DNA from: Brevundimonas intermedia
GTDB lineage: Bacteria; Pseudomonadota; Alphaproteobacteria; Caulobacterales; Caulobacteraceae
Assembly (NCBI RefSeq): GCF_004614235.1
Contig: NZ_SPVH01000004.1
Coordinates: 1-64,000 of the forward strand
Direction of reading: 5' to 3'
Length of the DNA stretch: 64,000 bases
Positions 1 through 64,000 of this stretch are shown one piece after another. The notes under the pieces are model-generated. The model was given only the letters and a program-made list of their open reading frames with translations. It was not told the origin of the DNA and ran no database searches. Every line of letters starts with the position of its first letter. Positions within the stretch are counted from its first letter, which is position 1. Both the position numbers and the translations under genes were made by a program.

Positions 1-594
1 ATCGGGCGGTTGACCTCAAGCCGAGCCCGCTGGAGCTCGGCGCGCTTCCGGCACTGAGCGAGATCGCGCGCCGAGCGGGCGTCGCGCCTGTCCAGGCGGA
101 GCTTCACACGACGCCGCGGGGGGGCGGCCTGGACCTTGAAGCCGGCGTCGGGCGAGCCAGTCGTCGTGTCCGCCGCGACCGGCCGGCCGTTCGGACCGAT
201 GTCGGCCGCCGACGCCTCGGCCTTCGCCCAGGGCGCGTACAAGGGCGAGGCGCGGGTTTCCGGCGCGGTTCTTCTGGCGACGGCGCCCGAGGCGACGGGA
301 CGCACCGGCCCGCTGTGGCGGGTAGACTTCGCCGACCGCGAAAAGACGGCCTTCTACCTGTCGCCAGCGACAGGCGAAGTGGTGACGCGCCGCTCGGGCG
401 TGTGGCGGATCTTCGACTTCTTCTGGCGACTGCACGTCATGGACTGGAACGACGGCGAGGACTTCAATCACCCCCTGATCATCATCACTACCGCCTTGAC
501 CCTGAGCATTGTGATTTCGGGCTTCATCCTGCTGTGGATACGGATCTCCCGCGACCTGAAAATGGCGCGTGCGGTTCGCAAGCGGGAGCCATGA
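1..594 (+). pseudogene. PepSY-associated membrane protein, C-terminal part, frameshifted
   Basis: This is the 3' part of a PepSY-associated transmembrane protein whose start lies before the window. Bases 3 to about 117 read in frame 3 (AVDLKPSPLELGALPAL...), and from about 125 the protein continues in frame 1 (WTLKPASGEP, then WRIFDFFWRLHVMDW and a C-terminal membrane helix, LIIITTALTLSIVISGFILL). The frames switch at a run of seven G at 118-124; six G would restore one continuous frame. The family sits in the inner membrane with periplasmic PepSY repeats and is often found near iron or copper genes. The stop overlaps the ATG of the next fragment (ATGA). The frameshift is either a real mutation or a homopolymer sequencing error. 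The family call comes from the WR..DFFWRLHVMDW pattern near the last helix. Confidence 0.7.
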
Positions 595-932
595 GGCAGG
601 CGACGGCTCGATCACAGGAAGCTCTGCCAAGAGACAACGACCGGACTTCACCACCGCGTCTCGCCGCCCTGACCACCGCCTGGCCGCCGCACATCCTGCG
701 GCAAGAGGACGTCGCGGCCAACGGGGCCGAAATGTTCGCCACGACCCACGGCGGTTTCGAGCGGCTGGCGCCTATCTATCGAAACGCCTTGATCGACACA
801 CGGCATTCGTGCGTCCCAATGGACTGGTATCTGCAGCCGCACAGCTTCGCGGAGCGGAACGACCTGTTCCTGGAACACGCAGTCGCCCTGATGGCCGAGA
901 GCACGACGAGCGCGCTGGAGCAAGCGGGGTGA
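591..932 (+). pseudogene. Type III polyketide synthase, N-terminal fragment
   Basis: About 113 codons resemble the N-terminus of chalcone/stilbene synthase-like type III polyketide synthases (alkylresorcinol or alkylpyrone makers). The pattern is LAALTTAWPPHILRQEDVA, then FERLAPIYRNALIDTRHS and DWYLQPHSFAERNDLFLEHA. Family members are about 350-390 residues and carry the catalytic Cys well after residue 120, so this fragment has no active site and cannot be functional. It stops at 932, just before the tail of a methyltransferase in another frame. In related bacteria these two genes are commonly neighbours, so an internal deletion is the simplest explanation. The ATG overlaps the preceding PepSY stop codon. 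Confidence 0.65.
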
Positions 933-984
933 TCGCGACCTTGGCCGGTTTTGGACCACTCGGATCATCACCTGCCCGGCGCGC

Positions 985-1252
985 CGCTAGTCCGATCCGG
1001 CCCTTCCGGGTCATTCGTCATCCCAACTACTGGATCGCATCTCTTGAGATCGCCATCCTGCCGCTGGTTTTCGGCCAGGTCTGGATAGCAGTGGTGTTCA
1101 CCGCGCTTAATGCCATGCTGATCACCTGGCGGGTGCGGCTGGAGGATCGCGCTCTTGCCTATCAGGCCTGTGAGCCAGAACGACCTGGATGCGAGGCGGG
1201 CCAGTCACCGACGATCAGGTCACGCGGTGCGAAATCTCGGTCAGAGCCCTGA
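985..1252 (+). pseudogene. Isoprenylcysteine carboxyl methyltransferase family, C-terminal fragment
   Basis: In frame 2 the sequence from about 990 reads PFRVIRHPNYWIASLEIAIL, followed by a hydrophobic stretch and ITWRVRLEDRALA. This matches the C-terminal half of ICMT-like membrane methyltransferases, which have an RHPNY motif and a last helix ending in R.R.ED.AL. The N-terminal membrane helices are missing and no start codon or ribosome site precedes the homologous part. The last 15 or so codons are not family-like and run over the 3' end of the convergent gene. Such methyltransferases usually follow type III PKS genes, which fits a deletion that joined the two remnants. The left boundary is approximate. 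Confidence 0.6.
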
Positions 1253-2486
1253 GACCGGTTCCGAAGCGGGCGATTGATGCCCGGTGCCGTTCCAGTTCTC
1301 CGTAGGGCAGATAGCGCACATTGAGATCGGCGATCCGGCTGAAGGCCGGACGTTGCAACTGCGCCCGCACATCGTTTTCGCGGCTGTCGGGAGCGACCAG
1401 GAAAAGGCCGGCGGAGATGTTTAGTTCGCCTGACAGGGCGAGGTCCAGCATTCGCACGACACCGGAGTAGATCGTGGTGGAATGCTCGACCTCGAAGGCG
1501 GCCGCCACGCGGTCCGCGTCTCCCTCCAGCCAGAGTACGTCGATCAGCCGGATGGACTCGGCGCCTGGACCGTTCGCCAGCGACGGCGGTAGTTGTTCTA
1601 GGCAGCCCTCGCTCAGGCGTGCGCCCTCGTGCTGGCGCCCGCGGTCATTGGACGCGATCCAGACCCTGTAGCCCAGCGCGCGACCCAGATCACGGACCCA
1701 GGCCTGGATCTCTGTGTGGGTCCGGTCCGTCTCGCCCTGCTGGAGCGCGGTCTTCTCGAACTTGACCGCTTCGGCGCGCGCTTCGGCCAGCCGCGCGTCC
1801 CAGCCGCTGGCGGACAGACTCTCGTCGTCCAGGGGCGGCGCGGGATAACGGCCGGAGCCCACGTCGAACAGGAAGCCCGCGATCGCCCCGAGATCGTTGG
1901 ACAGAAGATCGCTGTAGCGAGCGTTGAGGGCCAAAATTCCTTGCCGCATCGCAAGGTAGTGCTCCCAGCTCCCGAGCTTGACCTTTGATCCGGTGATCGC
2001 GTTGTAGCCGTTGACGATCGCGGTATTGAACGGCGAAACGTGGGTGGGATGGAGAAAATAGATCAGGTTGGCCACTGCAGGCCCGAGTCCCTTGATTCGG
2101 AGTTGGTCGATCGTGCGGATGCCCGCGAGAATTTCCGTTGCTGTCGAACAACAGCTGCAGTGATGCAGGAGCCGGCCGAAAGCGCGTTGATTGGCCGGGT
2201 TTTCGTAGATGTCCGGGATGCGAAGTTTGGGCTTCCAGAGGAAGGCATGGTCCGCGCCCTTGAAGATCTGCCGTTGTTCGGCCACCGAATGAACGATCGT
2301 CTCCAGCGACGACCCGCGATAGGCCACGCCGAACCGGCCTGCTTCGATCTCCTTGACGACCTGGCCGATGCCGCGACGGATGGAGCGGAAATTCTTCAGA
2401 CGCTCGTCCCACAAGAACCAGGTCTGGTAGGTCGCAGCCGGGTCGCGCCGCCACTGTTCAATAAGATCACGAACTCGATCTGACAC
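1215..2486 (-). CDS. Helix-hairpin-helix / restriction-endonuclease-like protein
   Basis: A 423-residue protein with two recognisable parts. Around residues 125-165 there is a DNA-glycosylase-like helix-hairpin-helix (LRIKGLGPAVANLIYFLHP, followed by a conserved VSPFNTAIVNGYN). Towards the C-terminus, roughly residues 305-345, RLIDVLWLEG and AAFEVEHSTTIYSGVVRMLDL form a D...ExE arrangement like a PD-(D/E)XK nuclease core. I infer a DNA-binding, possibly DNA-cleaving protein; the substrate is unknown and no modification methylase is adjacent. The GTG at 2486 is preferred over an upstream TTG at 2501 because an AGGGGG ribosome site lies correctly before it. It stands alone, convergent with gene debris on one side. 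Defence or repair roles are both possible. Confidence 0.6.
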   Translation of the reverse strand: MSDRVRDLIEQWRRDPAATYQTWFLWDERLKNFRSIRRGIGQVVKEIEAGRFGVAYRGSSLETIVHSVAEQRQIFKGADHAFLWKPKLRIPDIYENPANQRAFGRLLHHCSCCSTATEILAGIRTIDQLRIKGLGPAVANLIYFLHPTHVSPFNTAIVNGYNAITGSKVKLGSWEHYLAMRQGILALNARYSDLLSNDLGAIAGFLFDVGSGRYPAPPLDDESLSASGWDARLAEARAEAVKFEKTALQQGETDRTHTEIQAWVRDLGRALGYRVWIASNDRGRQHEGARLSEGCLEQLPPSLANGPGAESIRLIDVLWLEGDADRVAAAFEVEHSTTIYSGVVRMLDLALSGELNISAGLFLVAPDSRENDVRAQLQRPAFSRIADLNVRYLPYGELERHRASIARFGTGLRALTEISHRVT

Positions 2487-2612
2487 GGCGCGCCCCCTCA
2501 ATTCTTGAGCAGTCTAGGCGGGTCCAGGTCGCTGGGCCAACGGCCATTCGCAGCCGGTCCCAAGAGCGCGTGCGACGCACCTGGCTCCAGCGCGTTCGGC
2601 GCGCGCCAACGG

Positions 2613-3548
2613 CTACATCGCCATTTCCATGGCCGAGACCGGAGCCAGGGTTCCCATGATGGACACCAGGGCCAGCAGCCCCAGGGCGAGGAGGGTCTCC
2701 ATCACCAAGCTGCGTTTCAGCCGTGAAATGGCGGGGCCAAGATACTCGGGATCGTCCAGGGCGCTGCCGAGGTGGGGCGTCAGATAAAAGCGGTTCGCGG
2801 CCGCCAGAACCAGCATGAGCGCGAAGAGCACGAGCTTGCCCGTCAACAGCAGACCGTAGGGCGTGCTCAAGAGGCCAGCGATACGATCGGGTCCGACCAT
2901 GAACCAGCTGTTCACCAGTCCGCTCAGAACCAGGACGGCGACCGATGCGGTTCCGACGCCGGCAAATCCGTGAAGCGCTCGATGAAGGATCCTGTCGCTA
3001 TCAACCGTTTTTGACCGTCGCCCGAAGGTCAGGATAAGCAGCGCCGCGAGCGCGCCGAGCCACACCGCCGCCGCCCAGCTGTGCAAAATAGCGGCCGTCA
3101 GATGCACATAGCGCCCGGCGCCTTCGGTGGCCGCGCCGTGTCCCGTCCAGGCGAAGCTGGCGCCGACGATCAGACCGGCGACGGCGACGAATCCCCACAG
3201 GCCGCGGGACGGCTTGTCTTGGATGAGCGCAAGAAGCGCGAGCAACGCGGCCAGCGTCCGGACGAGAAAGGCGGGTCCGAGGCTCGTGCCCGTGAGCATG
3301 AAGCCGAGCGTCGCCGGCTTGAGACCTTCAGTCAGCGAGCCCGCCATCACAGCGGTCTGGGCCGCGAAGGCGGCGGCGGAGCCTATGGCGACCACGGCCG
3401 CCGCGCTGACCAGCAAGGATCTCGTCCAGCCGAGGGCCACCGCGTCCGACCCGCGCAACCCGTAGAGGAGGAACAGCGGCGTCCCGAGCAGGACGACAGC
3501 GCCGCCGTACTGCGCGAGCCGGAGCAGGATGACCAGAACGTCGAGCAC
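2613..3548 (-). CDS. copD: CopD family copper resistance membrane protein
   Basis: A 311-residue inner-membrane protein with about eight hydrophobic helices. It fits the CopD/PcoD family, thought to move copper across the inner membrane together with CopC. Visible features are an N-terminal LRLAQYGGAVVLLGTPLF helix, SFAWTGHGAA and VHLTAAILHSWAAAVWLGAL in the middle with conserved His residues, and a Met-containing C-terminal end (PVSAMEMAM). The length is usual for the stand-alone family. It starts 6 bases after the stop of copC on the same strand, so the pair is surely co-transcribed. The copCD unit is divergent from the cus-type block that begins at 4090. Confidence 0.88.
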   Translation of the reverse strand: MLDVLVILLRLAQYGGAVVLLGTPLFLLYGLRGSDAVALGWTRSLLVSAAAVVAIGSAAAFAAQTAVMAGSLTEGLKPATLGFMLTGTSLGPAFLVRTLAALLALLALIQDKPSRGLWGFVAVAGLIVGASFAWTGHGAATEGAGRYVHLTAAILHSWAAAVWLGALAALLILTFGRRSKTVDSDRILHRALHGFAGVGTASVAVLVLSGLVNSWFMVGPDRIAGLLSTPYGLLLTGKLVLFALMLVLAAANRFYLTPHLGSALDDPEYLGPAISRLKRSLVMETLLALGLLALVSIMGTLAPVSAMEMAM

Positions 3549-3554
3549 GATGGG

Positions 3555-3917
3555 TCAGCGCACCGTGAAGGCGATGGCGCCGGTCATACGGTGGCCGTCT
3601 GCGGAGGCGGCGTGCCAGTTGAGGCTGTAGGCGCCGGCCGCGAGCGGTCGCGCCGTCCGTCCCGAAACGGTCATGCCGTCATCGGAGACGGTGGTCGCGA
3701 CCGGGAATTTGGCACCGGCGGCGTTCACGACCTCGAGGCCCGAGAAAGCGGGAACGACGCGTTCGCTGAAGGTGACCGTCAGCGAACGCGGCGAGGCGAT
3801 GCTCGCGCTCGCCGCCGGGTTGGAGGCGACGACGCGCGCGTGGGCGGCAGCCTGCGTCGCCCCCAACAGCAGGGCGCCGACGGCGCCGACGACGGAAAGG
3901 ATTTTGCGAGTGGTCAT
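3555..3917 (-). CDS. copC: CopC periplasmic copper-binding protein
   Basis: A 120-residue CopC/PcoC-type protein. The first 25 residues are a signal peptide ending in QAAA, and the mature protein begins HARVVASNPA. This N-terminal His is the first ligand of the Cu(II) site in the family. The other ligands are expected in WHAASADGHR near the C-terminus, which has the conserved D-x-H. The region between reads as an Ig-like beta sandwich (LTVTFSERVVPAFSGLEVV). The protein carries copper in the periplasm and hands it to CopD, whose gene follows after 6 bases. A GGAG ribosome site precedes the ATG at 3917. Met-rich Cu(I) clusters of longer CopC forms are absent, which is normal for this short class. 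Confidence 0.92.
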   Translation of the reverse strand: MTTRKILSVVGAVGALLLGATQAAAHARVVASNPAASASIASPRSLTVTFSERVVPAFSGLEVVNAAGAKFPVATTVSDDGMTVSGRTARPLAAGAYSLNWHAASADGHRMTGAIAFTVR

Positions 3918-4089
3918 AGGGAGGCTCCGAAACCAGAGGGGTTCAATGAGTTATACGGGCGCCGGGGTTGAATCCCTCGTTCGAACTGCGGGCGGGCGCG
4001 CGCTGATCCGGAGCATTGCGTTGCGCGCGCCCGACGCCAGCCCGTCGGTCGCTTGACACGGCCGGCCGACGGGCGTGGGATGACCGCGC

Positions 4090-4452
4090 ATGTGGAACCT
4101 CGTCCGCACCCTTCTGTTCGCCCTGGCGGTGGCCGGCTTCGTCGGCCAGTCGTCCGCGCACGCCACGCCGTTCCAGGTATTCGAAGCGACGGGCGGCATG
4201 GCGGACATGGATTGCGCCGAGATGATGGTGATGGCGGACGGGCCTTCCGGCGGCGCTACTAGCCCTTGCGACGAGATGACGCCCGACTGCATCGCCAAGA
4301 TGGGCTGCGCCGCCGTCGCGGCGCCCATGCCGCCGGCGCCGACCGTTCAACGGCCTTCGGCTCCGCGGGGACTCCGGTTCGCAGCCGTCGATGTCGTGCG
4401 AGAGGGCGCAGGCCCGCTTCCACTGAAGAATCCGCCGAAACGGCTGGCTTAG
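4090..4452 (+). CDS. Small exported Met/Cys-rich protein ahead of the cus genes
   Basis: A 120-residue protein of no family I can name. An N-terminal hydrophobic stretch with a likely signal-peptidase site (QSSAHA) is followed by a segment with Met, Cys and acidic residues: ADMDCAEMMVMADGP, then CDEMTPDCIAKMGCAA. The four Cys and many Met suggest soft-metal (Cu(I)/Ag(I)) binding in the periplasm, which is inference from composition. The last third is Pro-rich and basic. It lies first on the plus strand before cusC, about 115 bases upstream, and is divergent from copCD. Similar small Met-rich genes often precede RND copper pumps in alphaproteobacteria. Confidence 0.6.
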   Translation: MWNLVRTLLFALAVAGFVGQSSAHATPFQVFEATGGMADMDCAEMMVMADGPSGGATSPCDEMTPDCIAKMGCAAVAAPMPPAPTVQRPSAPRGLRFAAVDVVREGAGPLPLKNPPKRLA

Positions 4453-4567
4453 AACGCTTTCGCTGAACGGTAGGCCGTGCGCGACGTTACGCCGCGGTAA
4501 CCGATCGATCTGAGCCCTTCGCCGGTGTCCTGCCCTCACGGCGGGTCCGATGGTTTCGAGGAATTTC

Positions 4568-5926
4568 ATGACCATTCGTTTGAGGACGGCGACACGCGCG
4601 TCTGCTTGTCAGCCGCCCCGTGTCCGCCTGCCGCGCGTCACGACGCGGCGAGCCGAGGCTTCGGCGCCCACCCGGTGCCGTGAGCTAACCGCAAGCTGGG
4701 CGATCCTTCCCGCTTCCGTTCTGCTCCTGAGCGTCTGGACCGCGCCGGCCCAGGCTGACCCCCAGACGTTCGACGAGGCCCTGGCCCGCGCGGCGTTCAG
4801 CGCACCCAGTCTGCGCGCCAGCGCATTGGGTGTCGACGCCGCTCGTGCGGCCGTTCCGGCAGCGGGGCTTCTGCCGGACCCCCGGCTCTCCGTCGGTCTC
4901 GACGGATATCCGGTGACCGGGCCGTTCGCGGGGCAATTCGATGAAGACTTCACCATGCTCAGGATCGGCGTCGAGCAGGAGGTGCCCAGCCGCGCGCGTC
5001 GTCGCGCCGAGCGAGACATCGCCGAGGCGGCGATCGGCGTCGCCGGCGCTGAGGAGTCCGTCGCGCGACGAGAGGTCCGGGTCGCCGTGGGCCTTGCGTG
5101 GATCGACCTGTTCTATGCCGAACGCCGCTTTGCGGCGTTGGAAGAGCTGCTGGCGACGTTGCAACCCCTGTGGGACGCCGCCCCGGCCGGAGTCGCGTCC
5201 GGCGCCTATCGGCCCGCCAACGCTCTCGGGCCCGTTCAGCTCAAAGCCGATCTTGACGATCGCCGCAGCAGTCTCGCCGCCGACATCGAGAAGGCGCGAG
5301 CCGAACTCGCCCGGTGGACGGGCGACGCCGATCCCGAGACGGTTGGCCCGCCGCCGCAGGACGATCTCGACCTGACCGCCTTGCGGAACGGCATCGCCCA
5401 GCTGCCGACCGTGCGGGCCTATGGAGCCGCCGCGCGCCGCGCCGAAGCCGAGGTCGACCTGGCCCGCGCCGGACGTCGCCCGGACTGGTCGTTCCAAGCC
5501 AGCTACGCCCGCCGCGATGAGCGGTTCGGCGATCTGTTCTCCGTCGGAGCGAGCGTGCGGCTGCCGATCTTTCCCGGTCGAAGGCAGGATCCCGTCATCG
5601 CCGCGCGCGCCGCTGATGCGCTGCGGGTCACCGCCGAGCGTGAGGACGCTGAGCGCGTGTTGACCGCGTCGCTGCGAAGCGCCCTGGCCGAATACGCGAC
5701 CGCTCACGATCAATGGGTCCGGTCGCGCGACGTCGTTCTGCCCAGTGTCCTTCAGCGTTCCGATCTCGAAACCGCGAGCTATGCGGCGGGTCGGGCGGGC
5801 ATCGTTGAAGTTCTCGAAGCCTTCACCGCCGTGGCCAACGCCCGGCTCGACACGCTCGATCGCGAGGCCGCCGTGATGCGTCAAGTGGTCGAGATCACTC
5901 TCACCTATGGGAACGACGACCGATGA
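4568..5926 (+). CDS. cusC: TolC-family outer-membrane factor of the copper/silver efflux pump
   Basis: A 452-residue outer-membrane efflux protein of the TolC/CusC family. The N-terminus carries a long signal region ending near TAPAQA. The mature protein shows the duplicated TolC pattern: FDEALARAAFSAPSLRA, GLLPDPRLSVGLDGYP, then in the second half LARAGRRPDWSFQASYARRDE and VRLPIFPGRRQDP. It forms the outer channel of a three-part RND pump with the products of the next two genes. The ATG at 4568 is chosen because GAGGA sits 5 bases before it; the ATG at 4550 has no such site. Its stop overlaps the cusB start (ATGA), so the genes are coupled. The cus rather than czc label comes from cusA and cusF downstream. 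Confidence 0.88.
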   Translation: MTIRLRTATRASACQPPRVRLPRVTTRRAEASAPTRCRELTASWAILPASVLLLSVWTAPAQADPQTFDEALARAAFSAPSLRASALGVDAARAAVPAAGLLPDPRLSVGLDGYPVTGPFAGQFDEDFTMLRIGVEQEVPSRARRRAERDIAEAAIGVAGAEESVARREVRVAVGLAWIDLFYAERRFAALEELLATLQPLWDAAPAGVASGAYRPANALGPVQLKADLDDRRSSLAADIEKARAELARWTGDADPETVGPPPQDDLDLTALRNGIAQLPTVRAYGAAARRAEAEVDLARAGRRPDWSFQASYARRDERFGDLFSVGASVRLPIFPGRRQDPVIAARAADALRVTAEREDAERVLTASLRSALAEYATAHDQWVRSRDVVLPSVLQRSDLETASYAAGRAGIVEVLEAFTAVANARLDTLDREAAVMRQVVEITLTYGNDDR

Positions 5927-7224
5927 ACGCCCTTCGCAACAAACGCCTGGGCATCGCCATGGGCGCGCTTCTTTTGGTCGGGGTCGGCGTCGGGGCCGGC
6001 ATCGTCGTCGCTCCGCGGCTGGATGGGGCCGGCGGTGAGACCGCCGAGGGGGGAGGGGAGCGCGAGATCCTCTATTGGTACGATCCCATGGTTCCAAACG
6101 AACGCTACCCGGGGCCGGGGAAGTCGTCCATGAACATGGAGACCATCCCCAAATATGCCGATGAGGGGGGAACGACCGCCACCCCCGGCGTTCGAATCGA
6201 TCCGGCGCTGGCCCAGAATTTGGGGGTCCGGTATGCCACGGCTCGCCGTGGCGACCTTGAGGGCGATCTGAGCGCCACGGCGGTGGTCGATTACAATGAA
6301 CGCGACATCGCCGTGGTCCAGTCGCGGGCCGACGGCTTCGTGCAGCGAGTCTACAACCGCGCGCCGGGCGATGTCATCGCTGCGGGCGCGCCTCTGGTCG
6401 ATTTGCTCATCCCGACCTGGGGCGGCGCCCAGACGGAATATCTGGCCGTACGGCGCACCGGCAACACGCCCCTGATCCAGGCGGCGCGGCAGCGACTGGT
6501 GCTGATGGGCATGTCCGAGAGCCTGATCGCCTCGGTGGAGCGCAGCGGGCGGGCGCGAAACACGATCACGATCTCAACGCCCACTGGCGGCGTGATCAAG
6601 ACCCTGGGCGTGCGCGCCGGCATGAGCGTGACCCAAGGCATGACCTTGGCCGAGATCAACGGCCTGGCCACCGTCTGGGTCAATGCCGCCATCCCGGAGG
6701 CGCTGGGGAGCCGGCTAAGGGTCGGACAGTCCGTCGAGGTGGCTTTGACCGCGTTCCCGGGAGAGCGGTTCACGGGTCGTCTGACCGCCCTGTTGCCGGA
6801 ACTCGTCGGCGACAGCCGCACGGTCACGGGACGGATCGAAATGGCCAATCGCGGGGGCCGTTTGCGCCCCGGCATGTTCGGCCGGATCACCTTCGGCGGC
6901 GGTTCGACGACGGCGTTGCTCGTGCCGACCGAGGCGGTGATCCGAACGGGTGAACGGGACATTGTCATGCTCGCCCGGCCGGAAGGCCGGTATCAACCGG
7001 CCGAGGTCCGTGTCGGGCGAGAAGCCGGGGGGCAAACCGAGATCCTCGCCGGTCTCAGGGAAGGCGAACGGATCGTCGCGTCGGGGCAGTTCCTGATCGA
7101 TTCCGAAGCCAGCCTGTCAGGCGTAACGGCGCGGCCGATCGGCCCGACGTCCCGGCCCGCCACCGCCGCCCCAACGGGCGCATCCATGGCCGCGCCCGCC
7201 TCGCGCGGGAGGTCGAGCCAATGA
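5923..7224 (+). CDS. cusB: Periplasmic adaptor of the copper/silver RND pump
   Basis: A 433-residue CusB-type membrane fusion protein. After one N-terminal membrane anchor it has a heavy-metal-binding domain ([14 protein letters not shown], later [15 protein letters not shown]) rich in Met. Lipoyl/barrel-sandwich halves follow ([38 protein letters not shown]), then the beta-barrel and membrane-proximal domain ([20 protein letters not shown]). It links the inner-membrane pump to CusC and passes Cu(I) or Ag(I) to it. It overlaps cusC by 4 bases upstream and cusA by 4 bases downstream. The Pro/Ala/Thr-rich tail after residue 405 is not part of the conserved fold. Confidence 0.92.
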
Positions 7225-10200
7225 TCGCCGCGGTCATTCGCGCCTCGGTCAAGGGGCGCTTCCTCGTCCTTATGGCCGCCGTCGCCCTGCTCGCCGCCGG
7301 CCTGTTCGCGGTTCGCAGCACGCCGGTCGACGCCTTGCCGGACCTGTCGGACGTGCAGGTCATCATTCGCACCAGCTACCCGGGGCAGGCGCCCCAGATC
7401 GTCGAGAACCAGGTCACCTATCCTCTGGCGACCACCATGCTGTCCGTACCCGGCGCGCGAACGGTTCGAGGCTATTCCTTCTTCGGCGACAGCTTCGTCT
7501 ATGTGCTGTTCGAAGATGGGACGGACCTCTACTGGGCGCGTTCCCGGGTCCTCGAATACCTCAGCCAGGTGCAGGCGCGGCTTCCCGCGACCGCCCAACC
7601 GGCACTTGGTCCGGACGCCACCGGCGTAGGCTGGGTCTATGAATACGCCCTGGTCGATCGCACAGGCCGCAACGATCTGGCGCAATTGCGAAGCCTGCAG
7701 GATTGGTTCCTCCGCTACGAGCTGAAGACCGTGCCGGGGGTCGCCGAGGTCGCCAGCCTGGGCGGCATGGTGCGGCAATACCAGGTGGTGCTCGACCCCG
7801 TCAGGCTCGCGTCCTACGGCGTCACCCATCAGGCGGTGGTGGACGCTCTCCAGCGCGCCAACGGCGAGACGGGCGGCTCGGTGCTCCAGCTCGCCGAAGC
7901 CGAATACATGATCCGCGCCAACGGCTATCTGACCGAGCTCGACGACTTCCGGGCCGTGCCGCTCCGCACGGCGGCTGGAGGCGTGCCGATCAGCCTCGGG
8001 GATGTCGCGACCATCCAGATCGGCCCGGAGATGAGACGCGGCATAGCCGAGCTCAACGGCGAAGGCGAGGTCGCGGGCGGCGTCGTCATCCTTCGATCCG
8101 GCGCAAACGCCCGCGCCACGATCGCGGCCGTGACCGAGAAACTCGAGACGCTCAAAGCCGGACTGCCCCCGGGAGTCGAAGTGGTGACGACCTACGATCG
8201 CTCGCAGCTCATCGACCGGGCGATCGACAATCTGAGCGGCAAGCTGATCGAGGAGTTCATAGTCGTCGCCCTGGTCTGCGGCCTGTTCCTCTGGCACGCC
8301 CGGTCGGCGCTGGTCGCCATCCTGACCCTGCCGCTGGGCGTCCTGGCGGCCTTCCTGATCATGAATCTTCAGGGCGTGAACGCCAACATCATGTCGCTGG
8401 GCGGCATCGCCATCGCCATCGGCGCCATGGTGGATGCGGCGGTGGTCATGATCGAGAACGCCCACAAACACATCGAACGATGGGAACACGATCACCCGGA
8501 TGAAAAGCTGGCGGGCGAAGATCGCTGGAAGGTCATCACCGAGGCGGCCGTGGAGGTCGGCCCCGCGCTGTTCCTGAGCCTGCTGATCATCACCCTGTCG
8601 TTCATCCCGGTGTTCAGCCTGCAGGCCCAGGAGGGCCGGCTGTTCGCGCCCCTAGCCTTTACCAAGAGCTATGCGATGGCGGCGGCGGCGATCCTGTCCA
8701 TCACTCTCGTGCCGGTTCTGATGGGCTATCTGATCCGCGGACGGATCCCGGCCGAACAGAGCAATCCGATCAATCGCTGGCTCACGCGCATCTATCGCGG
8801 GCCATTGGACTGGGTGCTGCATCATCCCAGAAAGACCTTGGTGGCAGCCTTGCTGATCTTCGCCACCACCGCCTGGCCTCTTAGCCAGCTCGGCGGCGAA
8901 TTCATGCCGGCGATGGACGAGGGCGACCTGCTGTATATGCCTTCGGCCCAGCCGGGTCTCTCCCCGGCCAAGGCCGCGGAACTGCTGCAACAGACGGACC
9001 GGATGATCCGCACCGTGCCCGAAGTGGCGACCGTGTTCGGCAAGGCGGGCCGGGCGGAAACCGCCACGGATCCGGCTCCGCTGGAGATGTTCGAGACCAC
9101 CATCCAGTTCAAGCCGCGCGATGAATGGCGGCCGGGCATGACCCCGGAAAAACTGATCGAAGAACTCGATCGCGCGGTTCAGGTCCCCGGACTGTCCAAC
9201 GTCTGGGTCCCTCCCATCCGAAATCGCATCGACATGCTGGCGACGGGCATCAAGAGCCCCGTCGGCGTCAAGGTGTCCGGCTCTGACCTGGCCGCGATGG
9301 ACCGTATCGCGGCCCAGGTGGCCGATGTCGCCAGGACCGTACCGGGCGTGACCTCCGCCTTGGCCGAACGCCTGACCGGCGGGCGTTATGTCGACATCGA
9401 CATCGACCGGCGCGCGGCGGCCCGCTACGGCCTGAACATCGCCGATGTCCAATCGATCGTATCGGGCGCCGTGGGCGGCGAGACGATCGGACAGACGGTG
9501 GAGGGGCTCGCCCGCTATCCGATCAGCGTCCGTTACCCGAGAGAATTGCGCGACAGTCTGGAGCAACTGCGCGCCCTGCCGATGCTGACGCCGTCGGGCC
9601 AGCAGATCACCCTTGGCACGGTCACCAATATCCAGATCGCGGACGGCCCGCCGATGCTCAAGTCCGAGAACGGCAGGCTGACCACCTGGGTCTATGTCGA
9701 CACTCGGGGGCGCGACCTCGCGTCTGTCGTCGCCGATCTGCGTCAGGCGGTCGCCAGCGAGGTGGATCTCGCGCCGGGCGTCAGCATCGCCTACTCCGGC
9801 CAGTTCGAATATCTGGAACGGGCGGCCGAGCGGCTAAAGATCGTGGTTCCGGCCACGCTCGTGATCATCTTCATCCTGCTCTATCTGACCTTCGGGCGCT
9901 TCGACGAAGCCCTCCTCATCATGGGCACCCTGCCATTCGCCCTGACCGGCGGCTTCTGGTTGCTCTATCTGATGGGCTTCGATCAGTCGGTCGCGACCGG
10001 GGTTGGCTTCATCGCCCTCGCTGGCCTGTCGGCGGAGTTCGGCGTCGTGATGCTGATCTATCTCAAACATGCGCTGAAGGATCGAGGACCTGATCCCGAC
10101 CGGGAGCAGGTCGAGGAGGCCGTTCGCGAGGGCGCCCTTCTGCGGGTCCGGCCCAAGGCGATGACGGTCGCCGTGATCTTGGGCGGTCTGTTCCCGATCC

Positions 10201-10373
10201 TGATCGGCCACGGCGCGGGGTCGGAGATCATGACCCGGATCGCGGCGCCAGTCATTGGCGGCATGATCACCGCGCCCCTCCTGTCGATGCTCGTCATCCC
10301 AGCCGGCTATCTCCTCCTGAGACGCCGGAAATCACGTCCCACCCAAACCCCCACCCAAGGAGCTACCCTATGA
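7221..10373 (+). CDS. cusA: Copper/silver RND efflux pump, inner-membrane subunit
   Basis: A 1050-residue HME-RND transporter with the usual two halves, each with a large periplasmic loop after the first helix. The proton-relay helix reads [23 protein letters not shown] (about residues 392-414). This AIGAMVDAA form is typical of CusA/SilA (monovalent Cu and Ag), in contrast to the DFGLLVDGA form of the second pump in this window. Other family signatures are [20 protein letters not shown] near the start, [19 protein letters not shown] and [15 protein letters not shown]. It uses the proton gradient to export metal through CusB and CusC. It is joined by 4-base overlaps to cusB and to cusF. Confidence 0.95.
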
Positions 10374-10780
10374 AAAACCTGTTCGTGAAGTCGGCCAGGC
10401 TCGCCCTCGGCCTGAGCCTGTCAGCCGGGGCGGTCATTGCCCTGGCGGCCTGCAGTCAGCAGCCGGCGACGGAGACGGAAACCCCAGCCGCCACCGGTTC
10501 CGCCGTTGCCCCCGCGGCGCCGGCGGAGATGGACGCCATGTCGTCGGCGGCCGGAGAGGAGTCCGCGACCGCGCGCGGGGTGATTTCGGCCATCGACGCG
10601 GAGGGCGGCAAGATCACGATCGAGCACGAGCCGATCGCCAGTCTGGAATGGCCCGCGATGACCATGGGCTTCGCGGCGTCACCCGCCCTGATTGACCAGG
10701 CGAAGGTCGGCGACCGGGTCGAGTTTGATCTGGTCGTTACAGGCAGCGCGGGCGAAGTGAAGGCGATTCGGCCGCAGTAA
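10370..10780 (+). CDS. cusF: CusF-type copper chaperone, probable lipoprotein
   Basis: A 136-residue protein with a lipobox (LAAC at the end of the signal), so it is probably lipid-anchored in the periplasm, followed by an Ala/Pro/Thr-rich linker of about 40 residues. The C-terminal 75 residues are the CusF fold: [21 protein letters not shown], then [10 protein letters not shown] with the Trp and two Met that bind Cu(I)/Ag(I) in the family, then [11 protein letters not shown]. The usual His ligand is likely the one in IEHEP. It hands metal to CusB. It overlaps the end of cusA by 4 bases and is the last clear member of the operon. Confidence 0.92.
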
Positions 10781-10829
10781 TCCCCTGCTGCCGGACTGTC
10801 GTCGCACGGGGCGGCGGCGTCCGGGTTGA

Positions 10830-10867
10830 CGACGCGGCGGGGAACCTTTGGCTTCTCCGCCGCGTCG
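10830..10867 (+). terminator. GC hairpin after cusF, likely terminator
   Basis: An 11-base perfect inverted repeat (CGACGCGGCGG at 10830-10840 and its complement at 10857-10867) encloses a 16-base loop and is followed by a short T-containing stretch (CTTTATGG). It lies 50 bases after the cusF stop and is the best candidate for ending the cus transcript. The weak T run makes a Rho-independent role uncertain. The rest of 10781-11077 shows no gene I can support. Confidence 0.45.
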
Positions 10868-11077
10868 AGCCTTTATGGGTTCAGCAGACGGCTTCAAAGC
10901 GGCGTGAAGATGGACAGTGCCGACTGTCCGAGTTGTTTCGGTCCGAACCCGAATGGGCTTCGAGGCGGCGCTCGGCGCGGGGATGTCGTGCGAACAAGCC
11001 GAACCGTGGACTGAGGGACCGCAGCGTTGGAACTCGCCTTGGAGTACCCGAGTTCGATCTTGAAGGAGGTGGGTGAC

Positions 11078-11395
11078 ATGAGCGACATGAACGGAATGCC
11101 CTCAAGGTCGGGCGAGGCACGCCTGTCGTGCCTGCTGAGGTCCATCGATCTGACTCCTCAACGACGGGCGCCCGCGTCGGATCTTCTTGGGCGGTCCCGC
11201 CGGGGCTCGGTGGCCGCCGCCCTGCTGCTGGTGCTCCTGGTGGTCGCCGTCGTGAGCTGGCGAATCGGTCCCGCCGGCGTGGCGTCCGGGGCGCGGGAAG
11301 AGCGCCTCGAGGACGACGCCGACGAGCCCGCGCGATCCGACCGCCGCGACGAGCGAGATCGCCGCGGCCGATCCGGGGGCCGGGACCGTGACTGA
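11078..11395 (+). CDS. Small membrane protein of unknown function
   Basis: A predicted 105-residue protein. The ATG at 11078 follows a strong AAGGAGG ribosome site about 8 bases upstream, which is the main reason to accept the gene and to reject the in-frame start at 11027. The first 40 residues are hydrophilic with one Cys (RLSCLLRSIDL). One clear membrane helix follows (SVAAALLLVLLVVAVVSW), and then a highly charged Arg/Asp/Glu tail. The tail may be out-of-frame translation of GC-rich DNA if the gene suffered an indel like others nearby. No family recognised. It lies between the copper block and the AraC-type regulator. Confidence 0.4.
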   Translation: MSDMNGMPSRSGEARLSCLLRSIDLTPQRRAPASDLLGRSRRGSVAAALLLVLLVVAVVSWRIGPAGVASGAREERLEDDADEPARSDRRDERDRRGRSGGRDRD

Positions 11396-11431
11396 CCCCA
11401 TCCGGCGTCGTTTCCCGCCTGTGGCGCGCCG

Positions 11432-12136
11432 GTGAGCCCTGACGGCGCCTGGCGCGGGGGTCTGCAGATCGGCCCGGGCTGGGCGCGGTGGCGCGGCGCG
11501 GTCGGCGACAACGCGCTTCACCGGCACCTCGCGGCGCAGGCGGTGTTCGCCGACCGGCCGATCGCCGTCGGGACTGCGGGCGGCCGCGTCCTTCGCGCCA
11601 CGGCGTTTCTCGTCGATCCGCTCGTGGGCCATCGGCTCGGCGCCGCGGCGCAGGCCGAGATCCTGTTTTTCGAGCCGGGAAGTCTGGGCGTGGAGGCGCG
11701 CGCGGCGCTTCGGGCCGTGCTCGTCCGCGCGTCCAGCGCCCACGTGCTGGCGGCCGAGGGCCGTCGGCGGTTCTGGTCGGACCAGGCGGGCGGAGCCGGA
11801 GGCGAGCCGGCCGCGCCCGCGGTGTCCTGGATGGCCGGCGTCCTGACGTTCATCGACGCCGCGCTCTCGGAAGGCCCCGTGCGGCTCGATGCGGCTGCGG
11901 GCCGCGCGGGTTTGTCGGCCGACCGGTTCCGTCACGTCTTCGCCGAAGCGCAAGGCTTGTCGTTCAAGCGGTTCGTCCTCTGGCGGCGGCTGCAGCTTGC
12001 GGCGACACTGCTGGCGGGCGGGGTCGACGTGACCACCGCCGCCCATGAGGCCGGCTTCTCCGACGGCGCGCACCTCGCGCGGACGATGAAGGCGATGTTC
12101 GGGGTGCAGCCGCGGCGCCTGGTCCCCTCCGGCTGA
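11432..12136 (+). CDS. AraC-family transcriptional regulator
   Basis: A 234-residue protein with a C-terminal AraC/XylS DNA-binding domain of two helix-turn-helix units: [21 protein letters not shown], then [40 protein letters not shown] and the typical ending [12 protein letters not shown]. The N-terminal 120 residues ([20 protein letters not shown]...) resemble a small cupin-like sensing region. The start is uncertain; GTG at 11432 gives the longest form and no strong ribosome site helps. It lies just before a methyltransferase and a nadE copy on the same strand and may regulate them. The inducer is unknown. Confidence 0.8.
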
Positions 12137-12175
12137 GCAGCCGCTTCGTTCAAGCGGCGAGCCCGAATCCAGGCG

Positions 12176-12847
12176 ATGCTCGTCGCCATGAACCAGGACA
12201 GAGACTTCGTCCCCGCGCTCGGTCGCCACGAGCTCACCGGCGCCTACGACAGGGTGCTGGCCGTCATGACCCGGGAGCGTCGCTGGCGGTGCGCCCTGCT
12301 GTCGGAAGCCGATCCGCAGCCTGGCGAGACAATCCTCGACGTCGGCTGCGGCACCGGGACCTTCGCGATCCAGCTCAAGACGGCGTCGCCGGGATCGCGC
12401 CTCATCGGCGTCGATCCCGACAAGGCGGTGCTGGAGATCGCGCGCGACAAGGCTCGCCGGGCCGGGGTCCACGTGGAATGGCGAGCCGGCTACGGGGACG
12501 CGCTGACCGCGATCCTGCCGGGCGCGGCCGCGGACAAGGTGGTCTCGAGCCTGGTGCTGCATCAATGCCCGATGCCCGTGAAGCGGGCGATCCTCGCCGC
12601 CTGCCTGGGCGCGCTTCGACCCGGCGGCCGGCTGCATATGGCCGACGCCGGCCGCCAGGCGAATCCCTTGATGCGCCTGCTCTTCCGGCAGGTTCAGATG
12701 CTGGACGGCTTCGAGCACACCGAGCCCAATGCGCTCGGCGTGCTCCCGGACCTCATGCGCGAAGCCGGCTTCGAGGCCGTGAGCGAGACGCGGCGGATTC
12801 CCACCCCGACCGGGTCGATCTCCCTCTACGCGGCCGTGCGGCCGTAG
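12176..12847 (+). CDS. Class I SAM-dependent methyltransferase
   Basis: A 223-residue methyltransferase. Motif I is [15 protein letters not shown] (about residues 53-67), with the acidic end of strand 2 in [15 protein letters not shown] and a later [11 protein letters not shown]. The C-terminal part ([29 protein letters not shown]) is like UbiE/type-11 small-molecule methyltransferases. The substrate cannot be told from sequence. It follows the AraC regulator by 39 bases and precedes the nadE copy. An alternative start is the ATG at 12188. Arsenite methyltransferases have conserved Cys pairs that are not seen here, so that role is unlikely. Confidence 0.82.
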
Positions 12848-13006
12848 GCCGCCGTCGGGGGCGCCGCGACGCCCTCGACAGCGAGCTCCGCCTGCCCGCG
12901 ATGACGGCGGGCCCGAGCTCGGGCGGCCGCGGCGCGCGACGGAGGGCGCAACTTGCCGGGCGCCGGGCCGCTCCTGTACCGGTCGACGCCAAAGGAGGCC
13001 GAGCGC

Positions 13007-15045
13007 ATGAACTCTATTCCAACCGGGCGCAGGGGTTCGTGCGTGTGGCGGTTTGCACGCCGCGCATCGCCGTGGCCGATCCGGCGGCCAACCTCCTCGA
13101 GACCCTGAAACTGGCGCGGGAGGGACACGCCCGCGGCGCCGACCTCATGCTGTTTCCGGAGCTGGGCCTGTCCGCCTATGCGATCGACGACCTCCTGCTC
13201 CAGGACGCCCTCCTTCAGGCGGTGAACGCCGCGCTCGCCGAGCTCGTGCAGGCGAGCCGGGACCTGCAGCCGGTGCTGGTGGTGGGAGCGCCCCTCGTCC
13301 GCAACGGACGGCTCTACAATTGCGCCGTCGCCCTCGCCCGGGGCCGCGTCCTGGGGGTCGTGCCCAAGAGCTTCCTTCCGAACTATCGGGAGTATTACGA
13401 GAACCGCTGGTTCGCCCCCGGCGCCGGCGTGCGCGGCCTGGACATCGCCGTCGCCGGGCAGAGGGCGCCGTTCGGGACCGACCTGATCATCGAGGCCAGC
13501 GACGTCCCGGACTTCGTCTTCCACATGGAGCTCTGCGAGGACTTCTGGGCCGCCACCCCGCCCTCGACCCTGGCGGCGCTGGCGGGAGCCACCCTGCTCT
13601 GCAACCTGTCGGCGTCCAACATCGTGGTCGGCAAGGCCGACGAGCGCGCGCTGCTCTGCGCCTCGCAGTCGATGCGATGCCAGGCCGCCTACCTCTACGC
13701 CGCGGCCGGGCCCGGCGAGAGCACCACCGACCTGGCCTGGGACGGGCAGGCGACCATCCACGAGCTCGGCCGTCTGCTGGCCGCGACCCGCCGCTTCCCG
13801 GACGTCGCCCAGATGGCCGTGGCGGACGTGGACGTCGAACGCATGCGCCTCGAGCGGCTGCGGACGCCCACCTTCAACAACGCCGCCGCCGCCGCCGGCC
13901 ACCCCGAGCACGCTTTCCGGCGGATCGCCTTCGAGCATGCGGCGGAGCACGTCGATATCGGGCTGCTGCGGCCGCACGACCGGTTTCCGTTCGTGCCGGA
14001 CGATCCGGCCCGGCTGGACCAGGATTGCTATGAAGCCTTCAACATCCAGGTGCAGGGCCTCGCCAAGCGCCTCGACGCGGCGGGCGTCAGGCGCGTCGTG
14101 GTCGGCGTCTCCGGCGGCCTCGACTCCACCCACGCCCTGATGGTCGCGGCGAAGGCCTTCGACGCCCTGGGCCGTCCGCGCACGGACATCCTGGGCTTCA
14201 CCATGCCCGGCTTCGCCACCAGCGAGGGCACCAAGCGCAACGCCTGGGCCCTGATGCGAAGCCTCGGGGTGACGGGCGAAGAGATCGACATCCGGCCCGC
14301 GGCGCGGACGATGCTGGAGGCGATCGGCCACCCGTTCGCCCGCGGCGAACCGGTCTACGACGTCACCTTCGAAAACGTCCAGGCCGGGCTGAGGAGCGAC
14401 TTCCTGTTCCGGCTCGCCAACCAGCGCGAGGGCCTGGTGCTCGGCACAGGCAACCTGTCCGAGTCGGCGCTGGGCTGGCAGACCTACGGCGTCGGCGATC
14501 ACATGAGCCACTACAACGTCAACGGCTCGGTCCCCAAGACCCTCATCCAGCACCTGATCCGCTGGGTCGCGGCCACCGGGCAGTTGGACGAGGCGGCCTC
14601 GGCGACCTTGCTTGGCGTGCTGGGCACGGAGATCTCGCCCGAGCTGGTGCCGCAGGCCGCCGCGGACGCGCTTCAGAGCACGCAGTCCAGGATCGGGCCC
14701 TACGAACTGCAGGATTTCAACCTGTTCTACCTGACGCGCTACGGCCTGCGTCCCTCCAAGGTCGCCTTCCTGGCCTGGCACGCTTGGCGGGATCTCGAGG
14801 CGGGGGCGTGGCCGGCCCACTTCCCGGCCGCCTCGCGCGCCGCCTATGATCTGCCGACGATCAAGCAATGGCTGGAGGTGTTTGTCACCCGGTTTTTCGC
14901 CCTCAGCCAGTTCAAGCGCTCCGCCATGCCGAACGGCCCCAAGGTGATTTCGGGCGGCAACCTTTCGCCGCGCGGCGACTGGCGGGCGCCCTCGGACGCG
15001 AGCGCCCGGGTCTGGCTGGACGACCTGAAGCGCAATGTCCCATAG
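13007..15045 (+). CDS. nadE: Glutamine-dependent NAD+ synthetase with a frameshift just after the start
   Basis: About 679 residues when one base is restored, the usual size of the two-domain enzyme. The N-terminal nitrilase domain ([33 protein letters not shown], catalytic Cys in [10 protein letters not shown] near residue 177) supplies ammonia from glutamine. The C-terminal synthetase domain has the PP-loop [13 protein letters not shown] (about residue 368) and [19 protein letters not shown]. It adenylates nicotinate adenine dinucleotide to make NAD+. A perfect ribosome site (AAAGGAGG) precedes ATG 13007, but that ATG is in frame 2 while the enzyme runs in frame 1 from codon 3 on. One missing base near 13012 (AAC-TCT for AAC-TTC-T) explains it. 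In-frame GTG at 13039 would lose only about 12 residues. Probably a second copy beside a core nadE elsewhere. Confidence 0.85.
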
Positions 15046-15198
15046 TTCGCCCCGCACGACGCCCCGCCGGTTTTCGGGCCAGGGCGGTCTGCTCGCGTCC
15101 TGGGGGCGCCAGGCCTGACGGCGGCCCGCGACATCGTCAGCGTCGTCAACGCCCGGCGATCCGGCTAGGATCGTCGCCTCGCTCGCCAGGATGCCGTC

Positions 15199-15666
15199 AT
15201 GCCCGCCTCTTCGCCCTCCCCCTCCCGACGCGCCCTTCTGACGGCGCTGCCGGCCCTCGCCTTCGCCGGCCCGGCCCTCGCCGCGCCGCCGAAGCGGATG
15301 ACCGCCTACAAGACGCCCTGGTGCGGCTGCTGCGGCGGCTGGATCGCGCACATGCGCCAGGCCGGCTGGACCGTCGAGGTCGTCGAGCGCGAGGATCTGG
15401 CTCCGATCCGGGCGCAGCACGGCGTTCCGGACCGGCTGGCCTCGTGTCACACGGCGGTGGTCGGCGCCTACGCCATCGAAGGCCACGTCCCCGCCGGCGA
15501 TGTCGATCGGCTGCTCAGCGAACGCCCCGCCGCCAGGGCCTTGAGCGCGCCCGGCATGCCGGCGGGCTCGCCGGGCATGGAGGCCGCCGGCCGCGAACCC
15601 TATACGACGGTGCTGATCCTCAACGACGGCTCGACCCGCGTGTTCGGCCGACACAACGGCACCTGA
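15199..15666 (+). CDS. DUF411 metal-associated exported protein
   Basis: A 155-residue DUF411 protein. A Tat-like or Sec signal (SRRALLTALPALAFAGPALA) is followed by the family core: TAYKTPWCGCCGGWIAHM with the conserved CGCC, then LASCHTAVVGAYAIEGHVPA with a further Cys and His residues, and AAGREPYTTVLI near the end. The family is common in copper and silver resistance loci and is thought to bind metal in the periplasm; its exact function is not established. It stands alone between the nadE copy and the ZntA-type gene. The weak AGGATG ribosome site leaves the start mildly uncertain. Confidence 0.85.
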   Translation: MPASSPSPSRRALLTALPALAFAGPALAAPPKRMTAYKTPWCGCCGGWIAHMRQAGWTVEVVEREDLAPIRAQHGVPDRLASCHTAVVGAYAIEGHVPAGDVDRLLSERPAARALSAPGMPAGSPGMEAAGREPYTTVLILNDGSTRVFGRHNGT

Positions 15667-15703
15667 CCGCCGACCCGCGGCCGGAGGGCGTCAGGCGACC
15701 GGT

Positions 15704-15955
15704 TCACGGCCTGTCGGGTTGGCCCGCCCCAGCCGCTTCCGCCGGGTCGTCGCCGCCATCGGCGCCTCGCGAAAAGTCAGCCTGATGCGGGTGACCGCCG
15801 TGCTGGGCGCGATACTCGGCCGGGCTGAGACCCCTGCCCGTCATATGGAGCTTCGGCGGCGTCGCGGGAGCGTCCGGATCAGTCTCGCCGCGGGTCCTCG
15901 CGGTGTCGGGGCGCTCGCCATCGACATCCGGTTGATCGCCAGTCTGTTCGCCCAT
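15704..15955 (-). CDS. Possible small acidic His-containing protein
   Basis: A possible 83-residue protein about 160 bases after the stop of the ZntA-type gene on the same strand. It is strongly hydrophilic, rich in Asp, Gly, Pro and His (PAEYRAQHGGHPHQADFSRG), and has no Cys, signal peptide or membrane segment. Third codon positions are mostly G or C, but so are those of false frames in this DNA. The ribosome site (CAGGGTG before ATG 15955) is weak. No family recognised. If real, it would be a cytoplasmic accessory of the ATPase. The rest of the 446-base space 15667-16112 shows nothing I can support. Confidence 0.3.
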   Translation of the reverse strand: MGEQTGDQPDVDGERPDTARTRGETDPDAPATPPKLHMTGRGLSPAEYRAQHGGHPHQADFSRGADGGDDPAEAAGAGQPDRP

Positions 15956-16112
15956 GACACCCTGCGCTCCGCTCCGGCGTCGCTTGCCGTGTCGGGATGC
16001 AATCCGCGAGCGGAGGCAGGGTTGCGCGGCGCCGGATAATCCCTGACCTTCGCTGGCCAGGGGCTGACCCGGATCCCTCCCGGCGCGGCCCTTCGAGCCC
16101 GGCTCTCTCCCG

Positions 16113-18269
16113 TCAGGCCTGTCGACGCGGCGTCCAGCGCAGCAGGCGCATGGCGTTGGCCGTGACCAGGACCGTGGCTCCGGTGTCGGCGAGGATGGCG
16201 GGCCACAGGCCCGTCACTCCGATCACGGTGGTGACCAGGAAGACGGCCTTCAATCCCAAGGCGATGGTTATGTTTTGCCGGATATTGCCCATCACCCCGC
16301 GGGACAGGGCGATCATGTCGGGAATGTCCCTGACCCGGCCGCGCAGGACGGCGGCGTCCGCGGTCTCCAGGGCCACGTCGGTGCCGCCGCCCATGGCGAT
16401 GCCGACATCCGCCTGGGCCAGGGCCGGGGCGTCGTTGATGCCGTCCCCGACCTTGGCGACCACCAGCCCCTCGGCCTGCAGCGCCTTGACGATGACTAGC
16501 TTGTCCTGCGGCAGCAGTTCGGCCCGGGGCTCGATGCCCAGGCCGGCGGCGACCGCCTCCGCCGTGCGGCGGTTGTCGCCCGTCAGCATGATGGTCCGGA
16601 TGCCCCGCGCCTTCAGGTCGGCCAGACCCTGGACTGCGTCGGGCCGCGCCTCGTCGCGCATGGCGAGGAACCCGGCGACGCCATCCCCGACGACAAGGAC
16701 GGAAACCGTCTTGCCCTCGGCGTTCAGGGCGGCGATGGCCGCGTCCTGGGCCGGCGTGATCGGGGCGCGTCGGGCCGCGGCCTGCGGCGAGCCGAGGAAT
16801 ATGCGTTCGCCGCCGACCTCGCCTTCCACGCCCTCCCCCGGAATGGCCTGGGTGGCCGAGGCCGGCGGCGCCGTGATCTTGTCCGCCTCAGCTCGGGCGA
16901 GGATGGCGAGGGCGAGCGGATGGCTCGATCCCGTTTCCAGCGCGGCCGCTAGGGTCAGCAGGGCGGAGGCATCCCGCGTTCCGGCGACGACGTCGGTGAC
17001 GACGGGCTTGCCGGCGGTCAGGGTCCCCGTCTTGTCGAAGGCGATCGCCGTGATCTTGCCCAGCGTCTCCAGCACGGCCCCGCCCTTCATGAGCAGGCCG
17101 CGCCGGGCCCCCGCCGACAGGCCGGCGGCGATGGCGGCCGGCGTGGAGATGACGAGGGCGCAGGGGCAGCCGATCAGCAGCACGGCGAGGCCCTTGTAGA
17201 CCCATTCGCTCCACGTCCCGCCGAACAGCAGCGGCGGCGTGACCGCGACGAGGGCGGCGAACACGAGCACGCCCGGCGTGTAGATTTTCGAGAAGCGGTC
17301 GATGAACCGTTCGGTCGGCGATTTCGATTCCTGCGCCTCCTCGACGAGACGCACCACCCGGGCGATGGTGTTGTCCGAGGCTGAGGCCGTCACGCGCACT
17401 CGCAGGACGCTGCCGCCGTTGATCGTGCCGGCGAACACAGGATCGCCCTCGACCTTGCGCTTGGGCACGCTCTCGCCCGTCACCGGGGCCTCGTCGAGGT
17501 CTCCCGCGCCCTCGATGATCTCGCCGTCCGCCGGAACGCGGTCTCCGGGCCGGACGAGGATGATCGCGCCCACCGCCACGGTCTCGGCGGCGACCTCCGT
17601 GGTCACGCCGTCCACCTCGACGAAGGCGGTCTTGGGCACGAGGGTGGCGAGCCCCTGGATGCTCTTGCGCGCGCGACCAGCCGCCACCCCTTCGAGCATC
17701 TCGCCGACGAGGAACAGCAAAACGACGGCGGCGGCCTCTTCCGCGGCCCCGATGAAGACGGCGCCGACGGCGGCGATGGTCATCAGCATTTCGATGGAGA
17801 AGGGCGTGCCGTGGCGCGCCGCCGAAAAAGCGCGCGACGCGATCGGAATGAGCCCCACGGCCAGGGCGGCGAGGAAGGCGTATCGTTCCAGGGAGGGGAA
17901 CAGCGTGCCCAGTCCATAGGCGGACAACAGCGCCAGGCCGCAGAGCGCGGTGAGGCGGGCCTTGCCGGTCCACCACCACGGGGCGCCCCCGGCCCGGGCG
18001 GCCGCCGGAGGTGGGCCCGCCGCCGCAGCGACGGCTCCGGACGTCGGCGCGGCCGCTTCTCCGCTGTAGCCGAGGTTGCGCAGTTGCTGCAGGACCGCCT
18101 CGTCGGCGAGGTCTCCGCCATGCCGGATCTTGAGCACGCCGGTCTGCACCGCCACCGAGACGTCCTCGACGCCCGGCAGCCTGCGGATCGCCCTGTCGAT
18201 CTTGCGGCCGCAGCTGGCGCAATCCATCCCGGTGACCCGGTATCGGCTTTCGAGAGTTTGCGCCGTCAT
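16113..18269 (-). CDS. zntA: Zn/Cd/Pb-exporting P1B-2-type ATPase
   Basis: A 718-residue heavy-metal P-type ATPase. It has one N-terminal HMA domain with GMDCASC (about residues 14-20). The TGES loop reads PVTGESVPK. The metal-site helix is GCPCALVISTPAA (about residue 365), the phosphorylation site is FDKTGTLT (about 410), then TGDN, GDGINDAPALAQADVGIAM, and the last helix pair carries a Lys (GLKAVFLV) and ILADTGAT. The CPC together with K and D-x-G marks subgroup P1B-2, which exports Zn2+, Cd2+ and Pb2+ to the periplasm. It is divergent from a Fur/Zur-type regulator, and a MerR-type promoter lies 30-60 bases upstream. PbrA and CadA are equivalent names for this type. Confidence 0.93.
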   Translation of the reverse strand: MTAQTLESRYRVTGMDCASCGRKIDRAIRRLPGVEDVSVAVQTGVLKIRHGGDLADEAVLQQLRNLGYSGEAAAPTSGAVAAAAGPPPAAARAGGAPWWWTGKARLTALCGLALLSAYGLGTLFPSLERYAFLAALAVGLIPIASRAFSAARHGTPFSIEMLMTIAAVGAVFIGAAEEAAAVVLLFLVGEMLEGVAAGRARKSIQGLATLVPKTAFVEVDGVTTEVAAETVAVGAIILVRPGDRVPADGEIIEGAGDLDEAPVTGESVPKRKVEGDPVFAGTINGGSVLRVRVTASASDNTIARVVRLVEEAQESKSPTERFIDRFSKIYTPGVLVFAALVAVTPPLLFGGTWSEWVYKGLAVLLIGCPCALVISTPAAIAAGLSAGARRGLLMKGGAVLETLGKITAIAFDKTGTLTAGKPVVTDVVAGTRDASALLTLAAALETGSSHPLALAILARAEADKITAPPASATQAIPGEGVEGEVGGERIFLGSPQAAARRAPITPAQDAAIAALNAEGKTVSVLVVGDGVAGFLAMRDEARPDAVQGLADLKARGIRTIMLTGDNRRTAEAVAAGLGIEPRAELLPQDKLVIVKALQAEGLVVAKVGDGINDAPALAQADVGIAMGGGTDVALETADAAVLRGRVRDIPDMIALSRGVMGNIRQNITIALGLKAVFLVTTVIGVTGLWPAILADTGATVLVTANAMRLLRWTPRRQA

Positions 18270-18297
18270 GTCTGTTCCTTGTGATCTCTATAGGGCA

Positions 18298-18328
18298 AGG
18301 CTACCTCCTCCAGCGACTGTAGATGCAA
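18298..18328 (-). promoter_or_regulatory. MerR-type promoter of the zntA gene
   Basis: Read on the minus strand, a -35 box TTGCAT (18323-18328) and a -10-like TAGCCT (18298-18303) are separated by exactly 19 bases, the long spacer typical of MerR-family promoters. The spacer starts with a 6-3-6 dyad, CTACAG-TCG-CTGGAG, with one mismatch between the arms. The arrangement matches that of the lspA promoter at 31577-31607 base for base in spacing. No merR gene is adjacent, so control by the MerR protein at 32743 is inferred. The -10 match is weak. Confidence 0.6.
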
Positions 18329-18405
18329 GCTAAAAAATGAGCGCGCCGTTCGGTTGGAGTGGAGGGCGCCGTCCGACGAACCCCGGAGGCGAGCCCAGCC
18401 CCTTG

Positions 18406-18975
18406 ATGACCTCGCCTTGTCCGCATGACCGGGAGACCGCGCCGCCGACGGCCGCACAGGTGGAACGCGCCCTGGACGCAGCCGCCGCCAGCGTCGCCGC
18501 CGCCGGGGACAGGCTGACGCGCCCCCGGCGCAGGGTGCTGGAGCTCCTGCACGTCGCGGGCGCTCCGGCCAAGGCCTATGATCTCGTGGCGACGTATCAC
18601 CGGGAGGCCCGCGTCGCGACGCCGGCGACCGTCTATCGGGCGCTGCAGTTCCTCGAGACCCGCGGTCTGGTTCATCGTCTTTCCAGCCTTAAGGCCTATG
18701 TGGCCTGCGATCCCAAACGCCTCGGTTCGCCTGCGGTTTTTCTTCTGTGCGACTGTTGCGGCTTCTGTCGCGAGGTTCCCGCGCCCGACCTGGCTGCGCT
18801 GAACGCGGCCGCGACAGCGGCGGGCTACGAGATCGAACGGATCACGCTCGAAGGCCAGGGTCTGTGTTCGGCTTGCCGCCCGCCGCGCCCCGGCGCCGCC
18901 CGGGATCCGGTCCTCCAGACGGAGCCGGAGGCGGCCGCGGGGTCCGGGCCCGCAAGCATTGAGCCGCGCCCCTGA
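18406..18975 (+). CDS. Fur/Zur-family metalloregulator
   Basis: A 189-residue Fur-family protein. The N-terminal winged helix reads LTRPRRRVLELLHVAGAPAKAYDLV and VATPATVYRALQFLETRGLVHRL. The C-terminal dimer domain has two Cys pairs, LLCDCCGFC and LCSACRP, the structural zinc site. The sequence around FLLCDCCG and the lack of an extended His cluster look more like Zur than Fur, but this is only a tendency. It is divergent from the zntA gene, and its 5' end overlaps that promoter region, so zinc-dependent control of the pair is plausible. The start is uncertain: ATG 18337 and ATG 18406 are both possible and neither has a good ribosome site; 18406 fits the family better. A Pro/Ala-rich tail follows the last Cys pair. 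Confidence 0.8.
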   Translation: MTSPCPHDRETAPPTAAQVERALDAAAASVAAAGDRLTRPRRRVLELLHVAGAPAKAYDLVATYHREARVATPATVYRALQFLETRGLVHRLSSLKAYVACDPKRLGSPAVFLLCDCCGFCREVPAPDLAALNAAATAAGYEIERITLEGQGLCSACRPPRPGAARDPVLQTEPEAAAGSGPASIEPRP

Positions 18976-20181
18976 TCAAGCCCGCGGCGGGTCGATGACG
19001 GCCTGGCCCGGGCGCCCGGCCGCGGCGACGCCGGGGCCCGCGGCCCATTCCATGGCCTGTTTGGTGGCGGCGGCCGACATTCGGGTCGCCCCCCCCCGTC
19101 GGGACGGACTAAGCCAGGTCTGGACCGGTCGGTCGAAGCCGTAGCGAAACACGGCGGCGGCCACGAACGCCCCGACCAAGCCGATCGCCCACAGGACCCA
19201 GCGAACGCCGGACGACCACGCCTCCTGTCCAAGGGCGTCGAGCAGGCCGAACCAGACGATGCGGCTCACCTCATTCGTGAGGAACATCGAGAACGACATT
19301 AGGGCCAGATGCTCGATCAGCCGTGAAGGACTGCGCACCGGCACGGCGCCGGCGGCCCAGATGATCACGGTCATCAGGCCGAGCGACACCAGGCTGAAGG
19401 CGCCGAAGGCCTGCAGCCCCACGAGCGCGAAGGCGGCGGCGAGGCCGATCGCCCTGGCCCGGTGCGGCGCGACACAGACCCGCGAACCGTAGAAGGCCGC
19501 CGCGACTCCGAGCAGGAAGAGCGGCAGGGCGCGCAGGATGCCGTAGCGCATCGGCAGGCGGTAGATCGGATCGCCGAGCCACAGCGAGGCGGCGATATCG
19601 GCGGCGACGACGAGGAGCGTCGCGCCGATCACCATTGCGACCGGCGGCCAGCGCCACAGGGCGCGGCAGATCCAGGGCAGCAGGAGATAGCAGCCGATCA
19701 GGGCCGAGAGGGTCCAGGTCGGGGCGTTCCACCCCTGCCCGCCCGGCACGCCATAGGCCTGGACCAGTAGCACCTGCGCGGGCAGTTGCGACCAGTCGAA
19801 CCAGCGCGGATTGCTGGGCGCGATCCCGGCCAGGGCGGCGCCGCCGACGAGCAGCACCAGGACGAGGCTGACCGCCAGGTGGGCCGGAATGACCCGCAGC
19901 AGGCGCTGGCGCGCATAGGCGCGCAGCGAGGCCTGTCCGGACGCGAGGCGATCACCGTAGATGCGGGCCAGGACATAGCCGGAGTCGATGATGAAGAAGT
20001 CGGTGAGCAGATAGCCGCGCTCGAAGACTGGATGCAATTGTCCGAGAGGCACAGGCGCGGCCTCGCGGAAATGGTAGAGGATGATCAGCGCCCCTACGAT
20101 AAAACGCAGCGCGTCCAGCCAGCCGCCGCGCGCGATCCGGACGGGGCGAGGCGATGGCTCGGTCAGCGCGGCTTCGGGCAT
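18976..20181 (-). CDS. Acyltransferase-3 family membrane protein
   Basis: A 401-residue protein with about ten hydrophobic helices, of the acyltransferase 3 / OpgC-like family that O-acylates sugars at the cell envelope. Visible family features are WLDALRFIVGALIILYHFRE with the conserved His-Phe-Arg near the N-terminus, FFIIDSGYVLARIYGDR, and TWTLSALIGCYLLLPW. Helices continue to FRYGFDRPVQTWL near the end. The substrate is unknown. Its ATG follows directly after the stop codon of the preceding gene (TGAATG), so it is the last gene of the long czc-type run. Its own stop abuts the stop of the convergent Fur-family gene with no base between them. Confidence 0.75.
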   Translation of the reverse strand: MPEAALTEPSPRPVRIARGGWLDALRFIVGALIILYHFREAAPVPLGQLHPVFERGYLLTDFFIIDSGYVLARIYGDRLASGQASLRAYARQRLLRVIPAHLAVSLVLVLLVGGAALAGIAPSNPRWFDWSQLPAQVLLVQAYGVPGGQGWNAPTWTLSALIGCYLLLPWICRALWRWPPVAMVIGATLLVVAADIAASLWLGDPIYRLPMRYGILRALPLFLLGVAAAFYGSRVCVAPHRARAIGLAAAFALVGLQAFGAFSLVSLGLMTVIIWAAGAVPVRSPSRLIEHLALMSFSMFLTNEVSRIVWFGLLDALGQEAWSSGVRWVLWAIGLVGAFVAAAVFRYGFDRPVQTWLSPSRRGGATRMSAAATKQAMEWAAGPGVAAAGRPGQAVIDPPRA

Positions 20182-20604
20182 TCAGTCAGCCTTCCGTGGC
20201 GCAGACTTGGCGGCGGCGCTGCGGTGCTCATGTGGACGCAGGACGATCTGGTCTCGCGAAGCGTAGAGGACGGCCGTTCCCAAAACCCAAACGACGACCA
20301 AGCCTCCGACGACCATCAGTCCGGGCCTATCGCGGGGTCCAAACACAAACGAGCAGCCGATCACGCCGCCCAGAATGGCCCCGTAACCAAAATGCAGCGG
20401 CACCTTGTGTGCGCCCAGCAGCAGAAGGGCCATGCAGAAGACCAGGCCTCCTGCGAACAGGCTGACCCCGATGGCGACGAGCGTATCGAGCACGGGCCGT
20501 GGCTTCAGCGGGCGCGCCTGGAGCCGCCGCCTACCTCGTTGGCGATAGCGGCCTTCCCGCCAACGAATGCTCCGGCCGCGCACGGTGAAGCGTTTGCCGG
20601 CCAT
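20182..20604 (-). CDS. Small membrane protein of unknown function
   Basis: A 140-residue protein of no family I recognise. The first 38 residues are extremely basic ([20 protein letters not shown]). Three hydrophobic segments follow: LVAIGVSLFAGGLVFCMALLL, FGYGAILGGVIGCSFVFG and GLMVVGGLVVVWVLGTAVLY. The tail is basic with a few His. It starts 3 bases after the DUF305 stop and ends directly against the acyltransferase start, so it belongs to the same transcript. A function in the envelope under metal stress is inference from context only. Confidence 0.6.
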   Translation of the reverse strand: MAGKRFTVRGRSIRWREGRYRQRGRRRLQARPLKPRPVLDTLVAIGVSLFAGGLVFCMALLLLGAHKVPLHFGYGAILGGVIGCSFVFGPRDRPGLMVVGGLVVVWVLGTAVLYASRDQIVLRPHEHRSAAAKSAPRKAD

Positions 20605-20607
20605 GCG

Positions 20608-21051
20608 TCAGGGCCTTGCGTTGGGCGCGGGCGTGTCCTCATGGCGCGCAAGAAGGATTCTCATCCGGACAATTTCGGATTCCTGGGCCGCAATGATCTC
20701 ATCGGCCAGATTACGCACGTCGCGGGCTTCGCCATGCTCGACGGCGACCTTGGCCATTGCGAGCGCACCCTCGTGGTGGGCGATCATTCCGCGCAGGAAG
20801 TCGATGTCGGCGTCGCCCGTGTAGTTGATGCTCATGGCCTGGTGCATCTTCGCGCTGGCCTCGCGATAGGCGCGAGTCGATGGGCTGTCCGTGGTCTCGC
20901 CAGCGTGGCTTGCCTCGGTGTCGCTCGGGCGAGAGTCAGCCGCCGACGGCGCCGCAGGGACCTCGCGGGTTTGCCGCGAGATCATCCCGAAGGCGAAGAC
21001 CGACAGGGCGAGAAAGACGGCGATGACGGAAATCCATCCGAAACGCTTCAT
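20608..21051 (-). CDS. DUF305 family exported protein
   Basis: A 147-residue DUF305 protein. One N-terminal membrane helix or signal (ISVIAVFLALSVFAFGM) precedes a 45-residue hydrophilic linker and then the family core: ASAKMHQAMSINYTGDADIDF, FLRGMIAHHEGALAMAKVAVEHG with the conserved MI-HH, and EIIAAQESEIVRMRILL. The family is ferritin-like, common next to copper and other metal efflux genes, and its biochemical role is not settled. The ATG overlaps the stop of the P1B-4 ATPase (ATGA). Only one DUF305 repeat is present. Confidence 0.88.
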   Translation of the reverse strand: MKRFGWISVIAVFLALSVFAFGMISRQTREVPAAPSAADSRPSDTEASHAGETTDSPSTRAYREASAKMHQAMSINYTGDADIDFLRGMIAHHEGALAMAKVAVEHGEARDVRNLADEIIAAQESEIVRMRILLARHEDTPAPNARP

Positions 21052-23114
21052 GACGATGTCCTCGAGAGAGCCGGCGGGGCCACGGGGGCGGCCGGGATTG
21101 CACTGGGAAGGATGGGCGCCGTTCGGTCGCGGTAGCCGAGCAGGCGCAGAGCGTTGAACACCACCAGCAGGGTCGACCCCTCGTGGAGCGCCACGGCAGG
21201 GCCGATGCCAAGGCCGAGGATCGTCGCCGGCACAAGGAAGGCGACGATTCCGAGACTGACGTAGAGATTCTGGAGAATGATGCGCCGCGTCTGTCGGCTG
21301 AGACCGACGGTGAAGGGCAGCTGCGACAGGTCGTCGGACATCAAGGCGACGTCGGCGGTCTCAAGCGCAACATCGGAGCCAGCCGCGCCCATCGCGATAC
21401 CGACGGTCGCCGTGACCATGGCCGGGGCGTCGTTCACCCCGTCGCCGACCATGGCAATCTTGCCGTCAGCGCGAAGGCGTTTGATGGCGTCGACCTTGTC
21501 CTCGGGCATGAGGTCGCCCCAAGCCTCTGTCAGGCCGACCTGTCCGGCGATCGCCTGTGCGGCCTTCTGGTGATCGCCCGAGATCATGATCATTCGCCCG
21601 ATGCCGAGGGCGCGAAGAGCGGTCAGCGTCGGCCGCGCTGCTGGGCGAGGCGTATCAAGAAGCCCAATGACACCGAGATCGCGCGTGCCGCGTCGCACCA
21701 CCATCAGGGTTCGCCCCTGCAGTCGCAACTGAGCGACGACAGAGGTTGTTTCGTCGCCGAGCGGCGCTACGCCGTCGACGCCGAACATCTCCGGCTTCCC
21801 TATCCAGATCGTCTCGCCGTGCAGCTGGGCGGTCACGCCCTTGCCCGTCAGGCTCTTGAGGTCGATCGCGGCCGGGATGATCGTATCGCGCAAGCGTGCG
21901 CCACCGTCGCGCGCGATGGCCTCCGCCAACGGGTGGTCGCTGAGCCGTTCGACCGCCACAGCGACCGCCAGAAGATCGCCCTCCTTCGTCCCGCGCACCG
22001 TCATGACGTCGGTGATCCGCGGCCGTCCCTCGGTCAGGGTGCCGGTCTTGTCGAAGGCGATGGCGTTGAGCGAGCCGAGGTTCTCCAACGGCGCGCCGCC
22101 CTTGATCAGGACACCGGCGCGCGCCGCACGGGCGACGCCCGAGAGGACGGCGCTCGGGGTGGCGATGGCGAGCGCGCAAGGACTCGCGGCGACCAGCACG
22201 GCCATGGCGCGATAGAAGCTGTCGCGGAACGGCTCATCGACGACGACCCAGGCGAACAGCAGGACAAAAGCGAGCGCCAGCACCACAGGCACGAAGATGC
22301 GTTCGAACCTGTCCGTGAAGCGCTGGGTCGGCGACTTCTGCGTCTCGGCCTCACTCACCATCCGAACCACCTTGGCCAGGGTGGTGTCGCTCGATGTGCG
22401 GGTCGTCTCAATCTCGATGGCGCCTGAGCCATTGATGGTGCCCGCGAAGACGAGAGACGGCGATCCGACCTGGGCCGGTCTCGCCCGCGCCGCCTCGGGA
22501 TCCGCGACGGGCTGCTTGTCGACAGGCATGCTTTCGCCGGTCACGGGGGCTTGGTTGATGCTTGTGGTGCCGACCACGACAAAGCCATCAGCGGGCAGTC
22601 GTTCGTTTGGACGCACCACCACGGTGTCGCCGACGACCAAATCTTCGACAGGCAATTCGACGACCTGCCCGTCGCGTCGCACATGGGCTGTCCGGGGGGC
22701 AAGCTCGGCCAGGGCCTCGATCGCGCGTTTGGCGCGGCCCATGGCGTAGTGTTCGAGCGCGTGGCCGATGCTGAACAGAAACAGCAGGAGAGCGCCTTCG
22801 GCCCAGGCCCCGAGCGCCGCCGCACCTGCGGCTGCGACGAGCATCAAGGTATCGATCTCGAAGCGCTTCTGGCGGAGGTTCTCGAACGCTTCTCGCACCG
22901 TAAAAAAGCCGCCGAAGATGTAGGCGATCAGGAAGAGGGCGAGGGGAATCCAAGCGGGAAGGCCCGTTGCGAGTTTCTCGAGGGCGAATCCAAGGCCCAG
23001 AGCAAGGCCACTTGTCAGGGCGAAGATCAGCTCCGTATTGGAGCCTAGAACGCCACCGTGATCGTGCTCCTCGGACTTGGTGTGGAGATGGTCCGGCAGT
23101 GTTGTGCTGGTCAT
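21048..23114 (-). CDS. czcP: P1B-4-type heavy-metal ATPase (CzcP/CoaT-like)
   Basis: A 688-residue metal-exporting P-type ATPase without an HMA domain; the N-terminus is short and His-rich (LPDHLHTKSEEHDHGG). The metal-site helix reads AASPCALAIATPSAV (about residue 310), so SPC replaces CPC. The phosphorylation site is FDKTGTLTEG (about 355), GDGVNDAPAM follows, and the last helix has ALHEGSTLLVVFNAL (about 646). SPC with HEG(G/S)T defines subgroup P1B-4, reported to export Co2+, Zn2+, Cd2+ or Fe2+. The ATG at 23114 is preferred to a GTG at 23192, because it overlaps a small upstream frame and gives the usual N-terminus. It follows czcN and precedes DUF305. Confidence 0.88.
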   Translation of the reverse strand: MTSTTLPDHLHTKSEEHDHGGVLGSNTELIFALTSGLALGLGFALEKLATGLPAWIPLALFLIAYIFGGFFTVREAFENLRQKRFEIDTLMLVAAAGAAALGAWAEGALLLFLFSIGHALEHYAMGRAKRAIEALAELAPRTAHVRRDGQVVELPVEDLVVGDTVVVRPNERLPADGFVVVGTTSINQAPVTGESMPVDKQPVADPEAARARPAQVGSPSLVFAGTINGSGAIEIETTRTSSDTTLAKVVRMVSEAETQKSPTQRFTDRFERIFVPVVLALAFVLLFAWVVVDEPFRDSFYRAMAVLVAASPCALAIATPSAVLSGVARAARAGVLIKGGAPLENLGSLNAIAFDKTGTLTEGRPRITDVMTVRGTKEGDLLAVAVAVERLSDHPLAEAIARDGGARLRDTIIPAAIDLKSLTGKGVTAQLHGETIWIGKPEMFGVDGVAPLGDETTSVVAQLRLQGRTLMVVRRGTRDLGVIGLLDTPRPAARPTLTALRALGIGRMIMISGDHQKAAQAIAGQVGLTEAWGDLMPEDKVDAIKRLRADGKIAMVGDGVNDAPAMVTATVGIAMGAAGSDVALETADVALMSDDLSQLPFTVGLSRQTRRIILQNLYVSLGIVAFLVPATILGLGIGPAVALHEGSTLLVVFNALRLLGYRDRTAPILPSAIPAAPVAPPALSRTSS

Positions 23115-23248
23115 AAATAGGGTCCCGTTGCGGGTTGGGAATCGCGGCTGCTTGCGGCGACCGCCGCGATCGAGGGGGCGGGATAGCGACACGGGCGAAG
23201 GCGCGCCGGGCCAGCGGGTTCCAGCGCGATCCGCTCGCAGGTGGTCAT
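23111..23248 (-). CDS. Possible 45-residue peptide before the P1B-4 ATPase
   Basis: A short frame (MTTCERIALEPAGPARLRPC...) runs from ATG 23248, preceded by GGGAG at a good distance, to a TGA that overlaps the ATG of the ATPase (ATGA). It contains two Cys and is Pro/Ala/Arg-rich, with no hydrophobic segment. The 4-base overlap matches the style of the other junctions in this run and suggests translational coupling, but the frame is short and not recognised. It could equally be untranslated leader. Confidence 0.3.
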   Translation of the reverse strand: MTTCERIALEPAGPARLRPCRYPAPSIAAVAASSRDSQPATGPYL

Positions 23249-23264
23249 CCCGGTTCTCCCGACC

Positions 23265-23954
23265 TCAGGGCACGGGCACGACGGCATTAAAGCCCCCGAG
23301 CCGCTGGAGCTGCTCAATCGCTTCGAAAAGCGGAAGCGCTAGGAGAAAGACGAAGCCGTCGCGCACCGTGCGGACGAAGAATACCGGCCGGATCATGATT
23401 TCCGCCTCGTCGCGCCATAGGGAGAGCTTGGGCAGGAACCGAGGGGTGCGCTCACGGTAAGCTTGGTAGTCGTGTCCAAAGGCGTCGGAGAGGAAGCGTT
23501 CTTCGCGGCCGACCACGATGCGAAACACCACCCAGCAGGCTAATCCGAAGACCAAACCGACGCTAAGGCTGCCGGACTGGGCGCCGATGCCAAACGCGCC
23601 GATGAAGCTGAAGACGTACAGCGGATTGCGGCTGACCGAATACGGTCCTGCGGATATGATCTCCTGTTTCTTGCGGCCACCGATGTAAAGGGAACACCAA
23701 GCCCGACCGATGATGCAAACCATGATGGCGATCAGGCCCAGATGCTCGACAGGATGTTCGAGCAAGGGCCAGGATGTGACGAGCGCCGCGCAGACGACAA
23801 GAAGCAGGCCCCCGACGAGAATGCCCGCCTTGCGCCATCGTTGAACGGATTGGATATCGACCGCTGATCGACAGGCGTCATCAGGGGGCGAGGAGCCGGA
23901 CAAAGCGGGGCTTGCGGGCTTGGAGACGCTGTCGGAGGGCTCGAGCGGCATCAT
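23265..23954 (-). CDS. czcN: CzcN/NccN-like isoprenylcysteine methyltransferase-family protein
   Basis: A 229-residue membrane protein of the ICMT-like family. After a hydrophilic N-terminus of about 40 residues it has helices ILVGGLLLVVCAALVTSW and HLGLIAIMVCIIGRAWCSLYI. The family signature follows, AGPYSVSRNPLYVFSFIG, and a second one, EERFLSDAFGHDYQAYRERTPRFLP. Proteins of this type occur in Czc and Ncc metal-efflux operons as CzcN/NccN; their exact role is not established. The ATG overlaps the CDF stop (ATGA). Some 17 bases separate it from the next small frame. A chromosomal ICMT unrelated to metals is an alternative, made unlikely by the operon. Confidence 0.78.
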   Translation of the reverse strand: MMPLEPSDSVSKPASPALSGSSPPDDACRSAVDIQSVQRWRKAGILVGGLLLVVCAALVTSWPLLEHPVEHLGLIAIMVCIIGRAWCSLYIGGRKKQEIISAGPYSVSRNPLYVFSFIGAFGIGAQSGSLSVGLVFGLACWVVFRIVVGREERFLSDAFGHDYQAYRERTPRFLPKLSLWRDEAEIMIRPVFFVRTVRDGFVFLLALPLFEAIEQLQRLGGFNAVVPVP

Positions 23955-24553
23955 TGCCCCTCCCCCTCAGCCGGACGATCCTTAGCCGCATCGCGCAGGA
24001 TATCCACGCCGCCCTTCAACGCGATGGCGGCCACGAGGACGCCGACGACGAGGTCCGGCCACGCCTGGCCGAGCCAGAGCACCAGGGCCCCGGCGACGAG
24101 GATTCCCCCGTTGGAGGCGAAGTCGTTAAAGCTGAACGTCTCGGCAGCCTTCATGTTGACGTCGCCGCTGTGCTGACGGCGGATCAACTGCAGGCAGATC
24201 AGGTTGATGATCGCTGCGACGACCGAGAGTCCCATCATGGTCGGGCCGATCGGTTCGGTCCCGATGAGGAATCGACGACCCGCGTCCAGAAGGACGCCAG
24301 CGCCGAAGATAAGGAGCATGACGCCCGAGAGGCGCGCCGCCCCCCGCTTCCACGAACCAGGCCGACCGATCGCGAGAAAGCTGATCAGATAGACAGCAGC
24401 GTCCGAGGCGTTGTCCACTGCATTGGCCAGCAGAGCGCTGGAATCGGCGGACAAGCCGCCGATCCCGAGCGCTAATGCCAGGCCCGCGTTGAGCGCGAGA
24501 ACCGTCAGCAACGTGCGTCGCTGCTGACGGTCATCCTGAGTGCGAGCAATCAA
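23951..24553 (-). CDS. Short cation diffusion facilitator (CzcD-like, no cytoplasmic domain)
   Basis: A 200-residue CDF-type transporter with six helices. The metal-site helices read LLANAVDNASDAAVYLISF (helix 2) and FSFNDFASNGGILVAGALVL (helix 5). Both differ from the classic HxxxD pairs of Zn2+ CDFs: D-x-x-x-D in helix 2 and an Asn/Asp pair in helix 5. The C-terminal cytoplasmic domain of about 80 residues is missing, leaving only a 15-residue tail, as in a known class of short CDFs from RND loci. The start is a TTG overlapping the czcA stop; GAGGA lies too close to it, so translation probably relies on coupling. A broken gene of the same class lies at 30898-31474. Confidence 0.75.
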   Translation of the reverse strand: MIARTQDDRQQRRTLLTVLALNAGLALALGIGGLSADSSALLANAVDNASDAAVYLISFLAIGRPGSWKRGAARLSGVMLLIFGAGVLLDAGRRFLIGTEPIGPTMMGLSVVAAIINLICLQLIRRQHSGDVNMKAAETFSFNDFASNGGILVAGALVLWLGQAWPDLVVGVLVAAIALKGGVDILRDAAKDRPAEGEGQ

Positions 24554-27500
24554 TCCTCAACCCCCTCGTCCTTGCGATGACGCACCGCCTTGGCCGCGAA
24601 GGTCGGCAGGACCAGCAGGGTCAGGGCCGTCGCGGTCAGAAGGCCGCCGATGACGACCGTCGCCAGAGGCTTCTGAACCTCGGCCCCCGCGCCGTGGGCG
24701 AGCGCCATCGGGATGAAGCCGACAATGGCGACCAAGGCTGTCGTCAACACCGCACGCAATCGGCTGGACGCCCCTTCGATCGCCGCGTCCCGGGGCGCGA
24801 GCCCCGCCTGCAATCGCTCGCGAATGGCCTGCATCAAAACAAGTCCGTTCAGGGTCGCCACACCCGAGACGGCGATGAAGCCAACGGCCGCAGACACCGA
24901 GAACGGCATCCCTCGCATGAGAAGCGCCAAGGCGCCGCCGATCAAGGCCAAGGGCACGCAGGCGAAGACCAGCCCAGCCTCGGAGAACGACCCCAGAGCC
25001 ATAAACAGCAGCACACCGATCAGGACGAAGACGATCGGAATAACCAGGCCCAGCCGTTGTTCGGCCCGTTTGAGGTTCTCGAACTGACCGCCCCAGGTCA
25101 GGCGGACGCCCGGCGGGAGCTGGATTTGGTCCACCTTGGTTTGTGCGTCGGTGACGAAGCCGCCCAGATCCCGGCCGCGAACGTTGGCCTGGACCACCAT
25201 CCGTCGGCTACCGTCGTTGCGGCTGATCTGGTTCGGCCCCTCGGCGCTTTGGATACGGGCTACCGAAGACAGCGGCACGGTTACGCCTGTCGAAGAGACG
25301 ATCGGCAGGGCCGCGAGCGCCGCCGGATCGTTGCGCGCATCGTCCGGAAGACGGACGACGACGTCGAAGCGACGGTCGCCCTCGAAAATCCGGCCGGCCT
25401 CCGCGCCGCCGATGGCGGCCGAGACCGCTTCAGAAACGTCGGCTGCGGACAGGCCGTAGCTGGCCGCCGCGAACCGATCGACGCTGACCGTGAGCGTCGG
25501 CAAGCCCGACGCTTGTTCGACGCGAACGTCGGCGGAGCCGGTGGTCTGCCGCAGTACGCCGGCCACCTCATCAGCGACCCGCTGCATGGTGTCGAAGTCA
25601 TCGCCGTAGACCATGACCGCGAGGTCGGTCCGGACCCCGGAAATGAGTTCGTTGAAGCGGAGCTCGATGGGTTGGCTGAACTCGAAATTATTCCCGATCT
25701 GTTGGTTGGCGAGCTCTTCGAACCGCTCGAGCAAGGCTTCCTTCTCGAGACCTGAATCCGGCCAGTCCTTGCGGTCCTTCAGAACGATGACGCTGTCCGA
25801 AATGTTGGGCGGCATCGGGTCGACGGCAGCCTCGGCGGTGCCGGTCCTGGAGAACATGGTCTCGACTTCCGGCTGGGCGGTGATGACCCGTTCCAACGCC
25901 ATCTGCATGGCGAGGGACTGTTCCAGCGACGCCGAGGGAACACGCAGCGCCTGCATGGCGATGTCGCCCTCGTCCAGAGTGGGGATGAACTCCCGTCCCA
26001 GGGACGAGAAGGCCAGACCACCGACAACAACCGCGCCGAGTGCCGAGATCAGCACGATCTTAGGACGATCGACGGCGGCGCGGATGGCCGGCTGGATCCA
26101 ACGCCGCGCGTGGCGGAGCAGGAAGGTCTCATGTTCGTGGGCTTGGCCGTGTTCGTCGGTCTCGACCTTCTTGGGGTCCCGCACCAGCAGGGCCGTCATG
26201 GCCGGAACGAAGGTGAAGGAGAAGATGAAGGCGCCGACGAGCGCCAGCATGACCGTTGCGCCCATGGGGACGAACGTCTTGCCCTCGACGCCCTCGAGCA
26301 TCAGCAAGGGGGTGAAGACGAGCAGGATAATCAGCTGACCGAAGGCGGCTGGCTTGACCATCTTGCGAGCTGCGGCCACGGCGACATCAAGGCGTTCCCG
26401 ACGGGTCAGAGCCCGTCCCAGATCGATCCGCCGCTGCGACAGCATCAACAAGGTGCTTTCAACGACGATGACCGCCCCATCGACCAGAAGGCCGAAGTCC
26501 AGCGCGCCCAAGCTCATCAGGTTTCCACTGATGCCAAACCTATTCATGCCGATGACGGCGAACAGGAAGCTGATCGGGATCATCAAGGCCGTGATGCTGG
26601 CCGCACGAATGTTTCCGAGCAGCAGGAACAGCACGACGATGACCAGAAGGGCGCCCTCGGTGAGGTTGCGGGCCACGGTCGAGATGGTCGAGTTGACCAG
26701 GGCGCTACGGTCAAGGACCGTCACCGCCTCGATCCCTGCGGGCAGAGTCTTGCGAACCTCATCGAGTCGCTCCCCGGCCGCCTGGGCCACGGTGCGGCTG
26801 TTGCCGCCCGCGATCATCAGCGCCGTTCCGAGCACGGCCTCGTGGCCGTCACGGCTGGCGCCGCCCAGGCGCGGAGCCTGGCCGATCTCGACCGTGGCGA
26901 CATCGGCGACCCGCACGATCAGGCCGTTCCGGTTGACGACCGGCGCCTGAGCCAGATCTTCCACGGTGGAGGCCAAGGCGTCGGTGCGGACCGTCAGAGC
27001 TTCGCCAGCGCGCTGGATATAGCCTGCGCCGGCCTGAGTGTTGGCGCGATCGAGGGCCTGGATAAGGTCGCCCATGCCCAGGCCGTAGGCGGAAAGGCGC
27101 GCCGCGTCCGGACGGACCGCATACTCCTTCACATAGCCGCCGACGGTGTCGACGCCGGCGAGACCGGGGGCGGTCCGCATTTGCGGCGCGACGATCCAGT
27201 CCTGCACGGTGCGCAGATAGGTGGCGCGCTGCTGCGGGGTCGAAAGCAGATCGCCTTCGGGCGTCAGATAGGCTCCGCCCGCCTGCCAGCCCGGCTCGCC
27301 AGGCTTGGCGAGGTTCTGACTGTTGAATGGCTTGTAGTCGATCGTCCACATCAGCACTTCACCGAGGCCCGTGGTGATCGGGGCCATGGTCGGCTCCACC
27401 CCGTCAGGCATGGCCTCCCGGGCGCCCGCGAGCCGTTCGGCGACCTGCTGGCGCGCGAAATAGATGTCGGTCTGGTCGGTAAAGATGACCGTGACCTGGC

Positions 27501-27771
27501 TGAAGCCGTTTCGGCTGAGGGATCGGGTCGTGGTCAGGCCGGGAATGCCGGCCATGGCGGTTTCAATCGGGTAGGTGACCTGTCGTTCGATCTGTTCAGG
27601 CGCGAGCGCCGGAGCGACCGTGGTCACCTGGACCTGGCGATTGGTGATATCCGGCACGGCGTCGATGGGAAGCCGTGTCAGCTCGAGGAGTCCGTAGGCC
27701 GCGACAAGCGCCGTGGCGAGAACCACGAACCATCGGAATTTGACCGAGAGTTCGATGATGAATTTGAACAT
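24550..27771 (-). CDS. czcA: Divalent heavy-metal RND efflux pump, inner-membrane subunit
   Basis: A 1073-residue HME-RND pump. The proton-relay helix is MSLGALDFGLLVDGAVIVVES (about residues 405-425). The DFG-x3-DGA form is that of CzcA/CnrA-type pumps for Zn2+, Co2+, Cd2+ or Ni2+, unlike the CusA form at 7221. Other signatures are LPIDAVPDITNRQVQVTTVAP, LGREFIPTLDEGDIAMQALR and GGQFENLKRAEQRLGL. A hydrophilic His-containing loop (DEHGQAHEHETFLLRHARR) lies in the centre. The protein exports metal with CzcB and CzcC, whose genes precede it. It starts 12 bases after czcB and overlaps the CDF start. Confidence 0.95.
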   Translation of the reverse strand: MFKFIIELSVKFRWFVVLATALVAAYGLLELTRLPIDAVPDITNRQVQVTTVAPALAPEQIERQVTYPIETAMAGIPGLTTTRSLSRNGFSQVTVIFTDQTDIYFARQQVAERLAGAREAMPDGVEPTMAPITTGLGEVLMWTIDYKPFNSQNLAKPGEPGWQAGGAYLTPEGDLLSTPQQRATYLRTVQDWIVAPQMRTAPGLAGVDTVGGYVKEYAVRPDAARLSAYGLGMGDLIQALDRANTQAGAGYIQRAGEALTVRTDALASTVEDLAQAPVVNRNGLIVRVADVATVEIGQAPRLGGASRDGHEAVLGTALMIAGGNSRTVAQAAGERLDEVRKTLPAGIEAVTVLDRSALVNSTISTVARNLTEGALLVIVVLFLLLGNIRAASITALMIPISFLFAVIGMNRFGISGNLMSLGALDFGLLVDGAVIVVESTLLMLSQRRIDLGRALTRRERLDVAVAAARKMVKPAAFGQLIILLVFTPLLMLEGVEGKTFVPMGATVMLALVGAFIFSFTFVPAMTALLVRDPKKVETDEHGQAHEHETFLLRHARRWIQPAIRAAVDRPKIVLISALGAVVVGGLAFSSLGREFIPTLDEGDIAMQALRVPSASLEQSLAMQMALERVITAQPEVETMFSRTGTAEAAVDPMPPNISDSVIVLKDRKDWPDSGLEKEALLERFEELANQQIGNNFEFSQPIELRFNELISGVRTDLAVMVYGDDFDTMQRVADEVAGVLRQTTGSADVRVEQASGLPTLTVSVDRFAAASYGLSAADVSEAVSAAIGGAEAGRIFEGDRRFDVVVRLPDDARNDPAALAALPIVSSTGVTVPLSSVARIQSAEGPNQISRNDGSRRMVVQANVRGRDLGGFVTDAQTKVDQIQLPPGVRLTWGGQFENLKRAEQRLGLVIPIVFVLIGVLLFMALGSFSEAGLVFACVPLALIGGALALLMRGMPFSVSAAVGFIAVSGVATLNGLVLMQAIRERLQAGLAPRDAAIEGASSRLRAVLTTALVAIVGFIPMALAHGAGAEVQKPLATVVIGGLLTATALTLLVLPTFAAKAVRHRKDEGVED

Positions 27772-27782
27772 GCGGTGCGCCC

Positions 27783-28994
27783 CTAGTGACCGTGCTCGGC
27801 CTCGCCCTTGGCGAGCTCGGCTTTGAGGAGGAAGGCGTTCGTGCCGGCGACCCGTTCAGCCCCGGTGAGGCCACGCAGGATTTCAGTCCGCCCCCCGGCC
27901 TGACGACCGGCGAGCACCGGACGGGCCTGGAAGCCGTTCGGGACCTGAACGAAGACGACGGTGTTGCCGTCGACGGTCTGGACGGACTCGGTCGGCACGG
28001 TGAGACCGCCGGTCGTCTCGCCCGTCACGATCGCCCCCGTGACGGCGGAACCGGCCGGCGGGAGGACAGAGCCCGTCGGCCGGGCCCGAATGACCGTGGC
28101 GCCGCTTTCGCCGCCCGCGCCTGCGGCAACGCCGGTGACGATGGCGTCGAAGTCGCCGCTGGGGCTGCTGACCCGCAGAGGCGCCCCGGCCCTTACATTG
28201 GCGGCCAAAGCAGGCGGCGCGTTGAAGACGAGCTCAACCCTGGCCGGGTTGGTGACCTCGGCGACAACGCCGCCAGGGGCGACGAAGCCGCCCGGTCCGA
28301 CCTGGACGCTGGTCACGACTCCGGTGATGGGGCTGGTGACGCTGAGGCGGCCCGAAGCGTTGGGCGAGCCCGCCGCGCTGGACCGCGCGCGAGCCGCGCG
28401 GGCGCCGGCTTCGGCGCTGAGCAGTTGCGCGCGGGACGCCTCGACCTCCTGTCGGGCGACAACGCCCTGGTCCGCCAGATTGCGGTTGCGTTGATAAGCC
28501 TGGCGCGCCACTTCAGTTTCGGCGGCCGCCGCGTCTGCGTCCGCGCGGAACGTCGCCGCTTCACCGCTGACGACGCTCGCCAGGGGCTGACCGATCCGGA
28601 CCGACTGGCCCGGAGCTACGAGAACCCGCTCGACCCGCCCGCCGACGGACGCCGCCACAGCGGCGCGCGCGTCGACCATGGGCTCGACCCGCCCGGAGAG
28701 CCGGGTTTCGGCGCCCCCTCCCCGACCGACGCCGACCACGATCAGGTTGGCGGCCTGGGCCTGGGCCGCGCTCAGAGCGACGAAGCCTTCCGGCGCTTCG
28801 GCCTCGCCTTCGTGGCCGGCTTCGCCCTCGGCATGAGCGCCCTCTTCTTCAGCGTGACCCGCCTCACCCTCGGCGGCGGCTGGAGCGGCGTCCGGCCCGC
28901 GCGTGAGCAGGAACAGCCCGCCTCCGCCAAGCAGAACGACGGCGGCGGCGCCGCCGATCAGCAACGTCTTGTTGGATGTGCGCTTGCGCATCAT
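27783..28994 (-). CDS. czcB: Periplasmic adaptor of the czc-type RND pump
   Basis: A 403-residue membrane fusion protein. After the N-terminal helix comes a His/Glu-rich metal-binding segment of about 45 residues (AEGEAGHAEEEGAHAEGEAG...). The barrel-sandwich domain (AAVAASVGGRVERVLVAPGQ), an alpha-hairpin (AAAETEVARQAYQRNRNLAD) and the beta-barrel (SPITGVVTSVQVGPGGFVAP) follow. The tail ends in another His motif (GEAEHGH). The His-rich segment is typical of CzcB-like adaptors for Zn2+, Cd2+ and Co2+. It overlaps czcC by 4 bases and is followed by czcA after 12 bases. Confidence 0.93.
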   Translation of the reverse strand: MMRKRTSNKTLLIGGAAAVVLLGGGGLFLLTRGPDAAPAAAEGEAGHAEEEGAHAEGEAGHEGEAEAPEGFVALSAAQAQAANLIVVGVGRGGGAETRLSGRVEPMVDARAAVAASVGGRVERVLVAPGQSVRIGQPLASVVSGEAATFRADADAAAAETEVARQAYQRNRNLADQGVVARQEVEASRAQLLSAEAGARAARARSSAAGSPNASGRLSVTSPITGVVTSVQVGPGGFVAPGGVVAEVTNPARVELVFNAPPALAANVRAGAPLRVSSPSGDFDAIVTGVAAGAGGESGATVIRARPTGSVLPPAGSAVTGAIVTGETTGGLTVPTESVQTVDGNTVVFVQVPNGFQARPVLAGRQAGGRTEILRGLTGAERVAGTNAFLLKAELAKGEAEHGH

Positions 28995-30244
28995 TGGGCT
29001 CCTTGGAAGGGGGCGCGGCCGTCCTGGCGCGCGAGTTCAATCTCGGCCTGGACACGTGCAAGGCGTGCATCGACGGCCGAAGTCCGAGCTGAGATCAGGG
29101 CGGTGCGTGTGACCCGCAGTTCGAGCTGGGAGATCCTCCCGGCTTCGGTTCCAATCCGCGACAGACGGTAGGCTTCCTCAGCGGACGCCACCCCTGCATC
29201 GGCGGCGGAGACCCGGCTGACGGAGGCGGCAAGCCGCGCCCGCGCCGCGGCGCGATCGGCCTGGGCTTCCTGACGGGCTCCAAGAAGCCGCGCGTCCGCA
29301 GCCCGGAAGTCGGCCTGCGCCGCGTCTATGTTCCCGCGGTTGCGGTCGAACAGGGGCAGCGGCATGCTGACGCCGAAAGTCAACGCCGTCGCGTCCTCCA
29401 TCTCGTATCGACGGACACCGACGCTGGCGTTGATGTCCGGGCGCGAGCGGATTCGCTCCACGTCGATCCGGCGTTCGGCGGCCGCGCGGTGAGCCTCGGC
29501 GACGCGAACGGTCGGCGCATCCGCCGGGGCCGCGAAGGTGGCGGCAGGCGCGAGGTCCAGCAGGCTGGCGTCGATGGTCGTCACCGGAGCCGCCAGCATG
29601 GCGACTGCGGTCAGTCGCGCGAAGGCCGCGTCGCGCTCCGCGACGGCCTCATCGCGCGAGGCACGCGCCGCAGCCGCTTCGCTTTCACCCTGGATGCCGC
29701 GCAGCAGTGGCTCACGGCCTTCTTCGACAAGAACGAGGGCGGCCCTCGCATCGGCGATGGTCAAGGTAAGGCTTTCCTCGGCGAGCACGGCCCGCCGTTG
29801 AGCGGCTTCCGCATCGGCATAGACCTGTGCGAGTCGTCCGGCGGCGTCGATGATGGCGAGGTCCCGTTGCAGCGCCGCGGTTCCGGCTTCCGCGCGGGCG
29901 ACATTCACCCGCGCGGTTCGGCGTCCCCAGAGCTCAAGGTCCTGACTGATCGACAAGGTGGTTTCTGCGTTGGCGTAGCCTGAGAAGGGCCCCGTGCCGA
30001 ACGCGTTTTCGGCGTCGAGAGCGATCGTCGGATTAGGCCTGACACGGGCCTGGCGGACACGCGCTTCAGCGGCGTCGGACAGGGCGCCGGCTTCAAGGGT
30101 GGCCGGGGTTTGATCGAGCTGGGCGAGCAGCTCGGCGAACGACGGAGCGGGGTCAGCCCAAGCGGGACTGGCCAGCACGGCCGCAAATGCGGCCAGCGCG
30201 CAGCCGACCGCGAAACGCGGCGGCCTGCGATGTGAGGGAGGCAT
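28991..30244 (-). CDS. czcC: TolC-family outer-membrane factor of the czc-type pump
   Basis: A 417-residue outer-membrane efflux protein. The signal peptide ends at SPAWA. The mature protein has SFAELLAQLDQTPATLEAGA, RVRPNPTIALDAENAFGTG, then in the second repeat RSRPDINASVGVRRYEME and FGVSMPLPLFDRNRGNID, the standard pattern for CzcC/CnrC-like factors. It forms the exit duct for CzcA and CzcB. The stop overlaps the czcB start. Upstream, 57 bases away, is a small His-rich exported protein, so this gene is second in the run. Confidence 0.92.
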   Translation of the reverse strand: MPPSHRRPPRFAVGCALAAFAAVLASPAWADPAPSFAELLAQLDQTPATLEAGALSDAAEARVRQARVRPNPTIALDAENAFGTGPFSGYANAETTLSISQDLELWGRRTARVNVARAEAGTAALQRDLAIIDAAGRLAQVYADAEAAQRRAVLAEESLTLTIADARAALVLVEEGREPLLRGIQGESEAAAARASRDEAVAERDAAFARLTAVAMLAAPVTTIDASLLDLAPAATFAAPADAPTVRVAEAHRAAAERRIDVERIRSRPDINASVGVRRYEMEDATALTFGVSMPLPLFDRNRGNIDAAQADFRAADARLLGARQEAQADRAAARARLAASVSRVSAADAGVASAEEAYRLSRIGTEAGRISQLELRVTRTALISARTSAVDARLARVQAEIELARQDGRAPFQGAQ

Positions 30245-30301
30245 GATTCATCTTCCAGAAATTTGACACGAGATCGCGCGCACGGCGGCGCAGACGTCGT
30301 G

Positions 30302-30682
30302 TCAGACTCTGGGCGGACGCTTCAGGCCGTCGGGCGAGATCGACGACGGAAAATCACTCGAGGGGAAGGCGTGAACCGGCCTTGCGTGGATTTGCATCGC
30401 GATGTCGTCGGCGACATCCGCACGGGCGGTTCCGTTGTGGTGGCAGTGGCCGTGGGTGCAGACTCCGTGCCCACCGCCAAGGTCGCCCTGGTCGCTATCG
30501 CCTGCATCCTGAGCGACAATGGCGTGAGCCGAGGTCGTCTCTGGGGCGCAGGTCGCGGCGTCAGCGATCGGGGCGACGAAAAACACGGCGGAGACCAGGG
30601 TCACCGCCAGTATCAGTCTTGCCCATGTCGCAATTGGCCACGCCATCGCGTGGTGGATACTTTCATTCGGGCGATCAAGCAA
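30302..30682 (-). CDS. CzcI-like small periplasmic His-rich protein
   Basis: A 126-residue protein leading the czc-type run. A signal peptide (IATWARLILAVTLVSAVFFVAP) is followed by a short mature part with a dense metal-binding motif, GHGVCTHGHCHHNG, and scattered His. CzcI and related NccX-type proteins, small, exported and His-rich, precede czcC in other metal-efflux operons and influence expression or periplasmic metal handling; the assignment is by position and composition only. Translation may start at ATG 30646 instead, which would give a shorter signal. The promoter should lie in 30683-30897, where I see no MerR-type dyad. Confidence 0.6.
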   Translation of the reverse strand: MLDRPNESIHHAMAWPIATWARLILAVTLVSAVFFVAPIADAATCAPETTSAHAIVAQDAGDSDQGDLGGGHGVCTHGHCHHNGTARADVADDIAMQIHARPVHAFPSSDFPSSISPDGLKRPPRV

Positions 30683-30897
30683 TCTGTTACAGTGTTCGGG
30701 GGCTGCGACTGTTTCGAGTGACCACCAATCCGCGGTGAGGGAGAGGGAAAGTCGACATGCAAGGCCGAGAGTGGCGCGTCGTCGGCCATCTCGACCTATT
30801 CAGCAACGTCGAGCGATCTTTAAGCGAGCGCACGCTGATCGCGTCCGATTCTTTCGCTGCGTCTGCAGGTGGATCGAGATTGCAGAATGCGCAATCT

Positions 30898-31474
30898 TCA
30901 CCTGAGTAGCGCTCCCGCTATCAGGTCGGGCCATCGTGAACCGGTCAGCCAGACCGCTCCGCCGGTCGCCGCGACGCCAGGCTCTGGGTAAGGTCGTTGC
31001 GCGCGCATAGCCAGAGCGAGCGGACGTTGGCGTCGCCTGCGCAGTGGCTTACCAGCAGTAAGCCGGCCAGGGCGTTGGCGAAGAAGCCCAGAGGGCCCAG
31101 TCCGGTGATGCCACGGGACGGCGCCCCGGAGGTGGCTCGCGAGATCGCGTAGCTGAGGAATAACAGCACCAACGCAACGAGGCTGGCGCCTTGGCCATTG
31201 GCCGCCCCGGACTGCACGGCGACCGAACGTCCGATCACGGCCAGGCTGATGCCGTAGGTGGCGCGTCGGCCAGGAAGTTGAGCACATTGGCGCCCAGGGG
31301 GCGCCGAGCCTTGCAGGGACACGCCGCTGGCTATGGCCATAAAGGCGGCGCAGTTGACGGCGATCACCGCGATCATGATGCGCCGGTAGGCGGGGTGGCG
31401 CTGTCGAACCTGGAGGCCACGCCGCAACTGCAGCCGGGCGAGGAAGTGCACAGGACGAGAGGGGGTTCAGTCAT
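30898..31474 (-). pseudogene. Broken short cation diffusion facilitator gene
   Basis: Read across frames, this stretch encodes a short CDF transporter: CTSSPGCSCGVA at the N-terminus, AYRRIMIAVIAVNCAAFMAIA (helix 1), NVLNFLADA-ATYGISLAVIG (helix 2), GFFANALAGLLLV (helix 4), LWLCARNDLTQSLA (helix 5) and AATGGAVWLTGSRWPDLIAG (helix 6). Four single-base indels break it: a missing G near 31390, an extra C in a five-base run near 31297, a missing G near 31262 and a missing G near 30973. Substitutions look few, so either decay is recent or these are sequencing errors. Intact length would be about 190 residues, like the CDF at 23951. It is divergent from lspA. Confidence 0.75.
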
Positions 31475-31576
31475 CGGATTACCCTTTCGCGAGAAGCATG
31501 CATCTCCCAATGGCTAGACGATCATGCCGAGAATGCATGGCTTCCATGAAAGAAACGCCTGTCAGATAAAACCAGC

Positions 31577-31607
31577 TTGATCCTCTAGTAACTAGAGGGC
31601 CCAAAAT
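31577..31607 (+). promoter_or_regulatory. MerR-type promoter/operator of lspA
   Basis: A -35 box TTGATC (31577-31582) and a -10 box CAAAAT (31602-31607) are separated by 19 bases. A perfect dyad, CCTCTAG-TAA-CTAGAGG (31582-31598), fills the spacer. This is the classic MerR-family layout, in which the regulator twists DNA to correct the long spacer. The expected transcription start near 31614 lies before the ATG at 31632 and rules out the in-frame TTG at 31611 as start. The CadR/PbrR-type protein at 32743 is the obvious regulator. Confidence 0.8.
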
Positions 31608-31631
31608 CAGTTGAAATCCATTGGAGGCTTC

Positions 31632-32156
31632 ATGATCACCATGCACCCGACGCGACGCGTTCCCGGCCGCCTGCAGACGATCGCCTTCGCGCTCGCGGCG
31701 CTGATCGCCGTCGTGGATCAGGCCGCCAAGGCCGCGGCGCGCGCTCAGCTGGACGCTCCGATCAACCTCACGCCGTTTCTCGCGCTGCGTCTCGGGTTCA
31801 ACCCCGGCGTCACCTTCGGCCTGTTCGCCGGCTCAGGCGCCGTCGGCCGCTGGGCGCTGAGCGCCGTGGCCTCCCTGATCATCGGCGCCCTGCTGGCGTG
31901 GATCTGGCGCACGCGCAGCGCCGTGACGGCGGCCGCCGCAGGCCTCATCGCCGGTGGAGCGATCGGGAACCTCGTCGACCGGCTACGCTTTGGCGCGGTC
32001 ACCGATTTTATCGATCTTCATTGGGGGGCGGCGCACTGGCCGACCTTCAACCTCGCCGATGCGGCCATTGTCTGCGGCGTCGCGCTGCTCCTCCTCACCG
32101 TCCGGGGCTCGGACAGCCGCGCGGCGTCCTCGACCCTGGGACGGGCGGCGCGATGA
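31632..32156 (+). CDS. lspA: Signal peptidase II, metal-island copy
   Basis: A 174-residue prolipoprotein signal peptidase with four membrane helices. The catalytic aspartates are in [10 protein letters not shown] (Asp116) and [10 protein letters not shown] (Asp125); the conserved VVDQAAK lies near residue 29 and [11 protein letters not shown] near 58. The enzyme removes lipoprotein signal peptides at the inner membrane. Extra lspA copies are known in lead-resistance loci (pbrB/pbrC), where they accompany a PbrR regulator and a Pb/Cd ATPase. Here the gene has a MerR-type promoter and a GGAGG ribosome site before ATG 31632. The stop overlaps the next start (ATGA). Confidence 0.92.
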
Positions 32157-32694
32157 GGCTTCCCGCCGAACAGAGGGCGATCGCCGTCCGCTCGGCGCCG
32201 GCGATTCTCATCACCGCCTCAGCGGCGGCCTCCGCCTGGCTGCGGCTTTCCCCGCCCCTTCTCGGCGCGGCGCGCGACATGGCGACGGCCGATAGGCTGG
32301 CCTATGCCCTGCAGGCGAATCTCCCGGTCTTCCTGTGGCTCGCGGGGTGTTTGAGGGTGGTGGCCAGCATCCGGTTCCGGTCCGACGCCGACCGGCCGGG
32401 TCCGCCGATGCGGCGCCCGGCGCCAGGCTCGCCCTACCCGCCGCCGTGCTACAGAACTCGCTTGAACAGACCGTTCTGGCGGTGAGCGCCCACCTGGTGC
32501 TCGCCACCGTGCTGCGCGGCGAGGAGATGATCCTGCTGCCGGTGTTGGTCCCTCTTTATCTGGTTGGTCGGGGTTTCTTCGCCCTGGGTTACGCGCAGGG
32601 CGCGGCGGCCCCGGCCTTCGGCATGGCGCTCACCGGCGCCTCCACGATTGCCGCCTTCGGCATCGCCGTCGTCCTGATGGGGCTGGGCCGATGA
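32153..32694 (+). pseudogene. MAPEG-family membrane protein, frameshifted
   Basis: The first 80 or so codons from ATG 32153 give [16 protein letters not shown], a first helix region and LPVFLWLAGCLRVVASIRFR. Near 32394 the frame changes, and the protein continues ADAAPGARLALPAAVLQNSLE, then TVLAVSAHLVLATVLRGEEM and LVPLYLVGRGFFALGYAQGA. The second part is clearly MAPEG-like (membrane-associated proteins in eicosanoid and glutathione metabolism). One missing G in ACCGGCCGGG restores a single frame of about 180 residues. Its start overlaps the lspA stop, so it is the second gene of the MerR-controlled unit. Function in bacteria is unclear; some members are glutathione transferases. Confidence 0.7.
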
Positions 32695-32742
32695 TCCCTC
32701 CCCGCCCCAGATGCCTTTCACCCGCCGTTACGAGCTGACGCG

Positions 32743-33177
32743 ATGCCCCTCCCCTCTCCCGCCTCGTCCGGGTTGCGCCCCATCGGCAAACTGGCCGCCG
32801 CCACGGGCGTCAAGGTTCCGACCATCCGCTTCTATGAAGAAATCGGCTTGCTTCCGCCGCCGCCGCGCACCGCCAGCGACCGGCGCATGTATGACGACGC
32901 GGCGGAGCGCCGCCTGTCATTCATCCGGCATGCCCGCCAGCTGGGCTTCGATCTGGATTCGATCCGCTCCTTGCTTGATCTGTCGGATCACCCCGATCGG
33001 CCCTGCGCCGAGGCCAGCACCCTGGCCGAACGTCATCTCGCCGATGTGAAACAGAAGATCGCCCGGCTCCGCGCCCTCCAGCGCGAACTGTCGCGGATGA
33101 CGACGGAATGCGCCGGGGGCCGGGTCTCCGCCTGCAAGGTGATCGAGGCGTTGCACGATCCATCCGCGCCGCTTTGA
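32743..33177 (+). CDS. MerR-family Cd/Pb/Zn-responsive regulator (CadR/PbrR type)
   Basis: A 144-residue MerR-family activator. The winged helix-turn-helix reads RPIGKLAAATGVKVPTIRFY, EEIGLLPPPPRT and RLSFIRHARQLGFDLDSIRSL. A long dimer helix follows (ASTLAERHLADVKQKIARLR). Three Cys at 88, 123 and 131 (DRPCAEA, TECAGG, SACKV) reproduce the spacing of CadR/PbrR proteins, which bind Cd2+, Pb2+ or Zn2+; one Cys before the long helix and two after it distinguish them from CueR. It lies downstream of lspA on the same strand rather than divergent from its target, as is more usual. Likely targets are the dyads at 31582 and 18304. Confidence 0.88.
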   Translation: MPLPSPASSGLRPIGKLAAATGVKVPTIRFYEEIGLLPPPPRTASDRRMYDDAAERRLSFIRHARQLGFDLDSIRSLLDLSDHPDRPCAEASTLAERHLADVKQKIARLRALQRELSRMTTECAGGRVSACKVIEALHDPSAPL

Positions 33178-33289
33178 CCCTGTGGAAGATCCGGAAGGCG
33201 CAAAGACCCCGGAGCCATTAGCCCACCGCGACGTTTGGAGGCGATTGGCGGCTCCCGTCGCGGACCGCCCGTCCTTCTGGAGGATTTCG

Positions 33290-34549
33290 ATGACGCATCG
33301 GCCGACCTCGCGACACGGCGACCAGACCCTGGCCCTGCTGACAGACCCTTATCGGCGCCTTTCCCACCTGTTCGAGCAGGCCGGCGCCGACGTCGTCGAG
33401 ACCCGCCTGGCGCTGAAGGAGACGACCTGTCTGAGAGGCCGCGAGGCGGCGCGGATCTTCTATGACGAGACCCGCATCGTGCGGGCGGGCGCCATGCCGG
33501 CGCCGGTCCGCCGCACGCTGCTCGGCGAGGGCGGCGTCCAGGGGCTGGACGGCGAGGCCCACCGCGCCCGCAAGGGCGTGTTCATGTCCCTGATGTCGCC
33601 AGCCCGTGTCGCGCGACTGGGCGAACTGTTCGAAGCGGAGTGGCGGCGCGCGGCCGTCGAATGGGCCGGCGAGGACGACATCGTGCTGTATGACGCCTTG
33701 CAGCCGGTGCTAACGCGGGCCGTCTGCGCCTGGGCCGGCGTGCCGCTCGAGCCGCACGAAGAGGCGAAACGGGTCCGTCACCTGAGGGCGCTGTTCGACG
33801 CGGCGGGATCGCGGGGCCCCCGGCATCTGTGGTCGAGGCACGCGCGTCGCCGCGTCGACGCCTGGCTGGGCTCGATCATTGAAGACATTCGCGCCGGCCG
33901 TCTGTCGCCGGATCCGGACACGGCCGCCCACGCCTGGGCCTGGACCCGCGCCGCGGACGGCGAACCGTTGCCGATCCACACGGCGGCGGTCGAACTGGCC
34001 AATGTATTGCGGCCGACTGTCGCGACCTCGGTCTACATCGTGTTTGTGGCGCACGCGATGCAGGCTCACCCGGATGCGGCCCGTCTGGCCGACGCCGACG
34101 CCGGACGTCGCCGCGCCTTCGTCCAGGAAGTCCGACGCTTCTATCCGTTCTTCCCGGCAGTGATCGGGCGTGTGCGCGCGCCGTTTCGCTGGCGCGACCT
34201 GGTCTTCCCGGAGGGCCGTCAGGTGGTCCTCGACCTCTATGGCTCCAATCACGATCCCGCACACTGGACTGATCCCGAGGCGTTCCGGCCGGAGCGGTTC
34301 AGCGACGGCTCCGGAGATCCGTTCGGTCTCATCCCCCAGGGCGGTGGGGATGCGGCGACCGGTCACCGTTGCCCTGGCGAAGGGATCGTCGTGGAGCTGA
34401 TGGAGCGCGCCGTCGGCCTGCTCGCCGACCTGAACTACCGGCTGCCGGATCAGGATCTGGAGATCGACTTCCGCCGCCTGCCGGCCCTCCCCGGAAGCGG
34501 GTTCCGAATGGAGACGCGCGACGCGGCCCTCAATGAGGGGGGCGCCTGA
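33290..34549 (+). CDS. CYP152-type cytochrome P450 (fatty-acid peroxygenase)
   Basis: A 419-residue P450, the usual length for CYP152 peroxygenases (P450-SPalpha, BSbeta, OleT). The haem Cys is in TGHRCPGEG (Cys361). Family-specific features are EVRRFYPFFPAV (about residue 280), where the Arg binds the substrate carboxylate, DLYGSNHDPAHWTDPEAFRP and LRGREAARIFYDE near the N-terminus. Such enzymes use H2O2 to hydroxylate or decarboxylate fatty acids and need no reductase partner. ATG 33290 follows TGGAGG at the right distance; an earlier in-frame start at 33182 lacks one. It sits between the MerR regulator and lpdA; a metal-related role is unknown. Confidence 0.88.
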   Translation: MTHRPTSRHGDQTLALLTDPYRRLSHLFEQAGADVVETRLALKETTCLRGREAARIFYDETRIVRAGAMPAPVRRTLLGEGGVQGLDGEAHRARKGVFMSLMSPARVARLGELFEAEWRRAAVEWAGEDDIVLYDALQPVLTRAVCAWAGVPLEPHEEAKRVRHLRALFDAAGSRGPRHLWSRHARRRVDAWLGSIIEDIRAGRLSPDPDTAAHAWAWTRAADGEPLPIHTAAVELANVLRPTVATSVYIVFVAHAMQAHPDAARLADADAGRRRAFVQEVRRFYPFFPAVIGRVRAPFRWRDLVFPEGRQVVLDLYGSNHDPAHWTDPEAFRPERFSDGSGDPFGLIPQGGGDAATGHRCPGEGIVVELMERAVGLLADLNYRLPDQDLEIDFRRLPALPGSGFRMETRDAALNEGGA

Positions 34550-34612
34550 TGCCGCTTCCTCGGGCTGGCCGGGGCCCTTCTCTCCCATCCACTCGCAGCA
34601 AAGGCTGACGCC

Positions 34613-36025
34613 ATGAGCCGTTCGACGACCTCCTACGACCTGGTGATCATCGGCGGCGGGCCGGGCGGATACCCGTGTGCGATCCGGGCGAGCCAGCTCG
34701 GCCTGTCGGTGGCGGTCATCGACGACCGCGAACTGCTCGGGGGGACCTGCCTGAACATCGGGTGCATTCCGTCCAAGGCGCTGCTCCAGGCCACCGAGCG
34801 GCTGGAGATGGCGCGCAATCTCGAAGCGTTCGGCGTCATGGTAGACAATGTGCGGGCCGATCTTGACGGTGTCATGCGGCACAAGGGCAAGGTGGTGACC
34901 GAGCTTGGCGAAGGGGTCGCCTACCTCCTGCGCAAGCACAAGGTCGCCCGCTTCCAGGGCCGCGGGCGGCTGCTGGCGCGCGACCGGGTGGAGGTGCGCG
35001 CCGCGGACGGCGCTTTCGAGGTGCAGGCCAGCAAGGCGGTGGTCATCGCCAGCGGATCGGAAGCGGCGACCTTGCCCGACCTGCCCATCGACGAGCGGCG
35101 AATCGTCACCTCCGCCGGCGCCCTGAGCCTGACGGCGGCGCCGCGCCATCTGGCGGTGATCGGCGGCGGCTACGTCGGACTGGAGCTGGGGTCGGTCTGG
35201 CGTCGGCTCGGCAGCGAGGTCACGGTCATCGAGGTGCTCGACCGGATCGCCTCCGGCGTCGACTCGGAGATGTCGGCGGCGCTGCACAAGGTGCTCGAGG
35301 CCCAGGGCTTCCAGTTCTGCCTTGGGCATAAGGTGGTCGGATCGCGGATGGAGGGCGACGACGTCGTCCTCGACGTCGAGCCCATGGGCGATGGCGCGCG
35401 AGGAACCATCAAGGCCGATGTCGTGCTGGTCTCCATCGGCCGACGGCCCGCAACCGCCAGGCTCGATCTGGAAACGGTCGGCATTGCGCCCGACCGCAGG
35501 GGCTTTATTCCGGTGGACGAAGGGTTCCGGACCAGCGCCGACGGGGTCTACGCCATCGGCGACGTCATCGGCGGCGCCATGCTGGCCCACAAGGCGGAGG
35601 AGGAAGGGATCGCCCTGGCCGAACGCCTGGCGGGGGGCGCGGGCCATGTGGACTACGGAACGATTCCGGCGGTCGTCTATACCTGGCCGGAACTGGCCTC
35701 AGTCGGGCGCACCGAGGACGACCTCAAGGCGGCCGGCGTGGCCTATCGCGTCGGGCGCTTTCCGTTCTCGGCAAACGCCATGGCCAAGGCGCGGTTGGAG
35801 AAGAACGGGTTGGTCAAGGTGTTGGCGGACGCCAGGACGGACAAGATTCTCGGCGTGCACATCCTGGGGCCGGACGCCGGCAGTCTGATCCATGAAGCGG
35901 TCGCCGTCATGCAATTCGGCGCGGCGGCCGAGGACGTGGCGCGGACGAGCCATGCGCATCCGACGCTTCCGGAAGCCTTGCGCGAGGCATGCCTGGCTGT
36001 GGCCGACCGCACGATCCACCTGTAA
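34613..36025 (+). CDS. lpdA: Dihydrolipoyl dehydrogenase, accessory copy
   Basis: A 470-residue flavoprotein disulfide reductase with the full dihydrolipoamide dehydrogenase pattern. FAD site: DLVIIGGGPGGYPCAIRASQ. Redox pair: GGTCLNIGCIPSKALL (Cys about 46 and 51). NAD site: LAVIGGGYVGLELGSVW. Second FAD contact: VYAIGDVIGGAMLAHKAEEE. The active-site His is in SHAHPTLPEALREA. It is the E3 subunit of 2-oxoacid dehydrogenase complexes, but no E1 or E2 gene is near, so this copy may serve another reducing role in the metal region. Mercuric reductase is excluded because the N-terminal HMA domain and C-terminal Cys pair are absent. The gene follows the P450 by 63 bases. Confidence 0.9.
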   Translation: MSRSTTSYDLVIIGGGPGGYPCAIRASQLGLSVAVIDDRELLGGTCLNIGCIPSKALLQATERLEMARNLEAFGVMVDNVRADLDGVMRHKGKVVTELGEGVAYLLRKHKVARFQGRGRLLARDRVEVRAADGAFEVQASKAVVIASGSEAATLPDLPIDERRIVTSAGALSLTAAPRHLAVIGGGYVGLELGSVWRRLGSEVTVIEVLDRIASGVDSEMSAALHKVLEAQGFQFCLGHKVVGSRMEGDDVVLDVEPMGDGARGTIKADVVLVSIGRRPATARLDLETVGIAPDRRGFIPVDEGFRTSADGVYAIGDVIGGAMLAHKAEEEGIALAERLAGGAGHVDYGTIPAVVYTWPELASVGRTEDDLKAAGVAYRVGRFPFSANAMAKARLEKNGLVKVLADARTDKILGVHILGPDAGSLIHEAVAVMQFGAAAEDVARTSHAHPTLPEALREACLAVADRTIHL

Positions 36026-36186
36026 CGAGCGCCGCGCCGCGTAGCTGCCCGGGCTGGCCACGCAGCGCCGTGGCGTCTCGGCGGACGGGGAGCCGTCGCC
36101 GCCTGCGAGCCCGGCCGCGTCGCGAATAAAGCGCGACAGTGCCGTCGCCTGAATGCTATTGCGAGCCGCTCACAACTAGGTCTCCC

Positions 36187-38118
36187 ATGCGCCCTCTGCT
36201 CCGCCTTTTCGCCCTGATGCTTGCGATGGGGCTGTCCGCACCCGCCCTGGCCCAGGCGCCGTCCGCCTCCGAGGCCCAGGTCGCCTGGCGACTGCTCGAC
36301 TATGTGGCGGTCGACTATGCCGGCGCGGTTGCCAATGGTCAGGTGACCAATCCGGCCGAATACGGCGAGATGATCGAGTTCGGCGGCCAAATCCGGACCC
36401 GCCTGGACGCCCTGCCGCCGAACCCGGCCAAGGCCGGCCTGATCCGTGACGCGGAGGCCCTGCAGGCGGCCATCCTCGACAAGGCCGACCCGGGGGTCGT
36501 CGGGGCCCGGGCCAAGGCGCTGGCCGGCGCGGTGCTGGCGGCCTATCCGAGCCCGCTCGCGCCTTCGTTCCCGCCTGATCTGGCCCGCGGCGCGACCCTC
36601 TATGCCGAGCAATGCTCGGTCTGCCATGGCGTGACCGGACGCGCCGACGGCCCGGGCGCCGAGGGGCTCGACCCGCCTGCGATCGCCTTCGCGGATGTGG
36701 AGCGCGCCCGTCAGCGCAGCGTGTTCGGCCTCTACCAGGTGATCGATCAGGGGCTCGAGGGCACGGCCATGGCCAGCTTCGCCCATCTGCCGGCCGAGGA
36801 TCGCTGGGCCTTGGCCTTCTACGTGGGCCGGTTCGCCTTCACCGACGCCGAAGCCGCCGAAGGTCGACGCCTCTGGGAGAGCGACGCGGCGATCCGCGCC
36901 GCGTTCCCTGACCTGGCCGCCCTCACCCAGGCCACCCCGGCGGAGCTGGCGACAAGGATCGGCGAGACGAAGGCGCGGGCGGTCATCGCTCACCTGCGTC
37001 GCCATCCCGAGGCGACGGTTCGCGCCGAGGGATCGACCCTGACCCTGGCCCGGACGCGACTGGCCGAAAGCGAGGCCGCCTATCGCCGGGGCGACCGCAA
37101 GGCCGCGACCGACCTCGCCCTCTCGGCCTATCTCGACGGCGTCGAACCGGTGGAGCCGGCGCTCGGCGCTCGTGACGGCGCCTTGCTGCGGCGGGTCGAG
37201 ACGGCCATGACCGACCTGCGCATCTCGATCAGCAGGCGCGCGCCGACCCAGGAGGTCGCGGACCGGGTCGCCCGCGCGAACGCCCTGCTGGACACGGCCG
37301 AACGCGCCCTCGCGCCCCAGGAGGCGGACAATCTCGCCAGCTTCCTCGGCGCTTTCACCATCCTGCTGCGCGAAGGGCTGGAAGCCATCCTCATCGTGGT
37401 GGCGATGATCGCCTTCCTGAGGAAGGCCGAACGGCCCGAGGTGCTGCGCTACGTCCACGGCGGCTGGGTGGCCGCGCTGGTCGCCGGCGGCGCCACCTGG
37501 GCGGCCGCGACCTTCTTCATCTCCATCAGCGGCGCCAGCCGGGAGCTCACCGAAGGATTCGGCTCGCTCCTGGCGGCCGTGGTGCTCGTCTCGGTCGGCA
37601 TCTGGATGCATGGGAAGTCGCACGCCGACGCCTGGCAGACCTATATCCGCGACAAGCTCTCCCACGCGCTGTCGAAGCGGTCGGCCTGGTTCCTGTTCCT
37701 GCTGGCCTTCATCGTCGTCTATCGCGAGGTGTTCGAGACCATCCTCTTCTATGCGGCGATCTGGAGCCAGGGCGGCCATCTCGGCATGCTGGCCGGCGCC
37801 CTGACGGCGGTGGCCATCCTGGCCGTGGTGGCCTGGGCCTTGCTGGCCTACAGCATGCGCCTCCCGATCGGCCGGTTCTTCTCGCTGAGCTCGATCCTCA
37901 TGGCCATCCTGTCGGTCGTCCTCGTCGGCAAGGGCGTGGCTGCGCTGCAGGAGGCGGGCTGGCTCGATGTCCATCCGCTGGAGTGGATCCCCCGCATCGA
38001 GATCCTCGGTCTTTATCCGACGGTCGAGGGCGTCGCCGTTCAGCTTCTGACGATTGCTATCCTCGTGGTCGGCTTCTCCCGGCATGCGGCGCCGAAGGGC
38101 GCGCGCCCAGCCTCTTGA
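36187..38118 (+). CDS. Cytochrome c-FTR1 fusion permease (PbrT-like)
   Basis: A 643-residue protein. After a signal peptide (LMLAMGLSAPALAQ) comes a periplasmic helical part, then a cytochrome c domain with CSVCHG (about residues 145-149), a further hydrophilic region, and a C-terminal FTR1-type iron permease with about seven helices. The FTR1 motifs REGLEA (about 395) and REVFE (about 514) are the metal-transport REXXE type. In Cupriavidus the lead locus contains PbrT with this same arrangement, thought to take up Pb2+; iron uptake by related proteins is also known. Neighbouring lspA, MerR and the ZntA-type gene favour PbrT. ATG 36187 starts at the signal peptide; ATG-like starts at 36139 are upstream of any ribosome site. 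Confidence 0.85.
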   Translation: MRPLLRLFALMLAMGLSAPALAQAPSASEAQVAWRLLDYVAVDYAGAVANGQVTNPAEYGEMIEFGGQIRTRLDALPPNPAKAGLIRDAEALQAAILDKADPGVVGARAKALAGAVLAAYPSPLAPSFPPDLARGATLYAEQCSVCHGVTGRADGPGAEGLDPPAIAFADVERARQRSVFGLYQVIDQGLEGTAMASFAHLPAEDRWALAFYVGRFAFTDAEAAEGRRLWESDAAIRAAFPDLAALTQATPAELATRIGETKARAVIAHLRRHPEATVRAEGSTLTLARTRLAESEAAYRRGDRKAATDLALSAYLDGVEPVEPALGARDGALLRRVETAMTDLRISISRRAPTQEVADRVARANALLDTAERALAPQEADNLASFLGAFTILLREGLEAILIVVAMIAFLRKAERPEVLRYVHGGWVAALVAGGATWAAATFFISISGASRELTEGFGSLLAAVVLVSVGIWMHGKSHADAWQTYIRDKLSHALSKRSAWFLFLLAFIVVYREVFETILFYAAIWSQGGHLGMLAGALTAVAILAVVAWALLAYSMRLPIGRFFSLSSILMAILSVVLVGKGVAALQEAGWLDVHPLEWIPRIEILGLYPTVEGVAVQLLTIAILVVGFSRHAAPKGARPAS

Positions 38119-38244
38119 GCGGGCGTCTCCGCCTGAGGCCCAACTGCGGCCCGCGGGTTTCGGAGCTCCTTGGGCGCCGATAGCCGCGCAGTCCGCGGAT
38201 ACCCAGGGTGCGGGGGCCGCCTATAGTGTGCGAGGCCTCCCTTG

Positions 38245-38344
38245 GTGCGGAGATTAGGCGTCCTATTCTCCGCACTTCACGCGGAGAACAGCCTTGCTCC
38301 TGCGGCGCATAACGCCCATATTCCCCGCAAGGAGTGCGGGGAAT
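38245..38344 (+). promoter_or_regulatory. Cluster of palindromes before the fic gene
   Basis: Three inverted repeats built from one half-site, TTCYCCGCA, precede fic. The first pairs 38245-38253 with 38267-38275 (GTGCGGAGA). The second is TTCTCCGC (38266-38273), a 7-base gap and GCGGAGAA (38281-38288). The third is ATTCCCCGC (38320-38328), a 7-base gap and GCGGGGAAT (38336-38344), and it covers the ribosome site and the first bases of the start codon. Same half-site and 7-base gap in two copies 55 bases apart point to a protein-binding operator. The winged-helix end of the Fic protein is a candidate binder. Confidence 0.65.
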
Positions 38345-39452
38345 GGCGCAATACATCCATGAGATCGAAGGCTGGCCGCGTCTGGAATGGCGCGCTGACG
38401 CGCTTGCCGATCGCCTCCCAGCCGTCCGTCATCGCCAAGGCCTTCTGCTTGGCCGGATGCACACGCTCGGCTTCGACCTCCGCGCTGAAGCCGTCCTCGA
38501 GACCCTTACCGAAGATGTCCTGAAATCCAGCGAAATCGAAGGCGAGCTGCTCGACAAGGATCAGGTGCGATCCTCCATCGCCCGCCGCCTCGGCATGGAT
38601 ATCGGGGCCCTCGCCCCCGCGGATCGCAACGTCGAAGGCGTCGTCGAAATGATGCTCGACGCGACCCAGAACTTTGCGTCTCCGCTCACCGAGGAACGGC
38701 TGTTCGGCTGGCACGCCGCCCTGTTTCCGACCGGACGCAGCGGCATGACGAAGATCGTCGTCGGCGCCTGGCGCAACGAGAGCTCCGGCCCGATGCAGGT
38801 CGTCTCGGGCCCCTTCGGACGAGAGCGCGTGCACTATGAAGCGCCGCCCGCCGCCCGTCTGCAGGACGAGATGCGCGCGTTCCTCGACTGGTTCACTGAC
38901 GAGCCGCGGACGGATCCGGTCCTCAAGGCCGCGATCGCCCACCTGTGGTTCGTGACCATCCACCCGTTCGACGACGGGAACGGCCGGATCGCCCGGGCGA
39001 TCGCCGACATGGCGCTCGCCCGTTCCGAGAAAAGCGCCCAGCGGTTCTACAGCATGTCCGCCCAGATCCGGCTGGAGCGCAAGGACTACTACGCGACCCT
39101 GGAGACGACCCAGAAAGGCGCGCTGGACGTGACCCTCTGGCTGGACTGGTTCCTCGGCTGCCTCGATCGCGCATTCGACGGCGCGGAAACCACCCTGACC
39201 CATGTGATGCGCAAGGCGCGCTTCTGGGAGGCGCTCGCAGGTCAGACGTTGAGCGAGCGCCAGAGCACGGTCATCAACCGGCTGCTCGACGGCTTCGAAG
39301 GCAAGCTCACCTCGACCAAATGGGCGGCGCTGACGAAGTCCTCGCCCGACACGGCCTTGCGCGACATCAAAGATCTGGTGGACCGGGGCATCCTCGTGAA
39401 GGATGACGGCGGGGGACGCAGCACAAGCTATTCTCTGGTCGATCGAGGATAA
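38343..39452 (+). CDS. Fic-family AMP-transferase with DUF4172 and winged-helix end
   Basis: A 369-residue Fic protein. The N-terminal 100 residues match the DUF4172 region that precedes some Fic domains, and contain the inhibitory helix SSEIEGE (about residues 61-67), the class II type whose Glu blocks ATP. The Fic core has the complete active motif HPFDDGNGRIAR (about 206-217). The C-terminus (SERQSTVINRLLDGFEGKL, KWAALTKSSPDTALRDIKDL, GILVKDDGGGRSTSYSL) is a winged-helix DNA-binding domain. It should AMPylate target proteins when inhibition is relieved; targets are unknown. AAGGAG precedes ATG 38343. The palindromes before it suggest that it controls its own transcription. Confidence 0.9.
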   Translation: MAQYIHEIEGWPRLEWRADALADRLPAVRHRQGLLLGRMHTLGFDLRAEAVLETLTEDVLKSSEIEGELLDKDQVRSSIARRLGMDIGALAPADRNVEGVVEMMLDATQNFASPLTEERLFGWHAALFPTGRSGMTKIVVGAWRNESSGPMQVVSGPFGRERVHYEAPPAARLQDEMRAFLDWFTDEPRTDPVLKAAIAHLWFVTIHPFDDGNGRIARAIADMALARSEKSAQRFYSMSAQIRLERKDYYATLETTQKGALDVTLWLDWFLGCLDRAFDGAETTLTHVMRKARFWEALAGQTLSERQSTVINRLLDGFEGKLTSTKWAALTKSSPDTALRDIKDLVDRGILVKDDGGGRSTSYSLVDRG

Positions 39453-39568
39453 GCGCCTCCCCATGGCGCCGGCGAGGCTCTGCGCCGTGCGGCTCCACTG
39501 AAGACCCTGCCTCGACAGGGAGGATCGCAATTCGCCAGTTCTGGCGCGTTACCGCCAAAAACGCAGCC

Positions 39569-40324
39569 TCAGGCCTGGCGTGCGATAGCAATGGCCGAGA
39601 GGTCGGACGCGGCATCCACCAAAACTCCGGCCGCCTTGCGCTCCGAATAGCGGTCCACGAGCTGAACGGCGTGGGGCCGGACCAGGATGGTGAAGCGCAC
39701 CAGTTCCTCCATCACATCGACAATCCGCTCATAGTAGGCCGAGGGTTTCATCCGGCCGGCCTCGTCGAATTCCTGGAAGGCCTTGGCCACGCTCGACTGG
39801 TTGGGGATGGTGACCATCCGCATCCAGCGGCCCAGAAGGCGCAGAGTGTTGACGGCGTTGAAGCTCTGGGACCCGCCCGACACCTGCATGACGGCGAGCG
39901 TCCGGCCCTGGGTCGGGCGCATGCCGCCCAGGCTCAACGGCAGGTGATCGATCTGCAGCTTCATCAGTCCGGAGACCTGGCCGTGCCGCTCCGGGCTGCA
40001 CCAGACCATGCCCTCCGACCACAAGGCGTGTTCGCGCAACTCGCGCACCGCCGGGTGGTCGTCGTCGCCGGGCGCGCCCGGCAGGGGCAGGTCGGTGGGG
40101 TCGAAGATGCGGGTCTCGCATCCCATTTGCTGCAGCAGGCGGGCCGCTTCCTCGACGCAGAACCGCGAATACGACCGCTCGCGCAGCGATCCGTACAGGA
40201 GAAGGATACGCGGCGCCGGCTCGGTCGGGCCCAGTCCACGGGCGGGATCGGCGGACAGATAGGCCGCGTCCAGAGCCGGCAGATGATCCGGGTCCGGCAG
40301 CGAGCGCAGGCGGGTGAAGGTCAT
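39569..40324 (-). CDS. arsH: ArsH, NADPH-dependent FMN reductase of arsenic resistance
   Basis: A 251-residue flavodoxin-like protein of the ArsH family. Visible signatures are [21 protein letters not shown] (FMN phosphate loop), [21 protein letters not shown] (flavin contact), and [21 protein letters not shown], which is specific to ArsH. ArsH oxidises trivalent organoarsenicals and reduces quinones or azo dyes with NADPH. ATG 40324 follows AAGGA; the longer frame to 40567 has no family sequence. No arsR, arsB or arsC is nearby, so this is a lone arsH. It is the last gene before the tRNA-Gly boundary. Confidence 0.93.
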
Positions 40325-40795
40325 CACAGGTCCTTGGTCAGACAGGCGGCCGACGCCGGCCAGACGTCCGCGAAGTCCGACGTGCGGACGAGCGATAGAC
40401 CGGGCCGGTCCTATTAAGGTCACTACAGGACGGTGAACAGCAATCGCTCGGGACCGCGCCGAGACCGCGACACCCTGACCGTCGCCAAACCCCGCGGGAT
40501 CCTTCAGAGAGTCAAAGGCGGCGGTTGACGGATACGAGGCAAGAAGCTGCGGGCAACAACATTCCAAGGCACTATTTTCCCGTGACCTGCTCGCGGGTCG
40601 ATCTCCGCAAAAATTAGTTCGGTGTTTTCAGCAGATTTCAGGGGCCTTCACCGCAATGCGCCATGCCAATGGACAGGCGAGCGCTCGCCAGCAAAAGATT
40701 TTTGGTAGCGGTGTGGTAGCGGCGTAAAAAATAGGGTGGGCGATCCCGTTGGGATCGCCCTGCCATAACCTATTGATTGCCTTGGCAATCTCGAC
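40325..40795. other. Non-coding space between arsH and tRNA-Gly; candidate attachment region
   Basis: 471 bases without a supportable gene. The part from about 40560 to 40735 is visibly richer in A+T than its surroundings and contains two TGGTAGCGG direct repeats (40703-40711 and 40714-40722), 11 bases apart, i.e. one helical turn, as integrase or excisionase arm sites often are. Next to the tRNA is a short palindrome, GATTGCC-TT-GGCAATC (40775-40790 on the plus strand). No integrase gene and no second copy of the tRNA 3' end was noticed in the window. Confidence 0.45.
40725..40760 (-). terminator. Rho-independent terminator of tRNA-Gly
   Basis: On the minus strand GGGCGATCCC-AAC-GGGATCGCCC forms a perfect 10-pair stem with a 3-base loop (40738-40760), followed by ACCCTATTTTTT. 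It lies 36 bases after the tRNA 3' end in the right orientation and is a strong terminator. Confidence 0.85.
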
Positions 40796-40870
40796 TGGAG
40801 CGGGCGAAGAGATTCGAACTCTCGACCCCAACCTTGGCAAGGTTGTGCTCTACCACTGAGCTACGCCCGC
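40796..40870 (-). tRNA. tRNA-Gly (anticodon GCC)
   Basis: On the minus strand the gene begins GCGGGCGTAGCTCAGTGGTA and folds as a standard cloverleaf. The acceptor stem GCGGGCG pairs with CGCCCGC, the D arm is GCTC...GAGC, the anticodon stem CAACC/GGTTG holds the loop TTGCCAA, so the anticodon is GCC, and the T arm is GAGAG-TTCGAAT-CTCTT. The discriminator is T and CCA is encoded. Gly tRNAs with GCC are frequent integration targets of genomic islands, and the accessory genes start at its 3' side. Confidence 0.97.
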
Positions 40871-40988
40871 ACTCCGTAGGAGCTAGGTGCGCTCCCCGTC
40901 GAGGAGGGGGCGTATAGCGGAGGGTTGAGCGGTCCTGCAAGAGTGAATTTGCAAAAAGCGACCAAGCCCTGCCCACGCCCCCCGCGCG

Positions 40989-41771
40989 TCAGCGCGGCGC
41001 CAGCCTGATCGCCCCGTCCAGGCGGATGCATTCGCCGTTGATATAGACGTTGCGGGCCAGTTCCAGCACCAGCGACGCATAGTCGGCGGGCGTGCCCAGG
41101 CGGCTGGGGAAGGGGATGGCGGCGGCCAGGGCGTCCTGGATCTTCTGGTCCATGCCGGCCATCATCGGCGTCCACATGATGCCGGGCAGGATGGTGTTGC
41201 AGCGCACCCCTTCCTGGGCCAGGTCGCGCGCCACCGGCAAGGTCATGGCGTAGACGCCGCCCTTGGACGCCGAATAGGCCGCCTGACCGATCTGGCCGTC
41301 CTGGGCCGCCACAGAGGCGGTGTTGACGATCAGACCGCGCTCGCCGTCCGCCATGGGCTCCAGCGTCACCATGCCCGCCGCCGACTGCGACAGGACGCGG
41401 AAGGTGCCGAACAGATTGACCCGCACGGTGCGCTCGAACTGGGCCATGTCATGGGCGCGGATCTCGCCGGTGTCCTTCTTGCGCGAGACGGTCTTCTGGC
41501 CCGTGGCGATACCGGCGCAGTTGACGGTCAGCCGCTCCTGGCCGTGGGCGGCGCGGGCTTTTTCGAAGGCCGCGGCGACCGAGGCGTCGTCGGTGACATC
41601 GACCTGGCAGAAGACTCCCCCGATTTCCCTGGCGATTTCCTCGCCCCGCTCGGCGTTCAGGTCGAACAGGGCGACCCGTGCGCCCGTGGCGGCGATGGCG
41701 CGCGCGGTGCCTTCGCCGAGGCCGGACGCCCCGCCCGTGACCACGGCGGCGATGGTGTTGTCGAGTTTCAT
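40989..41771 (-). CDS. Short-chain dehydrogenase/reductase (3-hydroxyacyl-CoA dehydrogenase type)
   Basis: A 260-residue classical SDR. The NAD site is AVVTGGASGLGEGTARAIA, with Asp in ALFDLNAE favouring NAD+ over NADP+. The catalytic set is NCAG, Ser in IVNTASVAA, and QAAYSASKGG with Tyr and Lys. The unusually long segment around ATGQKTVSRKKDTGE and the C-terminal FPSRLGTPADYASLV resemble 3-hydroxyacyl-CoA dehydrogenase type 2 (HSD17B10-like) proteins of alphaproteobacteria, which act in fatty-acid or branched-chain amino-acid breakdown. It stands alone, divergent from the DUF1232 gene. First gene of the chromosomal side. Confidence 0.85.
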   Translation of the reverse strand: MKLDNTIAAVVTGGASGLGEGTARAIAATGARVALFDLNAERGEEIAREIGGVFCQVDVTDDASVAAAFEKARAAHGQERLTVNCAGIATGQKTVSRKKDTGEIRAHDMAQFERTVRVNLFGTFRVLSQSAAGMVTLEPMADGERGLIVNTASVAAQDGQIGQAAYSASKGGVYAMTLPVARDLAQEGVRCNTILPGIMWTPMMAGMDQKIQDALAAAIPFPSRLGTPADYASLVLELARNVYINGECIRLDGAIRLAPR

Positions 41772-41827
41772 CCTGGTCGTTCCTATGTATTGTTTGAACC
41801 TGAGTTTCTTTTGAGGATTTAGCGGCC

Positions 41828-42226
41828 ATGACCGCCAAAGCCAAACCCGCCGATCCGTCTGACGCCCTGGACCCGAAAAAGGCCCTCGTCCCTTCCGTCG
41901 TGAAGGTCAACGAGGCGCGCGTGACCAGGGGCTTCTGGCCCAAGATCACCCGCACGGCCGCCCGCATCCCCTTCGCCGACCAGGCCCTGGCCGCCTGGTA
42001 CGCCGCGCGCGATCCCGAGACGCCGATGGCGGCCAAGGGCATGATCTTCGCCGGCCTGGCCTATTTCGTCCTGCCGGTGGACGCCATCCCCGACATCTTC
42101 GCGGGCATCGGCTACACCGACGACGCCGCCGTGATCACGGCGGTGCTGGCCATGGTCGGCGCCAGCATCAAACGCCGCCACCGCGACAAGGCCGAGGATG
42201 CGGTGCAGCGGTTGAAGTCGAAATAA
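41828..42226 (+). CDS. DUF1232 (YkvA-like) membrane protein
   Basis: A 132-residue protein with the DUF1232 core AAKGMIFAGLAYFVLPVDAIPD followed by GYTDDAAVITAVLAMV. The motif YF-x-x-P-x-D-x-I-PD is the family mark. One or two membrane segments are likely. Function is not established; the Bacillus member is YkvA. The ATG lies 56 bases from the divergent SDR start, so the two share an intergenic promoter region. A strong inverted repeat follows the stop. Confidence 0.88.
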   Translation: MTAKAKPADPSDALDPKKALVPSVVKVNEARVTRGFWPKITRTAARIPFADQALAAWYAARDPETPMAAKGMIFAGLAYFVLPVDAIPDIFAGIGYTDDAAVITAVLAMVGASIKRRHRDKAEDAVQRLKSK

Positions 42227-42228
42227 TG

Positions 42229-42265
42229 ATCCTCCCCCGAGAAGCGTAGCGGAACGGGGGAGGAT
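42229..42265. repeat. REP-like inverted repeat between convergent genes
   Basis: Perfect 11-base arms, ATCCTCCCCCG (42229-42239) and CGGGGGAGGAT (42255-42265), with a 15-base loop GAAGCGTAGC-type sequence. It fills the space between the convergent DUF1232 and quinone oxidoreductase genes and touches the stop codon of the latter. It shares its CCTCCCC core with elements at 49129, 51000 and 62683 and could also act as a bidirectional terminator. Confidence 0.7.
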
Positions 42266-43266
42266 TAGCTCTCCACCGTCACCACGATCTTGCCCAGCGC
42301 CTGACGGTCGCCCAGCGCCTTGATCGCCTCGCCCGCCTTTTCCAGCGGGAAGGTCTTCGACACGCGCGGCTTGATCTTGCCGTCGGCGTACATCTGCATC
42401 AGTTCGGCCATGTTGGCGGCGTGGCCCTTGGGATCGCGCGCGACGGCGGCGCCCCAGAAGACCCCGATCACCGACACCGACTTCAGCAGGGTCAGGTTCA
42501 GCGGCAATGACGGAATGCCCGCCGGGAAGCCGACCACAAGATAGCGTCCGTTCCAATCCATGGCCCGCAACGCCGGATCGGCATAATCGCCGCCTACCGC
42601 GTCATAGACCACGTCGGCGCCGTCACGGCCGGTCGCCAGCTTGAACTCGCCCGACAGTTCCTTCTGCGCGGCCTTGTCCATCGGCCCGCTCGGATAGATC
42701 AGGCCGTTGTCGGCCCCCAGGTCCAGGGCGAACTGGACCTTGTCGTTGGTCGAGGCGGCCGCCACGACCCGCGCCCCCATGGCCTTGCCCAGTTCGACGG
42801 CGGCGGCGCCTACGCCCCCCGCCGCGCCCAGAACCAGCAGGGTCTCGCCCGGCTGCAGTTTCGCCCTGTCCTTCAGCGCATAATAGCTGGTGCCATAGGT
42901 CATGATCAGGGCCGCCGCCTCCTCGAAGCTCATCGCTTCGGGGATCGGAATGACCGTCTCGGCCCGCACCGCCAGCCGTTCGACCAGACCGCCCCAGCCC
43001 GGCACGGCGATGACGCGGTCGCCCTTGCGCACGCCCTTGACGCCCTCGCCCACCGCCTCGATCACGCCCGCAACCTCGGCGCCGGGCGAGAAGGGCCGTT
43101 CGGGCCGGAACTGGTATTTGTCCTCGATGATCAACGTGTCGGGATAGTTGATCCCCACCGCCTTGACCTCGATGATCACCTCGCCCGCCTTGGGCGTCGG
43201 ATCGAGCACGTCCTCCACGACCAATGTTTCAGGACCGCCGGGAGCCTTGGACAAAACAGCGCGCAT
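42265..43266 (-). CDS. NADPH:quinone oxidoreductase-like MDR protein
   Basis: A 333-residue zinc-free medium-chain dehydrogenase/reductase. The N-terminal GroES-like part reads VKAVGINYPDTLIIEDKYQ and PFSPGAEVAGVIEAVGEGV. The nucleotide site is LLVLGAAGGVGAAAVELGKA, and GRYLVVGFPAGIPSLPLN is typical of quinone oxidoreductase (Qor-like) or enoyl-thioester members. No Cys/His zinc ligands are seen in the catalytic region. It reduces quinones or enones with NADPH; the real substrate is unknown. ATG 43266 follows GGAAA and is preferred to a TTG at 43269. It is divergent from the asparaginase gene. Confidence 0.85.
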   Translation of the reverse strand: MRAVLSKAPGGPETLVVEDVLDPTPKAGEVIIEVKAVGINYPDTLIIEDKYQFRPERPFSPGAEVAGVIEAVGEGVKGVRKGDRVIAVPGWGGLVERLAVRAETVIPIPEAMSFEEAAALIMTYGTSYYALKDRAKLQPGETLLVLGAAGGVGAAAVELGKAMGARVVAAASTNDKVQFALDLGADNGLIYPSGPMDKAAQKELSGEFKLATGRDGADVVYDAVGGDYADPALRAMDWNGRYLVVGFPAGIPSLPLNLTLLKSVSVIGVFWGAAVARDPKGHAANMAELMQMYADGKIKPRVSKTFPLEKAGEAIKALGDRQALGKIVVTVES

Positions 43267-43410
43267 CAAGATTTCCTTTCTTGGCCTATCGCGCTTCGCG
43301 CTGCTTGAGGCCGTTTCCCATCGACCGACATGGCGCGGCCTTCATCGCGACGCTAAACAGCGCCACGCCCGATTGAAAGAGGCGACGAAAACCAGGCTCA
43401 GGAAGACCCC

Positions 43411-44280
43411 ATGACCGCCCTCATCCTTCACGGCGGCGCCGGCGCCCGGCGCGAACGCAACTACGACGCCGAGGTCGTGCACATGCGCCAGGTGGTCGAG
43501 GCCATGAAGGCGCGGCTGGACGCGGGCGACTGCGCCCTGGACGTCGCCACCGCCGCCGTCGTCATGCTGGAGGATTCCGGCCTCTACGTCGCCGGCAAGG
43601 GCGCTTCGCCGAACCTGGCCGGCGCCTATGAGCTGGACGCCAGCATCATGGAGGGATCGACGAAACGCGCCGGCGCCGTCGCCGCCCTTCAGGGTTTCAG
43701 AAACCCCGTCGTCGCCGCTCGCGCCGTGATGGACCGCACGCCCCACGTCATGCTGGTGGGCGAGGGCGCGGCCCTGTTCGCTCACGACCAGGGGCTGGAG
43801 CCAATCGCCGACGAGGCCGCCTGGTTCACCGGCGCCGGCCAGGGCGAAGACAACCACCCGCCCGGAACCCTCAGCCACGGCACAGTCGGCGTCTGCGTGC
43901 TGGACAGCCAGGGCCGTCTCGCCGCCGCCACCTCGACCGCCGGGGTCTTCGGCAAGATGCCGGGCCGCGTCGGCGACACCCCCATCCCCGCCGCCGGAAC
44001 CTGGGCCGACGCCAAGGCCGCGACCTCCTGCACTGGCCAGGGCGAATACTTCATCCGCGTCGCCGCCGCCGCCCAGGTCGCCTGGCGCGTCGCCGCCGGA
44101 CAGACTCTGGCCGAGGCGACCCAGGCCGTCATCGATGAGATTGGATCCATGGGCGGCGACGGCGGCATGATCGCCCTGGACGCCGCCGGAAACATCGCCG
44201 CACCCTTCAACAGCCAGGGCATGAAACACGCCTGGCTGACGCCCGCCGGCGAGATCGGCGTCGAGGTCTTCAGGGACTAG
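43411..44280 (+). CDS. iaaA: Isoaspartyl peptidase / L-asparaginase (Ntn-hydrolase)
   Basis: A 289-residue plant-type asparaginase. The N-terminus LILHGGAGA is the family start. The precursor is cleaved before Thr158 in LSHGTVGVCVLDSQG, which becomes the N-terminal nucleophile. Other conserved parts are GSTKRAGAVAALQGFRNPV, STAGVFGKMPGRVGDTP and SCTGQGEYFIR. It hydrolyses isoaspartyl dipeptides and asparagine in the cytoplasm. The stop overlaps the stop of the convergent histidine kinase by 4 bases. The length is slightly short of the E. coli enzyme but complete. Confidence 0.92.
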   Translation: MTALILHGGAGARRERNYDAEVVHMRQVVEAMKARLDAGDCALDVATAAVVMLEDSGLYVAGKGASPNLAGAYELDASIMEGSTKRAGAVAALQGFRNPVVAARAVMDRTPHVMLVGEGAALFAHDQGLEPIADEAAWFTGAGQGEDNHPPGTLSHGTVGVCVLDSQGRLAAATSTAGVFGKMPGRVGDTPIPAAGTWADAKAATSCTGQGEYFIRVAAAAQVAWRVAAGQTLAEATQAVIDEIGSMGGDGGMIALDAAGNIAAPFNSQGMKHAWLTPAGEIGVEVFRD

Positions 44281-46070
44281 GTTTTCGCCGACATCACGTC
44301 GGAGATGGTGGTCAGCAGCACCTTGAAATCGATGGGCTTGCTGACCACCGCATCCATGCCCGCCGCCAGATAGGCCTCGACCTGCTCCACCATCGCATTG
44401 GCGGTCAGGGCGATGATCGGCGTCCGCGCCCGCGCCTCGTCGGCCTCGCGTTTGCGAATGATCTTCGTCGCCGTCGGCCCGTCCATGTTCGGCATCTGCA
44501 CGTCCATCAGGATCAGGTCCCAGACGCGCGCTTGCGTCGCCTTCACCGCCTCAAGGCCGTCATCGACGATCTCGACCTTCATCCCGACCTGGCCCAGCAG
44601 GCCGCGGATCACCTGCTGATTGACCGGATGGTCCTCGGCGACCAGCACCCGCAGCGCGGTCTGCGGCGGGGCGTCCAGCGCATCCTCGCCGACCTGCACA
44701 GGCTCCACCCGCTTCAGCGGCAGGGTGACGACGAAGGTCGCCCCCTCGCCCGCCTCGCTCTCGACCTCGATCCGGCCGCCCAGCAGATCCACCAGCGCAG
44801 CCACGATCGACAGCCCCAGCCCCGCCCCGTCGCGGCGATCGACCGCCGCCGCCTCGATCTGGGCGAAGCGCGTGAACAGATGTTCGATCTGGTCGGCCGG
44901 TATGCCCCGCCCGGTGTCCGAGACCCGCAACACCACACCGGCGTCCGTGCGCGCGACATCCAGCGTCACCTCGCCCTCGGCCGTGAACTTGATGGCGTTG
45001 GACAGCAGGTTGAACAGAATCTGGCGCAACCGCACCGGATCGGCGCTGACCCAGTCCAGACCCGCCGAGCGCACGTGGAAGGCCAGTCCCTTGCTGTCCG
45101 CCAGCGGCCTCAGCGTCTCGGTCACCTCATGGATCAGGACGTCGGCATCGATGGCCTGATCCACGATCTCCAGCCGCCCTTCCTCGATCCGCGACAGGTC
45201 CAGAATCTGGTTGATCAGGTCCAGCAGGGTGTGGGCCGACCGGTCCAGGATCTCCAGCCGCCGCTTCTGCCGGTCCTCCAACCCATCGCCGGCCATGATC
45301 TGCGCCATGCCGATGACGCCGTTCAGGGGGGTGCGGATCTCGTGGCTCATATTGGCCAGGAAGCGGGACTTGGCGGCGTTGGCCTCGTCCGCCTCCCGCC
45401 GCGCATCCTGGGCCGCGTCGCGGTCCAGAAGCGCCGCTGCATGCGCCGCCTTGACCTCGGCCAGCAGGCCCTTGTTGCGTTGATCGGCCGCGAACAGATC
45501 GCACCACAGGGCGTGCATGGCCCGCGAGATGATGACCAGGATGATCGCCAGCATGACGAAGGCGGCCGCGACCGCCAGCCCGTGCGGCCCCAGCAACGCC
45601 GGATAGATCACCACCAGCACGGCGACGCCGATCGGCGCCGCCGCCAGGCCCAGCAGCCTCGGCGCCGCGCTGAACTGGACGAAGGCCACGCCGATCGACC
45701 AAACCTGGATCAGGATGACCACGAGCCGGACATCGGGGGTCGGGCTCGACAGCCAGGCGATCATGGGGCCCGACACCCCCAGGGCGAACCTCGTCGTCAC
45801 GATCGTCATCAGCACCGGGGGCCAGCCGGACGCCGGGGCCTCTTCGCGCTGGTAGCGTTTCACCCGTCTCTGCGCCCAGGCGTCGAAGCCCATGCCGACG
45901 GCGGCGAATCCCAACCCCAGCCAGGGCTGCCCCAGGGCTGCCAGGATCAGCCCCGCCGCCGCCCAACTGCCGTAGAGCACGGCCGGCGGAGTAACCATAT
46001 TCTCCAGGACGAAGGCCCAGACCGCGATTTTTTCGTCGGAGACAGAAGTCGCTTTCGCTCGTCTCGGCAC
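44277..46070 (-). CDS. Hybrid sensor histidine kinase with receiver domain
   Basis: A 597-residue membrane-bound hybrid kinase. The first 190 residues hold five or six hydrophobic helices with no periplasmic sensing domain of note. A coiled coil (LLDRDAAQDARREADEANAA) leads to the HisKA box FLANMSHEIRTPLNGVIG, then the ATPase domain (N box LLSNAIKF, G boxes DTGRGIPADQ and GAGLGLSIVAALV), and a C-terminal receiver with the phosphoacceptor Asp in DLILMDVQMPNMDG and Lys in VVSKPID. No HPt domain is fused, so it must signal through a separate phosphotransferase. The start is uncertain: GTG 46070 follows GAGGA closely, while the frame stays open to 46169. Confidence 0.88.
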   Translation of the reverse strand: MPRRAKATSVSDEKIAVWAFVLENMVTPPAVLYGSWAAAGLILAALGQPWLGLGFAAVGMGFDAWAQRRVKRYQREEAPASGWPPVLMTIVTTRFALGVSGPMIAWLSSPTPDVRLVVILIQVWSIGVAFVQFSAAPRLLGLAAAPIGVAVLVVIYPALLGPHGLAVAAAFVMLAIILVIISRAMHALWCDLFAADQRNKGLLAEVKAAHAAALLDRDAAQDARREADEANAAKSRFLANMSHEIRTPLNGVIGMAQIMAGDGLEDRQKRRLEILDRSAHTLLDLINQILDLSRIEEGRLEIVDQAIDADVLIHEVTETLRPLADSKGLAFHVRSAGLDWVSADPVRLRQILFNLLSNAIKFTAEGEVTLDVARTDAGVVLRVSDTGRGIPADQIEHLFTRFAQIEAAAVDRRDGAGLGLSIVAALVDLLGGRIEVESEAGEGATFVVTLPLKRVEPVQVGEDALDAPPQTALRVLVAEDHPVNQQVIRGLLGQVGMKVEIVDDGLEAVKATQARVWDLILMDVQMPNMDGPTATKIIRKREADEARARTPIIALTANAMVEQVEAYLAAGMDAVVSKPIDFKVLLTTISDVMSAKT

Positions 46071-46247
46071 GCGTCCTCGGCATGGGGTGGCCGCTGGAAT
46101 GCGGCATTCGGCGAATAGATCGCCGTCATGAACTTGTCCACCAACGACCTGGCCGACGATGCGGTTCATTACATCTCGGTAAGGTGCAAGTCGGCCAATC
46201 GCTGATACGGTCGGCCCCGCCCGGCGTTCCGGGCCTGGGAGCCCCGC

Positions 46248-49112
46248 ATGAAATTCCGCCTGACCGCCACACTCAAAGTCGGGGCAGCCGCCTCGGCCCT
46301 GATGCTGGGCCTCGCCGCCCCCGCCTTCGCAGAGGGCGCCGCCGCCCCCGCCGCCGCCGTCCAGGCGCCCCAGGGCGTCACCGTCCCGCCGCTGGGCTTC
46401 GCCAAACGCGTCCTGCCGAACGGGCTTGAAGTCTACACCTCGCGCGACGCCGACACGTCCAACGTCACGGTCCAGGTCTGGTACAAGGTCGGCTCAAAGG
46501 ACGATCCGGCGGGCCGGTCGGGCTTCGCCCACCTGTTCGAACATCTGATGTTCAAGTCCACCAGGAACCTGCCGCCCGAGACCTTCGACCGGCTGACCGA
46601 GGATGTGGGCGGCTCCAACAACGCCTTCACCGCCGACGACACCACCGCCTATTTCGAAACCGTGCCCGCCAACCACCTGGAGCGGATGCTGTTCGCCGAG
46701 GCCGACCGCATGGGCTCGCTGGTCGTGGACGAGCCGACCTTCGTCGCCGAGCGCGACGTGGTGAAGGAGGAATACCGCCAGCGTATCCTGGCCAACCCCT
46801 ATGGCCGCCTGTTCGGCCTGTTCGTGCCCGAGACCATCTATCAGGAAAGCCCCTATCGCCGCCCCGGCATCGGCTCGATCGAGGAGCTTGAGGCCTCGTC
46901 GCTGGAGGACGTGCGCCGCTTCCACGCCACCTACTACCGGCCCGACGCTGCCTATCTGATCGTGGCGGGCAACTTCGACCAGGCCCAGCTGGACCGCTGG
47001 ATCGACCAGTATTTCGGCCCGCTGAAGAACCCGACCACGCCGATCCCGGTCAACAATGTGGTCGAGCCCGAGCCGACAGGCCCGCGCAACGTCACCTATT
47101 ATGCGCCGAACGTGCCGCTGCCGGCCGCCGTCGTCGCCTGGCCGACCGTCAAATACGCCGACGCCGACCGCGCCGCCCTGACCGTGCTGGACGGCATCCT
47201 GTCCACCGGCGAGTCGAGCCGCCTCTATCGCTCGCTGGTCTATGACAAGCAGATCGCCGCCCAGATCGGCTCGACCCCCGACTTCTCGCAACAGGCCGGC
47301 AACCTGTCGGCCCTGGCCATCATGGCCCAGGGCCATACGGCCGAGGAGGGCGTCGCCGCCCTGAACGAAGAAATCGCCAAGCTGCGCGACGCCCCCGTCA
47401 CCGCCGAGGAACTGTCCGAAGCCAAGAACGAGATCGTCGCCGATGCGCTGCGCAGCCGCGAGACGGTGGACGACCGCGCGACCGCCCTCGGTTTCGCCCT
47501 GATCAACACCGGCTCGGCCGCCGCCGCCGACGACGAGGTCGCCCAGATCCAGGCCGTCACCGTCGCCGACGTCCAGCGCGTGGCCCGCAAATATCTGACG
47601 CCGCAACGCCAGTCGACGATCACCTTCCTGACCGCCGACGACCAGAACCCCGCCTCGGTCCAGAAGATGAATGTCGGCGCCCCCGTCACCGTCGCCGACC
47701 TGGCGCCGGCCGGTCCGCCCGCCGTCCTCCTGCCCGAGGCCGAGCGCACCCCCCTGCCCCAACCGGGCGCAGAGGTCGCGCCCGTGACGCCCGCCGTCGC
47801 GGACTTCCGCCTGGACAACGGCCTGCGGGTCCTGGTCGCCCCGACCGACGGCGTGCCGCTGGTCTCGGCCCGCCTCAGCTTCGACGCCGGCTCGTCCGAC
47901 GATCCGACGGGCAAGGCCGGCATCGCCGCCATGACCGCCGCCCTGCTGACGCAAGGCACCAAGACCAAGACCGCCCCCGAAATCGCCACCCAGATCGAGC
48001 AGCTGGGCGCTTCGATCGGCGCCGGGGCAGGCGTGGACTTCTCCAACGTCTACGCCAACGCCCCGTCCAACGCCTTCCCTGCGACCGTCGCCCTGATGGC
48101 CGACCTGGTGAAGAACCCGACCTTCGCCGGCGAGGAACTTGAGCGTCAGCAGGCCCAGACCCTGGATGGCCTGCGCGTCGCCCTCAGCCAGCCGGCCGCC
48201 ATCGCCGGCATGACCGTGGGCCGCGTCATCTATGGCGACGCCCCCTATGGCGCGACTATCACGCAACAGACGGTGCCGACCATCACCCCGGCCGACGTCG
48301 CCGCATTCCACGCCGCCCGCTATCGGCCGTCGGACGCGACCCTGGTCTTCTCGGGCGACATCACGCCTGACGCCGCCCGCGCCCTGGCGCAACAGGCGTT
48401 CGGCGACTGGAACCCGGCCGGCGCCGCGCCCGCCGCCACCGCCAACCCCGCCGGTGAGGCCCTAGCGCCCCGCATCGTCGTGGTGAACCAGCCCGGCGCG
48501 GGCCAGGCCGCCGTGGTCGCCGCCGTTCGCGGCGTCTCGCGCACCGACGCCGACTTCTTCCCGCTGACGGTCGGCAACACCCTGCTGGGCGGCGGCTTCT
48601 CGTCGCGGCTGAACCAGGAAATCCGCATCAAGCGCGGCCTGTCCTACGGCGCCTCGTCGTCGCTGGGCGTGCGGGCGGATGCGGGCCTGTTCACCGCCTC
48701 GACCCAGACCAAGAACGAGACCGCCGACGAGGTCGCCTACCTGATCCTGGCCGAGATCGCCAAACTGGGCGCCGAGACCCCGAGCCAGGCCGACCTGGCC
48801 CCGCGCCGCGCCACCCTGATCGGCGGCTTCGGCCGCTCTCTGGAGACGGTGGACGGCCTGGGGACGCTGGTCGCCAACCTGGCGCTCTATGATCTGCCGA
48901 TGAGCGATCTCGCCGACTACGCCGGCCGGGTCCGCGCCGTGACCCCCGAACAGGTCCAGGCCGCCTTCGCCGAACACCTGCCGGTCAATCGCGCCAGCCT
49001 GGTCATCGTCGGCGACGGCTCGCTGTTCCTCGACGCCCTGCGCGCCAAACATCCGAACCTCGAAGTCATCGAGGCCGGGGCCCTGAACCTGAACAACGGC
49101 GCGCTGAAGTAA
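46248..49112 (+). CDS. M16-family zinc protease, two-domain periplasmic type
   Basis: A 954-residue pitrilysin/insulinase-family peptidase. The signal peptide ends at APAFA. The first half carries the inverted zinc motif HLFEH (residues 95-99) with the distal Glu in AERDVVKEEYRQR, and the second half is the inactive M16 repeat (DFRLDNGLRVLVAPTDGVPL, FDAGSSDDPTGKAGIAAMTA without HxxEH), followed by GGGFSSRLNQEIRIKRGLSY. This is the fused form found in many proteobacteria, likely degrading peptides in the periplasm. It is transcribed alone, divergent from the histidine kinase. Confidence 0.92.
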   Translation: MKFRLTATLKVGAAASALMLGLAAPAFAEGAAAPAAAVQAPQGVTVPPLGFAKRVLPNGLEVYTSRDADTSNVTVQVWYKVGSKDDPAGRSGFAHLFEHLMFKSTRNLPPETFDRLTEDVGGSNNAFTADDTTAYFETVPANHLERMLFAEADRMGSLVVDEPTFVAERDVVKEEYRQRILANPYGRLFGLFVPETIYQESPYRRPGIGSIEELEASSLEDVRRFHATYYRPDAAYLIVAGNFDQAQLDRWIDQYFGPLKNPTTPIPVNNVVEPEPTGPRNVTYYAPNVPLPAAVVAWPTVKYADADRAALTVLDGILSTGESSRLYRSLVYDKQIAAQIGSTPDFSQQAGNLSALAIMAQGHTAEEGVAALNEEIAKLRDAPVTAEELSEAKNEIVADALRSRETVDDRATALGFALINTGSAAAADDEVAQIQAVTVADVQRVARKYLTPQRQSTITFLTADDQNPASVQKMNVGAPVTVADLAPAGPPAVLLPEAERTPLPQPGAEVAPVTPAVADFRLDNGLRVLVAPTDGVPLVSARLSFDAGSSDDPTGKAGIAAMTAALLTQGTKTKTAPEIATQIEQLGASIGAGAGVDFSNVYANAPSNAFPATVALMADLVKNPTFAGEELERQQAQTLDGLRVALSQPAAIAGMTVGRVIYGDAPYGATITQQTVPTITPADVAAFHAARYRPSDATLVFSGDITPDAARALAQQAFGDWNPAGAAPAATANPAGEALAPRIVVVNQPGAGQAAVVAAVRGVSRTDADFFPLTVGNTLLGGGFSSRLNQEIRIKRGLSYGASSSLGVRADAGLFTASTQTKNETADEVAYLILAEIAKLGAETPSQADLAPRRATLIGGFGRSLETVDGLGTLVANLALYDLPMSDLADYAGRVRAVTPEQVQAAFAEHLPVNRASLVIVGDGSLFLDALRAKHPNLEVIEAGALNLNNGALK

Positions 49113-49128
49113 GGGCCGCACAAACCCC

Positions 49129-49290
49129 TCTCCCTCCCCGTTCCGGGGAGGGTGGTCGCGCAGCGACCGGGTGGGGGCGGCCCGGCAAGGCCGCATTCCC
49201 TAAAAGCCAGACAGGGTCTGTGAACGGTCGCCCTGCCGCCCCCACCCGACCTCGCTCCGCTCGGCCACCCTCCCCCGCTGGGGGAGGGAG
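49129..49290. repeat. Paired REP-like elements in inverted orientation
   Basis: The left element CCCTCCCC-GTTC-CGGGGAGGG, followed by TGGTCGCGCAGCGACC and GGTGGGGGCGGC, is mirrored from about 49234 by GCCGCCCCCACCCGAC, CTCGCTCCGCTCGG and CCACCCTCCCCC-GCT-GGGGGAGGG. About 50 unrelated bases lie between. Such pairs of GC-rich hairpins (BIME-like) are typical intergenic repeats; they also end the M16 protease transcript region. Confidence 0.75.
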
Positions 49291-49440
49291 ATGCGCCGGC
49301 TCATATTCGCCAGCCATCGTACTTCGGCCGGCGCCGCCCAATCTTTTCAATACCTTGAAGACCCGCAGCGTCTTTCACCCATACGCGGTCCCGACCGGGG
49401 TTATGATCCATCCCCCGGTCTTTGACATCGCGATCCCGCC

Positions 49441-49615
49441 GACTTGGACTCGTTGGACGACTTGGACTGTTTTTTTCGCAGTCCAACTTCGAGTCCAACT
49501 CGCCTTCAAATTGCACAGCGCAATTCGAGTGCAACTTTTTCTTTCAACGATTACAGTTTCTTGACGAAGAATTGCACTTCGTTGCACTGCTTTTCGCCGA
49601 GTGCAATTTCGTCGC
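49441..49615. repeat. A+T-richer cluster of TTGGAC and TTGCAC repeats
   Basis: TTGGAC occurs at 49444, 49453 and 49462 (exact 9-base steps); its complement GTCCAA follows at 49481 and 49493. A second set, TTGCAC at 49511, 49572 and 49582, is matched by GTGCAA at 49529 and 49601. ATTGCACT (49571-49578) and AGTGCAAT (49600-49607) form an 8-pair stem. The stretch is clearly poorer in G+C than its surroundings and directly abuts the stop codon of the minus-strand protease. It may be a structured 3' region or small RNA; no protein is supported. Confidence 0.5.
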
Positions 49616-50446
49616 CTAGACCGACAGGCAGACCACCTGGGCCACGCGCAGATCGCGCCTCAGCTGGTTGGACACCCGGCCATAATCCTCGGTCGTCACG
49701 GCCTGGCCCCGCGCATCCTCGCCCGCCGTCTGTTCGCCCCGGATCGCCGGACCGAAGGTTTCGGGCGCCGTCGTATAGATCCGCCCCCGTCGCGGCGCCT
49801 CGGCGATGGTGACGCCTACGACCCGGCCTTCAGGGTCCAGCGCAGGCGCCCCCGACAGGCCCGACAGCGTGCCCTCCAGCCCATTGGTGCGCCCGACCTC
49901 GGCCCAGGCCAGGACCGGCTCGTCGCGCGCCCCGCGTCCGAACACCTTCAGCGTCTCGCGGCCCAAGAGGCGCGACGTGACCTCGCCCGGACGCCCTTGC
50001 GGGAAGCCGGGATGGAAGGCCCGCTGTCCCTTCCTCAACGGCGCTTCGGCCGCGACCGGCAAGGCGGGCGGCCCCCCGTCGGTGATCAGCAGGGCGATGT
50101 CCGCGCGGGGCGCCAGACGCACGTCGGCGGCGACGGCGCGGCCCTGGCCCACGACCAGCGCCGGCTTGCGACACCCCTCCACCACATGGCGCGCGGTGAT
50201 CCAGCGGCCCCGGCCGGCGATGGAGAAGGCGGTCCCTGACGAGGGCTTGAATGGGGCATCGCCCGCATCGACGGTCACGGCGGCGTCGAAGGGAGTGATC
50301 GGTCCCAGCAGCGGCCCTTCGGCCTCGGACACGGGCGCCGAGGCGGGCGGCGCATCCGCATTCTCGCGCCGCCCCAGCGACACCGCCAGAAACACGGCCG
50401 CCACCGCTCCGTAGATGGCCCAGTCGGGCAGGCGGGGAAATTGCAT
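49616..50446 (-). CDS. Trypsin-like serine protease, membrane-anchored
   Basis: A 276-residue protein with one N-terminal membrane helix (WAIYGAVAAVFLAVSLG), a Pro/Ala-rich linker and a chymotrypsin-like domain. The catalytic residues are visible: His in RWITARHVVEGC, Asp in PRADIALLI and Ser in SGLSGAPALDPEG. There is no PDZ domain. The site reads GLSGAP rather than GNSGGP, a variant often seen in such anchored proteases. It lies 12 bases after the DUF350 gene on the same strand and is probably co-transcribed. The substrate is unknown. Confidence 0.82.
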   Translation of the reverse strand: MQFPRLPDWAIYGAVAAVFLAVSLGRRENADAPPASAPVSEAEGPLLGPITPFDAAVTVDAGDAPFKPSSGTAFSIAGRGRWITARHVVEGCRKPALVVGQGRAVAADVRLAPRADIALLITDGGPPALPVAAEAPLRKGQRAFHPGFPQGRPGEVTSRLLGRETLKVFGRGARDEPVLAWAEVGRTNGLEGTLSGLSGAPALDPEGRVVGVTIAEAPRRGRIYTTAPETFGPAIRGEQTAGEDARGQAVTTEDYGRVSNQLRRDLRVAQVVCLSV

Positions 50447-50458
50447 GACCCCGGCCGA

Positions 50459-50899
50459 TCAGCCGGTGAGCGCAGCGGACAGGATCACGGCCGTCGCCAG
50501 CTTGGCGCCCAGCAGCACCACCGCCGCCGAAATCTCGCCATGCCTGATCCGCTCGGGCAAGCCCGTCAGCAGCAGATCCACCACCCGGAAGGCCAGAAGT
50601 TGCAGCACCACCGTCGCCACGCCCCAGATGGCGATGTCGCGCACCGACGTCGAGACCGACAGGGACACCGCCAGCGGAATGGCCAGCCCCACCAGGATAC
50701 CTGAAAAGGCGATGGCGGCGGCCGTATTGCCCTGACGGATCAGGGCCACCTCCTTCCACGGCGTCAGCAGGGCATAGACCGTCGCCCCCGCCGCAAGCAG
50801 CAGAAGGGTGACGATCAGGTGCATGACCATGACCGGGAAGCCCGAGGCGAAAGCCTGCACCTCGGCGCTGGAAAGGACGTTCGACAGAGACGGGTCCAT
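50459..50899 (-). CDS. DUF350 family membrane protein
   Basis: A 146-residue protein with four hydrophobic helices: PVMVMHLIVTLLLLAAGATVY, AIAFSGILVGLAIPLAVSL, IAIWGVATVVLQLLAFRVVD and AAVVLLGAKLATAVILSAAL. The pattern NTAAAIAFSGILVGLAIPL is the DUF350 signature. Members occur beside glutathionylspermidine synthase-like genes or proteases; the function is unknown. It is the first gene of a two-gene unit with the trypsin-like protease. Confidence 0.82.
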   Translation of the reverse strand: MDPSLSNVLSSAEVQAFASGFPVMVMHLIVTLLLLAAGATVYALLTPWKEVALIRQGNTAAAIAFSGILVGLAIPLAVSLSVSTSVRDIAIWGVATVVLQLLAFRVVDLLLTGLPERIRHGEISAAVVLLGAKLATAVILSAALTG

Positions 50900-50984
50900 A
50901 CCCAGACGCCTTGCCCGATTGTCGCCCCAATCCGCAAGCGCGGCCGGGACACAGTGCGTGACATTATGTGTCGGAAGAACAGCA

Positions 50985-51135
50985 GTCTCCTCCCTATCGC
51001 GCAGCGATGGGGAGGTGGCTCGAAGCGAAGCGGAGACACGGAGGGGCTCTTCACCACATCACAGGGGCCTGTGGGACTTCAACAATCCCTCCACCACGCT
51101 ACGCGCGGTCCCCCTCCCCACGATGCGGGGAGGAT
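50985..51135. repeat. REP-like repeat pair before rlmN
   Basis: CTCCTCCCTATCGCGCAGCG-ATGGGGAGGTGGC (about 50989-51021) and, inverted, CCCTCCACCACGCTACGCGC plus CCCTCCCCACGATGCGGGGAGG (about 51089-51134) flank about 65 bases of spacer. These are the same family of GC-rich hairpins as at 49129, with arms of 8-9 bases around short loops. They fill the 243-base gap between DUF350 and rlmN, and no gene is seen there. Confidence 0.6.
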
Positions 51136-51142
51136 AAACGGA

Positions 51143-52315
51143 TCAGGCCGCCTCAGCCCCCGCCGCCTGCTCCGCCTTCCTGAGCGTGCTGGCGCGGACC
51201 TTTTCGCTTTCGGACTTCAGCTGACCGCAGGCGGCCAGGATGTCGCGGCCGCGGGGGGTGCGGATAGGCGAGGCGTAGCCGGCCTTGTTCAGGATGGCGG
51301 CGAACCGCTCTATCGTCTTCCAGTCCGAGCATTCGTATTCGACGCCCGGCCAGGGGTTGAACGGGATCAGGTTGATCTTGGCCGGGATGCCTTCGATCAG
51401 CTTCAGCAGGGCCCGCGCCTCTTCCGGACTGTCGTTGACGCCCTTCAGCATCACATATTCGAACGTCACCCGGCGCGCATTGGACAGGCCCGGATAGGCC
51501 CGGATGCCGGCCATCAGCTGTTCCAGCGGATATTTCTTGTTCAGCGGCACCAGGACGTCGCGCAAGGCGTCGTTGGTGGCGTGCAGGCTGATGGCCAGCA
51601 TGGCCGCCGTGCGCGTGCCCAGCGCGTCCAGTTGCGGCACGACGCCCGAGGTCGAGACGGTGATGCGGCGACGCGACAGGGCGATGCCCTCGTTGTCCGA
51701 GATGATGTCGATGGCGTCGGCGACATGGTCCAGATTGTAGAGCGGCTCGCCCATGCCCATGAAGACGATGTTGGACAGGCGACGGTCTTCTTTCGGAGAC
51801 GGCCATTCGTCCAGGTCGTCGCGGGCCACCTGGACCTGGGCCACGATCTCGGCGGCGGTCAGGTTGCGGACCAGCTTCTGGGTGCCGGTGTGGCAGAAGG
51901 TGCAGTTCAGGGTGCAGCCGACCTGGCTGGACACGCAAAGCGCCCCGGCCCGGCCCACGTCGGGGATATAGACGGTCTCGATCTCGATGCCGGGCGCCGT
52001 GCGGATCAGCCATTTGCGGGTGCCGTCCTTCGACACCTGGCGTTCGACGATCTCGGGACGGGCCAGGGTGAAATGCTCGGCCAGTTTGGCCTGCATGTCC
52101 TTGGCGACGTTGCTCATGGCCGAAAACTCGGTCACGCCATAATGGTGGATCCAGCCCCACACCTGACTGGCGCGCATCTTGGCCTTTTCGGGCGGGCAGA
52201 CGTCGGCGTCGATCAGGGCCTGTCGCAGGCCCGCGCGCGTCAGACCGCTGAGGTTGACGGGGGCCTTGACGGCGGCGGCGTTCGAGACGCGCGAAAGGTC
52301 GAGCGTGATGCTCAA
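51143..52315 (-). CDS. rlmN: Dual-specificity RNA methyltransferase RlmN
   Basis: A 390-residue radical SAM enzyme that makes m2A2503 in 23S rRNA and m2A37 in some tRNAs. The radical SAM cluster is CTLNCTFC (C-x3-C-x2-C) in [33 protein letters not shown] and [20 protein letters not shown] are typical. The methyl-accepting Cys near the C-terminus is in ILAACGQL. The start is TTG 52315, which follows AGGATCG at 7 bases and gives the family N-terminus with [15 protein letters not shown] short tail rich in Ala and Glu ends the protein. It is followed by a DUF6356 gene upstream in the same orientation. Confidence 0.95.
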
Positions 52316-52396
52316 GGCGGCGATCCTGCGTGAGGTTGACCCGACCTATATAGCACGGATCCCGGCGATTGCATGGCCGGGGCGGATTCGACGACT

Positions 52397-52696
52397 TTAG
52401 AGGCCGACGTCCCAGACGCCGGCGTCGCGCATCCGGGTCTCTCGCGCCTCTTCGGCCCGGCCGCCCATCTCGCCCGCCATGCCCCGGATCGCGGTCGAGA
52501 CGGTGGTCTTGTGCACGCCCGGCACGACCGCGTGGGCGAAGGCGGCGCCCGCCAGACGCAGCAGCTTGAAGCCGAAGGCGGCCGAGGCGGCCATATGTTC
52601 GAAATAGGTCTCGCCCACTTCGCGCGGATGATCGCGGAACAGCCGGGCGAAGGGCGTGAAGCCTGAACGGGCCCGGTCGATCGTCGTCTGGCTCAT
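52397..52696 (-). CDS. DUF6356 family small protein
   Basis: A 99-residue protein. Core features are FARLFRDHPREVGETYFEHM and AFGFKLLRLAGAAFAHAVVPG, followed by TTVSTAIRGMAGEMGGR. This is the DUF6356 pattern (capsule-associated name in some annotations; function unknown), common in Sphingomonadales and Caulobacterales. A hydrophobic stretch in the middle may be membrane-associated. ATG 52696 matches the family start; the frame stays open far upstream but that part is antisense to degQ. It lies 81 bases before rlmN. Confidence 0.82.
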   Translation of the reverse strand: MSQTTIDRARSGFTPFARLFRDHPREVGETYFEHMAASAAFGFKLLRLAGAAFAHAVVPGVHKTTVSTAIRGMAGEMGGRAEEARETRMRDAGVWDVGL

Positions 52697-52855
52697 GGCG
52701 CGGGCTCCCTGCTTCGGCGCCCTTATGGTCACGCCTGACGGCGCCGGACGCAACCCCTGTCGCGATCCGTTCATTCCGTCCGTCCATCGCCCATCAGGGC
52801 CATCGTCAGAAGCGAAAACTCGGGCTAGGGTCGTCGTTCGCTCAAGGGAATGCTC

Positions 52856-54187
52856 ATGCCGATCCGCCTCAAGGCCGTCTCCTCCGTGACCGTCGCGCTG
52901 GTCCTGCTGGCCTCGGCGTCGCCGGTTCTGGCCCAGTCGGGCGCCGCCGGACTGCCCTATGACGCCCGCCGCGGCGTGTTCAGCTTCTCGTCGGGGCTGG
53001 AGGGTTCGCTTCCGGCGGTGGTGCAGGTGACGACCCTGGGCCAATCGCGCGGCCCCAGTTCGGACGCCGCCGATCCCAAACCCTACGCCTCCGGCTCCGG
53101 CGTCATCGTCGATGCGGCCGAGGGCCTGCTGATCACCAACAATCACGTGGTCGAGGGCGGGCGAAAGTTCACCGTGGACCTGACCGACGGCCGCCTGTTC
53201 GACGCGGTTCTGGTCGGAGCGGACAAGGCCACCGACATCGCCGTGCTGCGCATCGTGCCGGACGGACGGCCGCTGAACCTGAAACAGGTCCAGACGGTGG
53301 ATTCCGACACATTGCGCACCGGCGACCTGGCCTTCGCGGTCGGCTATCCGTTGGGACTGGACCAGACCCTGACCATGGGCGTGATCTCGGGCCTGAACCG
53401 CTCGGGCCTGGGCGATGCGGTCGAGGACTATATCCAGACCGACGCGGCCGTGAACTCGGGCAACTCCGGCGGACCGCTGCTGGACAGCCGGGGCCGGCTG
53501 ATCGGCATCAACACCTCGATCCTGTCGGGCGGCCTGGGCGGGGGCAACGACGGGATCGCCTTCGCCGTGCCGACGCGGATCATGCTGTATGTCGCCGACC
53601 AGCTGAAGAAGAACGGCGAGGTCAAGCGGGGCCAAACCGGGGCCATCTTTGGCTCGCTGAACGCAGAGCGGGCGCGCGAACTGCACCTGGGCATCGTGCG
53701 CGGGGCGGTCGTCGCCGATGTCGCGCCGGGATCGCCGGCCGAGCGCGCAGGCCTGCGCCACAACGACGTCATCACACGCATCGAGGGCCGTCCCGTCGCC
53801 AACGCCGGCTCGGTCAACGCCACCATCGGCATCGCCGCGCCCGGCTCCGACCTCAGCGTCGCCTATCTGCGCGGCGGCCGCGAGGCTGCGACGTCAATGT
53901 CGGTCGAAACGCCGGTGGATCAGCCTGTGGTCGTCGGCGCCCAGTCAGTGCTGGCCTATGGCGCGACCCTGCGCAATCAGGACGGCGGCGCCCAGGTCGT
54001 CGCCGTCACCGCCGGATCGCCCGCCGCCCAGGCCGAGCTGACGGCCGGAGACCTGATCACCGCCATCGGCGGCGCAGCCGTGGCCGACGCCCAGGCGGCT
54101 GCGACCGCCCTGCAGGGCGCGACGGGCTCGGTCGAGGCGACCGTGCTGCGGAATGGAGAGACCCTGAGCCTGACCCTGGCGCTTTAG
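52856..54187 (+). CDS. degQ: DegP/DegQ-type periplasmic serine protease
   Basis: A 443-residue HtrA protease. The signal peptide ends at SPVLAQ. The catalytic residues are His97 (LITNNHVVEGG), Asp127 (ATDIAVLRI) and Ser204 (NSGNSGGPLLDS). Two PDZ domains follow, the first near LGIVRGAVVADVAPGSPAER and the second near AQVVAVTAGSPAAQAELTAG. It degrades or refolds misfolded periplasmic proteins. ATG 52856 is preferred to ATG 52850, because AAGGGA lies 7 bases before it. The Q-linker loop of DegP is short here, which favours the DegQ/DegS-like class. It is transcribed alone, away from the DUF6356 gene. Confidence 0.9.
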   Translation: MPIRLKAVSSVTVALVLLASASPVLAQSGAAGLPYDARRGVFSFSSGLEGSLPAVVQVTTLGQSRGPSSDAADPKPYASGSGVIVDAAEGLLITNNHVVEGGRKFTVDLTDGRLFDAVLVGADKATDIAVLRIVPDGRPLNLKQVQTVDSDTLRTGDLAFAVGYPLGLDQTLTMGVISGLNRSGLGDAVEDYIQTDAAVNSGNSGGPLLDSRGRLIGINTSILSGGLGGGNDGIAFAVPTRIMLYVADQLKKNGEVKRGQTGAIFGSLNAERARELHLGIVRGAVVADVAPGSPAERAGLRHNDVITRIEGRPVANAGSVNATIGIAAPGSDLSVAYLRGGREAATSMSVETPVDQPVVVGAQSVLAYGATLRNQDGGAQVVAVTAGSPAAQAELTAGDLITAIGGAAVADAQAAATALQGATGSVEATVLRNGETLSLTLAL

Positions 54188-54208
54188 GCGGGGTCCAGAC
54201 AGCGAAAC

Positions 54209-54251
54209 GCCCGCCTTGCCAGGGAGGGGGAGGGGAAAGGCAGGGCGGGCG
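54209..54251 (+). terminator. GC hairpin after degQ
   Basis: GCCCGCCTTGCC (54210-54221) pairs imperfectly with GGCAGGGCGGGC (54240-54251); the loop holds a purine run of G and A. It starts about 20 bases after the degQ stop. There is no T tract, so it may act only as a 3' stabiliser. The remaining 220 bases up to DUF2794 show no gene. Confidence 0.4.
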
Positions 54252-54475
54252 CTCGCTTGGAGGAAGCATCGGCCGCCGGAGCCCTTCGTGGAAACATCCA
54301 GGGGGGCTGGGGGGGCTGTTCAGGATCCGGGACGCTTCCGAACTCCGACGAGCCGATGATCGACATTTCGTCGCCCAACCGGGCGGGCGAAGGACCGAAA
54401 CGGGGCCATTTCGTGTCTGCGCCGTTTTCTGTGCGCCCACTGGCGTCGGGCCGCCGTGTCCTTAAGTTGAGGGGC

Positions 54476-54811
54476 ATGAGCATCAACCCTCACGAGGCGG
54501 CGCCCACCGCCGGCCCCGTCTTCTTCGACCGCCGCGAACTGGACCCCATCCTGCGCGTCTATGGCCGCATGGTCGCCCAGGGCGAATGGCGCGACTACGC
54601 CATGGTCGGACACAAGGATTTCGCCGAGTTCGCCGTCTTCCGTCGCTCCGGCGACGCCCCCCTCTACCGCATCGAAAAACGCCCCGCCCTCCAGACCCGC
54701 CAGGGCCAATGGGCCGTTATCGGCGAAGGCGGCCAAATCCTGAAACGCGGTCGCGACCTGGCCCAGGTGCTTCGGATCTTCGACGGCCGCAAGTTCCAGG
54801 TGGTGGATTAG
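54476..54811 (+). CDS. DUF2794 family protein
   Basis: A 111-residue protein of the alphaproteobacterial DUF2794 family. The core is VFFDRRELDPILRVYGRMVA, WRDYAMVGHKDFAEFAVFRR and PLYRIEKRPALQTRQGQWAV, ending DLAQVLRIFDGRKFQVVD. No membrane segment or signal is present. Function is unknown, but the family is highly conserved in alphaproteobacteria. ATG 54476 is preferred: the frame is open to 54257, but the earlier part is not family-like. Confidence 0.9.
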   Translation: MSINPHEAAPTAGPVFFDRRELDPILRVYGRMVAQGEWRDYAMVGHKDFAEFAVFRRSGDAPLYRIEKRPALQTRQGQWAVIGEGGQILKRGRDLAQVLRIFDGRKFQVVD

Positions 54812-54812
54812 G

Positions 54813-55613
54813 TCATCGGCGAGCGGGCGGCGTCACTTCACGAATGCGCGCGCCTTGAACTTCCCACAGCTTGTCGCCGGCCATCGCATAGATCGGCAGC
54901 CGGTTGAGCAGGGACAGGAAGACGTGAACCTCCAGCGGCTGTGGTGCGACCAGAATGCTGGTGACCAGGCCGACGGTCTGGCCGCCCTGCTGGGCCTGAC
55001 GCCTGTCCATGTCCAGGCAGCCGCCGGAAAGCTGCTCGCGCTTCTCCACGGTCTTGCCGTCGGCGCTGACGTGGAAGCGGTAGTGGCCGCCCATCGGCAC
55101 CACATTGGCCTGGGTCGTCGACGCCAGCAGCCAGACCAGCCAACCCTCGCCCTCCGGGTCTTTCAGCATCACCGCATTGTATCGCGCCGCGCAGCGCAGG
55201 GGACCAATGGCCTGGGCCGCCGTGTTCCGCGCCGCAAACTGTGCCCGCTCGTCAGGTGAAAGCTCAGGATCGGCGGCGTCGACGACCGCGCCGGCCTTCA
55301 GCTGCGCATCCACGACCACGTCCTTGAACGCACGCGGCGCATCGGGTTCGCCGGCCAGGAAGCGCACGCGCTGTGTGTCGCCTTCGGACGTCACGATCCA
55401 GCCGATCAGCCCTTGCGGCGCCTGACCGTCAGACTGGGCCAGTAGGGCGTCCGTGGCCCGAGCGGCGGCGACGTCCTGACGCCATATCGCCTGGCCCAGC
55501 CGTCCCGTCTCGGCGATTGAAAAGGCCTGAACGGGGGCTGGCCGCTCCTGAGCAGCGACAGGTCCGCCCATGACACAGAGCGCGATGACTAAGGACAGAA
55601 TTCGACGGTTCAT
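54813..55613 (-). CDS. Exported protein of unknown function
   Basis: A 266-residue protein with a clear signal peptide (ILSLVIALCVMGGPVAAQ). The mature part starts with ETGRLGQAIWRQDVAAARAT and has VRFLAGEPDAPRAFKDVVVD, AQAIGPLRCAARYNAVML and WLVWLLASTTQANVVPMGGH, then two Cys that could pair. It ends in LPIYAMAGDKLWEVQGARI. I do not recognise the family; similar exported proteins occur in Caulobacterales. ATG 55613 marks the signal. It lies convergent to DUF2794, with 1 base between the stops, and upstream of it in the same direction is the Bax-inhibitor gene behind a terminator. Confidence 0.65.
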   Translation of the reverse strand: MNRRILSLVIALCVMGGPVAAQERPAPVQAFSIAETGRLGQAIWRQDVAAARATDALLAQSDGQAPQGLIGWIVTSEGDTQRVRFLAGEPDAPRAFKDVVVDAQLKAGAVVDAADPELSPDERAQFAARNTAAQAIGPLRCAARYNAVMLKDPEGEGWLVWLLASTTQANVVPMGGHYRFHVSADGKTVEKREQLSGGCLDMDRRQAQQGGQTVGLVTSILVAPQPLEVHVFLSLLNRLPIYAMAGDKLWEVQGARIREVTPPARR

Positions 55614-55674
55614 GCAGCGCCCTAATCCGATACGACCAATCCAGCACAACCCTGACGTATCCACATCGTCGCCC

Positions 55675-55705
55675 AAAAAGAAAGGGCCCCGCAAGGGGCC
55701 CTTTC
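55675..55705 (-). terminator. Rho-independent terminator of the Bax-inhibitor gene
   Basis: On the minus strand GAAAGGGGCCC-type arms form a perfect 11-pair stem (55680-55690 with 55695-55705) and a 4-base loop, followed by TTTTT. It lies 23 bases after the stop of the Bax-inhibitor-1 gene. Confidence 0.9.
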
Positions 55706-55727
55706 CGTATCCGTCTTGCGACAGACC

Positions 55728-56477
55728 TTAGTTCCGGTTGCCGCCCATGAAGGCCAGCAGGAATTGGAACAGGTTCACGAAGTTGATGAACAGGCTCAGC
55801 GCGCCGAAGCCCGTGGCCACGCCCATTGCGTTCTGGTCGCCGCCCAGGGCGTAGTAGGTCATCTTCAGACGCTGGGTGTCGTAGGCGATCAGGCCTGCGA
55901 AGATCAGCACGCCCAGACCCGAGATGATCAGGTAGAAGGTCCCCGACTGCAGGAACATGTTGACCACCGAGGCGATGATCAGGCCGATCACGCCGAAGAT
56001 CAGGAAGGTGCCCATGCCGGTCAGGTCCTTCTTGGTGGTGTAACCCACCAGGCTGAGACCGCCGAAGGCCGCCGCCGTGACCAGGAAGGTCGAGGCCAGC
56101 GAGGCGCCGGTGTAGCGCAGGAACACGATGCCCAGGCCCGCGCCGATGGTGGCGACCACGGCCCAGTAGAGCAGGTTCACGCCCTTGGCGGACGGGTTCT
56201 TCATGAAGAACATCGAACCGAACAGCATCACCAGCGGCGAAAACTGCACGATCATGCCCAGCATGGTCAGGCCGATCCGGCCGTCTGGCGTCTGCACGAA
56301 CAGCAGCTGCTGCACGGCGGGCACATTGCCGGTGACGTAGGCCAGGGCGGCGGCGACCACCAGGCCCAGGGCCAGCTTGTTGTAGACGCCCAGCATGAAG
56401 CTGCGCAGGGCGGCGTCGACCGACATGTCGGCCGTCTGCGGCAGAGGACGGGCGTAGCCGTTGTTGAAATCGCTCAT
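55728..56477 (-). CDS. Bax inhibitor-1 family membrane protein
   Basis: A 249-residue protein with seven hydrophobic helices, of the BI-1/YccA-like (LFG/TMBIM) family. Key parts are FMLGVYNKLALGLVVAAALAY, PLVMLFGSMFFMKNPSAKGV, LRYTGASLASTFLVTAAAFG and the last helices with IAYDTQRLKMTYYALGGD and LSLFINFVNLFQFLLAFMGG. The aspartate in IAYDTQ is the conserved pH- or calcium-sensing residue. Bacterial members may be calcium leak channels or protect membrane proteases. ATG 56477 follows GGAGAAA. It is divergent from thpR. Confidence 0.92.
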   Translation of the reverse strand: MSDFNNGYARPLPQTADMSVDAALRSFMLGVYNKLALGLVVAAALAYVTGNVPAVQQLLFVQTPDGRIGLTMLGMIVQFSPLVMLFGSMFFMKNPSAKGVNLLYWAVVATIGAGLGIVFLRYTGASLASTFLVTAAAFGGLSLVGYTTKKDLTGMGTFLIFGVIGLIIASVVNMFLQSGTFYLIISGLGVLIFAGLIAYDTQRLKMTYYALGGDQNAMGVATGFGALSLFINFVNLFQFLLAFMGGNRN

Positions 56478-56607
56478 GGCGACGAACTTTCTCCGATTGG
56501 CCGGAGAGGCTTCTCCGGTCACAGGGTTTGAATATCGTGAGCCGAGGCCCTCGCTGCAAGGAAAACCGGACTTGGAGCCCGTTGTTCCTGCCGCTACCTT
56601 CGGTCGC

Positions 56608-57147
56608 ATGCTTCGTCTGTTCACCGCCCTAACCCTGCCGCCCGATGTCGGAGACACGCTAAAGCGGCGCCAATCCGGCCTGCCCGGCGCGCGCTGGCGG
56701 CCGCTGGACGCTCTGCACGTCACCCTGTCCTTCTATGGCGAGACCGACGAACGGCGCGCCGACGACCTGGCCTCGGAACTGGCGCGCGTGGCGGGCGGCC
56801 CGTTCGAGATCGCGCTGAAGGGCGTCGGTTGTTTCGGCGATGACCACCGCAGCCATACGCTTTGGGCCGGGGTCGAGACGCCCAACGAGAGGCTGTCGGT
56901 TCTGGCCGGACGCTGCAAGTCGGCGGGCGAGAGGGCGGGGATCAGGATGGAGGCGCGCACCTACAAGCCTCACGTCACCCTGGCCTATCTGAAGACCCAG
57001 ACCAATCCCGATCGCATCGGAGCCTGGATGGCCGGGCACAATCTGCTGCACTCGCCGCCGATCCGCGTCGACCGCTTCGGCCTGTATTCCAGCGTCCTGA
57101 CCGATGGCGGCAGCCATTATGAGCTGGAACGGGAGTATCTGTTGTGA
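56608..57147 (+). CDS. thpR: RNA 2',3'-cyclic phosphodiesterase
   Basis: A 179-residue 2H phosphoesterase (ThpR/LigT). The two catalytic motifs are HVTLSFYGE (His about 40) and HVTLAYLK (His about 125). The N-terminus LRLFTALTLPPDV is the family start. It opens 2',3'-cyclic phosphates to 2'-phosphates on RNA. ATG 56608 follows weak ribosome-site signals; the frame is open to 56461. The stop overlaps the next start (GTGA). Confidence 0.92.
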   Translation: MLRLFTALTLPPDVGDTLKRRQSGLPGARWRPLDALHVTLSFYGETDERRADDLASELARVAGGPFEIALKGVGCFGDDHRSHTLWAGVETPNERLSVLAGRCKSAGERAGIRMEARTYKPHVTLAYLKTQTNPDRIGAWMAGHNLLHSPPIRVDRFGLYSSVLTDGGSHYELEREYLL

Positions 57148-57728
57148 CTGCTGCCGCATACGCCGCGCCGCCCCATGTGACCCTGGGTCCGACGCTGGAG
57201 ACCGAGCGATTGATCCTGCGTCCGCCGGCGGTCGAGGACTTTCCGCGCTGGGCCGAGTTCATGGCCGATCCCGAGACCACGCGCTTCATCGGCGGCGTCC
57301 AGCCCGCGCCCCAGGTCTGGCGCACGATCTGCACGATCGCCGGCATGTGGGCCCTGAGCGGCGAGGGCATGTTCTCCATCCTGGAGAAGTCGAGCGGCCT
57401 GTGGCTGGGACGTATCGGGCCGCTGCATCCCTATGGATGGCCCGGCCGCGAGGTGGGCTGGAGCCTGCACCGGGATGCGACCGGCAAGGGCTATGCGGTT
57501 GAGGCCGCCGCCGCGACGATGGACTATGCCTTCGATGTGCTGGGTTGGGACGACGTCATCCACTGTATCGACCCGGAAAACCTTGCCTCGGCGGCGGTGG
57601 CCACCCGGCTGGGATCGCGCAATCGCGGACCGGGCGTCCTGCCCGAACCGTTCCAGGACCACGCCGTCGATCTGTGGGGCCAGACGCGCGATGAATGGGC
57701 GATCAATCGGACGCGGCTGGCCCGATAA
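57144..57728 (+). CDS. GNAT-family N-acetyltransferase (RimJ/RimL-like)
   Basis: A 194-residue acetyltransferase. The N-terminus LGPTLETERLILRPPAVEDF is typical of the RimJ/RimL branch. The acetyl-CoA site is in VGWSLHRDATGKGYAVEAAA with the R/Q-x-x-G-x-G/A pattern, and VIHCIDPENLASAAVATRLG is the conserved last motif. It likely acetylates a protein N-terminus or a small amine. Translation starts at GTG 57144, overlapping the thpR stop. The last 25 residues (DEWAINRTRLAR) are common in this group. Confidence 0.87.
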   Translation: MTAAAYAAPPHVTLGPTLETERLILRPPAVEDFPRWAEFMADPETTRFIGGVQPAPQVWRTICTIAGMWALSGEGMFSILEKSSGLWLGRIGPLHPYGWPGREVGWSLHRDATGKGYAVEAAAATMDYAFDVLGWDDVIHCIDPENLASAAVATRLGSRNRGPGVLPEPFQDHAVDLWGQTRDEWAINRTRLAR

Positions 57729-57784
57729 GGCAACCGATGGCGTCGATGCGTCGTATCCCCTCCAGATCGAACAAGGATACGCCC

Positions 57785-58309
57785 ATGTTTCGCGCCAGCC
57801 TGATCGCCGCTTCGGCCGCCCTTGCCGTCCTGCCGGCGACGGCATTCGCCCAGGCGTCGAACGTCGACCTGAACCGCTTCGACGGCCGCTGGTTCGAGAT
57901 CGAGCGCAATCACAACAACGTCCAGAAGGACTGCAGCCGCGCGCAAATCGACTTCACGCCGCGCGACGCCGCCGACCGCTACGCCATCGCCGTGACCTGC
58001 ACCCGCCGCAACGACGGTCGGGTCGAGACCCTGCGCGCCAACGCCCGCGTCACCGACACCACGACCAACGCCAAGTTCCGGTTCAGCCTGACCGGCCTGC
58101 TCAGCTTCGGCGGTCTCGCAGGCCAGAACTACTGGGTCTACGATCACGCGCCGGACTACAGCTGGGCCATCATGGGCCTGCCGGATAAGTCGAACTGGTG
58201 GATCTGGCACCGCAATCAGAATGCGTCCCAGGCCGAGCGCGACCGCATCCTGACCCGCGTCCGCGCCCTGGGTTTCAACACCAGCCGCCTGGTGCATACC
58301 GGCCTGTAA
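57785..58309 (+). CDS. Lipocalin family exported protein
   Basis: A 174-residue lipocalin of the Blc type. A signal peptide (ASAALAVLPATAFAQ) precedes DLNRFDGRWFEIERNHNNVQ, with the lipocalin motif G-x-W. QNYWVYDHAPDYSWAIMG is the second structurally conserved region, and ILTRVRALGFNTSRL the third. There is no lipobox Cys at the signal end, so it is soluble in the periplasm, unlike E. coli Blc. It may bind lipids in membrane maintenance. ATG 57785 follows AAGGA. Confidence 0.88.
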   Translation: MFRASLIAASAALAVLPATAFAQASNVDLNRFDGRWFEIERNHNNVQKDCSRAQIDFTPRDAADRYAIAVTCTRRNDGRVETLRANARVTDTTTNAKFRFSLTGLLSFGGLAGQNYWVYDHAPDYSWAIMGLPDKSNWWIWHRNQNASQAERDRILTRVRALGFNTSRLVHTGL

Positions 58310-58355
58310 AGGCGCCGCTTGCGATAGGAACGGAGCCGGAACATAAGCTGTCGGC

Positions 58356-58799
58356 ATGTCCGCCGTCGCCCACCTCGAACTCGTCTTCAGCCGCCCCCAG
58401 ACTACGCAATCGGTCACACGCGGCGCGGCGCGGCTGATGATGGACATGGGCTATGCGCCGCTGCTGGAGGTCTGCCTGCCCAACGGCCGCCGCGCCGACG
58501 TCATGGCCATCGGGCGCAAGGGCGACATCGTCATCTGCGAGGTCAAGTCGGGGGTCGACGACTACCGCGTCGACCGCAAATGGCATGAGTACGGGCCGTT
58601 CTGCGACGCCTTCTATTTCGCCGTGGCACCCGAGTTTCCGCAAGACATCCTGCCGGACGAGCCGGGCCTGATCGTCGCCGACGGCTTCGGCGGGGCGGTG
58701 GTGCGCGACGCGCCGTCGATGGCTCTGGCGCCCGCGCGCCGCAAGGCCCTGACCCTGGCCTTCGCCCGGTTGGGCGCGATGCGGACGATGCGCGACTAA
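58356..58799 (+). CDS. mmcB: MmcB family DNA repair protein
   Basis: A 147-residue protein of the MmcB (DUF1052) family. The nuclease-like core has ARLMMDMGYAPLLEVCLPNG, RRADVMAIGRKGDIVICEVK (D...ExK) and DYRVDRKWHEYGPFCDAFYF. In Caulobacter MmcB is linked to mitomycin-C resistance and DNA repair; a PD-(D/E)XK fold is likely. It is cytoplasmic. Its stop overlaps the stop of the convergent NlpC/P60 gene by 4 bases. The gene is a good marker of Caulobacterales and relatives. Confidence 0.9.
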   Translation: MSAVAHLELVFSRPQTTQSVTRGAARLMMDMGYAPLLEVCLPNGRRADVMAIGRKGDIVICEVKSGVDDYRVDRKWHEYGPFCDAFYFAVAPEFPQDILPDEPGLIVADGFGGAVVRDAPSMALAPARRKALTLAFARLGAMRTMRD

Positions 58800-59581
58800 A
58801 GGCGGCGGAAGACGGCGGCGGCGAAACCGTCGGCGATCAGCCGCGCCTCGACCTCGGCCAGGGGTTCGATGACCACCCCCTTGCCGCCCGTCGCATGGAT
58901 GATCCGTTCGCCGTCCAGCACCAGGGCCGAATGGCCGGTCCAGTCTTGGTCGCCGTTCGGCGCCAACCAGACGACGATGTCGCCGCGCTCGATGTCCGCT
59001 GCCGAGATCGCCTGCCCGATCTGGGCCTGGGCGTCGGACCGGCGCGGACCCGGCAGGCCGCATGCCAGCAGGGCCTGCTGCACCAGACCGGAACAGTCGG
59101 TGGAGATCGAAGACCGCGCGCCCAGCTCGTGCGGGCGGCCCAGCAGCCGTTCGGCCACAGCGACCAGATCGGCTTCGAACTCCCCGATCGGCTGAAGGTC
59201 GGCCTGGTCCAGACCCGCAGCCGCTTCGACGACCAAAGAGTTCAGCGGCAGGGCGGCGTCGATGGCCGCGACGCGATAGGCGGCCAGGGGCGCGCCGCTC
59301 GACAGGCTGTCCAGCACCACCCAGCCGACCACGCCGTCCCGGCGCGCCCGGCCCCAGGCCCGGCCGTTGGCCCGGTCCAGAACATCGAAGATTTCGCCGT
59401 GAAGCAGCTGATCGACCCGCCCATCGGCGTCCGAAAAAATGTCCGCCACGGCCGCGCGGCAGTGCATGGCTTCGGTCGCCCGATAGGCGTCCGCACGCAC
59501 CAGCCCTTCCAGCGCCTGTTCGGCGAGGTCGAGGCGAGCAAGGCGGTCGCCGGGCGGAAGAAGATCGAGAACGTCTGTCAA
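58796..59581 (-). CDS. NlpC/P60 family peptidoglycan hydrolase with SH3 region
   Basis: A 261-residue protein. The first half has two bacterial SH3-like stretches (GRVDQLLHGEIFDVLDRANG, GRARRDGVVGWVVLDSLSS). The second half is the NlpC/P60 domain: catalytic Cys in SISTDCSGLVQQALLACG, catalytic His in TGHSALVLDG and IIHATGGKGVVIEPL. It is expected to cleave peptide links in murein. No signal peptide or membrane segment is visible, so export is unexplained; the family has many such cytoplasmic or non-classically exported forms. It is convergent with mmcB. Confidence 0.88.
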   Translation of the reverse strand: MTDVLDLLPPGDRLARLDLAEQALEGLVRADAYRATEAMHCRAAVADIFSDADGRVDQLLHGEIFDVLDRANGRAWGRARRDGVVGWVVLDSLSSGAPLAAYRVAAIDAALPLNSLVVEAAAGLDQADLQPIGEFEADLVAVAERLLGRPHELGARSSISTDCSGLVQQALLACGLPGPRRSDAQAQIGQAISAADIERGDIVVWLAPNGDQDWTGHSALVLDGERIIHATGGKGVVIEPLAEVEARLIADGFAAAVFRRL

Positions 59582-59664
59582 CGTGAACTCGCGTGATTGA
59601 GCCCACAGCCTTATCCCCCGATGGCTTAGGGGCCGTTAACGGCCGACGCCTTTGCGAAAGAAAA

Positions 59665-61047
59665 TCAACAAAACTGCGTTCTCAGATATTGGAAGCACGC
59701 CCTCAACGCCTGGGCTTCGCCGCCTTCGGGATAGCCGGGTCGGGCGCGGGGGTTCCAGGCGAAGATGTCCATGTGCGCCCAGGCGCCGGTGGTCGGGGCG
59801 AACTTCTGCAGGAACAGAGCGGCGGTGACCGAGCCCGCCTGCGCCCAGGCGGACGGATCGTTCTTCAGATCGGCGATCTCGGTGTCGAGCGCGCTGCGAT
59901 AGCCGGCCCACAGCGGCATCCGCCACAGGGGATCGCGCACCTGCCCCGCCGCGGCCAGCAGGCCGGCGGCCAGAGTTTCGTCGTCGGTGTAGAGCGGCGG
60001 CAGTTCCGGTCCTAGCGCCACCCGCGCCGCCCCGGTCAGGGTGGCGAAGTCCAGCGTCAGATCGGGCTCGTGCTCGCCCGCCCGCGTCAGGGCGTCGGCC
60101 AGGATCAGCCGCCCTTCGGCGTCCGTATTGCCGATCTCGATGGTCAGACCTTTTCGGCTATTCAACACGTCGCCCGGCCGGAAGGCGTCGGCGGACACGG
60201 CGTTCTCCACCGCCGCCACGATGACCACCAGACGCACTGGCAGGTCCGCCTGCATGACCAGCCGTCCCAGGGCCAGGGCGTGGGCCGAGCCGCCCATGTC
60301 CTTCTTCATGTTGCGCATGCCGGCGGCGGGTTTCAGGTCCAGCCCGCCGGTGTCGAACACCACCCCCTTGCCGACCAGGGCCACCAGCGGCAGGTCGGTC
60401 CGGTCCAGCTTCCAACCGATCTCGATGAGGCGCGGCGCCCGGTGCGGCGCGGCCGCCCGGCCCACGGCGTGGACGGCCGGATAGTTTTCTTCCAGCAGGG
60501 CGTCACCGGTCGTGACCGTGATGGTCGCCCCGGCGCTCTCGGCGATCTCGCGGGCGATGGTCTCGATCTGCAGCGGCCCCATGTCGGCGGCGGGGGTGTC
60601 GACCATCTCGCGGGCAAGGGCGCAGGCGGCGGCGATACGCGAGACCTCGGCGACATCCACCCCGTCCGGTGGGACCAGCCGCACGGCCGCCTTGTCCGGC
60701 CGGGCCTTGTAGCGGTCGAACACATAGGCCCCCAGCAGGAAGGCCAGGGTCGCCAGTTCCGCGTCCTGCGCTGCCAACTCAAGCCGATACAGGCCGCCCG
60801 GCAACCGCGCCGACAGGCCACGCACGCTCATCGGATCGAAGATCGCCCCCGATCCACCCAGGACCTGGGCGATCTCGCCGCCCGCGCCCGGCACGACCAA
60901 AAGCTGACCCGCCTTGCCCTCGAACCCGTGCAACTCGCCCCAGCGGCGGGACGCACCGTCCAGCGCGCCGCCCGCCTGAACGAAGCGGATCGGGATCGCG
61001 CCGTCGCCGTCTTGGGCGGAAACCAGCAGAGGATGCGAGATGGACAT
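59665..61047 (-). CDS. Leucyl aminopeptidase family protein (M17)
   Basis: A 460-residue M17 aminopeptidase. The two-metal site is built from VGKGVVFDTGGLDLKPAAG (Lys and Asp), KKDMGGSAHALAL and the signature NTDAEGRLILADAL (Asp, Glu, Arg). The N-terminal domain is the less conserved macro-like part. It removes N-terminal residues from peptides as a hexamer in the cytoplasm. This shorter form resembles PepB-like or leucyl aminopeptidase family members, not PepA with DNA-binding role. A palindrome GGCCGTTAACGGCC lies after its stop (59631-59644). It is divergent from the TPR gene. Confidence 0.92.
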   Translation of the reverse strand: MSISHPLLVSAQDGDGAIPIRFVQAGGALDGASRRWGELHGFEGKAGQLLVVPGAGGEIAQVLGGSGAIFDPMSVRGLSARLPGGLYRLELAAQDAELATLAFLLGAYVFDRYKARPDKAAVRLVPPDGVDVAEVSRIAAACALAREMVDTPAADMGPLQIETIAREIAESAGATITVTTGDALLEENYPAVHAVGRAAAPHRAPRLIEIGWKLDRTDLPLVALVGKGVVFDTGGLDLKPAAGMRNMKKDMGGSAHALALGRLVMQADLPVRLVVIVAAVENAVSADAFRPGDVLNSRKGLTIEIGNTDAEGRLILADALTRAGEHEPDLTLDFATLTGAARVALGPELPPLYTDDETLAAGLLAAAGQVRDPLWRMPLWAGYRSALDTEIADLKNDPSAWAQAGSVTAALFLQKFAPTTGAWAHMDIFAWNPRARPGYPEGGEAQALRACFQYLRTQFC

Positions 61048-61132
61048 GCGGCCCTCGAAACGAAGTTAACCATCAGTTGACGCGAACAGGCGATTCTAAG
61101 GGCAAGACCCAAGGACCGCCTGGACCCGCCCC

Positions 61133-61969
61133 ATGTCGCGCATGCCCGCTCTTCTCGCAACCGTCGCCCTGATCGCCCTGTCCGGCGGACCGGCCCTGGC
61201 GGCCGACCCGACGCCGGCCTCATCGGCCCAGACCCGTGCGCCATCCTCGGCGCAGGTCCGCGCCACCTATGACCGGATGGACGCCCTGTCGCGCTCGGTC
61301 TTCTGGGCCTCGGAGCAGGAAGCCAATCCGACCGATGCGGTCGCGGGGGTGAAGCTAGCGCAGGCGCTGCGCGAACTTGGCCGCTACGACCAGGCCGCCG
61401 AGGCCGCCCAGGCGACCCTGACCGTCCAGCCGAACAATCTGGACGCCCTGCTGGAGCTGGGCCGCGCCCATATCGCGCGGGGCCAGGCCTTCTATGGCGT
61501 CGCGCCCCTGGAACAGGCCCGCGATCAGGCGCCGCGCGACTGGCGCGCCTATTCCCTGTTGGGCGTGGCCTATGAGCAGGTGCGCCGCACCGACGACGCC
61601 CGCGCCGCCTGGAACCAGGCCCTGGCCCTCTCGCCCGACAACCCGGATGTCCTGACCAACGCCGCCACGGCCGCCCTGACCCAGGGCGATGCGCCGGGCG
61701 CCGAGACCCTGCTGCGCCGCGCCGTGGCCCAGCCGACCGCCTCGGCCAAGGTGCGCCAGAACCTGGCCATGGTGCTGGGCCTGCAGGGCAAGATGGGCGA
61801 AGCCGAACAGATCCTGCGCCGCGAACTGCCTCCGGAGCAGGCCGAGCAGAACCTGCGCTGGCTGCGTGCGCGCGGCACGGCCGGCGCCGCGCCGTCCAGC
61901 GGCGGCGCGGCTGCGGACACGCCGACGACCGACACGGCCCGCACCTGGAATTCGCTGCAAGGCGGCTGA
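61133..61969 (+). CDS. Exported TPR-repeat protein
   Basis: A 278-residue protein. A signal peptide (LLATVALIALSGGPALAADP) is followed by about four tetratricopeptide repeats between residues 75 and 235: GVKLAQALRELGRYDQAAEA, NLDALLELGRAHIARGQAFY, WRAYSLLGVAYEQVRRTDDA and NPDVLTNAATAALTQGDAPG. A low-complexity Ala/Gly/Thr tail ends it. TPR proteins of this kind act as periplasmic assembly or TadD-like scaffold factors, but no specific partner is apparent. It is alone, divergent from the M17 peptidase. Confidence 0.85.
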   Translation: MSRMPALLATVALIALSGGPALAADPTPASSAQTRAPSSAQVRATYDRMDALSRSVFWASEQEANPTDAVAGVKLAQALRELGRYDQAAEAAQATLTVQPNNLDALLELGRAHIARGQAFYGVAPLEQARDQAPRDWRAYSLLGVAYEQVRRTDDARAAWNQALALSPDNPDVLTNAATAALTQGDAPGAETLLRRAVAQPTASAKVRQNLAMVLGLQGKMGEAEQILRRELPPEQAEQNLRWLRARGTAGAAPSSGGAAADTPTTDTARTWNSLQGG

Positions 61970-62011
61970 TCCGCCCGTTGCGGTTGGGCCGCGCGCGTGG
62001 TGGATGAGGCC

Positions 62012-62671
62012 ATGACCTCCCTCCCCACGCCCCGCGCCTACCAGGCCTTCCTGTTCGATATGGACGGCACCCTGATCACATCGACCCTCGCCGCCGAGCG
62101 GGTCTGGACCCGCTGGGCCGAGCGTCACGGGCTGGACGTGGCGGCCCTGCTGTCGGTCATGCACGGGGTGCGCGCTGTCGACACCATCCGCAACCAGAAC
62201 CTGCCCGACATAGACCTGGCCGCCGAGGTGGCCTGGGTCGAGCGCGGCGAGATCGAGGATGTGGACGGCGTCGCCCCCATCCCCGGCGCCATCGACTTCG
62301 TCAAACGCCTGCCGCCCGACCGCTGGGCCGTGGTCACCTCCGCGTCCGTCCCCCTTGCCCGTGCCCGCCTGAAAGCCGCCGGGGTGACCCCGCCCGCCGT
62401 CATGATCACCGCCGAGGACGTCGAACGCGGCAAGCCAGACCCCGCCGGCTATCTGAAGGCCGCGGCGACCCTGGGCTTCGACATCGCCGACTGTTTGGTG
62501 TTCGAGGACGCGGAGGCCGGCATCAAGGCGGGCGAAGCGGCCGGGGCCGACGTCGTGGTCGTCACCGCCGCCTGGACCCATCCGCTTCAGACGGATCACC
62601 CTGCACTGGCGGACTATGCGGACGTGGAGCTTGAGGTCGGAACCGACGGGACGCTGGCGTTTAAGGTCTGA
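62012..62671 (+). CDS. HAD-family phosphatase (HAD-IA)
   Basis: A 219-residue haloacid-dehalogenase hydrolase. The nucleophile motif is FLFDMDGTLITS, with DxD. Motif II is VVTSASVPLARARL, motif III is ERGKPDPAGYLKAA with Lys, and motif IV is CLVFEDAEAGIKAG. The helical cap lies between the first and second motifs. Such enzymes (YfbT, glycerol-3-phosphatase or phosphoglycolate phosphatase-like) dephosphorylate sugar phosphates. Starts at GTG 61997 or ATG 62012 are possible; GAGG just before 62012 gives a slight preference. It lies 42 bases after the TPR gene. Confidence 0.88.
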   Translation: MTSLPTPRAYQAFLFDMDGTLITSTLAAERVWTRWAERHGLDVAALLSVMHGVRAVDTIRNQNLPDIDLAAEVAWVERGEIEDVDGVAPIPGAIDFVKRLPPDRWAVVTSASVPLARARLKAAGVTPPAVMITAEDVERGKPDPAGYLKAAATLGFDIADCLVFEDAEAGIKAGEAAGADVVVVTAAWTHPLQTDHPALADYADVELEVGTDGTLAFKV

Positions 62672-62682
62672 CACATCATTTC

Positions 62683-62712
62683 CCTCCCCGTTCCGGGGAG
62701 GGAGAGGTTTCC
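62683..62712. repeat. REP-like hairpin after the HAD gene
   Basis: TCCCTCCCC-GTTC-CGGGGAGGGA (about 62682-62705) is a near-perfect hairpin identical in core to the left element at 49131. It lies 10 bases after the HAD stop and before the Fe-S scaffold gene, and could terminate the upstream transcript. Confidence 0.7.
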
Positions 62713-62753
62713 CGCGACTTCCCCAAAGCCCTTACGCATCCTATCTTCGCCGC

Positions 62754-63209
62754 ATGATCGACGACCTCTACAGCGCGCGCATCCTAACGCTGGCGGCCAA
62801 CCTGCCGCATGCGGGACGGTTGCCGGCGCCACAAGGCACCGGCGAGCGGGTGGCGAAATTGTGCGGGTCGCGGGCGACGGTGGATGTGACGCTGGACGAG
62901 CAGGGCCGCGTCGCCGAGTTTGCTCAGGACGTGAAAGCCTGCGCCCTGGGTCAGGCCGCCGCCGGGGTGCTGGGCCAGTCTGTGATCGGCGCGTCGGTCG
63001 AAGAGATCGCCGAAGCCCGCGACGCCATGTTCGCCATGCTGAAATCCGGCGGCGAAGGCCCGACCGGCCGGTTCCAGGACCTGCGCCTGTTGAGACAGGT
63101 CGCCGACTACCCGGCCCGCCACGACTCGACCCTTGTCTCAATCGAGGCGACGCTGGAGGCGGTCAAAAACGCCCTGACCGCCCGAACGCGTCTCGCCGGC
63201 GCGGCCTGA
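62754..63209 (+). CDS. IscU/NifU-like Fe-S scaffold family protein
   Basis: A 151-residue protein with the IscU/NifU N-terminal fold. The first two cluster ligands are visible as KLCGSRATVDV (Cys37) and VKACALGQAAAGVL (Cys63). The region where IscU has HCS reads ARHDSTLVSI, so the third Cys is replaced by Asp, as occurs in a branch of alphaproteobacterial homologues. Whether it assembles clusters or has another role is open. It lies just before yidD and thrS, a common grouping in Caulobacterales. ATG 62754 matches the family start MIDDLYSARIL. Confidence 0.8.
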   Translation: MIDDLYSARILTLAANLPHAGRLPAPQGTGERVAKLCGSRATVDVTLDEQGRVAEFAQDVKACALGQAAAGVLGQSVIGASVEEIAEARDAMFAMLKSGGEGPTGRFQDLRLLRQVADYPARHDSTLVSIEATLEAVKNALTARTRLAGAA

Positions 63210-63303
63210 CGGGCACGACCGGTTGATCCCCCTGCGATGACGGGGGATAAGCGCGGCGAACTCATCCAGCCCCCGGCCCCATCAACCCCGGCAAAGGGAC
63301 GTG

Positions 63304-63540
63304 ATGTCTCTCTATGAACGCGGCGTCCGCGCGGCCCATCGGGGCTACAAGCTGACGCTGTCTCCCCTGATCGGCCAGCAATGCCGATTCCTGCCGACCT
63401 GTTCGGACTACGGGCGCGACGCCCTGATCCAGCATGGTCCGGTCAAGGGGGGGTGGCTCACCGTGCGCAGGCTCTGTAAATGCCATCCCTTCGGAGGATC
63501 GGGCTACGACCCGGTCCCGCCTGCAAAGACTGACACATGA
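63304..63540 (+). CDS. yidD: YidD membrane protein insertion factor
   Basis: A 78-residue YidD protein. The family core [27 protein letters not shown], with conserved Cys in CRFLPTCS, then [21 protein letters not shown], is complete. It assists YidC-mediated insertion of membrane proteins and lies at the membrane surface through an amphipathic helix. The ATG at 63304 follows AAAGGGAC; a GTG at 63301 is also possible. Its stop overlaps the thrS start (ATGA). Confidence 0.93.
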
Positions 63541-64000
63541 TCGACCTGAAATTCCCCGACGGCGCGGTTCGCCAATATGCCGAAGGCTCCACGGCGCGCG
63601 ACGTGGCGACCTCGATCTCGCCGTCCCTGGCCAAGAAGGCCGTGCTGGCCGAGTTGAACGGCGAGCAGCGCGACATGGGTCGGGTGCTGGAGACGGGCGG
63701 CGACTTCCGCCTGATCATGCGCGACGACCCCGCCGCGCTGTACACCATCCGTCACGACACGGCCCACGTGCTGGCCGAGGCGGTGCAGACCCTGTTCCCC
63801 GGCACCCAGGTCACGATCGGACCGGCCATCGAGGACGGCTTCTATTACGACTTTTTCCGCGAAGAACCCTTTTCGACCGACGACTTCGCCGCCATCGAAA
63901 AGGAGATGGGCCGGATCGTCGACCGCGACGCGAAGTTCGAGCGCGAGGTCTGGGAACGGGACGACGCCATCAAATTCTTCGAGGCGCGGGGCGAGAAGTT
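63537..64000 (+). CDS. thrS: Threonyl-tRNA synthetase, 5' part (runs off the window)
   Basis: The first 154 codons of threonyl-tRNA synthetase. The N-terminal TGS domain ([33 protein letters not shown]) is followed by the start of the editing domain with [30 protein letters not shown] and FTTDDF-type sequence ([14 protein letters not shown]). The two His in RHDTAHV belong to the editing/zinc-like site HxxxH. The enzyme charges tRNA-Thr and edits Ser. The gene continues beyond 64000. Its start overlaps the yidD stop by 4 bases. Confidence 0.96.

Follow-up and report, generated by a model that had tools for sequence, protein, structure and literature searches.

Dispersed intergenic units carrying an rRNA-type boxA and hairpins of repeated words in Brevundimonas: candidate non-coding transcription units

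Near the 3' end of a protease gene of Brevundimonas intermedia, one hexamer is repeated in fixed steps and is followed by its inverted copies and by a second, related set. What such a cluster is, and whether it is anything other than the remains of an older sequence, is the question that this locus raises. A preliminary description of the window (the whole 64-kb stretch of DNA analysed, 64,000 nucleotides long) had proposed a structured or small RNA, outside the feature types of the neighbouring sequence; recurrence and kept pairing, described below, support this in part. The cluster lies within the 503-bp gap separating two convergent protease genes, and makes up the 3' half of a longer, dispersed unit (approximately 49310-49612). 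The extent first assigned to it holds for that half, but the start of the unit near 49310, with its upstream module and its boxA, had been missed. We will refer to the whole arrangement as the "unit", and to its short repeated sequences as "words".

The window locus and the layout of the unit

The features of the locus are collected in Table 1. The repeats are where they had been described: TTGGAC starts at 49444, 49453 and 49462 (steps of exactly 9 nt), followed by T7 (49470-49476) and by inverted copies, GTCCAA, at 49481 and 49493; the second set consists of TTGCAC at 49511 and, with a 10-nt step, at 49572 and 49582, and of GTGCAA at 49529 and 49601. The low G+C content of the stretch was likewise borne out, with values of 0.45-0.51 in 150-base windows across the cluster vs. 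~0.67-0.75 on both flanks. The protease gene whose 3' end it was said to adjoin is the minus-strand Trypsin_2 gene, encoding a trypsin-like peptidase; its stop codon occupies 49616-49618, and the third hairpin block ends 3 bases before the complement of this convergent stop codon (49616). As plus-strand RNA, 49420-49640 folds with z = -4.39, and 0 of 200 shuffles were equally stable. An Rfam scan of the window returned no family above its gathering score at the cluster, and a tRNA elsewhere in the window only.

Table 1. Coordinates of the unit and of the two genes around it (positions in the window)
Feature	Position	Strand	Basis
M16 peptidase, left neighbour, 954 aa	46248-49112	+	ORF; Pfam PF00675 and PF05193
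Upstream module, read as a putative promoter	49310-49416	+	sequence model R1; consensus and spacing in 85 copies; activity predicted
Upstream-module box CCATC	49314-49318	+	
Upstream-module box CTTTTCA	49343-49349	+	
Upstream-module box CTTG	49354-49357	+	
Upstream-module box TATGAT	49402-49407	+	
boxA-like GGTCTTTGACATCG	49417-49430	+	one base off own 16S leader GGTCTTTGACATTG
Hairpin block 1: three TTGGAC (9-nt steps), T7 loop, two GTCCAA	49440-49502	.	inverted repeats I4, I6, I14; fold; other copies alike
Hairpin block 2: AATTGCAC / GCAATT / AGTGCAAC	49508-49537	.	inverted repeats I1, I15; sequence
Hairpin block 3: AATTGCAC, TTGCAC, T4, AGTGCAATT	49570-49612	.	inverted repeat I9; near orthologues G105, G112
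Trypsin_2-domain protein, convergent neighbour, 276 aa	49616-50446	-	ORF; Pfam PF13365, E 1.2e-15

When copies are compared side by side, a common order emerges: CCATCCTA, weaker boxes, TATRAT, GGTCTTTGACATCG and word hairpins. A 65-aa ORF runs across the window cluster; a small coding gene was rejected there, because one-base indels among the near orthologues (G000, G105, G112) shift all frames. Between the M16 gene and the unit, at 49120-49295, lies an inverted pair of the CTCTCCCTCCCC / GGGGGAGGGAGA type; since similar pairs also flank three other loci (L087, L088, L090), it is probably a separate REP-like dispersed repeat.

Copies, range and the upstream module

A nucleotide search of the own genome found five further partial copies (E<1e-3) on three other contigs. 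Among the 131 genomes of the genus searched, near orthologues stand behind the same protease gene in G105 (94% identity) and G112 (90%), and other copies lie elsewhere in the genomes. For a wider survey, the upstream part of the unit, boxA included and hairpins excluded, was turned into a sequence model (R1), which matches the window at 49310-49433 with an E of 6.7e-24. In the own genome, R1 matches 34 times at E<=10 and 16 times at E<=1e-5, and ten of these matches extend through boxA at E<1e-11. At E<=1e-5, 40 of the 131 Brevundimonas genomes match, most often G023, with at least 25 matches (25 of 27 scored candidates); copy numbers per genome are lower bounds, with 11-27 candidates scored in each. 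Across the order, sampled with 299 genomes of 54 genera, 10 genomes match at E<=1e-5, all of them Brevundimonas, and none in the other 53 genera sampled. At E<=1e-3, 20 of 199 genomes of the family match: 19 are Brevundimonas, and one belongs to another genus, with a weak match (E 7.6e-4). A pattern scan of a genome collection, said to cover 84,980 species, gave 57 stretches: 45 in Brevundimonas records (including some named B. vesicularis, B. aurantiaca, B. intermedia and B. mediterranea), 3 in one Caulobacterales MAG and 9 in unrelated phyla, the latter taken as chance matches, being near the rough expectation.

Altogether, 161 raw hits were reduced to 95 distinct copies at >=12 bits. The 72 copies matching boxA were used for the counts of neighbour orientation, folding, hairpins and stop distance, and the other 23 were dropped; for the word counts, weak hits and rows of the second family (see below) were additionally dropped. 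The copies are not independent, because orthologues are included, 9 of them from the window locus.

The boxA of the unit (GGTCTTTGACATCG) shares 13 of 14 bases with that of the own 16S leader, and TCTTTGACAT, sought on both strands, occurs once in the window, at the unit. In an alignment of 22 copies (A1), selected for having boxA, every copy has TCTTTGA, and the -10-like box is almost as constant; L020 and L021, which have boxA but no clear -10-like box, are not part of this alignment. The upstream modules diverge in this alignment (mean column identity 68%), while their spacing stays. Spacing was examined in 85 copies, without weak hits and the second family, and boxA was located in 71 of them: the start of the -10-like box precedes boxA by 14-17 nt in 69/71 copies (by 16 nt in 41), the search being open to distances of ~13-20 nt, and in 42/85 the start of the CCATC-like box lies exactly 88 bp before the -10, the pattern finding none in 35. 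The module is read as promoter DNA because no conserved fold was predicted in it. A TATRAT-like box is conserved across the 85 copies and a -35 is not; nor did the sigma-70 consensus (TTGACA, 16-18 nt, TATAAT) match anywhere in 49100-49700. Several R1 matches stop at the -10 and continue with word hairpins without boxA, so that some copies consist of upstream module and words, boxA missing.

Besides the word hairpins, a second body of ~370 nt (CAGCCATCACAAT...TTTCAATCGCTTG, with many GGA motifs) stands behind the same kind of upstream module. Seven copies are present in the own genome (L087, L088, L089, L090, L093, L094, L098), and measured against one of them the other six show 89-96% identity over 342-375 nt. 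Other genomes contribute three loci (L251, L256, L260), with 80-83% identity; Rfam had no match at E<=1 inside the body in the four copies scanned. The sharing of the upstream module with this family suggests that the module may drive a class of non-coding RNAs. At another locus, L084 (G000:C6:1273368-1273464), a module match with E 3.9e-7, without boxA or words, lies directly before a 164-aa ORF; on this evidence, the module may drive a protein gene too.

Dispersed intergenic copies also invite an explanation by mobility, i.e., a non-autonomous repeat of MITE or REP type, or one related to the Caulobacter CIR repeats, with promoter-like and hairpin sequences and no host function. The sharp 5' edge of the copies at CAGCCATC, clearest in the second family, would fit such an element, as would blocks of ~25-35 nt that are nearly identical between loci of one genome (G004, G096). 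Nonetheless, 13 of the 16 groups of copies with homologous right flanks have both flanks linked throughout, i.e., they occupy orthologous places across species; none of the 25 longest of the 49 inverted repeats in 49300-49800 joins the ends of the unit; and the upstream modules have diverged at kept spacing. We consider this explanation improbable. Regarding the known relatives, the Caulobacter CIR intergenic repeats are said to have been reported by Chen and Shapiro in 2003. CIRs are described as dispersed intergenic repeats of alphaproteobacteria, ~110 bp long, with hairpins and conserved GANTC sites (PMC2229807). By that description, the units resemble them in being dispersed intergenic repeats with hairpins, and differ in that GANTC is absent from the columns conserved in A1; GACTC was found inside the TTGGACTC word only.

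Hairpins and their words

In the usual hairpin, the first word copy lies in the 5' arm, further words and a T-run in the loop, and the complementary arm closes the structure, as in AAAAGTTGGACTC / acttggactcgttggactgttttttcg / GAGTCCAACTTTT (L003). Among the 72 boxA copies, a perfect inverted repeat of >=9 bp is present in 39 (15/720 shuffles), one of >=7 bp with TTTT in the loop in 51 (39/720 shuffles) and a 9-nt-step repeat in 42 (34/720 shuffles). The same features were counted in the 25 best-scoring R1 matches listed for G023 and G044, which had not contributed to R1. BoxA is present in 25/25, partly by selection, because R1 contains it; the >=9-bp inverted repeat is found in 12/25 (21/750 shuffles), >=7 bp with a TTTT loop in 16/25 (36/750 shuffles) and, more weakly, the 9-nt step in 7/25 (36/750 shuffles). 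Some words step by 10 nt rather than 9.

A genome-wide search for the repeat had been proposed, and its outcome was divided: the longer arrangement recurs, but the genome has no excess of the bare TTGSAC-N3-TTGSAC pattern (5 matches vs. 7 for the reversed-pattern control), nor of a general pattern of word plus T-run (18 vs. 16). Of the latter 18 matches, 7 read TTGGACTGTTTTT, and 6 of these 7 lie beside R1 matches. It is the longer arrangement, recurring behind boxA, that exceeds chance, and not the bare repeat pattern.

The words themselves differ between genomes. The own genome uses TTGGAC and TTGCAC, while TCGGAC is found in G004 and part of G109, AATAGAC in G096, G026 and G023, TGGCGC or TGGCAC in G096 and G026, and TTAGAC in G018. 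Eleven of the 16 groups with homologous right flanks have more than one dominant word. In groups A, E, I and K the copies differ mainly in which co-occurring word predominates. Groups C, D, F, G, J, O and P include copies that have no counted word in common, and four of these seven groups (D, F, O, P) have homologous flanks on both sides throughout. Since such word-different copies at homologous flanks keep their stems, pairing has been kept while letters changed at some orthologous sites. The conservation across Brevundimonas that the preliminary description had asked to be looked for is present, as copies in part of the genus and as pairing that outlasts its letters.

With further copies in this genome and in others of the genus, and with stems that stay paired as letters change, the cluster is not debris. 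Chance, old debris or a small coding gene could still draw on the lack of enrichment of the bare 9-step and word-plus-T-run patterns and on the 65-aa ORF; set against recurrence together with boxA and a -10-like box, kept pairing and frame-breaking indels, they appear extremely unlikely.

Word identity was further compared in a table of 79 copies, compiled by hand with ties settled by eye. The dominant word is shared in 118/278 pairs from the same genome, in 54/95 pairs from the same locus in other genomes and in 704/2708 of the remaining pairs, figures inflated because many copies came from BLAST with a TTGGAC/TTGCAC query; label shuffles reached the same-genome and same-locus sharing in 3/2000 and 1/2000 cases, respectively. 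Both genome and locus influence word identity. A less biased sample is offered by G004, whose copies all came from R1 and have TCGGAC in 6/7. A genome-wide turnover of words is suggestive at this stage, as words track both genome and locus, the table is hand-made and the sample is partly biased.

Several loci depart from the usual picture. In L162 and L163 (G109), word arrays are expanded to many TTCGGACTG units, minisatellite-like, and TCGGAC counts on both strands reach 10 and 18, respectively. L079, L146 and L154 are one orthologous locus in three genomes with a different conserved hairpin (CTGCACGAAAGTGCACTC...GCAGTGCACTTTTC in the style of L079), where G096 and G109 have ordinary words. 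L006 (G000:C6:1142953-1142991) has a TTGGAC/T-run hairpin and no R1 match at all; not every word hairpin, then, stands behind an upstream module. At L099 (G000:C2:498533-498740), downstream of a weak R1 match (E 0.26), TTGCAC words and a T-run (ATTGCACTCTTTGCACTGTGTTTTTCC) apparently lie, as judged by eye, inside the signal-peptide coding region of an ORF.

Position, strand and the reading of the unit

The downstream (right) gene faces the unit in 62 of the 72 copies, and both neighbours are convergent in 45, as called by a crude ORF caller that was wrong, by eye, at least at L003. The hairpin lies <=15 nt from a stop codon in 18 of 37 measurable copies (without convergent stop found, 18/72; in the G023/G044 set, 9/25). 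By raw folding energy, the minus strand is the more stable one (mean -72.1 vs. -63.5), and the mismatches of plus-strand stems, with A-C (46) exceeding G-U (29), also point to it; relative to shuffles, no strand preference was found (z -2.35 plus, -2.30 minus). Position and strand-neutral folding fit a 3' structure common to two transcripts, or a DNA-level element. The unit was also compared with an intrinsic terminator, defined by a G+C-rich stem directly before a U-run: the T-run lies in the loop instead, and the region of the window gave one weak terminator-like match vs. a shuffle mean of 0.8. As an observation apart, positions 257-350 of L072 hold the gene of a bacterial small SRP RNA, at a distance of ~1.2 kb from the unit, and the gene beside that unit is one that we take, from its reading frame, to be kdsB-like.

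These positions are the ground of the main rival explanation, a purely cis role at convergent gene ends. The hairpin would be the 3' end of the neighbouring mRNA, as a terminator or exonuclease block, and the opposing boxA promoter would only halt polymerases arriving from that neighbour or make an antisense RNA licensed to escape Rho, the RNA having no function of its own. The prevalence of convergent neighbours, the closeness of hairpins to stop codons and folding without strand preference are all in its favour; words common to loci yet different between species are left unexplained by it, as are copies upstream of a gene in the same direction (e.g., L004). We hold it to be a real possibility, though not a likely one. 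Bidirectional intrinsic terminators do occur between convergent genes. The unit is like them in that its hairpin adjoins a stop codon and some stems end in A-/T-rich pairs of the AAAA...TTTT type, and unlike them in its loop T-run, tandem words, dedicated opposing promoter (as predicted) and boxA.

Our preferred reading, to which we give a probability of about 0.6 from sequence comparison, is that the units are boxA-tagged non-coding transcription units of a Brevundimonas subclade, usually facing a convergent gene with which they would share a two-way 3' hairpin. That a conserved upstream module runs into an rRNA-type boxA appears best explained by a non-coding RNA. A dedicated promoter, made of the upstream boxes at near-fixed spacing and TATRAT, would produce an RNA starting at the rRNA-type boxA; Nus factors on boxA would protect this untranslated RNA from Rho; the RNA would traverse one to three hairpins of a repeated 6-mer word, with more words and a U-run in the loop, and would end against the 3' end of the convergent gene, whose transcript could form the same hairpin. 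We infer in this way the firing of the promoter, the binding of Nus factors to boxA, the end site of the RNA, its stability and non-coding nature, and a 3' end common to both transcripts. Some points count against this reading: there is no -35 consensus, the hairpins are non-canonical as terminators, some copies are without boxA, L020 and L021 have boxA and no clear -10-like box, L006 is without R1, and folding prefers neither strand; furthermore, an RNA of ~75 nt would hardly need boxA protection.

Other known systems resemble the units in part. As in the rRNA leader with its Nus antitermination, boxA stands where the 5' end of an untranslated RNA would be expected, and is one base from the own rRNA boxA; unlike that leader, the units are many, dispersed and short, carry word hairpins and are neither rRNA nor mRNA leaders, and their Nus binding is putative. 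DNA uptake sequence dialects are short species-specific words, often arranged as inverted pairs at gene ends. The units differ from them in numbering tens of copies and not thousands, in being tied to an upstream module and boxA, and in their tandem 9-10-nt steps. As to mRNA leaders, the suhB 5' UTR carries a boxA (PMC5725501). Multi-copy sRNA families and GsrN are, as the units would be, small non-coding RNA genes in Caulobacteraceae; GsrN homologues typically lie near the ecfG/phyR stress genes (PMC5869019), whereas the units are many and boxA-bearing. Integron attC sites, CsrA sponges, iterons and methylation sites were set aside as candidate explanations for poor fit. The literature searched, its coverage leaving out most subscription papers, contained no description of such units.

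A bolder version, which we offer tentatively and regard as rather doubtful, is that up to ~25 boxA-tagged non-coding RNAs per genome, of one promoter class, display lineage-specific loop words that turn over together because a trans partner (an RNA- or DNA-binding protein, or an RNA) reads them and shifts its specificity along with them, which would make a word-dialect system outside DNA uptake and CRISPR. A partner is suspected because the repeated words are displayed in the loop and their letters are species-specific. The word differences between species would then be a natural experiment for finding the partner that reads them. If transcribed, the units would place boxA well outside rRNA and mRNA leaders, making wider roles of the Nus complex testable in culturable species, and the second family behind the same module hints at a whole non-coding regulon.
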